DNA from: Planctomycetota bacterium
Lineage (GTDB): Bacteria > Planctomycetota > JAFGQW01
Direction: 5' to 3'
DNA: 42,344 bases
Assembly: GCA_016935485.1 (NCBI GenBank)
Contig: JAFGQW010000161.1
Location: 1-42,344, forward strand
Notes under the pieces: model-generated
Told to the model about the DNA's origin: nothing
Database searches by the model: none
What the model saw: only the letters and a program-made list of their open reading frames with translations
In this document: piece by piece, positions 1 through 42,344 of the stretch
Layout of the letters: each line of letters starts with the position of its first letter
How positions within the stretch are numbered: position 1 is the stretch's first letter
Translations under genes and position numbers: made by a program

Positions 1-844
1 AGACGCAGAGCGCGGCGATGATCACGTGCCCGCTGGGGCAGACATCGCGAATCCGCTCGCCCTCGAGATGCCACAGCGTGCTCAGCATGGCATCGGTCAT
101 GCCCGCCGTGCGGGCCGGGGGCGCCCCGAGCCACTCCGGATAATACCCCGGACCGAGCGCCGGCGTGACGAAGTAGCCGAGGTACGACAGGTACCAGCCG
201 GCCGTGAGGGCGAACACCGCCATGGCGAACGGCGCCGGGTCGCCCGCGCCGCACCGGCCTGCCCGCCAGGCCGGCACCGCCACCACGAACGGCAGCACGA
301 AGTACGACATCCAGCACAGCCGCAGGACGTCGGTCAGCCACGCCGATTCGAGGCCGCGGAGATACACGGAAGGATGATCGCCGAACAGCATGCGGTCCCA
401 GCGGAGCAGCGCGGCATCCACGTCCGTCGGACTGACCTGCGGAACCAGGATGCCGTTGAGCTTGAAGACCACCGGGACGAGCACGAGCGGATACCAGTAG
501 CGCAGCCACCGCCACGCCGCTCCGGGACGGCGGGCGTGCTGCCGGACCAGCCACCCGACGGCGAGCCCGAGCCCCAGGTGTGCGCCGGCAAAGAGCGCGG
601 CGTGCGCCACCCGCTCGCGGCGGACCAGGACGATCGCGGCCACCACCCCGAGGTAGAAGAGGGCCGCCAGATCCATGGGCAGGAGCCCTCGGGGCGCACG
701 CCCTCGGATCTCCTCGACGACGAGCGGTGCCGTCTGGCTCGTCGATCGGGCCCGATGGGCCGGTCGCGCCGTGGTCGCGCCGGGGTCCGGAGCGCGCGCT
801 TCACGCCGTGGTTCCGGCCCGCGGCGCGCCGCCTCACGCGACAC
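1..844 (-). CDS. PAP2-superfamily membrane protein, inositol-phosphoceramide-synthase-like (3' end off window)
   Basis: This reading frame is absent from the ORF track because it runs off the window. Translating the minus strand gives at least five hydrophobic segments (for example LAALFYLGVVAAIVLV and VLRLCWMSYFVLPFVVAVP), then GYFVTPALGPGYYPEW, and at the cut end CPSGHV, the PSGH core of the PAP2 phosphatase/phosphotransferase fold. The layout resembles the PAP2_3 group (AUR1 / inositol-phosphoceramide-synthase-like), which moves phospho-headgroups between membrane lipids; that sub-family call is inference. The GTG start at 844 overlaps the end of the glycosyltransferase gene (GTGTCGCGTGA) and has GGGAGGT six bases upstream, so translational coupling is likely. 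A more conservative start is the ATG at 676, just before the first membrane segment; the 56 residues between are Arg/Pro-rich and doubtful. The catalytic C-terminal part lies outside the window. Confidence 0.72.
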   Translation of the reverse strand, partial: MSREAARRGPEPRREARAPDPGATTARPAHRARSTSQTAPLVVEEIRGRAPRGLLPMDLAALFYLGVVAAIVLVRRERVAHAALFAGAHLGLGLAVGWLVRQHARRPGAAWRWLRYWYPLVLVPVVFKLNGILVPQVSPTDVDAALLRWDRMLFGDHPSVYLRGLESAWLTDVLRLCWMSYFVLPFVVAVPAWRAGRCGAGDPAPFAMAVFALTAGWYLSYLGYFVTPALGPGYYPEWLGAPPARTAGMTDAMLSTLWHLEGERIRDVCPSGHVIIAALCV

Positions 845-1922
845 CGGCGACCTCCCGGTAGAGGGCGAGCGTCTGGCGGGCGGCGCGCTCCCAGGTGTAC
901 TCCGCCGCGCGCGCGCGCCCGCGCCGGCGAAGCTCGTCGGCCAAACCCGGTTCGCTGACGACGCGCTCGACGGCGTGGGTGACCGCCGGCACGTCGGTCG
1001 GGTCCACCAGCAACGCCGCGTCCGCGGCGACCTCCGGGATGGCCCCGCGATCGGAGGCGACCACCGGGACGCCGGCCACGAAGGCCTCGAGCACGGGCAT
1101 GCCGAAACCCTCGTCCAGACTGAGCAGCAGATGCACGGCCGCGCCCGCGTAGAGCGGCGGGAGATCCGCGTCGGCAACCGCGCCGAGCACGCGCACTCTT
1201 CGACCCAATCCGAGGCGCCGGTGGGCGTCGGCGATCGCGTCGGCGCCGTCGGCCGGCGGACCGGCAAGCACGAGCGTCAGTTCGGCCGGCAAGCGCGCCA
1301 CCGCCTCGAGCGCCGTGACGAGGTTCTTGCGCCGGCTGAGCTGACCGACGTAGAGTGCGTAGGGACGCTCGATGCCGTGGCGGCGCAGCGCCTGCTCGCA
1401 TTGCGCCGCGGTGGCCGCGGCGAAGCGCCTCTCCACACCGTGCGGGATCACGCGCACCTTGTCGGGATCGGCGCCCGTATGCAGCAGGAACCGGCGGCGC
1501 GTGTGCTCGCTCACCGCGATCACCGCTGCCGCCCGCCGTGCCACGTCGGCGTACCGGCTCACCTTCTTCGCGCGGAATCCCGCCCCGGCGAACCCGGCGG
1601 AGTCCGCGCTGAAGAGATCGTGCACCGTCGCCACCAGCGGCAGGTTGCGATAGCCGGGAAGCCGCGCATCCGGACCGTGGAAGACCGCCAGGCGCCGCGG
1701 ATAGCCGCCGTGCAACCGCTCGAGCAGGCAGCGCGTGCGGAACGACGGGTCCGGCGGACGCAGGAAGTACCTCCGCCGTTTCCAGCGAGAGAGGCGGTAG
1801 AGCAGATCGAAGCGACAGCCGCTCTCCAGACGGGCCAGCGCCGCCACCAGCTCGGCGATGTACCGCCCGATGCCGGTCCGCGGGGACCGGGCGGCCGAGG
1901 AGACGTCGATGCCGATCCGCAT
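834..1922 (-). CDS. GT4-family (group 1) glycosyltransferase
   Basis: This is a 362-residue GT-B glycosyltransferase. The N-terminus MRIGIDVSS followed by TGIGRYIAEL is the usual acceptor-side Rossmann start with its glycine-rich loop. YALYVGQLSRRKNL opens the donor-binding domain, and EGFGMPVLEAFVAGVPV contains the E-x7-E signature of retaining GT4 enzymes. The ORF track extends upstream to a GTG at 1970, but the ATG at 1922 begins exactly at the family N-terminus and was chosen. It lies about 106 bases downstream of the sigma-54 activator gene and overlaps the PAP2 gene by 11 bases, so the three are probably one transcript. It likely transfers a sugar from a nucleotide donor to a lipid or glycan acceptor; the substrate cannot be read from the sequence. 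The PAP2 neighbour points to a lipid-linked product, which is inference. Confidence 0.88.
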   Translation of the reverse strand: MRIGIDVSSAARSPRTGIGRYIAELVAALARLESGCRFDLLYRLSRWKRRRYFLRPPDPSFRTRCLLERLHGGYPRRLAVFHGPDARLPGYRNLPLVATVHDLFSADSAGFAGAGFRAKKVSRYADVARRAAAVIAVSEHTRRRFLLHTGADPDKVRVIPHGVERRFAAATAAQCEQALRRHGIERPYALYVGQLSRRKNLVTALEAVARLPAELTLVLAGPPADGADAIADAHRRLGLGRRVRVLGAVADADLPPLYAGAAVHLLLSLDEGFGMPVLEAFVAGVPVVASDRGAIPEVAADAALLVDPTDVPAVTHAVERVVSEPGLADELRRRGRARAAEYTWERAARQTLALYREVAGVA

Positions 1923-2028
1923 GTCTTGCGTGCCTGCCCATCCGGGTGCGGCGTCGCCGGACGGCGTCACCCGCTTGGAACCCGACGGTCGTGGGCGCCC
2001 CGGCCGCCCTGCGCGCGTCTCCTGGCGG

Positions 2029-3417
2029 TTACTCCGATCGCGTGAGCCCGTAGTCCTTGAGCTTGCGCTGCAGAGTGCGCAGGCTAATGCCGAGAACGCC
2101 GGCCACCCGCGCCCGATTGCCGCCGAACTCGTCCATGGTCCGCAGGATCAGCGCCTTCTCGGCGGCCCGCAGCGAGGTGCCCGGGCGGATCATCATCCCC
2201 TCCTCGTCCGGGCGCACCGCCGGGCGAATCTCCGGCGGGAGATCCTCGACGTCGATCACCTCGCGATCGGACAGTACGATGATCTGCTCCAGCGTGTTGC
2301 GAAGCTCGCGGACGTTTCCGGGCCAGGGGTACTGCTCGAGGATCCGCAGGGCCTCGGGCGTCATGGACTTCACGGACCGACCGTTGGCGGCGCTGATCTC
2401 GTCGAGGAAGGCCCGGCTCAAAATGGAGATGTCTCCCGGCCGCTCGCGCAGCGCCGGCAGATCGATCCGCACCACGTTGATCCGATAGAAGAGGTCCTCC
2501 CGGAAGCGCCCGGCCTCCACCTCCTCGCGGAGCGGCCGGTTCGTGGCCGCCAGCACGCGCACGTCCACCTTCTCCATCGCGGTGCTGCCGACGGGACTGA
2601 ACTCCATCGTTTCCAGAACGCGCAGCAGCTTCGCCTGGGTGCGCGGCGCCATCTCCCCGATCTCGTCCACGAGCAGCGTGCCGCGATGGGCCTGCTTGAA
2701 GCGACCGTCGCGATTGCTGTCGGCGCCGGTGTAGGCCCCCCGCACGTGCCCGAACAGCTCGTCTTCCACGAGCGGCTCCGGCAGGGCCGCGCAGTTCACG
2801 GCCACGAACGGGCGGTTCCTCCGCTCGCTGAGCTGGTGAATCGCCCGGGCGACGAGCTCCTTTCCGGTGCCGCTCTCCCCGGTGATCAGCACGGTGGATC
2901 GGACGCCCGCCACCTGGGAGATCTTCTCGAACACCTTGCGCATGGCGGGGGAGCTGCCGAGGAGGCCGCGCACGCCGAATTTCTCGTCGAGCTGCGCCTT
3001 GAGATGCTGGATCTCCCAGTCGAGCCGGCGGCGCTCGACGGCTTCGCGCAGCACGCCGAGCAGTTCCTCCGCCTCGATCGGCTTGGGAATGTAGTTGAAG
3101 GCGCCCTCCTTGACGGCCTGGACCGCCCGGCGCTCGCTGCCGTGCCCCGTGACCACGATCACCGGCAGCCGTGGATCTTCCTTCTGGAGGCGCTCGAGGA
3201 CCTTCATGCCGTCCATGTCGGGCAGCCGGAGGTCGAGCAGCACGGATGCGATCCGGGCCTCCACCTTCGCGAGCCCTTCGGTTCCGGTCTCCGCCAGCAC
3301 CGGCGCGTAGCCGCGTCGCTCCAGTAGCTCGGCGAGCGTCAGGCGAAGGGCCTCGTCGTCCTCGATCAGGAGAACCGAAGCCCGGGGAAGATCGTCTCGG
3401 GAAGCCCGCTCTGTCAT
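2029..3417 (-). CDS. Sigma-54-dependent response regulator, NtrC/AtoC type
   Basis: This 462-residue protein has three domains. The receiver (about 14-130) has acidic residues in LLIEDDEA, phosphoacceptor Asp62 in LLDLRLPD and Lys in IPKPIE. The AAA+ sigma-54 interaction domain (about 150-390) has Walker A GESGTGKE, sigma-54 contact loop GAYTGA (Tyr for the usual Phe), Walker B GTLLVDEIGEM and the sensor segment PWPGNVREL. The C-terminal Fis-type helix-turn-helix is RVAGVLGISLRTLQRKL. When phosphorylated it should remodel the sigma-54 holoenzyme at -24/-12 promoters. No histidine kinase is adjacent. A good sigma-70-type promoter lies about 95 bases upstream, and the glycosyltransferase and PAP2 genes follow on the same strand. 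The only convincing -24/-12 site seen in this window is in front of the sigma factor gene at 6191-7594; a direct link is speculation. Confidence 0.95.
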   Translation of the reverse strand: MTERASRDDLPRASVLLIEDDEALRLTLAELLERRGYAPVLAETGTEGLAKVEARIASVLLDLRLPDMDGMKVLERLQKEDPRLPVIVVTGHGSERRAVQAVKEGAFNYIPKPIEAEELLGVLREAVERRRLDWEIQHLKAQLDEKFGVRGLLGSSPAMRKVFEKISQVAGVRSTVLITGESGTGKELVARAIHQLSERRNRPFVAVNCAALPEPLVEDELFGHVRGAYTGADSNRDGRFKQAHRGTLLVDEIGEMAPRTQAKLLRVLETMEFSPVGSTAMEKVDVRVLAATNRPLREEVEAGRFREDLFYRINVVRIDLPALRERPGDISILSRAFLDEISAANGRSVKSMTPEALRILEQYPWPGNVRELRNTLEQIIVLSDREVIDVEDLPPEIRPAVRPDEEGMMIRPGTSLRAAEKALILRTMDEFGGNRARVAGVLGISLRTLQRKLKDYGLTRSE

Positions 3418-3509
3418 GTCTACAGTTCGTCCGCCTCGGCGGCGCCTCGAAGCGCGGTGCGGAAACGCGCAGCCGCGGGGCAGGCAAGGGGAGCAGCGCG
3501 ACGGAAAGA

Positions 3510-3538
3510 GTTATCCGCCAGGCCCATCCGGTTGTCAA
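3510..3538 (-). promoter_or_regulatory. Sigma-70-type promoter of the sigma-54 activator operon
   Basis: On the minus strand TTGACA is followed by exactly 17 bases and GATAAC. This is a consensus -35 and a good -10 placed about 90 bases before the activator ATG at 3417. Confidence 0.65.
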
Positions 3539-3891
3539 GCACGACATTGCCCGGCGGGGAGGGCGTCGCCGTGCGAACCGCGAGACCGCGGAGAACCACA
3601 GCGCGCCGGGCTTCCTGCCGGCGTTCGTCGACCACGGAGCGGCAGTCGCCGGCGAAGGAAGGGCCGGCCCTTCCGCGATGCGGCCTTGATTCTCGCGCCC
3701 GGCGCGACGGAATCCGCGAATCGACGCGCCCGCTGCGGTGGCGCGGCGCGCCGCCAACCCGTCCCGCGGGCGGCTCCGGCTCCGGACGACGGCGGGTTTG
3801 ACCGGGCGGGCCGACGCTGTCCGCGTACCGCTTCCGCTGCGCAAGCGGATCGCTGACCACTGACGGCCGTGGGCCGTGGGCAGGGCCCGCG
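3539..3891. other. Gene-free interval between activator promoter and lipoprotein gene
   Basis: The interval is GC-rich, with no ORF of convincing composition. The 146-residue minus-strand ORF of the track (3420-3860) is Arg/Pro-rich low-complexity translation and runs through the activator promoter, so it was not accepted. Apart from the promoter just outside it, no recognisable repeat copy, terminator or RNA was seen. Confidence 0.5.
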
Positions 3892-4332
3892 CTAGGGATT
3901 GGCTTCGCCCGGGCGGTTGGTCAGCGTCACCCGGCCGTCGCGCTCCCGGATGATGACCACGTCCGAGTCTGCGACCTTCTCCACGACCCGGCTGTCGGGA
4001 GGAGCCACCACGGCCGTTCTGATCGGGTAGACAAACGAGGCCGCCGGCGCGGCGGGTGCTCCTTCCAGCACCACCGGCGCGGCCGGCCGGGCCGCCGCCA
4101 CACGCCGGGCCCAGATCTCGTCGAGCTCCCTCGCGATCTCCTGCATCGACCGGTCGGTCCGGGTGGTGTTGGTGTTCACCCCCTTGAAGTAGGCCAGGTC
4201 GAGCTGGACGGCATCCGCGAGCAGACTGCCCTGTTCGCCCCACTCGCTGGCGAAGTTGGTGAACTCGTTGGTCAGACAGCCTCCCAGCACGAGCAACGAC
4301 ACGGCAAGAACGGGTAGCAGTGAAAGCCTCAT
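3892..4332 (-). CDS. Small hypothetical lipoprotein
   Basis: This 146-residue protein of unknown function has a classical lipoprotein signal peptide: MRLSLLPVLAVSLLVLGGC, with lipobox LGGC and acylated Cys19. The mature part begins with a polar helical stretch (FASEWGEQGSLLADAVQLDL, then RSMQEIARELDEIWARRV), passes through an Ala/Pro linker, and ends in a short beta-rich tail (VVIIRERDGRVTLTNRPGE). The ATG at 4332 was chosen over the TTG at 4335 because GGAGG lies five bases before it. The gene is divergent from thiL, with a TTGACA/TAGTTT promoter about 150 bases upstream. No homologous family is recognised. Attachment to a membrane is well supported; any further role is not. Confidence 0.75.
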   Translation of the reverse strand: MRLSLLPVLAVSLLVLGGCLTNEFTNFASEWGEQGSLLADAVQLDLAYFKGVNTNTTRTDRSMQEIARELDEIWARRVAAARPAAPVVLEGAPAAPAASFVYPIRTAVVAPPDSRVVEKVADSDVVIIRERDGRVTLTNRPGEANP

Positions 4333-4478
4333 CAAAGCCTCCTTCTCATGACCCTCGCGCTATCCCGAGGATCGGCTTGTGTTATCCTCTCCAGACGCGC
4401 ACCGGCGGTGCCGGTTCGGCGGCCGGGAAGGAGCGGTCCTCGGTTGCAATCACGCCCGCATCCCGGTCTCAGGAATCC

Positions 4479-4507
4479 AAACTAAAGAGCGTAACCTACT
4501 TTGTCAA
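4479..4507 (-). promoter_or_regulatory. Sigma-70-type promoter for the lipoprotein gene
   Basis: Minus-strand TTGACA, 17-base spacer, TAGTTT. The -35 is perfect and the -10 keeps the TA....T frame. It points toward the lipoprotein gene, leaving a leader of roughly 140 bases. Confidence 0.5.
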
Positions 4508-4557
4508 TAGGCACTTACAAGAAAAACGCTCGGTGCTCTCCCGGTGGAATTCGCGTG

Positions 4558-5559
4558 ATGGACGAGTTCGAGCTGATCGAGCGCCTGCTGGAACGTACTG
4601 GGGCCGGAGTGCGTGGCGTCCGGCTCGGCCCGGGCGACGATGCGTGCGTTCTTCGTCCGCGGCCCGGCAGCGATGTCGTCGTCACGACGGACGTCCAGGT
4701 GGAAGGAACGCACTTTCGCTGGGAATGGCTCCGGCCCGCCGATGTCGGCCATCGCGCGGTCGCTGCCTGCCTGAGCGATCTAGCGGCTATGGGCGCACGC
4801 CCCTGGGTGGTGCTCTCGAGCCTCGCGATCCCGGCGGCCCTTTCTCCGGCGCGGATCCACGGCGTGCAGCGCGGCATGGATCGTGCCCTCCGGCGGTATG
4901 GCGCCGCTCTGGTCGGCGGGAACATCTCGTCGACGTCCGGGCCCTACTCGATCACGCTGACCGGGCTCGGCTCGGTGCCCGCGGGCAGCCATCTGGCGCG
5001 TCGCGGCGCGACTGCCGGCGACGGGATCTGGGTGAGCGGCGAGCCCGGCCGCGCTGCCCTCGGCCGGGAGCATCTCGCGCGGGGAATCCGCACCCCTGCC
5101 TACGAGCGGGCGTTTTGCCGCCCGGAGCCGCGCCTGGCGCTGGGGTGGGCCCTCCGGCGCCGCCGGCTGGCAAGCGCCATGATCGACGTCAGTGATGGTC
5201 TGGCGGGGGATCTCGCCCACCTGCTCGCCGCCAGGCTGGGTGCCCGTCTGGAAGCGCCTGCGCTGGTTCCACCGGCGCACTTCACGCAGCGCTGCCGGTC
5301 GCTGGGGCTCGACGCGGAGGGCCTCGTGCTGAACGGAGGCGAGGACTACGAACTGCTCTTCACGGCGCCGCCGCGGGTGAGCGAGCGGTCGCTCGGCCCG
5401 CTTGCCCGCCGGCTCGGCGTGCGCATCCGGCGCATCGGAACGATCGAGGCCACGCCCGCAATCTGGATGGCCGACGTCGACGGGAGCCTGCGCCGCGTAT
5501 CCCCGCGCGGCTGGCGCCACGGCGTCGCGACCGGCGGTCCCGGGCGCGCGAGCGAGTGA
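4558..5559 (+). CDS. thiL: Thiamine-monophosphate kinase
   Basis: This 333-residue enzyme phosphorylates thiamine monophosphate to thiamine diphosphate using ATP, the last step of cofactor synthesis. Visible family motifs are GPGDDACVL (metal-binding acidic loop), TTDVQVEGTHF, DVGHRAVAACLSDLAAMGA, the glycine motif GGNISS, IDVSDGLAGDLAHL and GGEDYELLFT, in the order expected for the AIR-synthase-like fold of ThiL. The ATG at 4558 begins MDEFELIERL, the normal ThiL N-terminus; the track's 19-residue extension is not supported. The product would supply TPP to enzymes such as the pyruvate:ferredoxin oxidoreductase in this window, although nothing shows co-regulation. No TPP riboswitch is visible in the 220-base upstream region. 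The downstream gene is convergent, with 43 bases between the stops. Confidence 0.95.
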   Translation: MDEFELIERLLERTGAGVRGVRLGPGDDACVLRPRPGSDVVVTTDVQVEGTHFRWEWLRPADVGHRAVAACLSDLAAMGARPWVVLSSLAIPAALSPARIHGVQRGMDRALRRYGAALVGGNISSTSGPYSITLTGLGSVPAGSHLARRGATAGDGIWVSGEPGRAALGREHLARGIRTPAYERAFCRPEPRLALGWALRRRRLASAMIDVSDGLAGDLAHLLAARLGARLEAPALVPPAHFTQRCRSLGLDAEGLVLNGGEDYELLFTAPPRVSERSLGPLARRLGVRIRRIGTIEATPAIWMADVDGSLRRVSPRGWRHGVATGGPGRASE

Positions 5560-5602
5560 AAGCACACGGCGGAGCGCTTCTGGCGCGGCGGCCCCGGGGC
5601 CC

Positions 5603-5971
5603 TCAGCAGACGCACGCGGCGAGTGCCCGGTCGATCTCCCGCAGGAAGGCCGTCGGATCGAGGGGTTTGTCGAGAAAGCCCGCGATCCGCTCCTTGAGAT
5701 CTCCGACCACGCGATCGTGCGTGGCGGGTCGGCCGACGGCCAGCAACGTGATGCCGGGCTTGGCTTCCTTGATGCGCTGCAGAAGATCCGTCCCGGGGGC
5801 CTCGAGGTCCTCCAGGCACAGCAACACGAGATCCACCCGCCGATTGGTCACGATGTCCACGCCCGTGCCCCCGTGCAATGCGATTTCCACCTCGAAGCCA
5901 TGCTGCTCGAGGAGAGTCCTCGCGCCGGCGATGAACTCCACATCCCGATCGATGAGCAGAACCCGTTGCAT
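5603..5971 (-). CDS. Degenerate (pseudo-) receiver domain protein
   Basis: This is a stand-alone 122-residue receiver fold starting MQRVLLIDRDVEF; the track start at 6178 adds 69 Arg/Ala-rich residues and is rejected. The beta-3 strand reads VDLVLLCLED where active receivers have LLDL, so the phosphoacceptor Asp is replaced by Cys52. The Ser/Thr switch position after beta-4 also looks lost (TLLAVGRP). The conserved Lys in FLDKPLD and acidic residues in LIDRD remain. The protein therefore probably does not signal by Asp phosphorylation and may act as a protein-interaction module. It ends in an unusual Cys-Val-Cys tail. It lies 219 bases downstream of the sigma factor gene on the same strand, so co-transcription is possible but not shown. 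The fold is secure; the function is unknown. Confidence 0.82.
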   Translation of the reverse strand: MQRVLLIDRDVEFIAGARTLLEQHGFEVEIALHGGTGVDIVTNRRVDLVLLCLEDLEAPGTDLLQRIKEAKPGITLLAVGRPATHDRVVGDLKERIAGFLDKPLDPTAFLREIDRALAACVC

Positions 5972-6190
5972 GCGGTGTCGTCCCCTCCCCGCGGCCGTCT
6001 GTTGAGCCGACCGAACCGTTTGGCCGGAAACCGCCCGGCGCGCATCCCGATCGCGCGTTCGCTTCCCCCGCGATTTCCCGGAGACCCCATCGGTCAGAAC
6101 CGCGGCTCGGCTTGGGAGAAAAACGGCTTTCGCGGCGGCCGCCCTAACCCGAGACTCTGCCGGGCTCGAGCGGCGCAATCCGGCCGGCGC

Positions 6191-7594
6191 TCAGGCCGAA
6201 ATGGAGTCGAGAAGAGGTTCGAGCGCGCGGCGGCGGTCGGGCACCCGCAGTTTGCGCAGGGCCCGGATCTCGATCTGGCGGACGCGCTCACGGCTCACGC
6301 AGTAGCGCCGCCCGATCTGGTCGAGGGTCAGCACCTCGGCGCCGTCCAGTCCGTAGCGCATCCGCAGCACCGCCCGCTCCCGGTCGCTCAGCACCCGGAA
6401 GCTCTGGCGGATCTTGCCGCGCAGTACCTCCTCGTCGAGACGGATCTCCGGGTCGGGCTCCCCGTCGCCCGCCCGGAGGATGCGGTTGAGTGCATGCGAG
6501 TTCTCCTCCTCGTACTGCTGGTCGAGCGAAATGGGATTGCGCAGGAACTGGGTCAACCGCTGCGCGTCCACGCCGTCGATGGGACCGCTGTCGGCGCCGG
6601 TCTCCGCCGTGCCGGCGCTGCGATTGGCGAGCATCTTCTCCGCGCGGGTCAGGTTCTCGATCATGTGCACGGGGATGCGGATGATCCGGGATTTCTCGGC
6701 CAGCGCCCGGCTGATCGCCTGCCGGATCCACCACGTCGCATAGGTGGAAAACTTGAAGCCGCGGCGCACGTCGAAGCGGTCCACCGCCTTCATGAGCCCG
6801 AGGTTGCCTTCCTGCACGAGATCGAGGAAGGGCATGTGGCGACTGCGGTAGCGCTTGGCGATGTAGACCACCAGCCGCAGGTTCCGGACGTACAGCGCCG
6901 ACTTGTTCTGGACGAAGCGCGCCCTCAGGTCCGCAATCTGCCGGTGGTGCGCCACGATCTCATCCCACGGCATGAGCGTGCCGGCCAGGCCCCGCAGGAA
7001 ATCGTTCCATGCGGAACGGCGCGCCGTCCCCGGACCCCCCCCTCTCGCCCGCTGCCGCAGGGCGACGAGAGGGCGGAAAGCGCGCGTGAAGCGGGCGATC
7101 GATGGATCGAGGTCGACAATGCGGAACTCGGCGGCGTCGATAGCGCGGTGCGCCCGCACGAGCGGAGCGCGGGCCGGCCGTGCTGCGGAGCCCGTCCGGA
7201 GCAGTGCGCCAAGGTAGCGGGTCTGCGCGCGACGCAAGCGGGAAATCGTCACCTCGTGTGCCGCTCGCTCCGCCTGGCAGACCGCCCGCGTTCTGAGCTG
7301 CTCGACGGCCGCCAGGAAGTGGCAGGGCCGGGAGAGGGTCTCCTCGATCAGCGCGCGGCGCGCGGCGTCCATCCGGAGGGCGACCTCCACTTCCGATTCC
7401 CGGTCCAGCAGCGGAATCGTGCTGATCTCGTCCAGGTAGATCTGCTCGATTTCCGGCCCGCCACCGGACCGGGCGCACTCGGGATCGACCGCGTCGAGGT
7501 GCTCGCCAAGCGTTGTCTGCTCCCGCTCGAGCTCGTCGAACTTCGGTGTCCTCCTTCTCCTCCCACGCTTCTCGGTGTCCGGAAAGCCGCTCAT
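6191..7594 (-). CDS. RNA polymerase sigma factor, RpoD-like (sigma-70 group 1/2)
   Basis: This 467-residue sigma factor starts with [14 protein letters not shown] lies eight bases before this ATG, and the track's extension back to 7864 overlaps a promoter. Region 1.2-like [10 protein letters not shown] is followed by a Leu/Ala/Arg-rich insert. Regions 2.2-2.4 are [18 protein letters not shown] and [19 protein letters not shown], and region 3 begins [11 protein letters not shown]. Region 4 is [17 protein letters not shown] ending [14 protein letters not shown], which contacts -35 elements. There is no acidic region 1.1 of E. coli RpoD type. Whether this is the housekeeping factor or an alternative group 2 factor cannot be decided here. 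The sigma-54-type promoter upstream favours an alternative, condition-specific factor. Confidence 0.93.
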
Positions 7595-7859
7595 GTTGCC
7601 GACCTCGCTTTCCCCTTCTTCTCCCTGCGCTCCCGCCGTCGGTGGAGTTTCCCCGGTTCCGAACCCTCCCACCCGGCTGTCTCGCACCGCCGGCGATCCG
7701 GATCCCACTTCCTGTGCGCCGTTACCAGCCGGTAACCCGGTCACCTTCCGGCGGGCTCGCTTGCCTCCTCGAGTCCACCTTCGCTGGGCGCAAGCGTGGT
7801 TTTCAGAGCCGACCTCCCGTCGGCCCCACCGGGTCATCACCGCTGGATACCTTTGACCT

Positions 7860-7875
7860 AGCAATTTTCATGCCA
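7860..7875 (-). promoter_or_regulatory. Sigma-54 (-24/-12) promoter
   Basis: The minus strand reads TGGCATGAAAATTGCT. This matches the sigma-54 consensus TGGCAYR-N4-TTGCW at every defined position, with GG and GC separated by 10 bases. It lies about 270 bases upstream of the sigma factor ATG, on the same strand and with no gene between. Confidence 0.7.
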
Positions 7876-7905
7876 TCGATTGCCGCCGCGGGGAACCGCT
7901 CGCTT

Positions 7906-7918
7906 AGGTCACAGACCT
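7906..7918. promoter_or_regulatory. Candidate activator-binding palindrome upstream of the -24/-12 promoter
   Basis: AGGTCACAGACCT is a perfect 5-3-5 palindrome, extended imperfectly by TT/AA outside. It lies about 30-45 bases upstream of the -24 element, closer than many enhancer sites but in the right direction. Its role is inferred from position only. Confidence 0.3.
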
Positions 7919-8141
7919 CAAGGACTTAAACGGTGACAGCTGGCGAGAGGCGGGCCCTTTTCCCCGTTGTACACCGCGTCCGGGCGGGAAAAGCACGGTC
8001 GGGACGAGCGGGATCGCTCGGTTTCCGATGAAACGTCTCGGGCAATCGGGGTACGTGGAATGCCGCGCATTGCGACAGGCCGCCGCCGGAGCCGTCACGC
8101 CGGGCGCGCATGCCCATGGCACGCCCAACCCCCGGCAACGA

Positions 8142-8795
8142 TCAGGTGCGGACGCGGCGCCAGATCTGCCCGTCCGTGCCGCGGCCCCGATCACGCGCTG
8201 CGACCACGGCGGGACAGTCCACAATGCGATCGGGATCGGCCGCCACGAAGCCCGAACCTGGCCGCGGCGCCCGGTCCCGCCCCTGATAGCGACGCCGGAT
8301 GTTCTCCGTGGACAGGATCGTGCCGTCGGCGACGAGCAGAAAGGTTCGCCGACCGGTCGTGCCGAACCGCTCCGGCCATGCGTAACACGCCAGATGCACA
8401 CTGGACTCAGACTCGTTCACCTCGTCTTTGCGCTCGTGACCGATCCCATGGCCTTCCGCGTCCGGCAGGAACACGCGGAAGCGGTAGCCCCCCGACCTGA
8501 GATCGCCGCCCTCTAGATCTGCGCGCAGTGCTGCCCGGAATCGCTCGGAAGCGTGCGTCGCGCCCCGGACATCCGCAAGCTCTGGAAGGAACAGGAACCG
8601 GGCCGCGTCTGCACCGCCCGCCCGCTGCTGTTCCTGCTCCAGGCGGAAGATCGTCTCGAGATCCCGGAGTGCGGCCTCCTCGTTTTTCTGGACCGTACAG
8701 CCGCGCACTCGAGGCACGTAGATCGCCAGACCGAACCCGATCATGAGCAACCCGCTCAGGACGGACAGCAGGGAAAGCCGGGTGTCAAGGCCCAT
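8142..8795 (-). CDS. Membrane-anchored pseudopilin-like hypothetical protein
   Basis: This 217-residue protein has one N-terminal hydrophobic segment (LSLLSVLSGLLMIGFGLAIYV) followed directly by a long amphipathic helix (NEEAALRDLETIFRLEQEQQR). Then comes a compact domain with YRFRVFLPDAEG and ACYAWPERFGTTGRRTFLL. The helix-then-domain plan, and the pattern of reporting YAWP then GRRTF near the end, recall pilin-like proteins often seen in planctomycetal genomes; this comparison is from memory and is not a database result. No prepilin peptidase G-F/E site is obvious. Its ATG overlaps the end of the TolC gene by 11 bases (ATGGGCCTTGA), so it is the third gene of a coupled operon with the HEAT-like protein and TolC. 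Function unknown. Confidence 0.72.
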   Translation of the reverse strand: MGLDTRLSLLSVLSGLLMIGFGLAIYVPRVRGCTVQKNEEAALRDLETIFRLEQEQQRAGGADAARFLFLPELADVRGATHASERFRAALRADLEGGDLRSGGYRFRVFLPDAEGHGIGHERKDEVNESESSVHLACYAWPERFGTTGRRTFLLVADGTILSTENIRRRYQGRDRAPRPGSGFVAADPDRIVDCPAVVAARDRGRGTDGQIWRRVRT

Positions 8796-10542
8796 CGCCT
8801 CGGCGCTCCTCCCCGCCCGGCCGTGGGGCCGCGGCCAGACCGAAGTAGCGCAGCAGCGTTCCCTTGGAGCGCTCGAGCTGCGCCCGTGCGATCATATGGT
8901 CCAGCAACGCCCGCCGCTCGTTGATCTGCGCTTGCGCAAGGTCCTCCTGGATGTCCAGAACCTGGTAGCTCGTGCTCTTGCCGACCTCCAGCCGCGCCTG
9001 CTCGCCCTTGAGCTGTTCCCGGGCGAAGCGCAGCGCTTCGCGCGTCTGCGTGATCGTATCGAAGGTCGTGTTGATCTCCCGGACCGCCTCGCGAATCTCG
9101 AGGTGGATGCGCGCGCGCAGCTCCTCCAGATCGGCCTGCACTCGCCGGCGATCCAGCACCGCTCGCAAGTAGTTCGCCCGGGCGGACTGGTTGCCGAGGG
9201 GCCACTCCAGGAGGAATCCGACCGACCAGCTGTCGTACTCCGCCCGGAGCACGTCGCGCATGGGATCCGACGCGTTCCCGCCGAGCCCGTTGTAGCGCAG
9301 CGAATACGTCAGATCGACCTTGGGCAGCACCTGATTGCGGTAGTCGTCCTCGTTGATCTTCGCGTTCTCGTACGCCAGCTGCCCCTCGCGCCAGTCGCCG
9401 CGGTGCACGAACGCTTCGGCGAGCGCCGCCGCGAACGGCGGCGCCTTCTCGCCGCGCTGGAGCGGACGATCGATCGGGTGCCACTCCTCGGCTGGGTCCG
9501 CATCGAAACCCTCCGGGTCCACGTACTGACGCAGACGATCCACCGTGTTCTTCACCGCGGCCGAAGCGCGCAGCACCTCGTTCTTGCGGGTGGCGATCTC
9601 GAAGTCCGCCTGGGTGACGTCCAGCCGGGTCATGGTCCCCGCTTTGAACTTCTCCAGGTTGTCGCGCTTGAGCGTTTCCGCCAGCCGCAGACTCTCCCGC
9701 GTGACGTCCAGGTTCTCGAGCGCATAGACGAGATTCCAGTAGGTCTGCTGCACGTTGAAGACGAGGTCATCGGTCGCGGTGCGCAGCTGTTCGCGGGCCA
9801 TCTGGCGCTGGTTTTCGCTCTGGCGCAGGCCCGCCAGGTTGGCCGTGAACCAGCCGCCGCGGAGCAGCGGCTGGGTCACATGGAACTGCACTTGGTCGGT
9901 GTAGCTGGGGTTGATGGTGGCGAAGTACTGGTTGGTCTTGAGCCGCTCGAAGCTGTAGCTCACTGCCACCTCGGTTCCCGTCGCGAACTTCTTCTCGAGC
10001 GAGAGGTCCCACGAGTAGGACTGGCGCCTGGGCACCGCGGGCGAGTCGTTCGTCGTGGTGCTCGCTGGGAAACCGGGCCCGAGGTTTCCGGTGAACCCTC
10101 CCGAGGCCGAGCCCCCGGGGGCCTGCGTTCCCTCGAGTGCGCTCGCTGTCGGGCTGGTCTGGTCCCCGTAGGAGCCGCGCGACCGCAATACCGGGTCGAA
10201 CGCCCCCGCGGCAGCCGCCACCCCGGTTGCACTGGCCCCGGCGGCAAGGCGGTGCGCCTTCAGCTGGAAGTTGTTGTCGAGCGCCAGCCGGACGCACCCG
10301 GCCAGGGTGACCGGCCGAAGTGACGGGGCCGGCGCGTCCGGACCGCCCTCCTGGCCGCAGCCATGGCGGCCGCACAGTCCGATCGCGAGCCCGACGAACA
10401 CCACGATGCACCTGCCGGGTCCGCACCGCCCGCGGCCCGATCTTTCGCGACCCCCCGAGCCTCGGGGGCCTCGTTGTACCTGCGCCCCTGCCCCAATGCC
10501 AATGCCAATGCCAATGCCAACGCCAACGCCAACGTGCTTCAT
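8785..10542 (-). CDS. TolC-family outer membrane efflux protein
   Basis: This 585-residue protein has the two-fold repeated architecture of the OEP/TolC family. Each half has long helices rich in Ala, Arg, Glu and Gln (QQTYWNLVYALENLDVTRE; REAVREINTTFDTITQTRE) and a beta-barrel segment (TDQVQFHVTQPLLRGG; SWSVGFLLEWPLGN). It should form the outer-membrane channel of a tripartite exporter, but no RND, ABC or adaptor gene is adjacent, so the partner is elsewhere or the role differs. The N-terminus is odd: MKHVGVGVGIGIGIGIGAGA is encoded by a hexanucleotide repeat and may itself be the signal sequence. A second short hydrophobic run (IVVFVGLAIGLCG) follows, so the true start or cleavage site is uncertain. 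The ATG overlaps the preceding stop (ATGA). Confidence 0.9.
   Translation of the reverse strand: MKHVGVGVGIGIGIGIGAGAQVQRGPRGSGGRERSGRGRCGPGRCIVVFVGLAIGLCGRHGCGQEGGPDAPAPSLRPVTLAGCVRLALDNNFQLKAHRLAAGASATGVAAAAGAFDPVLRSRGSYGDQTSPTASALEGTQAPGGSASGGFTGNLGPGFPASTTTNDSPAVPRRQSYSWDLSLEKKFATGTEVAVSYSFERLKTNQYFATINPSYTDQVQFHVTQPLLRGGWFTANLAGLRQSENQRQMAREQLRTATDDLVFNVQQTYWNLVYALENLDVTRESLRLAETLKRDNLEKFKAGTMTRLDVTQADFEIATRKNEVLRASAAVKNTVDRLRQYVDPEGFDADPAEEWHPIDRPLQRGEKAPPFAAALAEAFVHRGDWREGQLAYENAKINEDDYRNQVLPKVDLTYSLRYNGLGGNASDPMRDVLRAEYDSWSVGFLLEWPLGNQSARANYLRAVLDRRRVQADLEELRARIHLEIREAVREINTTFDTITQTREALRFAREQLKGEQARLEVGKSTSYQVLDIQEDLAQAQINERRALLDHMIARAQLERSKGTLLRYFGLAAAPRPGGEERRGDGP
10495..10530. repeat. 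Hexanucleotide microsatellite (AAYGCC)6
   Basis: Four AATGCC units are followed by two AACGCC units and then the related AACGTG, just inside the 5' end of the TolC gene. On the coding strand the units encode alternating Gly-Ile and Gly-Val dipeptides. Copy-number change would stay in frame. Confidence 0.9.
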
Positions 10543-11789
10543 CGCGAACGGCCTCCCCGGGTCTGGTCAGAGATCTGTGGTCCGGCGCGCGCCTGGGACG
10601 CCCGCAGCGCCGCTTCCTGCTTGCTGAACTGCTCGCTGAAGACGAACTCGAGGAGCTTCAGCCACTCGCCGCACTCCGTGTCCGGCGAGTTCGCCAGGCG
10701 CGATCGATGTTCGCGCAGCGCGGCGAGTGAGTCCGCGGTTCCGATGCGCGCCAGCGCGAGGATCGCCGACCGCCTCAGCTCCGGACGCTCGAGGGCCCGC
10801 CGGGCCGGCTCCGTGGCGGACCCTGCTTGCAGCCGGCCCAGAGCATCGAGAATACCCGAAGCCACGGACATCTCCGCCTCTTGAGCCAGGCGTGCCAGCA
10901 AGGCCGGAACCGCGACCGGGTCGCCGAGGCTGGCCAGATGCGCCGCGGCGAGCTCGCGCACCCGGGGCTCGGGTGCCGACAGGAGTTCGACCAGCAGCCC
11001 CAGCGCGTCCCGCCCCAGCTCGTCGAGCGCCTGCAGCATCGCGCCGATGCGGCCGGTCTCTTCCGCCGCCGTCTCGACGGCACGGCGGTGAAAGTCAATC
11101 CGCGCCCCGCGCCGATCCGGAAGGCGCTCCAGGCAGCGGCGCAGCTGCACCATGAGTCGGCGCGCCTGCGGCCGGGAGCTCGTGCGCTCCAGAATGCGCA
11201 GCCGATCCAGATCGCGGCAATCGAAGGCGCCGAGGTGGTTCGATGCGAGTTCGAGCAGCTCGCGCAAGGCGAGCAGCTGCACGTCCGGCAGGTCGCGCGA
11301 CAGCAGACCGAAGAACAGGTCCTTCAAGGCGCCGGCCTTCGCGGCGACGCCCGCTTCGGAATGCTCAATCGCAAGCACCTCCGCCAGCAACTCGAAGCGC
11401 CGCATGCCGAGGGGCGTGTCGAGCGTGATCCGGCTTACGGCCCGGTACTGCGGCGAAGGGCGCAGCGCTTCGAGGAAGAGCACCATTGGTTGATCGATCG
11501 CCGCGAAGTAGTCGGCACACCCGGCCAGCACGAGCAGCTCCGCGCCCCTGTCGGGACCCTCGCCATGGAAGACTCGCTCGACCTCGACGCACGCGATGGC
11601 CGAGCCGCGGAACGTGGAGATTCGCCGGACCACCCCGAGGATCCCGAGGTCACAGCGCGCCACCACTCGTGCGCCGACGTTCGAGACGAACGCGCCGGGG
11701 CGATCCTGGGCAGGCAGCGCCCCCCCGGCCAGGACGACGCCGAGCCAGATCGCGGCAGACCAGCAACTCCCGACGACCACTCGAGCCAT
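10539..11789 (-). CDS. Secreted HEAT-like repeat protein
   Basis: This 416-residue protein has a signal peptide (MARVVVGSCWSAAIWLGVVLAGGALPAQ). About 130 residues form a beta-containing N-terminal domain (VVARCDLGILGVVRRIS, ACVEVERVFHGEG, ADYFAAIDQPMVLFLEAL), and the rest is an array of alpha-helical HEAT-like repeats. The clearest are PRVRELAAAHLASLGDPVAVPALLARL and RRSAILALARIGTADSLAALREH. HEAT arrays are protein-binding scaffolds; the partner is unknown, but the operon suggests the envelope. The start at 11789 is the only one giving a signal peptide; the track's 75-residue extension crosses the promoter. Its stop overlaps the TolC start (ATGA). The promoter -10 lies so close to the ATG that the mRNA would be almost leaderless. 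Confidence 0.82.
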   Translation of the reverse strand: MARVVVGSCWSAAIWLGVVLAGGALPAQDRPGAFVSNVGARVVARCDLGILGVVRRISTFRGSAIACVEVERVFHGEGPDRGAELLVLAGCADYFAAIDQPMVLFLEALRPSPQYRAVSRITLDTPLGMRRFELLAEVLAIEHSEAGVAAKAGALKDLFFGLLSRDLPDVQLLALRELLELASNHLGAFDCRDLDRLRILERTSSRPQARRLMVQLRRCLERLPDRRGARIDFHRRAVETAAEETGRIGAMLQALDELGRDALGLLVELLSAPEPRVRELAAAHLASLGDPVAVPALLARLAQEAEMSVASGILDALGRLQAGSATEPARRALERPELRRSAILALARIGTADSLAALREHRSRLANSPDTECGEWLKLLEFVFSEQFSKQEAALRASQARAGPQISDQTRGGRSR

Positions 11790-11798
11790 GACCCGCGG

Positions 11799-11807
11799 AT
11801 TATAACA
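11799..11807 (-). promoter_or_regulatory. Extended -10 promoter of the HEAT/TolC/pseudopilin operon
   Basis: The minus strand reads TGTTATAAT, a perfect TATAAT with the extended TGn. No good -35 is present, which is usual for extended -10 promoters. Expected transcription would start within about three bases of the ATG at 11789. Confidence 0.55.
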
Positions 11808-11904
11808 GGCCGGCCGCCGACCGGAGACCCCCGGGATCGGCGTGGGGCCCGAACAGAGCCGCTCCCCGCGTCGCCAAGCGCCGGTGCGGCGAGCGTCGAC
11901 GTCA

Positions 11905-12068
11905 GGGCCCGCGCAAGAGGAACCTGCCAGTCTGCGCGGATTCTCTCGCCCAGATCCGCACGGCGGAAAGCCGGTGGAATCGCTGATTCGAACCGGCTTT
12001 CCGCCCCGCCTCACGAACCTGAACCAGAATCTCGCGCGAAACCCGGGAAGTCACTCTTGCGGGGTTCC
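11905..12068. repeat. Nested-palindrome repeat element, copy A
   Basis: This 164-base element starts GGGCCCGCGCAAGAG and ends CTCTTGCGGGGTTCC. It contains a perfect 14-bp inverted repeat (GGCGGAAAGCCGGT / ACCGGCTTTCCGCC, 11962-12005) whose loop side continues as GAATC-GCT-GATTC. The outer arms also pair (GCAAGAG/CTCTTGC and CGCG-GATTCT/AGAATC-T-CGCG). It shares long identical blocks with copy B, including the 20-base run CACGAACCTGAACCAGAATC. Its right end directly abuts the stop codon of the minus-strand 90-residue gene at 12069. No ORF or transposase lies within. Confidence 0.8.
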
Positions 12069-12341
12069 TCAGACCCCCGCGTGCCTCAGGTCCGAGAAAC
12101 TCGCGCGGTAGACGCGCTTGCCGTGGGTGCGCGTCAGTCGTTTGCGGTTGAGCTGACGCTGGACCTTCTCGTGGAGGATCGTGAGATAACGCCCGCACTC
12201 GTCGCGCGTGCCCACGAAGATCGCATCGTCGCTCAGGCTGTTGTAGACCTTGTACAGGCGCTTGCCGTGGACCCTTCTCAGGAAACGAACAGAGAGGTCC
12301 AGCTTGAAGCCATCGTTCTTCTGATCATGCTCGTGGCTCAT
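12069..12341 (-). CDS. Small basic hypothetical protein with internal repeat
   Basis: This 90-residue protein starts MSHEHDQKNDGFKLDL; the ATG at 12341 has GGAA upstream, and the track's extra 22 residues are low-complexity. The amino-acid mix (Asp, Asn, Tyr, Lys, Phe in balance) is that of a real globular protein, unlike the Arg/Pro/Ala shadow frames around it. It contains two related segments, RRVHGKRLYKVYNSLSDD and RTHGKRVYRASFSDL, suggesting an internal duplication or a symmetrical basic surface that could bind nucleic acid (inference). No family was recognised. Repeat copy A begins at the base after its stop codon. No convincing promoter was found in the gene-poor region upstream. Confidence 0.62.
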   Translation of the reverse strand: MSHEHDQKNDGFKLDLSVRFLRRVHGKRLYKVYNSLSDDAIFVGTRDECGRYLTILHEKVQRQLNRKRLTRTHGKRVYRASFSDLRHAGV

Positions 12342-12832
12342 GTTGGTTCCATTCCCAGCCTGGCCGGGAGCCGGCGGCAGCCCGGACGCCGCGGATGGCC
12401 AGCACATACCCGGCGTGGCCTTCGCCCGCAGCCCACCGCGATCCGCCGCGAGCCGTCAGATTGCGGCGCAGAAGCACTTCCCGAACCGAAACGGCCCGCC
12501 CAGCCGTCGAACCGAACGGTGTCCGGGGCCGTCGCGGCCCGCGTCGGAGGTCTTGGGCGCACCGTGCAACCGCTTCTTGCGAAAGGACTTGCGGATTTCC
12601 TTTCGCCGATCGAAGTTCGGGTCTGGCTGTAGCTATACAAGAGCAATGCCGCGGCCGAAAACGCCCTCTTTTCCCCAAAAAGTCGCCTCCATCGAGGCAG
12701 GGCGCTGCTGGTCGATCCAAGACCGGCGACGTCCAGTTTCCATCAGGACCTGATTCCGTCAGGGATCCTGCGACAGGACCCACAGGACAAACGCGACTCG
12801 AGAGTCCCTACAGGGTTTTGCTGCAGTCTGCG

Positions 12833-12875
12833 CGAGGCTGCGATCCTCGAGAGGCGGTTCCTTTCCGCAGCCTCG
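12833..12875. repeat. Strong inverted repeat (10-bp stem)
   Basis: CGAGGCTGCG and CGCAGCCTCG flank a 23-base loop that itself contains CCTC-GA-GAGG. No T-run follows, so it is not a standard intrinsic terminator. Position in the gene-poor zone suggests a structured non-coding or repeat-derived segment. Confidence 0.5.
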
Positions 12876-12935
12876 GGCGAGAATCCGGTCCGCCACTCAA
12901 GACCCGACGACGATTCCAGAGAACCAATACGTGCC

Positions 12936-13040
12936 GAGCCCGCTCCGTGCGTGAGGAACTCCCGGTTTTTTTCTTCGCCGAGCATCGAAGGTTGCGAGCG
13001 CAGCGCATCGGGCGCATCGATCCAACCTGATTCTGTTCAG
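12936..13040. repeat. Probable degenerate nested-palindrome repeat, copy D
   Basis: The block GAGCCCGC...GAGGAAC-TCCCGG-TTTT...TTCGCCGA follows the same order as the left arm of copy B (GAGGGCCCGC, GCAAGAAC, CTTCCCG, TTTTCGCGGA). About 60 bases on, GATTCTGTTCAG is the reverse complement of an approximate GAACCAGAATC block. The hairpin core is missing. Assigned by eye. Confidence 0.35.
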
Positions 13041-13058
13041 TCGCTTAGGGCGACTCAT

Positions 13059-13204
13059 GGCCCATGCAGGAAGCGCTTCCCGGGCTTGGAGGCCAGGTCT
13101 GAACTCAGGCTCCTGCGGCGGGATGCCGGTTCGAACCAGCGGTTCCACCGACTCTCCGCGGTGTGGACCTGGGCAAGAAAGGAAGGTGCTTCTCTCGCCG
13201 GCCC
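13059..13204. repeat. Nested-palindrome repeat element, copy C (reverse orientation)
   Basis: Read on the minus strand, this segment has the same architecture as copies A and B: GTCGGTGGAACCGCTGGTTC-GAACCGGC at the core, then AAGCCCGGGAAG and GGGCC at the end. The core stem is GAACC/GGTTC where copy A has GAATC/GATTC, a compensatory pair change. The outer stem uses GAAGC/GCTTC where B has GAAC/GTTC, and CCAGGTC/GACCTGG pairs in between. Conserved pairing with altered sequence supports a structured element. Confidence 0.65.
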
Positions 13205-13542
13205 TTCTTTGCAGCTGGACCCCACGCGGGGCGGGATTGCCATGCTTTCCCTGAATCGCCTCGCTGCCACCTGCTCTGCCCAATCGCCCTGGCGGGTTCG
13301 TCGCCGCCGTGTGAAGCACTCCGGGATTCGTAACACGCGTTGAGCCCCGCCCGCCGCCGGACTCGTCGATCACGCTCCGCCGGATCCCTGCCGCCCTCCC
13401 CTCCTGCAGCGTCGGGCGCCGCCCCGCATTTCGATTAAAGCGCCATTCCGCCGAATCCCGAGAAGACTGCGTAGGCTGCGTTCATGCCATCTTCGAGTCC
13501 TTCACGGGCGCGAGCCGCGAGGCGGTGGAACGGAACCAAGTC

Positions 13543-15279
13543 ATGTCCGACCACAACAAGTCGATGCATCCCCACACGGATCCGGCAGCTGAAGATCTCG
13601 ACGAGCGGGCGCGTCTGTCCGACGCGATGCCGCCGGACGAGCTGGCCGATCCCGACGAGATCCTGATCCTCGAGCAGGACGCCGACCTGCAGTATTCTGA
13701 CGAAGGCGAGGTCCTCGTTTCCGCTCGCGAGCTCGAAGCCGGGTGTGAAGTGCAGGCTATGCGCGGCGACGCGCCGGACGCCGTTCCTGTCGCGGGCTCC
13801 GCCCCGACCCACCGCCCGGTGCAGGCGGCGCGCCGCCCCGGTCCCGCAACCGCCTCCCCGCCGGCTCGACAGACCCTGGTCGTGAAGATGCCGCGGCGCT
13901 CGCGCGCGCGCCTTCTTGTCTATGCCGCTACCGTGCTCGTCGCGGCGATGGCGGGCGCCACCTACTACTACACCCTTCACCCCGAGCACGTGCCCTGGAC
14001 TAGCCCGACGAAGAGCGCGACCACGGCCCGCATGAAACCGCCGCCCAGGCCGGCTCCGCTCACACCCGCCGAGATGCCGGACCCGGCAGCCGCGGAGGAA
14101 CCAGAGCCCGATCCCTTCGGCTCCGAGCCGGTTCCGGAGGACCCCGTCCCGCCGCCTGACGCCGGGCTCCCCGGCGAAGTCGACACGCCTCCGCCGCTGG
14201 AGGATCCGGTGCGCCGTGAGAATGGACGCCGTCCCGGCCCAGCCACCACAGCCCAGAGCCTTCAGGCGCTGCAGGAGCTCGTGAACATGCAGCTCGTCGA
14301 GGGCTTCGCCCGCCTGGAACCGGCCAGCGGCGGCATGACTCCTGGCATCACGGTCCGTTTGCGCGACGGCAAGGAAGTCGTGCTCGCTCCCGGCGAAAGC
14401 CTGGTCGAGCTCAGGAACGGCAATCACTTCAGGGGCGACATCGTCACTGTCGGCGAGGAGAGCCTGACGATGGCGTTTCCGTACGGCACGATTCGCATTC
14501 CCAGGCAGGATCTCAACCAGGTGCTGCCCCCGGGCACTGGTGGCGATCTGCCCCTCGATCAGTACCGGACCGGAATCGTCCGCCTGCGCAACGGCAACCG
14601 CCTCAGCGGCAAGATCGTGACGGTCACCGACGACCGGGTGGTCCTCGGCTTCCCCTCCGCCCAGATCGTCGTTCCCCGCACGGTCATGGCGGAAACCGAC
14701 GACGCGCTCGAGTATACCGAGGCCGACACGCCCCGCTACTACTTCGGCACCGCGCGCGCCGGGACTGCCGCGGCGCCAGGCGCGGGTCTGCCGGCGGAAG
14801 GTTTCCTCGGCGTCCCCTACTACGACTTCGTCAACGGTTTCAGCTTCGTGCCGCCTCGCGGATGGCAACGCTTCACCAAGGACGCGATCCTAGGGTTCCA
14901 TGCCCCGCCGGAATCCCCGCGGCCGGCCTCGCTCAACCTCGGCGGGCTGTACCTGGACGAAGGCGCCTTGCCAGGTGGTCTCGAGACCCTTCGTGACTCG
15001 CTGCCGAACGCGCTCGCGAACCTGCAGGTCCTCGGCGGTGTGCAGAGGACGACGACTCCGGAGCACACCTGGAACTTCGTGATCGAGTGCCTTGTGGTCG
15101 GCGCCGAGAGTACCGAGGCGGCAGCCGAACGCAGATCCCACGCCAAGCGGGCCCGCATCTACGTCTTCAGCCGCGCCCACCGCGTCTTCCTCATGAGCGC
15201 CTTCGCCATGGAGAGGGACTTCGACCAGATCGTGGCCGGCTTCGATCAGTGCGCGAAGACGTTCGACTACAAGAACTGA
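13543..15279 (+). CDS. Single-pass membrane protein with duplicated beta domain and secreted C-terminal domain
   Basis: This is a 578-residue protein of unknown function. An acidic cytoplasmic N-terminus (about 1-115) is followed by one membrane segment (LLVYAATVLVAAMAGATYYY), a Pro/Glu-rich linker of about 80 residues, and two tandem copies of a small beta unit: ELRNGNHFRGDIVTVGEE and RLRNGNRLSGKIVTVTDD, each ending in a (I/V)xIPR or VVPR strand. The C-terminal about 150 residues include GFSFVPPRGWQRF and a helix-beta pattern resembling PsbP/DUF1795-like domains (tentative). The ATG at 13543 (MSDHNKSMHP) has GGAACGG upstream. The large minus-strand ORF over the same DNA (13435-14868) is a shadow: it lacks domain structure. 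The protein likely sits in the inner membrane with its domains outside. The recA gene is convergent, 40 bases away. Confidence 0.8.
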   Translation: MSDHNKSMHPHTDPAAEDLDERARLSDAMPPDELADPDEILILEQDADLQYSDEGEVLVSARELEAGCEVQAMRGDAPDAVPVAGSAPTHRPVQAARRPGPATASPPARQTLVVKMPRRSRARLLVYAATVLVAAMAGATYYYTLHPEHVPWTSPTKSATTARMKPPPRPAPLTPAEMPDPAAAEEPEPDPFGSEPVPEDPVPPPDAGLPGEVDTPPPLEDPVRRENGRRPGPATTAQSLQALQELVNMQLVEGFARLEPASGGMTPGITVRLRDGKEVVLAPGESLVELRNGNHFRGDIVTVGEESLTMAFPYGTIRIPRQDLNQVLPPGTGGDLPLDQYRTGIVRLRNGNRLSGKIVTVTDDRVVLGFPSAQIVVPRTVMAETDDALEYTEADTPRYYFGTARAGTAAAPGAGLPAEGFLGVPYYDFVNGFSFVPPRGWQRFTKDAILGFHAPPESPRPASLNLGGLYLDEGALPGGLETLRDSLPNALANLQVLGGVQRTTTPEHTWNFVIECLVVGAESTEAAAERRSHAKRARIYVFSRAHRVFLMSAFAMERDFDQIVAGFDQCAKTFDYKN

Positions 15280-15319
15280 CGCTCCGGTCCCGCAGGAACG
15301 ACGCCCCCCCGAGCGCGGC

Positions 15320-16477
<1,158 letters not shown>

Positions 16478-16575
16478 GGGTCCCTTCCCATCGCGATGGC
16501 CATGATCCCGAATCCATGACCGGGCCGGTCCCGAAGGCGTCGCGGCGGCCGGCCGACCGCGCGCACGCTCCGATC

Positions 16576-17235
16576 TCATCCACTTTCTGGTCTCGCTTCC
16601 GGAGCTTGCGGCTCCGGAAGATCAGGCGCGCCGTCCGGTCGCCGATCGCCCAGGCGCGCCTGAGCTAGTTCCTCGTAGTGCGGGCCGCGCGGACCGAGCA
16701 CGCTCCGCATCAAGGACGCCGCCGCCACGGTTTCCTCACCGAACCGCCGGTCGCGCCGGTACTCCAGGAAGGCGCGGAGCGTGCCGGCCCAGCCCGGTGC
16801 TCCCTTCCGGTCGCTGCCAGGTTTCGAACGAATGCGGCCGAGGGTGACGTGCGGAACAAACCGCTCTCGCTCACGGGGGAATCCCCGGCCGGCGAGCGCC
16901 TGTTCGAGCGAATCGGCCAGTCCGGCCAGCACGCCGGCGCCGTCTTCCGCTCCCGCCCAAAGCACCCGCGGCACGCGCCGTTGCAGGAACGCCCCGAGGC
17001 CGTGCACGACGAGCCGGGGCGCCGACCACGCGACGGTGGCCTCCTCCAGGGCTGCCCGAGCCGCTTCCAGGCGCTCCGGCGGGGTTTCCCCCAGGAATCG
17101 GAGCGTGAGATGGATGTTCTCGAACGCCACCCAGTTCACGGGAATGCCCGGCGGCAACTCCTCCTGGACCGACACCAGATTGCCTCGGGTCGCGGCCGAC
17201 AGGTTCAGGGCGACGAAAAGTCGCAGCGGCTCCAC
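16576..17235 (-). CDS. thpR: RNA 2',3'-cyclic phosphodiesterase (LigT family)
   Basis: This 219-residue 2H phosphoesterase has both catalytic motifs, HLTLRFLGE and HVTLGRIR, with the family N-terminus [10 protein letters not shown]. Members hydrolyse 2',3'-cyclic phosphates on RNA ends and can ligate tRNA half-molecules in vitro; the in vivo role is unsettled. The GTG at 17235 was chosen because it begins just before the first strand and has GGAAGGA upstream; the track's 58-residue extension is not conserved in character. A poorly structured C-terminal tail ([24 protein letters not shown]) is extra. It precedes recA with a 98-base gap and probably shares its transcript. Confidence 0.93.
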
Positions 17236-17784
17236 GCCCGTTCGTCCTTCCGTGATTCTCGATTCCCAGCTTCGCCCGCCGCCCGCAGCGAGCCTCGATC
17301 CATGTTTCGCCCGAGGGGTCGGAGCCCGAGCGGGCAACCACACTCCCTGTGCACGGCCCGGCATGCTACGCGATCCCATGACCCACGCGGCGTGCGACCG
17401 CAGCAGCACGGCGCAAAGTATTGCGGAAAAATGACTTGCAGATTCCCTCTTGCCCGCGGAGGAGGTCGCCGCGTTGGCGCGTATCGATCCGGCACAGTTT
17501 CACGAGCCCCGCCGGAAGCCAGTTAACATTTGCCTAACTCTAGCCGTCAGCCAGGGGGTCTGCAAGCCTTTTCCTCCCTGTCGTTGCGGAATCCCCCGTC
17601 GATCCTCCGGCTTGAGAATCCGGTCCACTTCCGGACCGCGATCTCCTCGAACCGGCCAGGCCGGGGGAGGGGTCCTTGACAAGGGGCGGAGCCGATCGGT
17701 AGACTGGAGCCACTGCACGTGTGGAAGCGAGCAGAAAGGATGCTTGGACAAGCAGCCTGATCGCGGAACAAGCGAAAGAAGCTG
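17236..17784. other. 549-base divergent intergenic region (thpR / secreted protein)
   Basis: This region holds the plus-strand promoter listed separately and must hold the thpR-recA promoter, which could not be assigned. AGTTAACATTTGCCTAACT at 17521-17539 is a 5-bp interrupted inverted repeat in a locally AT-rich patch and could be an operator, but it does not match the palindrome upstream of lexA. No ORF here has convincing composition. Confidence 0.4.
17676..17705 (+). promoter_or_regulatory. Sigma-70-type promoter for the secreted protein gene
   Basis: TTGACA, 18-base spacer, TAGACT, about 80 bases before the ATG at 17785. The -35 is perfect and the -10 acceptable. Confidence 0.5.
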
Positions 17785-18429
17785 ATGCCGATGCGAACGA
17801 CACCCCGGCTCGCGGCTCCCCTGCTGGGGGCGCTCCTGCTCGTCTCGAGCGCCGTCTCCACCTCCCAGGAGGCCCCGTTCCTCAGCCACGGCTCGGTCGG
17901 CGAGGACTCCGTTACGATCACGGTTCGCGGGACTCCCGGCGCGCACTGCGTGCTCGTCTGGGGCGTCTTCGAGGGTCGGACGATGTTCCATCTCCCCGAG
18001 AATCTCGGCGGCGCCGTCGCTCTTGACATCGCGCCGACGTGGCTGTTTGCCTCCACCCTCGACGGAAGCATCGCGTTCAACGCCGAGGGAGTCTGGACCT
18101 TCAAGATCCCCTGCCTTCCCCTGATCCGAATGCTCGTGGACCGGCTCCATTTCCAGGCTGTGTCGTTCCACCCGAGCGGCTCCCAGCTCAAGTCCGCGAC
18201 TTCGGTTCGTCTCGATCTGGAGATCTCCCGTCCCGTCAGCCCCAGGTCTGGACTGCTGGAAGCGCCGGGCACCTCTCGTGCCGGGGACCTCCCAGCCCAG
18301 CGTGCTCTGCCTGCTTCCAGGCAGCAGCCGTCTGTCTGGAGCGAACGTCGGGTCACCTCGAGCCAGGCCGCGTATCGCTATGATCCGTTCGGCAACCGCG
18401 TCCTGGAGCCGAGGATCTCGACGCGCTGA
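17785..18429 (+). CDS. Secreted hypothetical protein
   Basis: This 214-residue protein has an N-terminal signal peptide (RTTPRLAAPLLGALLLVSSAVS) and a mature region with beta-rich character: DSVTITVRGTPGAHCVLVWG, then WTFKIPCLPLIRMLVDRLHFQAVSFHP. Two cysteines (in AHCVL and IPCLP) could form a disulfide. The last about 60 residues are Ser/Ala/Arg-rich and look unstructured. The ATG at 17785 (or the ATG at 17791) follows GAAAGAAG. A promoter is present upstream. It precedes the ECF sigma gene by 164 bases on the same strand; the two may be independent. No family is recognised; export across the inner membrane is the only supported property. Confidence 0.62.
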   Translation: MPMRTTPRLAAPLLGALLLVSSAVSTSQEAPFLSHGSVGEDSVTITVRGTPGAHCVLVWGVFEGRTMFHLPENLGGAVALDIAPTWLFASTLDGSIAFNAEGVWTFKIPCLPLIRMLVDRLHFQAVSFHPSGSQLKSATSVRLDLEISRPVSPRSGLLEAPGTSRAGDLPAQRALPASRQQPSVWSERRVTSSQAAYRYDPFGNRVLEPRISTR

Positions 18430-18593
18430 GTTCTTCCCGATTTTCCGACGTTCCGTGCTCTGGGCACATAAGCATATTCCTATCAGGGGTTTAGCTGCGC
18501 TCTGCCCGCTTCTTTTTCGCATTTTTTCGCTAGCAGATTCCCGTGTGGACGCCACTATTAGCCGTGTCCGCGCGTGGAGGATGAGGTGGCGTT

Positions 18594-19178
18594 GTGTCGA
18601 TGGACCCGCGTGAAGCGGATCTCGTGGTGCGGTTTCAGAAGGGAGACGACGAAGCCGCCGCTGTCCTCGTGAAGCGTTACGCGAAATTGACTGCCGGACT
18701 CATCTACTCGCACATCGGGCGCGTCCAGGACGCGGACGACCTCCTCCAGGACGTTTTTCTCGAAGCGCAGAAGTCGATCGGGCACATTCGTAACCCCGAC
18801 CGATTCTCGAGCTGGCTCTACAAGATCACGCGCCGCGTCTGCAATCGGTGGTTGCGCGACCACAGACGGGCGCCGGTGGGTCTGGAAGAACCCGAGGAAA
18901 TCGCAGGTCCGGCGGCGGAGTCGGCGGATTCAGCGGGCCAGGGCGTGCGGATCCGACACGCGGTCGATGCGATGCCGAAGTCGCTCCGCGAGGTGATCTA
19001 CATGCGTTACTTCGAGAGTCTCTCCTACGAGCGTATGGGAGAAGTGCTCGGCATTTCCGCATCCGCCGTCAACGCCCGACTCCTCAAGGCGCGGAGGCTT
19101 CTGCGCAAGCGATGGTCCTCGGGCATCGATTCGGAACCGGGAGCCCACGGCTTGAGGAACAGAGGCGCGGCATGCTGA
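18594..19178 (+). CDS. ECF-type RNA polymerase sigma factor
   Basis: This 194-residue sigma factor has region 2 (LVVRFQKGDDEAAAVLVKRY ... DADDLLQDVFLEAQKSI ... FSSWLYKITRRVCNRWLRD) and region 4 (LREVIYMRYFESLSYERMGE with the helix-turn-helix VLGISASAVNARLLKARRLL) and lacks region 3, as ECF factors do. It would direct RNA polymerase to a specific regulon, normally held inactive by a partner. The GTG at 18594 (GTG-TCG-ATG) has GAGGTGG upstream; the ATG at 18600 is an alternative. Its last seven bases overlap the start of the downstream membrane protein (ATGCTGA), which fits a cognate anti-sigma. The upstream 164 bases contain AT-rich tracts but no promoter that could be assigned. Confidence 0.93.
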   Translation: MSMDPREADLVVRFQKGDDEAAAVLVKRYAKLTAGLIYSHIGRVQDADDLLQDVFLEAQKSIGHIRNPDRFSSWLYKITRRVCNRWLRDHRRAPVGLEEPEEIAGPAAESADSAGQGVRIRHAVDAMPKSLREVIYMRYFESLSYERMGEVLGISASAVNARLLKARRLLRKRWSSGIDSEPGAHGLRNRGAAC

Positions 19179-20536
19179 CCCGGGAAGATGACGCTCTGCT
19201 CCAGCGCTACGTGGACGGTGAGCTCGACGCAGCCGCGACGCTGAAGGTCGAGGACCGCCTGCGCCGCTCGCCGGCCGCGCGCGCCCATCTCGCGGAGCTC
19301 CAGGTCCTCGACGCACGCCTCAGGCGCGCTCTGGGTCAACTGCCGGCCCCGGGGGCCGGCATCGAGGAGCGCATCGTCGCCCGCATGAAGCGCGCGCCCG
19401 CTGCTCCTCCCCCGTTCCGGGACCTCGAGCGCTACCGCCGGGCGACGCTGGGGCTGCGGATCGCGGCCGCGCTGCTGTTCGCTGCGATCGCGATCCAGAT
19501 CGCGTTCCTGCTGCGGTCGCGCCCCGAGCCCCGCGAGGATCCGGGCCGGATCGCACGCCTCCGCGAGACCGTCGACCGGCTCGAGCGGGAAAACCAGCTC
19601 CTCCGGGCGCAGCCCGGCCAGGACCGGCGTTCGCCCGGCACGCTGCGTGCCATCGACCCCAGGCCGAGCGCGGTGGCGGAGGCGCCCGAGCCGGGGCCCG
19701 CCGCCACGCCGGAACTCCCGCGCGCCGACAAAGACGCGACGTTCCGCTCGGTTCGCGCGCTCCTCGATGAGTTCCGGCGAACGGGCCGGTGGGACCGGAG
19801 TCTGCAGGCAGCGATCCTCGCCGAGCTGGATCGCCTGGACGATCTCGGCGAGGAGGATTTCCGCCAGTTCTGCCATCTCTACGCGCAGCAGGATCCCCAC
19901 ACCATGGGTCAGCTCTTCGTGGCCGAGATCCTCAGCCGGTACTTCACGCACGAGCTGGAAGGCCGCGCGTTCATCTACGCGCAGGCCGAGCAGCATCTGG
20001 AAGCCCTGAAGTCCAACCCCGAACCGTGGATGGGCGACCGCGTCTTGCGCCGCGCGTGGACGGAAGGACTGATGCACCGGTGGGATACGCGCAGCGTGGA
20101 CCTGCTGTATGAGCTGGGGCGGTACGAGCGGGACTGGGTCAACCGCAAGAACATCTACGGCGGGCTCGCCAATATCGGCACCGCCGACGCCGCGCTCCGT
20201 CTGGCGCAGCTGGCGGCCGCCGAGACCAATCCGATCCTGAAGCAGGACGCGCTCACGCATCTCTACGATATCATCTACAGCGATCCCTCGCTCCGCAGCG
20301 CCCTGGACGGCTCGGTCTTCGATCTGCTGCGAGGGGTCGTCCTGGGCGATGTCGGTGCGAACGGGGCGAACTTCGACTCCATGCTCTGGGCCCTGCAGAT
20401 CCTCGCCCATCTGGGCTATCCGATCGAGGAGCTACGGCGCGAGTGGGAGCGAAACAACGCCCAGCAGCCGGGCAGCGATCCCCGCGCCACGAATCCGCGG
20501 GGCGTGGCGCTCGACCAGCCGAAGTCGCCGAAGTAG
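19172..20536 (+). CDS. Putative membrane anti-sigma factor with large extracytoplasmic helical domain
   Basis: This 454-residue protein begins MLTREDDALLQRYVDGELDA, the typical opening of anti-sigma domains that clamp ECF factors; a zinc-binding HxxxCxxC motif is absent. A membrane helix (LGLRIAAALLFAAIAIQIAFLL, about 90-112) is followed by a short coiled coil (IARLRETVDRLERENQLLR). The outside domain of about 300 residues is mostly alpha-helical, with Trp/Tyr-rich segments such as QFCHLYAQQDPHTMGQLFV and LLYELGRYERDWVNRKNIY, resembling HEAT/ARM-like helical repeats. The start overlaps the sigma gene by seven bases; the track's 108-residue extension is the other frame of that gene. Inference: an envelope signal on the outer domain releases the sigma factor. 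Confidence 0.75.
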   Translation: MLTREDDALLQRYVDGELDAAATLKVEDRLRRSPAARAHLAELQVLDARLRRALGQLPAPGAGIEERIVARMKRAPAAPPPFRDLERYRRATLGLRIAAALLFAAIAIQIAFLLRSRPEPREDPGRIARLRETVDRLERENQLLRAQPGQDRRSPGTLRAIDPRPSAVAEAPEPGPAATPELPRADKDATFRSVRALLDEFRRTGRWDRSLQAAILAELDRLDDLGEEDFRQFCHLYAQQDPHTMGQLFVAEILSRYFTHELEGRAFIYAQAEQHLEALKSNPEPWMGDRVLRRAWTEGLMHRWDTRSVDLLYELGRYERDWVNRKNIYGGLANIGTADAALRLAQLAAAETNPILKQDALTHLYDIIYSDPSLRSALDGSVFDLLRGVVLGDVGANGANFDSMLWALQILAHLGYPIEELRREWERNNAQQPGSDPRATNPRGVALDQPKSPK

Positions 20537-20694
20537 TCGTCCCTGCCCCGTCCGCTCCCGCCTGTGCAGCTCCGCTTCCTTGGCCTGACGTCTCTCGCTC
20601 GCAAAGAGCGCGGCGCGGCGCCACCGGCGTCGGAACCGCACGCCCGCGAGGACGCGGTCCGGCTGCCGGGGCGCGCCCTGCTGTCCGCGGGCCC
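20537..20694. other. Short convergent intergenic region
   Basis: This 158-base region separates the anti-sigma gene from dnaE2 (convergent). A small stem CGCTC-GCAAA-GAGCG near 20610 is visible but no T-run follows, so no terminator is called. Confidence 0.4.
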
Positions 20695-23793
<3,099 letters not shown>

Positions 23794-23799
23794 GGCACC

Positions 23800-25281
23800 C
23801 TACTCGACGCGGCCGTGCAGGAACCAGCGGCGCCGCACGCGGTCGTAGAAGACCCAGAGCAGATCGCCGCGCCGGGTCTCGGCGAAGTGGTACTCGCGGT
23901 GCACGCGCCGCGCCCACCAGCCGCCGGAGACGAGATACGGCCCGTGGATCCGCACCACCGGCCCTTCCGCCAGCCCGCGGAGCATCCAGCCGTCCGGCTC
24001 GTGCCGCGCCCGCGCCGGCAGTGGCACCGGCCGCGCGAGCAACCGCCGCACCAGCACGCCGTCGCGCACCGCGCGCGGCCGTGCCTCCCCGAGCCGCGCC
24101 AGCGACTCCCAGGCGAACTGCGCTTCCGGAAGGTGCGCCTCCTCGAGCCGTGCCCGCACCACGGTGTCGTTTCCGAACCGGGCCTGGATCCGCGCCAGCG
24201 CGCGCTCGGCCGCCTGGCGCTGGCGCCGCACCTCCTCGACGAAGAGCTCGAGCTGCTCCGGAGTGGCCGCCTGTCCTTCGCCCTCCACCGCGACCTCGAC
24301 GACTCCGTCCTCCAGCCGGACCGACTCGAGCCGGAGCCGCACCAGCTCGCGCCACTGGCCGGCGTCGAGCGTCGGCGCCGCCGGCCGGACGACCTCCTCG
24401 CGGAGATCGCCGCGCGCGTGGCGAAGCACCATGCGGAGCTCGCCCAGCGCGAGGCCGCGGGCGGCGAGATCCTTGCGGAGGAGCGCGAGTAGATGGTCCA
24501 CCAGCACCTCGAGCCGGAGCGCATCCCGCTCGGCGTAGTCGAGATGCACCGCATGGCGAAGCGGCGGCGCGGGCCTTTCCGGCACGAACGGCGCCTCCTC
24601 GCCCCGCGCCTCCCGGTGCAGCCGGGCCGCGGATGTCCCGAAACGCCGCGCGATTCCCTCGGGCGGCAGATCCGCGAAGTCGCCCACGGTCCGGACGGCA
24701 AGCTTCTCCAGATCATCCCGCACCCGGGGATCGAGACCTACCCGATCGAGGGGCACGCGGCGAGCCGCCGCGCGTTCGACCTCGGCGGTCGGGAACACGA
24801 CGATGCCCCGGCTCGCCCGGGCCACGGCCGCGGTGGCGAACTTGCCGAAGCCCACCACCACGACGGCCTCGAAGCGCCAGCGCTCGAGCGCCGCGTGAAG
24901 CCCGCACGCCCACCGCGCCAGCGAGCCGAACAGCCGCTCGAGTCCGGTGGCGTTCAGCCAGTAGAGACCCGGCTCCGCGCCGGCCGCCTCCACGTCGGGC
25001 GAGAACCGCTGGAGCTGGCGGATCAGGGCCCGGCTGGTGCGCTCGATCGCCGCCGCCGGCACCACGCCCGCGCGCAGGTCCCCCGCCAGAGAGAGCGCGG
25101 CGGCGTACCGCATGCCGGTGCGGATGCGCCGCCGGCGGGCGCTCTCGTTCGTCCAGAGGACGCGCGCCTGCGGCCGGTCGCTCTCGACCACCACCACGGG
25201 ACCGTCGCGCCATTCCGGATGGCGGCGCAGGAGCAGCTGGAGCGGGAAGGCGGGCAGATCAACACAGGCCATCCGGTCCAT
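23800..25281 (-). CDS. imuB: Y-family polymerase-like protein ImuB
   Basis: This 493-residue protein has a DinB/UmuC-like fold, beginning MACVDLPAFPLQLLLRRHPE. The second catalytic acidic motif is absent: where active Y-family enzymes have S-x-D-E, this has GLYWLNATGLERLF. That matches ImuB, a catalytically dead adaptor linking DnaE2 to the sliding clamp. QLELF at about residues 343-347 fits the clamp-binding pentapeptide. The ATG at 25281 (MDRMACVDL) has GGGAGGTGGGCC before it and overlaps the imuA end by 23 bases, so coupling is likely. The C-terminal region (RIHGPYLVSGGWWARRVHREYHF ... FYDRVRRRWFLHGRVE) is typical for the family. Confidence 0.92.
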   Translation of the reverse strand: MDRMACVDLPAFPLQLLLRRHPEWRDGPVVVVESDRPQARVLWTNESARRRRIRTGMRYAAALSLAGDLRAGVVPAAAIERTSRALIRQLQRFSPDVEAAGAEPGLYWLNATGLERLFGSLARWACGLHAALERWRFEAVVVVGFGKFATAAVARASRGIVVFPTAEVERAAARRVPLDRVGLDPRVRDDLEKLAVRTVGDFADLPPEGIARRFGTSAARLHREARGEEAPFVPERPAPPLRHAVHLDYAERDALRLEVLVDHLLALLRKDLAARGLALGELRMVLRHARGDLREEVVRPAAPTLDAGQWRELVRLRLESVRLEDGVVEVAVEGEGQAATPEQLELFVEEVRRQRQAAERALARIQARFGNDTVVRARLEEAHLPEAQFAWESLARLGEARPRAVRDGVLVRRLLARPVPLPARARHEPDGWMLRGLAEGPVVRIHGPYLVSGGWWARRVHREYHFAETRRGDLLWVFYDRVRRRWFLHGRVE

Positions 25282-25915
25282 GGCCCACCTCCCGGTGCCG
25301 CCAGCCGAAGGACCGCCGCTTGTCCTTGAGCACGCCGGCCACAAGCTCGAAGCGCCCCTCTTCCGCGCCGGTGCGAACGGCCTCGGCCCGGAGGGAGACG
25401 AGCGAGCCCAGCGACGGCGCGGCGCGCTCCTTGGCCGTCAGACAGAGCAGGGCGGCATGGTGCTTCTTCGCCAGACCGGCCAGGCGGGTCTGCGCCGAGA
25501 TGGCGAGGTGCGCATTCGCGCCGAGATCCAGCACCACCAGACCGAAACCGCCGGAGCGCAGCAGCACATCTGCGACCAGGGCCATCCCGCCGGGCTGCCG
25601 CAGGCGCACCACCGCCAGCGCCGCGAGGTCGACGCCGGCCGCGGCCGCGTCGGGCGGGAAGAACGAGCTCGTGCACTCCGTGACCCAGACCACGGGTTCG
25701 CCGCGCTGCTGGGCCTCGCGCACCAGGCCAAACGCCAGCGTGAGCACGGCGGTGCACGGCCCGCCGGAGAGCTCCGCCAGGCGGCCGAGCAGGGCGTCGA
25801 GCCGCCAGCCCTCCGGGGCCGCCACAAGGCTCAAGCCCCGGCGTACCCCGCGCCGCGCCAGGGCCTCGCTCCCGAGCGTCAACGGCAGAGCGGTGATCGG
25901 GGCCGTCCTGCTCAT
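25259..25915 (-). CDS. imuA: RecA-like accessory protein ImuA (divergent)
   Basis: This 218-residue protein has the RecA/SulA-like ImuA plan: an N-terminal strand region, GGPCTAVLTLAFGLVREAQQ, then PVVWVTECTSSFFPPDAAAAGVD, and a hydrophobic strand GGFGLVVLDLGA at the Walker B position, followed by an AGLAKKHHAALLCLTAKE segment. No intact Walker A (GxxxxGKT) can be found; the corresponding stretch is VAAPEGWRLDALLGRL, so ATP binding is doubtful. The identification leans on gene order: three bases after lexA and overlapping imuB. ImuA-type proteins support ImuB/DnaE2 mutasome assembly and RecA interaction in other bacteria. The C-terminus ends VLKDKRRSFGWRHREVG, also family-like. Confidence 0.85.
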   Translation of the reverse strand: MSRTAPITALPLTLGSEALARRGVRRGLSLVAAPEGWRLDALLGRLAELSGGPCTAVLTLAFGLVREAQQRGEPVVWVTECTSSFFPPDAAAAGVDLAALAVVRLRQPGGMALVADVLLRSGGFGLVVLDLGANAHLAISAQTRLAGLAKKHHAALLCLTAKERAAPSLGSLVSLRAEAVRTGAEEGRFELVAGVLKDKRRSFGWRHREVGHGPDGLC

Positions 25916-25918
25916 GGC

Positions 25919-26539
25919 TCACGCTCGATCCAGGTAGCGTCTCAGCTCGATGACCTTGCCCAGGATCTGCACCTCTTCCCGGGCCGGCACGATGGCTGCG
26001 AAATCGGGGTTCTCGGGGTGGAGCTCGAGGCGGCGACGGTGGATCCGGAGTCGCTTCACGGTGGCCTCCTCGCCCACCAGCGCGACCACGATGTCGCCCG
26101 AGTCCGCCGTGGGCTGACGGCGCACGACCACGATGTCGCCCGGCAGGATGCCGGCATCCCGCATGCTTTCCCCCCGGACCCTGAGGCCGAAGAGCTCGTC
26201 GACACCGCTGCCGCGGGGCTCGACCGCCACATAGCCCTCGAGGTCCTCGACGGCCGTGGAGAGAGCGCCCGCCTGGATGCGGCCCAGGATCGGCACGAGC
26301 ACGGGCGGGGCCCCGGCGCCCGCCGCCGCGGGCAGCCGGTAACCGCGCGCTCTTCCCCCTTCCTTCGCGAGCTGTCCTGCGGATACGAGCGCTTCCAGGT
26401 GCTCGCGGGCGGTCTGCACGGCCCGGAACCGGAATGCCGCCTGCACCTCCCGCACCGTGGGCGGGCGGCCGGCCAGCAGCCGCTCCTGCACGAACCGGAG
26501 GATCTTCTGTCGGGTCTCGCCGGGCGGAGTACATCCCAT
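25919..26539 (-). CDS. lexA: SOS repressor LexA
   Basis: This 206-residue repressor-protease has an N-terminal winged helix (about 8-70: QKILRFVQERLLAGRPPTVREV ... REHLEALVSAGQL). The hinge contains the self-cleavage bond Ala90-Gly91 in GRIQAGALS. The S24 peptidase domain has the catalytic Ser125 in VRGESMRDAG and Lys162 in EATVKRLRI. RecA filaments trigger cleavage, releasing the operon. The recognition-helix region FRFRAVQTAREHLEAL lacks the common S-x-x-x-V pattern, which fits the non-standard palindrome in its promoter. The ATG at 26539 gives the expected N-terminus. It is the first gene of lexA-imuA-imuB-dnaE2. Confidence 0.96.
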   Translation of the reverse strand: MGCTPPGETRQKILRFVQERLLAGRPPTVREVQAAFRFRAVQTAREHLEALVSAGQLAKEGGRARGYRLPAAAGAGAPPVLVPILGRIQAGALSTAVEDLEGYVAVEPRGSGVDELFGLRVRGESMRDAGILPGDIVVVRRQPTADSGDIVVALVGEEATVKRLRIHRRRLELHPENPDFAAIVPAREEVQILGKVIELRRYLDRA

Positions 26540-26601
26540 GTCCGGTCTCCTTCCTGCACCGGGGCCGCGCGGTCTGCGAGTCCGCAGGGTTGCGCGCCGG
26601 A

Positions 26602-26630
26602 AGAATACCAGACATCTGTCTGGCTCACAA
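26602..26630 (-). promoter_or_regulatory. Promoter of the lexA-imuA-imuB-dnaE2 operon
   Basis: Minus strand: TTGTGA (-35), exactly 17 bases, TATTCT (-10), about 63 bases before the lexA ATG. The spacer is entirely occupied by the palindrome listed next. Confidence 0.7.
26608..26623. promoter_or_regulatory. Putative LexA operator (SOS box)
   Basis: CCAGACATCTGTCTGG is a perfect 7-2-7 palindrome in the spacer between -35 and -10, exactly where a repressor would block RNA polymerase. It is not the E. coli CTGT-N8-ACAG form or the Gram-positive CGAAC/GTTCG form. It was seen only once in the window. Confidence 0.72.
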
Positions 26631-26843
26631 GAAAAAACTCTCCGGCAAAACGCGGCGGCCTCCCGTCCCCCCCGTTGAAGGCTTCAAGCCGTTCCACGGC
26701 GATTTCCGAAGGACAGTCCGGAATCGCGAGCTCCCGGAGCGGTTCCTCCGCGCCGCGTGCTGCAAGAGCAGTAGACGTGCATTCGGGCGATGGGCGCCCG
26801 GACGGCGCATTCGCTGCGCGGTCCCGGGATAGAGGAGGTCGGC

Positions 26844-29378
26844 GTGCGCGTACTGGGCGGAAGGCTTTCGGTAGCGCTGCTCGCCGCGGCATGGCTTGCG
26901 GGGGCCGGCTGCAGCGGTGGGAGCAGCGGATCCACCCCGCCCGGATTCAGCCTCGCCCTGAGCCAGCACACGCTCCTCCTCGTGGCCGGCCGCTCGGGCG
27001 ACATCGACGTGCGCGTCGCTCCGACCGGCGGGTTTTCCGGCACCGTGACGCTCTCGGTCGTCGGCGCTCCCGCCGGCCTCGTTGTGACCCTCGCCCCGAC
27101 CTCGATCCCGGCGGCCAGCGGCACGAGCCGGCTCCGTGTGGAAGCGCCTCCCGCCACGACGCCGGGCGATTATCCGTTGACCGTGCACGCCGCGAGCGGC
27201 GACCTCACCCGGGAGGAGCCCCTGACGGTCACCGTGGTCCTGCTTCCGCCCCAGCGCTTCTCTCTCGCGCTCGATCTCGAGACCCTCGTCGCGCCGCCCG
27301 TTGCGACCGCGCGCACGACGATCGACGTCTCCCCGATCGGCGGCTTCGCGGACCCGGTCTCCCTCGTGACCGTGGGTGTGCCGGCCGGGATCACGGCGGT
27401 CTTCACCCCGGCCACGGTGCCCGGCGGCAGCGGCCGTGTAGAGCTTTCGCTGGCCGTCGGCGCGAGCGTCAGCCCCGGTGCTCACGGGATCACCGTGCGC
27501 GGCACGGGCGGCTCCTACACCGAGGACCTTCCGCTCGCGATCCTCGTGCCGCCGGCGGCCACCGCGGCCGGCCTCACATTGCAGGCGGCGCCGTACGTCT
27601 CGCTCGCGGCCGGCCGGACCACCGCCGTCGAGATCGGCATCCAGCGCGCCGTGGGCGTGGTCGGCGGCGTCGACCTGGCGCTGGTCGACCTGCCGCCCGG
27701 GATGGCGGGCACGTTCTCCGAATCGCCCTGCGTGACGGCAGGAAGCCTGCTGACGTTGCAGGCCGCCGCACAGCTCGCCCCCGGCGTGTACCCGCTCGGC
27801 GTGCGCGGCACCACGGGCGCGAGCTCCGGTTCCGTGGGACTGCTCGTCGAGGTCGGGCCGGCGACGCAGCCGGCCGACGTCTGGATCAGCCGGGTGGAGT
27901 TCGCCCAGACCGTCCTCGGCGGCCAGCCGCGGCTCGTCCCCGGGAAGGCCGCACTCGTTCGCGCCCACGTGCTCGCCGATGCGCCGTCGGTTGGCAGTCC
28001 GCGCGTGCTGGTCACGGCGTTTCAGGGGGCGTCGACGCTCGGCACGCTGGTGCTCACCGGACCGACCACGCTGCCGACGCGCGAGGAGGTGAGCACGCTC
28101 GCGCTCGGCTTCACCGCCAGCCTCCCGCCCGCCTGGGTGGCCGCCGGGCTCGAGCTCAAGCTCGAGGTCGACCCGGCCCGGAGCCTCGCGGAGCGCAACG
28201 AGCGCAACAACGCGGTCCGGATCGCGCCGGCCGTGGCCCGGCCCACGCGCCTCGAGCTCACGATCGTGCCGATCCTGCTCGACGGCCGCACCGGCACGGC
28301 GCCCGATCTCCACCCCACGCTCGACCGCCAGTGGCCGCTCGGGGAGGTGGCGGTCGGCGTCCGGCACGTCTACGCGGTCACGAGCGTGCCGAAGGTCTAC
28401 CCGAACGGCGACGGCTGGAGCAGCGTGCTCGCGGAGATCGCCGCTCTCCGGCAGGCCGACCACGCGATCGGCCACTACTACGGCGTGATCAAGACCGACT
28501 ACGGCTCCGGCGTGGCCGGGATGGCCTACGTCGGCTATCCGGTGGCCATCGGCATGGACACGAGCACCAGCGTGGCCTCGCACGAGCTGGGCCATACCTT
28601 CGGGCTGCGCCATGCGCCGTGCGGCAATGTGACGGGCGTGGACGCGAACTATCCGTACCCCGGCGGCCTGATCGGCTCCTGGGGGTACCATGCCGGCACC
28701 GGCCAGCTTCTCGCCCCGGCGAGCACCATGGATCTCATGAGCTACTGCACGCCGACGTGGATCTCCGACTACCACTACCGCAAGGCGCATGCCTTCCTGG
28801 AACCGGCCGCGATGGCTGCATCCCCCGCGGCGCCGCCTGAGCCCGCCCTGATCGTCAGCGGGACGATCGACGCGGACGGCAGGATGCGCCTCATGCCGCT
28901 CCTCAAGACGCATCGTTCCGTGCCGCCGCACACGCGCGGGGACCACTGGCTGGTGCTGGAGAACGCGGGCGCCGGCGGCGGCACTGCCGTTCCCTTCTTG
29001 CCGGTCTTCGTGGGCTGCGGGCCCGCGGCCGGCAAGGCCGGCTACTTCACCCTGGTCGTGCCGGACCGCGGACCTCTCGCGCGCCTCCGCGTGGAACGTC
29101 CCGGCCACGCCCCGCTCGACGTGCGGGCCGCGGGCGCGCCGGTGCCGGCGGCGGCACTGTCGCTCGTGGAACAGAGCGGCCAGCTCGTGGTGCGGTGGAG
29201 CGCGGTGGACTTTCCGCACGCCACGGTCGCGCACGTTGGCGCTCGCCGCACGACGCTCGGCCTGTTCCTTGCCGGCGGCGAGGCGGCGCTTCCGACGCGC
29301 GGCCTTCCCCGCGGCGGCCACTTCGAGGTCACGCTCTCGCGCGATCTTGCGGCCGAGCGCTTCCTCTACCGCCGCTAG
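26844..29378 (+). CDS. Lipoprotein with repeated beta domains and metzincin-type zinc protease domain
   Basis: This 844-residue exported protein has lipoprotein signal VALLAAAWLAGAGCSGG with lipobox AGAGC. Three or more tandem beta-sandwich modules of about 95 residues follow. They share the pattern (G/P)GxxxxVDVxxxPxGG-(F)-xVxLxxVGxPAG; examples are RVAPTGGFSGTVTLSVVG and DVSPIGGFADPVSLVTVG. A CARDB-like segment (LVPGKAALVRAHVLAD) precedes the catalytic domain. At about residue 580, SVASHELGHTFGLRH matches the HExxHxxGxxH zinc site, and STMDLMSYC provides the Met-turn. The GTG at 26844 is supported by AGAGGAGGT six bases upstream. It is probably a surface-anchored protease; the substrate is unknown. 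It is divergent from lexA, but its own promoter could not be assigned. Confidence 0.87.
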   Translation: MRVLGGRLSVALLAAAWLAGAGCSGGSSGSTPPGFSLALSQHTLLLVAGRSGDIDVRVAPTGGFSGTVTLSVVGAPAGLVVTLAPTSIPAASGTSRLRVEAPPATTPGDYPLTVHAASGDLTREEPLTVTVVLLPPQRFSLALDLETLVAPPVATARTTIDVSPIGGFADPVSLVTVGVPAGITAVFTPATVPGGSGRVELSLAVGASVSPGAHGITVRGTGGSYTEDLPLAILVPPAATAAGLTLQAAPYVSLAAGRTTAVEIGIQRAVGVVGGVDLALVDLPPGMAGTFSESPCVTAGSLLTLQAAAQLAPGVYPLGVRGTTGASSGSVGLLVEVGPATQPADVWISRVEFAQTVLGGQPRLVPGKAALVRAHVLADAPSVGSPRVLVTAFQGASTLGTLVLTGPTTLPTREEVSTLALGFTASLPPAWVAAGLELKLEVDPARSLAERNERNNAVRIAPAVARPTRLELTIVPILLDGRTGTAPDLHPTLDRQWPLGEVAVGVRHVYAVTSVPKVYPNGDGWSSVLAEIAALRQADHAIGHYYGVIKTDYGSGVAGMAYVGYPVAIGMDTSTSVASHELGHTFGLRHAPCGNVTGVDANYPYPGGLIGSWGYHAGTGQLLAPASTMDLMSYCTPTWISDYHYRKAHAFLEPAAMAASPAAPPEPALIVSGTIDADGRMRLMPLLKTHRSVPPHTRGDHWLVLENAGAGGGTAVPFLPVFVGCGPAAGKAGYFTLVVPDRGPLARLRVERPGHAPLDVRAAGAPVPAAALSLVEQSGQLVVRWSAVDFPHATVAHVGARRTTLGLFLAGGEAALPTRGLPRGGHFEVTLSRDLAAERFLYRR

Positions 29379-29606
29379 CCGCCGGCGCGGCGGTCTCCAC
29401 GACCGCCGAGTCTGGACGCTTCCCGGGCGGTTTCGCCGCACGCACCGAGGCGCGCGATTCCGTGGAATCTCGGGGCCGGACGGGTTAGGACTTCTCGGTA
29501 TTGCGCGCCGGTGTCCCCGATCCCGAGCCGACCCCCCGGTTCGGATCCGAACCGCGCAGCGGGCGCCGCTTCCGTAGGAAGCGGCTATTCCGACAGGAGG
29601 AGTCCG
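29379..29606. other. Intergenic region upstream of nifJ, possible degenerate repeat (copy E)
   Basis: This 228-base region includes the block CTTCCCGGGCGGTTTCGCC and, further on, GATTCC-GT-GGAATC, a perfect 6-bp inverted repeat. The first block resembles the CTTCCCG-GG-TTTCGC arm of the nested-palindrome family. The match is weak and may be chance. No promoter for nifJ could be assigned. Confidence 0.3.
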
Positions 29607-33176
<3,570 letters not shown>

Positions 33177-33184
33177 GGAAGACC

Positions 33185-34180
33185 ATGGACCTGTCCACCA
33201 CCTATCTCGGTCTTGAGCTCCCCCACCCGTTCATGCCGGGCGCCTCGCCCCTGACGGAGGACCTCGACTCGGTGCGCCGGCTCGAGGATGCCGGAGCATC
33301 CGCCATCGTGCTGGGCTCGCTCTTCGAGGAGCAGCTCGTCGGGGAGGAGATGGCGACGCGGCGCGCTCTCGACGCCTCGGCCGAGTTGAACGCGGAAGCC
33401 ACGTCCTACTTTCCGGATCCCGACGACTTCCGTCTCGGCCCGGACGACTACCTGGACCACCTGCAGCGCGTCAAGGAAGCCGTGGGCGTGCCGGTGATCG
33501 CGTCGCTCAACGGCACCACCACCGGCGGGTGGCTGCGCTACGCGGACCTCATGCAGGAGGCCGGCGCGGACGCGCTGGAGCTCAACCTCTATGCGCTCGC
33601 CACCGACCCCTCCGTGACCAGTGCCGCGCTCGAGGACAGCACGCTCGCGCTGGTGCGCTCGCTCAAGGGCCGGCTGAAGATCCCGCTCGCGGTGAAGCTC
33701 TCCCCTTTCTACACCTCGCTCGCGTCCTTCGCGCAGCGCCTCGACCAGATCGGAGTCGAGGGCGTGGTGATCTTCAACCGCTTCTACCAGCCCGACATCG
33801 ACATCGAGGCGCTGGAGGTCGCGCGGACCCTCGAGCTCTCCCGGTCCTCCGAGCTCCGGCTCCGGCTCCGCTGGGCCGCCATCCTCTCGAGCCAGGTCCG
33901 GGCCTCGATCGCGATCACCGGGGGGGTGCACACAGCCGAGGACGCGCTCAAGGCGGTGATGGCCGGTGCGAGCGCCGTGCAGATGGTCTCCGCACTGCTC
34001 GACAACGGACCCAAGCATCTCGAGCGCGTTCGCGCCGGCGTGGAGACGTGGCTGGTGGAGCACGAGTACGAGTCGCTCCGGCAGGCGCTGGGCAGCATGA
34101 ACCACAGCCGCTCGCCCGACCCGGCCGCCTTCGAGCGCGCCAACTACATGCACATCCTGGCCGGGTGGCGCCCGGACTGA
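33185..34180 (+). CDS. Dihydroorotate-dehydrogenase-like FMN protein
   Basis: This 331-residue TIM-barrel protein of the dihydroorotate dehydrogenase-like group starts MDLSTTYLGLELPHPFMPGASPLT. Recognisable stretches are GASAIVLGSLFEEQ, VPVIASLNGTTTGGW, ADALELNLYA, IPLAVKLSPFYTSL, VEGVVIFNRFYQPDI, and the phosphate/FMN-binding end SIAITGGVHTAEDALKAVMAGASAVQMVSAL. The ATG at 33185 has GAGGAA four bases before it; an earlier in-frame ATG at 33173 overlaps the nifJ stop. This family is often encoded next to pyruvate:ferredoxin oxidoreductase in other bacteria, so a redox role connected to PFOR rather than pyrimidine synthesis is plausible (inference). No electron-transfer PyrK-like subunit is adjacent. 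A strong hairpin lies 50 bases downstream. Confidence 0.9.
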   Translation: MDLSTTYLGLELPHPFMPGASPLTEDLDSVRRLEDAGASAIVLGSLFEEQLVGEEMATRRALDASAELNAEATSYFPDPDDFRLGPDDYLDHLQRVKEAVGVPVIASLNGTTTGGWLRYADLMQEAGADALELNLYALATDPSVTSAALEDSTLALVRSLKGRLKIPLAVKLSPFYTSLASFAQRLDQIGVEGVVIFNRFYQPDIDIEALEVARTLELSRSSELRLRLRWAAILSSQVRASIAITGGVHTAEDALKAVMAGASAVQMVSALLDNGPKHLERVRAGVETWLVEHEYESLRQALGSMNHSRSPDPAAFERANYMHILAGWRPD

Positions 34181-34230
34181 GCCCGACTCCGGGGAACGGC
34201 CGCGGCCCGTTGCGCGGCACGGACTTGGGA

Positions 34231-34251
34231 CCGCCTCCGCTCTGGAGGCGG
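34231..34251 (+). terminator. GC hairpin downstream of the nifJ operon
   Basis: CCGCCTCC-GCTCT-GGAGGCGG is a perfect 8-bp stem with a 5-base loop, 50 bases after the stop. No U-tract follows, so it may stabilise the 3' end rather than terminate. Confidence 0.35.
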
Positions 34252-34355
34252 CGCGCGCGCTCAATCCGTGCACCGATCCTGTCGATACTTCCCAGTGGGC
34301 ACCGGATGCCCGGGCGCCGCGTGGGGCGCCGGCGAGGAAGCAGCGGGGCAGTGCC

Positions 34356-35222
34356 ATGGTGTTCGAGAACGACCCCTTCGAGAACTTCAAGCGTCAGCGC
34401 CAGGTGGAGCTGATCGAGCAGGGCTTCAAGAACAAGGCGGAGACCCGCCGCAAGGAGCTCGACGATCTGGTGCGCAGCGGCCAGCGCTCCTCCGAGCTCG
34501 CCGACCGCATCCACGAGGAGATGCAGGAGTTCTTCAACGAAAGCAAGGAGCAGGTCTCCAGGCTCTTCAACGAGAGCAAGCACCCCGATTCGGTCGCGGC
34601 CGAGAAGGGCGTGCAGGAGGAGATGGAGGCCTTCTTCCGCGAGTCGACCGCGACCGCGGAGCGGCTGCTCGCCGGGATGTGCGACGCGGCGGGCGACCCG
34701 CACGAGGCCACCGACCGCATGGTGGACCACTTGAAGGACGTCTTCCAGCGATCGATGGACCGCATCGCCCGGGTGCGCGAACAGTACGCTCAGTCCGAGG
34801 AAACCGCCGCCAAGGTGGCGGGGGTCGCGAACCTGACCGACGTCGTGCAGACGATCAACGAGCTCGCGGACGGCGAGGACCCCTTCCGGCGCCAAACGCC
34901 GCCGGCAGCGCCCGTCCGGCCCGGCACCGCCGCCGGAGCCGCCTCGAGCGTCGTGACGGCCACACCCGAAGACGACCGCCTCGGCGCTGCACTCCCGCAC
35001 CGCCGCGTGGAGCGGGACAGTGACGAGGACACCTCCTCGCAGCGGATCCTCCGCCGCCACGGGCACCTGCCTTCCGGCAAGGCGCGCAAGGTCGGCATGA
35101 GCCTCCAGGAGATTGGCGAGCTTCGCGCCCTGAAGGAGCTCCTCATCCAGAAGGGCATCATCAGCCGCGAGGAGATCGCCGAGCAGCAGGCTGCCGCCAT
35201 CCGCGGCGCCCAGGCAGACTGA
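34356..35222 (+). CDS. Cytoplasmic coiled-coil hypothetical protein with SHOCT-like tail
   Basis: This 288-residue protein has no signal peptide. The first about 165 residues are charged, helical and probably coiled-coil (FKRQRQVELIEQGFKNKAET; LADRIHEEMQEFFNESKEQV; EEMEAFFRESTATAERLLAG). Two FFxES motifs (EFFNES, AFFRES) and RLFNES repeat a similar helix. A Pro/Ala-rich linker follows. The last 30 residues, LRALKELLIQKGIISREEIAEQ, resemble the SHOCT short C-terminal helical motif (L-x2-L...G-I-I-S/T-x-E-E). The ATG at 34356 sits after GGGGCAGTGCC. A polymerising or membrane-associated adaptor is possible but unproven. Repeat copy B begins at the base after its stop codon. Confidence 0.75.
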   Translation: MVFENDPFENFKRQRQVELIEQGFKNKAETRRKELDDLVRSGQRSSELADRIHEEMQEFFNESKEQVSRLFNESKHPDSVAAEKGVQEEMEAFFRESTATAERLLAGMCDAAGDPHEATDRMVDHLKDVFQRSMDRIARVREQYAQSEETAAKVAGVANLTDVVQTINELADGEDPFRRQTPPAAPVRPGTAAGAASSVVTATPEDDRLGAALPHRRVERDSDEDTSSQRILRRHGHLPSGKARKVGMSLQEIGELRALKELLIQKGIISREEIAEQQAAAIRGAQAD

Positions 35223-35381
35223 GGGCCCGCGCAAGAACGACTTCCCGTTTTCGCGGATCTGCTCGCCCGGGCCCGCGCGGCGGACAGCCGGTGGAATCGT
35301 TCATTCGAACCGGCTTCCCGCAACACGAACCTGAACCAGAATCTCGCGGCGAAACCCGGGAAGCTGTTCTTGCGCGGGCCC
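35223..35381. repeat. Nested-palindrome repeat element, copy B (best preserved)
   Basis: This 159-base element is bounded by a perfect 16-bp inverted repeat, GGGCCCGCGCAAGAAC (35223-35238) and GTTCTTGCGCGGGCCC (35366-35381). Inside, CTTCCCG pairs with CGGGAAG, and TTCGC-G-GAT-CTG with CAG-A-ATC-TCGCG-GCGAA. A second hairpin is built on GCCGGT (35287-35292) and ACCGGC (35309-35314). It directly abuts the preceding TGA stop. It has no coding capacity of note. It shares CACGAACCTGAACCAGAATC and AAACCCGGGAAG with copy A, 23 kb away. Confidence 0.85.
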
Positions 35382-35422
35382 GTGAACCGCCGCCATCGTG
35401 CTGGCCGCCGCAAGGCGCCCCT

Positions 35423-35430
35423 GCTACACT
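35423..35430 (+). promoter_or_regulatory. Candidate extended -10 promoter
   Basis: TGCTACACT (extended TGn plus TACACT) lies about 60 bases before the lipoprotein ATG. No clear -35 is present. It lies just beyond repeat copy B. Confidence 0.35.
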
Positions 35431-35490
35431 TCAGCCCGCCGCCGATCGCCGCCGAAGCGGTCGGCGCACCCGGGAAGAGTCCTCCAGTCG

Positions 35491-36654
35491 ATGATGCCCG
35501 TTGCCGATCGCCCAGCCCGCGCGACGCGCCGCGCCACCCGCCGGCGAGGTGGCGTGATCCTGCCCCTGCCGTTCGTGGTCCTGGTCGCCATCGCCCTTGC
35601 CGGGGGCTGCCGCACCGGGTGGGACCACCGCAGCACCCTCCATCAGCTCTATATACCCGACGAAAGCGGCCAGCTCGTTGCCGCTTCCACCGTCAAGGAA
35701 CTGTCGTCTGGCCAGTGCCTGTTCCGCGCCGTCCTCGGACCGTTCGGGCTCTATGATCCCGTGCCCGAGGAGGTTCCGGTCCCCGACCCCGCGGGGCTAG
35801 GACGCACGACGATCCTCGAGCTCTCGGGCCTGCTCGCGGGCAACCCGGCGCTCACGGCGTTCGCGTTGCCCGAGTTCTCGGAGCTGGCGCTCAAGGCCCC
35901 GTTCGAGCTGACCCGTGCCCAGGCCGTCAAGGCGCTCGGCACGGCCCTCGACCGCCAGATCCCGCCGCTTGCACCGCTCCGGGGCGCGACCGAAGAAAGT
36001 GCCGAGAGAATCGGGGCCGCCGTCCGGGAGCTCATCGGTCGGGACGCTGCGGAGGCGACGGGCAGTGAGGCGCCCGGGACGCTTGGAGAGGAGCGCCGGC
36101 GCGAGCTCGTGCACGGGCTCGCCACGACCGACTACCGCTCGATCGAGAACACCCGCCCTGCCCTCAAGGCCCTCGGCCTGGTCGCTCGGTTCGCAGCGGG
36201 AGAGCCCGAGTCCATGCGCGGCGTCGCCGAGGAAGGCATTTATCGGCTGAGCCGGACGCTCTGTCGTCTGACGCTGCTTGCGCTGCTCGCAACCGAGCAG
36301 AGCACGGTCGTGCGCGGCGCGGCGGCCGAAGCGATCGGCGCGGCCCGAGAGGACTGGGCCGAGCGGGCGCTGCTCGATCTCCTGCCGGCAGAGAGCGACC
36401 CCGGCGTGATCCGCAAGGTCTACCGCTCGCTTGCGGAATACCGCACGTCCGCGGTCGCGCGAGCGCTGATCGCGGCGTGGAAAGCGCAGCCGAACTCGCT
36501 CAACGCGACGCTGGCCCGGCGTGCCCTGCTCGAGTTCACCCGGGAGGACCTCGGAAGCGCGCTCGATGCGTGGGAGAATCGGCTCGCCGAGCTGGGCTAC
36601 CTCGCGGCACCCCCACCCGCACCCCCGCGGGCGCCGCCCGTCCGCGCCACCTGA
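35491..36654 (+). CDS. Lipoprotein with HEAT-like helical repeats
   Basis: This 387-residue protein has an Arg-rich n-region, hydrophobic segment and lipobox (LPFVVLVAIALAGGC). The mature region opens with about 60 beta/coil residues (YIPDESGQLVAASTVKELSSG; FRAVLGPFGLYDPVPEEVP) and continues as helices. HEAT-like units include VVRGAAAEAIGAAREDWAERALLDLL and VIRKVYRSLAEYRTSAVARALIAAW. The ATG at 35491 (MMPVADRP) was chosen to give a normal lipoprotein signal; the next ATG, three bases on, is equally possible. The C-terminus APPPAPPRAPPVRAT falls in a 71-bp segment that is duplicated downstream, so the true end may have been altered by that duplication. Function unknown; probably an envelope scaffold. 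Confidence 0.75.
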   Translation: MMPVADRPARATRRATRRRGGVILPLPFVVLVAIALAGGCRTGWDHRSTLHQLYIPDESGQLVAASTVKELSSGQCLFRAVLGPFGLYDPVPEEVPVPDPAGLGRTTILELSGLLAGNPALTAFALPEFSELALKAPFELTRAQAVKALGTALDRQIPPLAPLRGATEESAERIGAAVRELIGRDAAEATGSEAPGTLGEERRRELVHGLATTDYRSIENTRPALKALGLVARFAAGEPESMRGVAEEGIYRLSRTLCRLTLLALLATEQSTVVRGAAAEAIGAAREDWAERALLDLLPAESDPGVIRKVYRSLAEYRTSAVARALIAAWKAQPNSLNATLARRALLEFTREDLGSALDAWENRLAELGYLAAPPPAPPRAPPVRAT

Positions 36655-36796
36655 GCGCGCGCCCTTCGCGCGCGACACCCGCACGCCTATCTGAAAAATG
36701 CCCCAGGGGCGTTTTTTTCAGATAGCACCCGCACCCCCGCGGGCGCCGCCCGTCCGCGCCACCTGAGCGCGCGCCCTTCGCGCGCGACACCCGCAC
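36614..36796. repeat. 71-bp direct duplication flanking a 41-bp palindromic terminator
   Basis: Bases 36614-36684 and 36726-36796 are identical by inspection (period 112). Each copy carries GCGCGCG-CCCTT-CGCGCGC, a 7-bp hairpin. The first copy includes the last codons and stop of the upstream lipoprotein gene. The 41 bases between are the terminator palindrome. Confidence 0.9.
36687..36725. terminator. Bidirectional intrinsic terminator
   Basis: CTATCTGAAAAA and TTTTTTTCAGATAG flank GCCC-CAG-GGGC. The GC stem with an A-tract on one side and a T-tract on the other works on either strand, fitting its place between convergent genes. Confidence 0.8.
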
Positions 36797-36804
36797 CGGC
36801 TCCG

Positions 36805-38388
36805 TCAGAGAGCGCCGTACCGGTAGTAGACCTGGAGCAGCAGCACACTGGCGGCCGTGGAACGAACGGCATCCGGCCCGATCCCCCCGACGGCCGGCAG
36901 CCAGCTGAACCCGCCGTCCTCCCTCTGCCGCGACACCAGGCTCCGCACCAGGGTGCCGTTCCAGCGTGCCCAGGCCGCCTCATCGCCGCCGCGCACCAGA
37001 GCCTGGGCGGCGTGAAGCCAGGCCAGCAAGTCCCCGGTCCTCAAGTCCGCCGGATCCTGCTCGAGCACCGCTCTCACCGCCGCGGCGCCCGCATCAGGCG
37101 GCTCCTTTCCGGCCAGCTCGTCCAGCAGCAGCTGCCCGGCATGAAATGCCAGCGCCGCGGAGCCGCCCCGGTCGAATCGCCGGCGGTTCTCTTCATCGCC
37201 GAACCATCCCTGGCACTCGCTCAGGCGCTCCGGATCCACCGCGTAGCCCAGACTCCGGGCGAGAATCAGCGTGAAACCGGCCTGTGTCACCGCAGCCGGA
37301 TCGCCGAAACGGTCCGGACGGATCCCGGCGATGGCCTTGTCCACCGCCTCTTCAGGCACGCGCCCCACCCCCATGAGCACCGCCTCCAGCACCGCCTGCG
37401 TGGCCAGGGCGTGGTTCAGGAGCCGCGCGCCGTTCGCCTCGCCAGCGCCGCCGAAGAGGCCGTCGGCCTGCTGGCGCTTGATCAGGTACTCGAGCCCTCT
37501 CTCGACCGCCTCACGCTCCGCGCCCGCGACCCCTTGCCCGAGAAGGGCGAGCAGCGCGAGTCCCGTCGTTCCGACGCGCATGCCGTCTGCGGTCTCCGGA
37601 GCGCCCGCCGCGAACGAGCCGTCCACCTGCTGTCGGGCGGCGAGCCAGCGCAGCCCGCGGCGAACCGCGCTCTCCGTCTCGAGACCGCCGCCGCGGCGGA
37701 ACACCAGCGCCAGACGGCGCTGCTCGTCGGTGCGGGCCTGCCGGACCTGCGTCCGGAAGAGCTCGTGCGCCTGCGCGTCTCCGGAGGCGAGCCAGCCGCC
37801 GGACAGATCCCGGCTCGCGGGCAGCTCGTCCTCCGGACGGATCCGGATCCGCCCGGGCCGAAGCTCGTCGGCAACCTCGGGAATGCGCTCCTCGAGGCCG
37901 TCCTCGCGGAGCCCCGTCTCGTCCTCCCTGACGACGCGGTTCCAGCGGTCCTCCGCCGTGGGCTCCGGAGGCCGCTCGCGGAAGAGCCCGAACGCAAGCA
38001 CCGCGATCAGCACGGCCTGCGCGGCCGCGAACAGGACCAGGAAGCGAAAACGGGCCGAAGTGCGGAATCGCCCCCGGAGGTAGCCGACCGTCGATACGAC
38101 CTCGACGGCAAGCCGGGTCCAGACGGACTCCCGCTCGGTCCGCGGCGCGAACACCTCCCGGATCAGCGCCTCGCGCCGGCGAAAGTAGGCGGGAGAAAGC
38201 GGCGGGACCGGCGCCACCCGAGCCGCTTTCAGAACGCGCTCCACCTCCGCGTACTCCCGCCGCAGCGCCTCCGACGCCGCGAGCCTCTCGGCCATGGCAC
38301 GGCGCTCCGCCTCCGTCCCTTCGCCGAGCGCATACATCTCCAGAAGCGAACGGGTGCGGGCCTCGTCGCCTCCCGGATTACGAGTCAT
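36805..38388 (-). CDS. Membrane anti-sigma-like protein with prenyltransferase-like toroid domain
   Basis: This is a 527-residue three-part protein. The N-terminus (about 1-110) is anti-sigma-like: TRSLLEMYALGEGTEAERRAM followed by LRREYAEVERVLKAA, without a zinc motif. A membrane helix is FLVLFAAAQAVLIAVLAFGLF. After a charged linker, the C-terminal about 330 residues contain repeats of the prenyltransferase / squalene-cyclase type alpha-alpha toroid: GLRWLAARQQVDGSFAAG, GLEYLIKRQQADGLFGG and SLVSRQREDGGFSWLP, each with a Q-x-x-D/E-G-x-F turn, ending STAASVLLLQVYYRYG. The catalytic DxDD of cyclases is not seen, so it is more likely a ligand- or protein-binding toroid. The ATG overlaps the stop of the ECF sigma gene (ATGA). 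Inference: an extracytoplasmic ligand controls sigma release. Confidence 0.82.
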   Translation of the reverse strand: MTRNPGGDEARTRSLLEMYALGEGTEAERRAMAERLAASEALRREYAEVERVLKAARVAPVPPLSPAYFRRREALIREVFAPRTERESVWTRLAVEVVSTVGYLRGRFRTSARFRFLVLFAAAQAVLIAVLAFGLFRERPPEPTAEDRWNRVVREDETGLREDGLEERIPEVADELRPGRIRIRPEDELPASRDLSGGWLASGDAQAHELFRTQVRQARTDEQRRLALVFRRGGGLETESAVRRGLRWLAARQQVDGSFAAGAPETADGMRVGTTGLALLALLGQGVAGAEREAVERGLEYLIKRQQADGLFGGAGEANGARLLNHALATQAVLEAVLMGVGRVPEEAVDKAIAGIRPDRFGDPAAVTQAGFTLILARSLGYAVDPERLSECQGWFGDEENRRRFDRGGSAALAFHAGQLLLDELAGKEPPDAGAAAVRAVLEQDPADLRTGDLLAWLHAAQALVRGGDEAAWARWNGTLVRSLVSRQREDGGFSWLPAVGGIGPDAVRSTAASVLLLQVYYRYGAL

Positions 38389-38981
38389 GGACGGAGTCCC
38401 TCCTTTTCCAGCCAGGCCCGGAGCTTGCGCATCGACGTGTGCATCCTCGACTTCACGGTGCCCACCGGGATCTCCAGGATCGCGCCGATGTCGGCATACT
38501 TCAGCTCGTCGTACACGGCCATCTCGAACACGCGTTGCTCGCCCGCGTTCAGGCACTCCAGGGCCTCGCGGATCTTCGCCGCGAGCTCCCGGCCGACCTG
38601 ACGGGCCTCCGGGGCCGCCCCCCCCGCCTGCAGGAGCTCGCCCAGACTCGTGCCCTCGTCCGCCGCTGCGCTACCCACGGCGTGTTCGAGCGACAGCGTT
38701 TTTCGCGGGCGGTTCGCATGCACCCGGATATGGTCGATCCAGTGGTTCTTGACCACGCGGTAAAGAAACGTCGTGAAACGCGCTTGCGGGCGGTAGGTCT
38801 GCCGGGCCTGGTAAATCTTGTGCCACACCTCCAGGGTCAGGTCCTCGGCCAGTCCGGCGTCCTCCGACCGGCGGTAGAAGAAGGCAAAGACCCGCGCCTC
38901 GTGACGCTCCATGAGGCAGCGGAACGCCTCTTCCTCGCCCTGCTTGAGTCTCTCCATGAGCGCCTCGTCCGAGGACTCCAT
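38385..38981 (-). CDS. ECF-type RNA polymerase sigma factor
   Basis: This 198-residue ECF sigma has region 2 (EAFRCLMERHEARVFAFFYR ... AGLAEDLTLEVWHKIYQARQ ... FTTFLYRVVKNHWIDHIRVH) and region 4 (LNAGEQRVFEMAVYDELKYA with the helix-turn-helix IGAILEIPVGTVKSRMHTSM). The linker has no sigma region 3. The ATG at 38981 (MESSDEALMERL) is the normal start; the track adds nine residues from a GTG. It follows tsaE by 33 bases and overlaps the anti-sigma-like gene by four bases (ATGA), so the pair is translationally coupled. Target promoters are not evident in the window. Confidence 0.94.
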   Translation of the reverse strand: MESSDEALMERLKQGEEEAFRCLMERHEARVFAFFYRRSEDAGLAEDLTLEVWHKIYQARQTYRPQARFTTFLYRVVKNHWIDHIRVHANRPRKTLSLEHAVGSAAADEGTSLGELLQAGGAAPEARQVGRELAAKIREALECLNAGEQRVFEMAVYDELKYADIGAILEIPVGTVKSRMHTSMRKLRAWLEKEGLRP

Positions 38982-39014
38982 GGGCGGTCGAAAACGGCTC
39001 TGGGGCACCAGGGT

Positions 39015-39515
39015 TCAGTCTTCTCCGGCGATTTCGCGGATCAGCGGGCCGAAACGCCCGGCGTGGCCGTACAACCGGACCAGGCGGTCTCGATCCGAGA
39101 GGATGCGCATCCGAACGCACAATATCGGGGGCGGAAGCAGGCGTTTCAATCCCCCGCCCCACTCCACGGCGACGACGCCGTCCTCCCCGAGGAGCGCCTC
39201 GTCCGCCCATTCGAGGAGCTCCGCCAGGTCCCGGACCCGGTAGGCATCGAGGTGGTAGAGCGGCACGCGGCCCGGATACACGCCGCACAGCGCGAACGTC
39301 TGGCTGGTCACCCGGCAGGCCGGGTCCACGCCGAGACCCGCGGCCAGGCCCTGGACGAAGCAGGTCTTGCCGGCGCCGAGCGGGCCCGTGAGCAGCAGCC
39401 GGTCGCCGGCGCGAAGACCCCCGGCGACCCGGAAGGCCAGGGCTCGGGTCCCCTCGGCGCCCGCGGTGCGGACCGCCGCCACCGGCCAGCTCCAGGAGCT
39501 CCGGGAAGCGGTCAA
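39015..39515 (-). CDS. tsaE: tRNA threonylcarbamoyladenosine biosynthesis ATPase TsaE
   Basis: This 166-residue P-loop ATPase is needed with TsaB/TsaD for the t6A37 modification of ANN-decoding tRNAs. Walker A GPLGAGKTCFVQGLAAGLG, the switch segment VTSQTFALC (usually SPTF), LYHLDAYRV and VAVEWGG are in family order. The track merges it into a 915-residue frame with a shadow of recD2. The real start is the TTG at 39515, which overlaps the recD2 stop (TTGA) and has GGAGGAGG upstream. The about 20-residue N-terminal lead (TASRSSWSWPVAAVRTAGAEG) is unremarkable. It is in an operon with recD2 upstream and the ECF sigma gene downstream. Confidence 0.92.
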   Translation of the reverse strand: MTASRSSWSWPVAAVRTAGAEGTRALAFRVAGGLRAGDRLLLTGPLGAGKTCFVQGLAAGLGVDPACRVTSQTFALCGVYPGRVPLYHLDAYRVRDLAELLEWADEALLGEDGVVAVEWGGGLKRLLPPPILCVRMRILSDRDRLVRLYGHAGRFGPLIREIAGED

Positions 39516-41707
39516 CCCGCGCCTCCTCCCGGCGGGCGGTTCGCCGCTTCGCGCAGGCGCGCCAGCAGGCGGCCGTGCCGCGTCCGGATGCGGTCGTTCC
39601 GCACCGCCCGCTCCAGCGCCCGGCGCTCGCCCACCAGCACGACCAGCTTCTTGCCGCGCGTCACGGCGGTGTAGAGGAGGTTGCGCTGCAGGAGCGGCCA
39701 GTGCGTGGCGGTCAGCGGCACGACGACGGCCGGATACTCCGAGCCCTGCGCCTTGTGCACGGTCACCGCATAGGCCAGGGTCAGGTCGTCGAGGTCGGCC
39801 GCCTCGTACTCGACCGGCGCGCCGTCGATCTCCACCGTGATCCGGTCGCCCTCGAGGATGCGCACGACCGTGCCGACGTCGCCGTTGAACACGCCCTTTT
39901 CGTAGTCGTTCACGAGCTGCATCACGCGGTCGCCCGGCCGGAGCGCGAGGCTGCCCCGCACCAGCACTGACTCGCCCGGATTGATGAGTGCCTGCAGCCT
40001 GGCATTCAGGTTGTCCGCGCCCACGACGCCCCGGTACATCGGGGTGAGCACCTGGATGTCGCGGTCCGGTCGCAGCCCGAAGCGCCGCGGGATGCGCTTC
40101 GTGACCAGCTCCTCCACCAGGGCCAGGATCGCGGCCGGGTCCTCGCGCTGCACCAGGTAGAAGTCGGCCTCGTCGGTGTGGCTGGTCTCGGGGAGCTCGC
40201 CGCGGTTGATCCGGTGGGCGTTCTCGATGATCTTGCCGCCCTCCTGCTGGCGGAACACGCGCACGAGCCGGCAGCTCTGGAAAACGCCACTGTCGAGCAG
40301 GTCGCCGAGGACCCGGCCCGGCCCGACGCTCGGCAACTGGTCGGCATCCCCGATCAGCACCAGCCCGGCCGTGGGCGGCAGCGCGGCCAGCAGATCTCGG
40401 GCGAGCAGGAGATCCACCATGCTCGTCTCGTCGATCAGCACGAGCTCCGCATCGAGCGGACGGCCGGGCCCGCGGGCAAACGACCCCGTGCCCGGATCGA
40501 ACTCGAGCAGGCGGTGGATCGTGCGCGCGCCCATTCCCGTCGCCTCCGTGAGCCGCTTGGCCGCCCGCCCGGTGGGCGCCGCGAGCTCCACGCGCAATCC
40601 CATGCGGCGGCAGACGGAGACAATCGCGCGCACGATGGTGGTCTTGCCGACTCCCGGCCCGCCGGTGATCACGGAGACCCGGTGCGAAAGCGCCAGCTGC
40701 ACCGCATCGAGCTGCTCCTCGGTCAGCGAGATCCCGGCGGCCGTGCGCACTCCCGGCAGGAACTCGTGAATCCGTGCGCCAAGGACCGAGCGGCCTCGGG
40801 CGAGCGCGGCAAGACGCTCGGCCACCTCGACTTCCGCCGCGTGGAGGTGCGGCAGATAGACGAGGCGCTCGTGCGGCTCGCCGGCAGCTTCGACGCGGAC
40901 CTGTCGGTCCCGCTCGAGCTCCGCCAGGGCAGCGTCGACCAGCAGCGGATCGACGCCGAGGAGCCGCACGCCCTGCTCGACAAGGCTGGCCCATGGATAC
41001 GCCACATGGCCTTCCTGCACCTGGGCGGCAAGCACGTGCCGGAGCCCCGCCGCGAGCCGGTCCGGATCGTCCTCCGCAACTCCGAGCGACCGCGCCATCC
41101 GGTCGGCGATCACGAATCCCACCCCGGCGACGTCGCGCGCCAGCCGGTAGGGCTGCTCCCTCGCAATGGTGACGGCGCGCGCCCCGTACTGCTCGTAGAC
41201 CCGCGCCGCCAGCACGGGACCGAACCCGTGGCCGCGCAGGAAGACCAGCGTCTCGCGCGCGGCGCGCCCCGCCCCCCACGACTTCAGGATCTTCTTGAGC
41301 TTCTTCCGGCCGATGCCCTCGATTTCGAGCAGGCGCTGGGGCGTCTCGTCGATCACCCTCAGCGTGTCGATCCCGAAGGCTTCCACGATGCGCTCGGCCA
41401 GCACCTTCCCCATCCCGCTCAGCACGCCCGAGGCCAGGTAGCGGCGGATGCCGTCCTCGGTCGTCGGCACGATGGGCTGGAAGGACTCCACCTGGAACTG
41501 CGGCCCGAAACGACCGTGGATCACCTCGCGGCCGGTCACGCGGAGCTGCTCGCCGGGCTGGAGCCCCGGGATGATGCCGACAATGGTCAGACTGCGGTCG
41601 CTGTCGCTCACCTTCAAGCGAGCCACCGACCAGTGGTTCTGCTCGTTCGTGTAGACGACGTGCTGGAGAGTGCCCTCGTAGGTCTTGAGCTCCGCGTCGG
41701 TTTGCAT
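39512..41707 (-). CDS. recD2: RecD2-type 5'-3' DNA helicase
   Basis: This 731-residue SF1B helicase is of the RecD2/TraA group, without RecB/RecC partners nearby. The N-terminal region has an OB-like part (LQHVVYTNEQNHWSVARLKV; VGIIPGLQPGEQLRVTG) and helix-hairpin-helix repeats (IRRYLASGVLSGMGKVLAERI; LLEIEGIGRKKLKKILKS). Helicase motifs are I GGPGVGKTTIVRA, Ia/II LVLIDETSMVD, III LVLIGDADQLPSVGPGRVL, V YAVTVHKAQGSEYPAVVVPL and VI NLLYTAVTRGKKLVVLVGE. The ATG at 41707 (MQTDAELKTYEG) is the family start. RecD2 proteins act in DNA repair and tolerance of blocked forks. It heads the operon recD2-tsaE-ECF-anti-sigma. Confidence 0.96.
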   Translation of the reverse strand: MQTDAELKTYEGTLQHVVYTNEQNHWSVARLKVSDSDRSLTIVGIIPGLQPGEQLRVTGREVIHGRFGPQFQVESFQPIVPTTEDGIRRYLASGVLSGMGKVLAERIVEAFGIDTLRVIDETPQRLLEIEGIGRKKLKKILKSWGAGRAARETLVFLRGHGFGPVLAARVYEQYGARAVTIAREQPYRLARDVAGVGFVIADRMARSLGVAEDDPDRLAAGLRHVLAAQVQEGHVAYPWASLVEQGVRLLGVDPLLVDAALAELERDRQVRVEAAGEPHERLVYLPHLHAAEVEVAERLAALARGRSVLGARIHEFLPGVRTAAGISLTEEQLDAVQLALSHRVSVITGGPGVGKTTIVRAIVSVCRRMGLRVELAAPTGRAAKRLTEATGMGARTIHRLLEFDPGTGSFARGPGRPLDAELVLIDETSMVDLLLARDLLAALPPTAGLVLIGDADQLPSVGPGRVLGDLLDSGVFQSCRLVRVFRQQEGGKIIENAHRINRGELPETSHTDEADFYLVQREDPAAILALVEELVTKRIPRRFGLRPDRDIQVLTPMYRGVVGADNLNARLQALINPGESVLVRGSLALRPGDRVMQLVNDYEKGVFNGDVGTVVRILEGDRITVEIDGAPVEYEAADLDDLTLAYAVTVHKAQGSEYPAVVVPLTATHWPLLQRNLLYTAVTRGKKLVVLVGERRALERAVRNDRIRTRHGRLLARLREAANRPPGGGAG

Positions 41708-41788
41708 GGCGCGGTAATCTTATCACGCCCCGGATGGGATCCCAGGCTCGCCGCACGACCACGATGCGCGAGCCGGCGCACCCGCGAG

Positions 41789-42082
41789 ATGGCGGCCGAA
41801 TCGAGGTCGAAGCTGTGGTGCAGAGCTCCCCGGCTCAGAAAAAGGGGCGCCCTCCCCTGGGAGACGCGGGGCGGCTACCTCCGGTTCCGCTGCGGGCAGT
41901 GCCACGCGTTCGACACCGCCACCCACCCGCAGACCAACCTCGCCCGCTGCTTTCGCTGCGGCCAGAACTTCAACTCCATCGACCTCGTCATGGCCATCCG
42001 CCGGGTTCCATTCCTCGACGCCGCGCCTTACCTGCGCCTGCACGAGCTCCGCGTCCTGGGCGCCCAGCAAGCCCGTTCATGA
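41789..42082 (+). CDS. DnaG-like C4 zinc-ribbon protein
   Basis: This 97-residue protein has LRFRCGQCHAFDTATHPQTN then ARCFRCGQNFNSIDLVM. Two Cys-x2-Cys pairs form a zinc ribbon, and the following CFxCGxxxxxIDxVM is the pattern at the end of the DnaG/CHC2 primase zinc-binding domain. No primase catalytic (TOPRIM) domain follows: the protein ends about 35 residues later (FLDAAPYLRLHELRVLGAQQ). It was extracted from a long shadow ORF; the ATG at 41789 has only a weak GCGAG upstream, so the start is uncertain. Such stand-alone zinc domains can accompany mobile-element ATPases or replication modules, but no such gene is visible here. Nucleic-acid binding is the only reasonable inference. Confidence 0.68.
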   Translation: MAAESRSKLWCRAPRLRKRGALPWETRGGYLRFRCGQCHAFDTATHPQTNLARCFRCGQNFNSIDLVMAIRRVPFLDAAPYLRLHELRVLGAQQARS

Positions 42083-42140
42083 CCCCGAATCGACACCCCA
42101 TCGATCACCGTGAGCACGCATGGCCAGTACAGTCTTGGGA

Positions 42141-42344
42141 TTATCCCCCCGCGGGGGAGTAAGTGTAGTAAACGGAAAGGGTGAGCACCATCAGCGCCGT
42201 CGAGTAGACGCGGCCGCCGTCCTTGCCCCAGGGCCCGATCGGATCCCAGGACCCCTTCTCGCACCACTGGCCCTTTCGCTGGTGATCGAGGATGGCCTTC
42301 TTCATCGCCTGGTTCCATGTGGCCCACTGACGCCCACCGACCTG
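42141..42344 (-). CDS. C-terminus of a prenyltransferase-like toroid protein (5' end off window)
   Basis: This minus frame is open from the window edge to TAA at 42141 (67 residues) and is not in the ORF track. It reads WATWNQAMKKAILDHQRKGQ, GSWDPIGPWGKDGGRVYSTA and LMVLTLSVYYTYSP. The G-S-W-D-P ... GGRVYSTALMVLTLSVYY pattern is the terminal repeat of squalene-cyclase/prenyltransferase-like alpha-alpha toroids. It resembles the end of the anti-sigma fusion protein in this window (STAASVLLLQVYYRYG). Full domain content is unknown. It is convergent with the zinc-ribbon gene, 58 bases away. Confidence 0.82.
   Translation of the reverse strand, partial: QVGGRQWATWNQAMKKAILDHQRKGQWCEKGSWDPIGPWGKDGGRVYSTALMVLTLSVYYTYSPAGG

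Follow-up and report, generated by a model that had tools for sequence, protein, structure and literature searches.

A palindromic 159-bp repeat of a Planctomycetota genome as a probable miniature element of the ISAzo13 type

Introduction

Correia, ERIC and Nezha are bacterial MITEs, short and non-coding sequences with terminal repeats and strong hairpins, found as many dispersed intergenic copies. MITEs as such are already known, and the family described here, broadly distributed, is very probably one more of them. Two other systems are relevant for comparison. REPs are palindromes of 20–40 bp (PMC3733652), and ISAzo13 insertion sequences have been reported to produce 3-bp duplications (PMC10045372). 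In the open-access papers searched we found neither a published description of ISAzo13-linked MITEs nor a paper containing the end sequence of the present element.

The window, i.e., the whole stretch of 42,344 nucleotides that was analysed, belongs to a Planctomycetota draft genome (G000; 4.9 Mb in 405 contigs). It contains copies A, B and C of a repeat that the initial annotation had described as a previously unnamed family without internal transposase, possibly MITE-like, a description that our analysis upholds.

Results

Copy B and its insertion site

The features of copy B and its surroundings are:

35223–35381, plus strand: predicted MITE copy B, full length, 159 bp, with ends GGGCCCGCGCAAGAAC/GTTCTTGCGCGGGCCC
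35223–35247, plus strand: left terminal inverted repeat of B, 25 nt, 92% complementary
35357–35381, minus strand: right terminal inverted repeat of B, 25 nt, partner of the left repeat
34356–35222, plus strand: gene upstream of B; B is inserted at its stop codon
35220–35222, plus strand: left target-site copy TGA of B, identical with the stop codon of gene 34356–35222
35383–35385, plus strand: probable right target-site copy TGA of B, with one extra G between it and the element

The ends of B confirm by direct reading the 159-base element with a perfect 16-bp terminal inverted repeat that had been noted earlier. No gene is called inside the element, no transposase is encoded, and the fold is far better than those of dinucleotide shuffles (z = -6.4). 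The right copy of the TGA pair is offset by one base, and the pair was scored as not exact in the duplication count given below. The two genes flanking B have orthologues in the sister genus G001 that lie 43 bp apart, with no element between them. The same part of the window also holds a perfect 71-bp direct duplication (36614–36684 and 36726–36796, 112 bp apart).

Copies A and C

Two further copies are located upstream in the window:

11905–12068, plus strand: predicted MITE copy A, full length, with TCA/TCA on its flanks, 81% identical to B
about 13058–13204, minus strand: predicted MITE copy C, old, with an internal deletion and in reverse orientation, assigned by homology to B

Copy A was correctly recognised as a relative of B, and also folds well compared with shuffles (z = -5.1). 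A minus-strand gene (12069–12341) terminates exactly at its right border. As for copy C, membership in the family stands, with 73% identity to the reverse complement of B, and the resemblance arises because the element is palindromic; the fold of C itself is weak (z = -1.8). A TCA is found just before copy C (13055–13057), and the duplication on the far side has been lost.

Copies and consensus in the host genome

A DNA search matched about 40 places in G000, and a covariance-model search added further copies. The repeat family is real, and many of its members lie outside the window. A profile search over the loci distinguished about 50 copies or fragments, short deletion derivatives included, and both ends are readable in 29 of these. 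Internal deletion derivatives that keep both ends occur at L036 1813–1899 (87 bp) and L038 1755–1814 (about 60 bp). Several contigs terminate within copies of the element, as expected because the repeat breaks the assembly.

The consensus is 159 bp long (GGGCCCGCGCAAGAATnACTTCC...GGAAGTTATTCTTGCGCGGGCCC), and the terminal motif of the element is:

GGGCCCGCGCAAGAATAA: terminal motif

Nearly the whole consensus is self-complementary, with a fold of 66 pairs and -109 kcal/mol, and copies match their own reverse complement end to end. The interior 22-mer CTCGCGGCGAAACCCGGGAAGT had no match in GTDB genomes other than the host. A search of 294 genomes of the phylum yielded no convincing relative of the full element, the sole other match covering 30 bp, and plasmids and phages gave none either; the end motif was not found in viral contigs.

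Target-site duplications

Exact TNA/TNA duplications flank 9 of the 29 two-ended copies, against about 0.5 expected by chance. These nine are mostly among the least decayed; in most older copies the matching duplication has been lost. The element thus combines the terminal repeats, target duplications, dispersed copies and short non-coding length of MITEs. The intergenic location, palindromic form and high copy number would also suit REP/BIME-type palindromes spread by a RAYT-type enzyme. This reading is contradicted by the length of 159 bp, the long terminal repeats and the 3-bp target duplications, which depart from a palindrome of 20–40 bp without target duplication; to our knowledge, REPs leave no such duplication. 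We assign the REP/BIME explanation a negligible probability.

Relation to ISAzo13 elements

For a MITE, ends shared with autonomous elements are expected, and such ends were found in G071, G168, G020 and a Dehalococcoidia contig (L193). A match to an insertion-sequence terminus had been named beforehand as an observation that would refute the view of an undescribed family, and the ends of ISAzo13-family elements provide that match. ISAzo13-family (PF07592) transposases are present in G000, G071, G168, G020 and G057. The element of G071 is 1071 bp long (L119 1354–2424), carries GGGCCCGCGCAGGAATAACTCC at both ends and is surrounded by TTA/TTA; its transposase is broken. Among the four ISAzo13 elements with matching ends, it is the only one with both ends and a clean duplication. 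In G168, an ISAzo13-type element of 1447 bp with the same ends sits within a MITE copy of the same superfamily (L138 987–2482), and in both G020 and contig L193, one matching end precedes an ISAzo13 transposase. The phylum has roughly ten full-length ISAzo13 elements of 1.29–1.32 kb. Their 3-bp duplications read TTA or TAA, and their ends are related, in most cases sharing the layout GG....G..A..AATAAS with its AATAA-type core.

A decayed ISAzo13 element in the host genome (C38, 266 bits) has strongly diverged ends and no clear duplication; an intact ISAzo13 element with exactly the end of the repeat was not found there. The ISAzo13 frames in G071 (L119) and in the host genome (L118 1462–2523) run out through the terminal repeat, with C-termini ..LFLRGP or ..LFLREP. 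Because such a frame stays open through the repeat, its stop codon would come from the TNA target duplication.

From these shared ends, the target duplications, the dispersed copies and the empty orthologous site in G001, the repeat is very probably a MITE, or non-autonomous transposon, of the ISAzo13 type, mobilised by an ISAzo13-family transposase. It shows the 3-bp target duplication of that family and encodes no DDE_Tnp_ISAZ013 transposase, and in sequence terms it is a dependent of the ISAzo13 family, not an autonomous member.

Mobilisation by another TNA-targeting transposase, e.g., of the IS5 (IS1031-type) or Harbinger-like kind, was also considered. IS1031-type elements also duplicate TNA, and the host genome does contain one DDE_Tnp_1 protein. 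However, this protein is present in a single copy and its only retrieved match is barely above the cut-off, whereas the terminal sequence of the repeat sits on ISAzo13 elements in several genomes. With this one protein, PF01609 was rejected as the partner. We consider another TNA-targeting partner highly improbable.

The same ends in other genomes

Of 392 genomes of the phylum, 12 contain the end sequence GGGYYCGCGCAAGAATAASTTC(C) at up to two mismatches, and the control gave a single match overall. G051, from another family of the phylum, has elements of 166 and 184 bp with the same ends and a different interior. An exact scan of GTDB placed GGGYYCGCGCAAGAATAASTTC on short elements whose interiors are unrelated, in genomes with titles naming at least about twelve phylum-level groups. 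Among the matches listed are Planctomycetota, Acidobacteria, Nitrospinota, Nitrospirae, Fermentibacteria, Gemmatimonadetes, Rokubacteria, Dehalococcoidia and Deltaproteobacteria, and the isolate Sedimenticola hydrogenitrophicus. The flanks could be read for 111 short elements, likewise among the matches listed: 68 show an exact 3-bp duplication (TNA in 64) and none of the 111 a 4-bp one; lengths cluster at 157–159, 165–166 and 179–184 bp, and the interiors form about nine groups, some of them across several phyla.

A palindromic interior is found in only some of the groups, the family in the window being among the most extreme (interior z = -8.1). Universal full-length palindromy was ruled out, as two of the largest cross-phylum interior families have representatives that fold no better than shuffles. 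One interior family of 157–170 bp with the same ends occurs in L142, L152, L158, L198 and other contigs, labelled Nitrospinota, Acidobacteria, Nitrospirae, Deltaproteobacteria and Planctomycetota. This distribution suggests transfer between phyla or misbinned contigs; most genomes with these ends are MAGs, and single cross-phylum cases could be of the latter kind.

Placement at stop codons

In 840 kb of the host genome, gene stops make up 19.5% of the TNA sites outside gene interiors and 39% of the CTNAG sites. The fraction of two-ended copies that adjoin a gene stop codon (15/29) is clearly above the first baseline (p = 1e-4) and not the second (p = 0.12), which leaves a strong stop-codon preference beyond motif and purging unproven. 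A preference for CTNAG sites combined with purging within genes may be behind the placement: the gene is not damaged when the duplicated TNA is its own stop codon, and such insertions therefore persist. In other genomes, 13 of 55 elements directly adjoin the stop codon of an ORF with 150 or more codons, compared with 4% of random TNA sites, an enrichment that is overstated because this null includes TNA sites inside genes. In the left flanks of the G000 copies, TGA is far commoner than TCA.

When all placements are counted, 19 adjoin a gene stop, 16 in the orientation of the gene and 3 in the opposite one (p = 0.004). This bias, together with the very stable folds of A and B, would favour a structured RNA or 3'-UTR hairpin under selection, acting as terminator or mRNA stabiliser at gene ends. 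A terminator-like site was not found, however, and the TNA duplications mark the element as an insertion. Nor was there a match to an Rfam 15 family at gathering score, with only weak hits at chance level.

Paired changes

The structural reading was examined through the changes at paired positions. RNAalifold alone gave a poor structure of 26 pairs, and the pair counts were therefore based on the consensus fold. In the full palindrome, single changes comprise 274 pair-breaking and 88 pair-keeping cells, and double changes 47 pair-keeping and 33 pair-breaking ones. The 47 kept double changes exceed the 27 in plain shuffles, as would be expected of compensatory change in an RNA. But broken double changes are also in excess, and both excesses are expected because the copies differ in age. 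Within age strata, kept double changes are close to chance (7 versus 4.7 in young copies, 27 versus 21.8 in old ones), with no clear excess, and the consensus pairs better than every single copy.

The paired changes GAATC/GATTC versus GAACC/GGTTC that were first noted are present, but most changed pairs are one-sided and broken, and the selection on structure that they had been taken to imply is not supported. The scarcity of paired changes, the loss of the excess upon splitting by age, and the superior pairing of the consensus all argue that the copies decayed from a palindromic ancestor. Selection for an RNA structure is accordingly a quite unlikely explanation.

Discussion

For a MITE of the ISAzo13 type, the following scheme can be envisaged. 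An ISAzo13 transposase would bind the terminal repeats and then excise or copy the element, which would insert at TNA sites, often CTNAG, with doubling of the three bases. If the target is itself the TGA or TAA stop of a gene, the duplication would keep the stop codon and the insertion would survive. The near-perfect palindrome probably reflects the build of a master copy, which could have arisen when one transposon end was duplicated in inverse orientation; individual copies would then have decayed from it.

The link between an ISAzo13-type MITE and stop codons is attractive but unproven. A wider proposal, that of a cross-phylum superfamily of ISAzo13-driven miniature elements that favour stop codons in a fixed orientation, re-create the stop, place a hairpin behind genes and keep their interior intact between phyla, appears doubtful.

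The present assignment links a repeat that would otherwise be taken for puzzling structured DNA to a transposase family, and does the same for the short repeats that bear these ends in the isolate S. hydrogenitrophicus and in many uncultured bacteria. It also illustrates how targeting of TNA allows an element to land on a stop codon without harm, and the ends provide a signature by which such elements, several of which break MAG contigs, can be annotated.

Compared with known systems, the element shares with REP/BIME the extragenic location, palindromic form and many copies, but is much longer and has target-site duplications. Correia, ERIC and Nezha differ in end sequence and target site, whereas the element in the window is tied to ISAzo13. 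With the ISAzo13 family itself, the element shares 3-bp duplications (TTA/TAA for the intact ISAzo13 copies) and a related layout of the terminal repeats. Unlike the ISAzo13 elements, which are about 1.3 kb long and carry a transposase, the element in the window is 159 bp, encodes none and is palindromic throughout.

Follow-up and report, generated by a model that had tools for sequence, protein, structure and literature searches.

Many bacterial ECF sigma factors are paired with membrane-bound anti-sigma proteins, and one such candidate pair is encoded on the minus strand of the window, the whole 42,344-nucleotide stretch of planctomycete DNA analysed here. The anti-sigma candidate ends in a domain resembling a squalene cyclase, which raises the question of what such a domain does in a gene-control protein and where it came from. 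The answer that we consider probable is a sigma/anti-sigma switch in which an envelope signal is read by a periplasmic toroid, with the membrane-plus-toroid half of the protein being of TonB-like origin. The features on which this reading draws are as follows.

38385..38981, minus strand: ECF sigma factor, 198 aa, with sigma2 and sigma4 domains (Sigma70_r2, Sigma70_r4_2, TIGR02937)
36805..38388, minus strand: anti-sigma/toroid membrane protein, 527 aa (open reading frame)
38385..38388, minus strand: ATGA overlap of the sigma stop (TGA, 38385-38387) and the anti-sigma start (ATG, 38386-38388)
39015..39512, minus strand: tsaE (Pfam TsaE, E=6e-27), 33 nt upstream of the sigma gene
38152..38367, minus strand: predicted class I anti-sigma domain, residues 8-79, without zinc ligands (AlphaFold helices, alignment, profile score)
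37984..38055, minus strand: membrane helix, residues 112-135, N-terminus predicted cytoplasmic (hydropathy, AlphaFold, charges)
38017..38031, minus strand: F120 and Q124, at the positions of the TonB/TolA-like S-x3-H pair (column alignment)
37777..37980, minus strand: linker, residues 137-204, charged, Pro-containing and of low confidence (pLDDT <50 for 137-201; composition)
36808..37776, minus strand: alpha/alpha toroid, residues 205-527 (Pfam, AlphaFold, Foldseek, profile score)
37612..37659, minus strand: QW motif RGLRWLAARQQVDGSF, residues 244-259 (exact motif match)
37453..37500, minus strand: QW motif RGLEYLIKRQQADGLF, residues 297-312 (exact motif match)

The first-pass annotation of this DNA had described an ECF sigma gene overlapping, by ATGA, a gene for an anti-sigma-like N-terminus, a membrane helix and a prenyltransferase-type toroid in one chain. 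Both open reading frames are present and the overlap is exact. The sigma protein consists of sigma2 and sigma4 domains only, the composition of an ECF factor (Pfam Sigma70_r2, E=4.5e-13; Sigma70_r4_2, E=5.5e-13; TIGR02937, 91 bits, above cut-off), and its nearest relative, at 59% identity, is in a genome of the same family (G001). The same -4 overlap joins sigma and anti-sigma genes at eight other loci (L058, L059, L065, L066, L068, L069, L070 and L072). The 527-aa partner is organized as a class I anti-sigma domain, one membrane helix, a disordered linker and a periplasmic alpha/alpha toroid. Its AlphaFold model has a mean pLDDT of 73; this model and that of a zinc-bearing relative (L099) were built from 8-row alignments.

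Upstream of the sigma gene lies tsaE, itself preceded by recD2, and the order tsaE, ECF sigma, anti-sigma/toroid is kept in distant planctomycete families (L058, L063, L065, L066, L072, L098, L099 and L100). No functional reason for the tsaE neighbourhood is evident. On the other side, in the stretch where the anti-sigma gene and a HEAT-repeat gene converge, two identical 71-bp direct-repeat copies (36614-36684 and 36726-36796) surround a hairpin at 36687-36725 (CTATCTGAAAAA ... TTTTTCAGATAG), with the first copy containing the stop codon of the HEAT-repeat gene. This arrangement is a shared terminator, a recent duplication or an assembly artefact.

Several observations identify the N-terminus. 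The model places helices at residues 8-20, 26-38, 40-58 and 66-79, residues 15-161 match the NCBIfam anti-sigma model NF052375 (E=4e-5, under the model's cut-off), and the segment scores 30.3 bits against a profile of relatives built without the window protein and its sister, compared with a maximum of 9.5 among 1000 shuffled sequences. It also aligns to relatives of the same architecture that carry Hx3Cx2C; their N-terminal segment is a zinc anti-sigma domain of the zf-HC2 type, which passes the cut-off in L060 and L100 and comes close to it in L066 and L058. A motif search of the window protein (P0001) found no Hx3Cx2C zinc ligands, which precede the membrane helix in 14 of 23 ECF-coupled toroids. 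Class I anti-sigma groups mix zinc and non-zinc members (PMC7406223), and the missing ligands are therefore no argument against function. Given this helical domain and the adjoining ECF gene, we assign the N-terminus to the class I anti-sigma domains, as the earlier description had anticipated. The membrane helix of that description is likewise borne out: mean hydropathy reaches 2.56 in the best 19-residue segment (117-135), and flanking charges (six K+R to two D+E on the N-terminal side, five to five on the C-terminal side) are consistent with a cytoplasmic N-terminus.

The C-terminal half belongs to the QW-motif alpha/alpha toroid superfamily. It holds two exact QW motifs, matches Pfam SQHop_cyclase_C at 29.1 bits (cut-off 26.1), and scores 164.6 bits against a toroid profile made from relatives only, where the best of 500 shuffled sequences reached 6.1. 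AlphaFold renders the protein all-helical from about residue 205 to its end. Structure comparison with cyclases and C3d-like folds, which the first-pass annotation had proposed as a check, returned alpha/alpha toroids as the best PDB matches, all with weak E-values: AprG, squalene-hopene cyclase, alpha-2-macroglobulin (A2M), MmpH, MstE and C4d for the window toroid (best E 4.9e-4), and sugar epimerases, GH76, terpene cyclases and squalene cyclases for the L099 model (best E 9.6e-5). In these models the toroid fold is clear and no single family stands out.

The toroid superfamily includes enzymes and thioester proteins, and the signatures of both were sought. The DxDD catalytic acid of squalene-hopene cyclases, already reported as not seen, is indeed absent by motif search of the window protein, and we set the enzyme reading aside on this ground. 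The same search found no CxEQ thioester motif, the entire protein having one Cys, and the complement/A2M thioester reading was set aside as well. That the toroid is a sensor, as first suggested, is the most economical reading of a domain with neither cyclase acid nor thioester. The further suggestion of a hydrophobic ligand is not supported: sugar enzymes, terpene cyclases and alpha-2-macroglobulins all figure among the fold matches.

Two proposals for the toroid can be weighed on these data. One makes it a working enzyme (carbohydrate-active, a terpene cyclase or a prenyltransferase) whose activity is coupled to gene control by the anti-sigma domain. Sugar epimerases, GH76 mannanases, AprG, and squalene-hopene and terpene cyclases do occur among the Foldseek matches, and stand-alone toroids, which lack an anti-sigma domain, keep many conserved aromatic and polar residues. 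However, DxDD is missing, and W, R, Y, Y, R and E of the stand-alone toroids are replaced by Q369, D423, L455, L458, A507 and Q519 in the window protein, so that we regard this proposal as improbable. Still further down we place the idea that the toroid acts as bait or as a protease trap and is akin to the thioester domains of alpha-2-macroglobulin or complement: A2M and C3d/C4d are among the fold matches and TED_complement matches weakly in Pfam, but there is no CxEQ, the protein has a single Cys, and the A2M/complement matches are no better than those to enzymes. We consider this very improbable. Elsewhere in the genome of the window, an open frame of approximately 2000 aa with an internal toroid (L005) looks alpha-2-macroglobulin-like by eye.

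Among 73 columns conserved in stand-alone toroids, the window protein keeps 53 and its sister 40, compared with a median of 51 for the ECF-coupled clade and 66 for an ECF-coupled group from one family (f46). On these columns, and at the Ser and His positions of the membrane helix described below, the window copy is a derived form.

Relatives of the toroid are present in 238 of 294 sampled Planctomycetota genomes. ECF-coupled toroids, for which an upstream sigma gene was required, number 23 distinct proteins from 22 planctomycete genomes and at least 12 families. When the 30 sigma genes closest to that of the window were collected from 392 genomes, 18 had a toroid gene directly downstream (within a 1.5-kb flank) and 11 had tsaE upstream. 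A search with a six-row alignment led to eight named loci in Planctomycetota, Candidatus Brocadiia and Candidatus Uabimicrobium; a scan of all GTDB contigs with the single window protein found nothing. The genome of the window was itself searched family by family. These relatives across the phylum rule out a pair unique to the window and indicate that the coupling of sigma to anti-sigma/toroid is recurrent and old within Planctomycetota.

A toroid tree from a quick search groups 17 ECF-coupled and two other toroids in a clade of 19 (SH-aLRT 96), within which the window protein stands beside that of G001 (SH-aLRT 98). Of the two members not labelled as ECF-coupled, one (L062) begins with a zinc anti-sigma domain; its sister in the tree is the ECF-coupled L100. 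Six ECF-coupled toroids of family f46 fall outside this clade, and the coupling therefore probably arose or moved more than once. In three genomes of the same family (G075, G140 and G055), several zf-HC2 matches lie just ahead of toroid matches within one genome, which suggests a lineage expansion of anti-sigma toroids.

The origin of the membrane-anchored half is suggested by a pattern in its helix. The helices of E. coli TonB (PWPTLLSVCIHGAVVAGLLYTS) and TolA (AIIISAVLHVILFAALIWSS) have Ser-x3-His-x6-Leu-x3-Ser in common, and its Ser and His touch TM1 of ExbB/TolQ (PMC12215075). S-x3-H is found in the helix of 47 of the 66 toroid proteins with a clear membrane helix before the toroid, and any His in 59; among other membrane open reading frames at the same loci, the counts are 1 and 23 of 98. 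None of 19 planctomycete zf-HC2 proteins with a membrane helix and no toroid has the pair, while both toroid-bearing zf-HC2 proteins in that set do, as do 13 of the 18 ECF-coupled toroids downstream of the closest sigma relatives. Fisher tests give 2e-24 for toroids versus membrane open reading frames and 2e-6 for 13/18 versus 0/19, values that the relatedness of the proteins inflates. The S-x3-H pattern is short, and all of these counts come from related, non-independent sequences. The full S-x3-H-x6-L-x3-S pattern occurs in two stand-alone toroids of the window's own genome (L002 and L004), linkers of stand-alone toroids are acidic or proline-rich, and profile searches of the toroid proteins yielded no TonB or TolA matches.

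Gene neighbours point partly in the same direction. One locus (L136, 2637-6226) reads TPR, toroid, MotA/ExbB, ExbD, ExbD by Pfam; another (L138) reads toroid, ExbB, ExbD, ExbD, and a third (L139) TPR, ExbB, ExbD, toroid, again by Pfam. At L043, L096 and L137, ExbD, the only motor gene seen there, lies beside a toroid. The majority of stand-alone toroid genes do not adjoin exbB/exbD, and among the loci examined no toroid with a recognised anti-sigma domain does so. At L137 the two ExbD genes are followed by an ECF sigma gene and another membrane toroid, whose protein has by eye neither an anti-sigma zinc motif nor S-x3-H. ExbD genes are present in 26 of 27 genomes tested, including that of the window, in which motor genes are present. 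The stand-alone toroids beside ExbD (with ExbB also in L136, L138 and L139) apparently constitute an undescribed, toroid-ended class of TonB-like arms. One protein of 1235 aa (L139:2617-6324), encoded directly after TPR, ExbB and ExbD genes, combines PD40 (TolB-like) propeller repeats with the same toroid.

The helix signature and motor-gene neighbours had been missed by the first-pass annotation. They point to membrane helix, linker and toroid as a unit that also exists without an anti-sigma domain and is there TonB/TolA-like, and such an arm seems to have acquired an anti-sigma domain. S-x3-H is a property of the toroid family as a whole and is not found in the window protein itself: its Ser and His positions are F120 and Q124, and those of the sister-genus protein (L058) are Cys and Gln, whereas the alignment's other twelve rows have the His. 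Asn can stand in for this His in E. coli TonB, so the Gln of the window protein leaves room for motor contact.

The main competing explanation is an ordinary membrane anti-sigma factor whose toroid binds a ligand, with no link to an envelope motor and S-x3-H serving as a packing motif of the family. This is quite possible, if short of probable. The lack of both Ser and His in the window protein and its sister fits it, as does the failure to find a recognised anti-sigma toroid beside exbB/exbD. However, S-x3-H goes with the toroid rather than with the anti-sigma domain (0/19 when the toroid is missing), stand-alone toroids do occur in ExbB/ExbD operons, and the His is retained in nearly all ECF-coupled toroids other than those of the window and the sister genus.

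In the switch of TonB-like origin that we favor, cytoplasmic residues 1-110 would tether the ECF sigma factor to the inner membrane in the resting state, as the arrangement of the genes and the established behaviour of anti-sigma factors lead one to expect. An envelope signal would act on the periplasmic toroid and cross the single membrane helix, freeing sigma through a conformational change or proteolysis. The toroid would bind a ligand or partner (wall, saccharide or protein) and carry out no catalysis, and the fusion would have made a motor-linked envelope arm into a sensor. The ligand, sigma binding and motor coupling are predictions from sequence. With Phe and Gln in place of Ser and His, and with 20 of the 73 conserved positions of stand-alone toroids altered, the window copy may simply sense a ligand or protein with no motor involved; coupling would be likelier in its His-bearing relatives. 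A bolder and rather doubtful extension holds that one class of Planctomycetota anti-sigma factors is itself built into proton-driven ExbB/ExbD motors, such that load on the arm, or its engagement, releases sigma as a mechanical, pmf-linked readout of the envelope.

The pair shares features with several known systems. Class I (ASDI) membrane anti-sigma factors of the ChrR, RsiW and RskA type (PMC7406223) likewise have an N-terminal helical domain, an adjoining ECF gene, a membrane helix and an extracytoplasmic part. They differ in that the text of that classification does not mention a squalene/prenyltransferase-type domain, and in the TonB/TolA-type membrane helix of the toroid family. Force transducers of the TonB/TolA kind, and the TonB-like vWA class (PMC12204202), resemble the toroid proteins in S-x3-H helix, disordered linker and globular end domain and, for some stand-alone toroids, in TPR and ExbB/ExbD-pair gene neighbours; here, however, the chain ends in a toroid and starts with an additional anti-sigma domain, and the window copy lacks Ser and His. 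As described in PMC9249621 and PMC12772443, FecI-FecR-FecA signalling also has an ECF sigma and an inner-membrane anti-sigma factor reading the envelope, and involves a TonB-dependent transporter. In that system TonB, the receptor and the anti-sigma factor are distinct proteins, whereas here a single chain unites the TonB-like helix with the anti-sigma domain, and no gene for an outer-membrane receptor was seen beside the pair. Squalene-hopene cyclase and prenyltransferase toroids have the QW motifs, the helical toroid and Pfam SQHop_cyclase_C in common with the window protein, which differs in lacking DxDD and in being a single toroid tethered by a membrane helix to an anti-sigma domain.

In the open-licence literature we found no paper describing the toroid class or its anti-sigma fusion, in searches combining toroid or squalene with anti-sigma, or for TonB-like anti-sigma factors. 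The initial view of an unusual envelope-sensing design holds relative to described anti-sigma factors, and does not hold within Planctomycetota, where the pair recurs.

For most planctomycete ECF sigma factors no input signal is known to us, and one group of them gains here a candidate input module that is conserved across the phylum. If His-bearing members do couple to ExbB/ExbD, they would tie an envelope motor directly to transcription in a single protein chain. Planctomycetota thus appear to have made a part of an envelope machine into a sensor for gene control.
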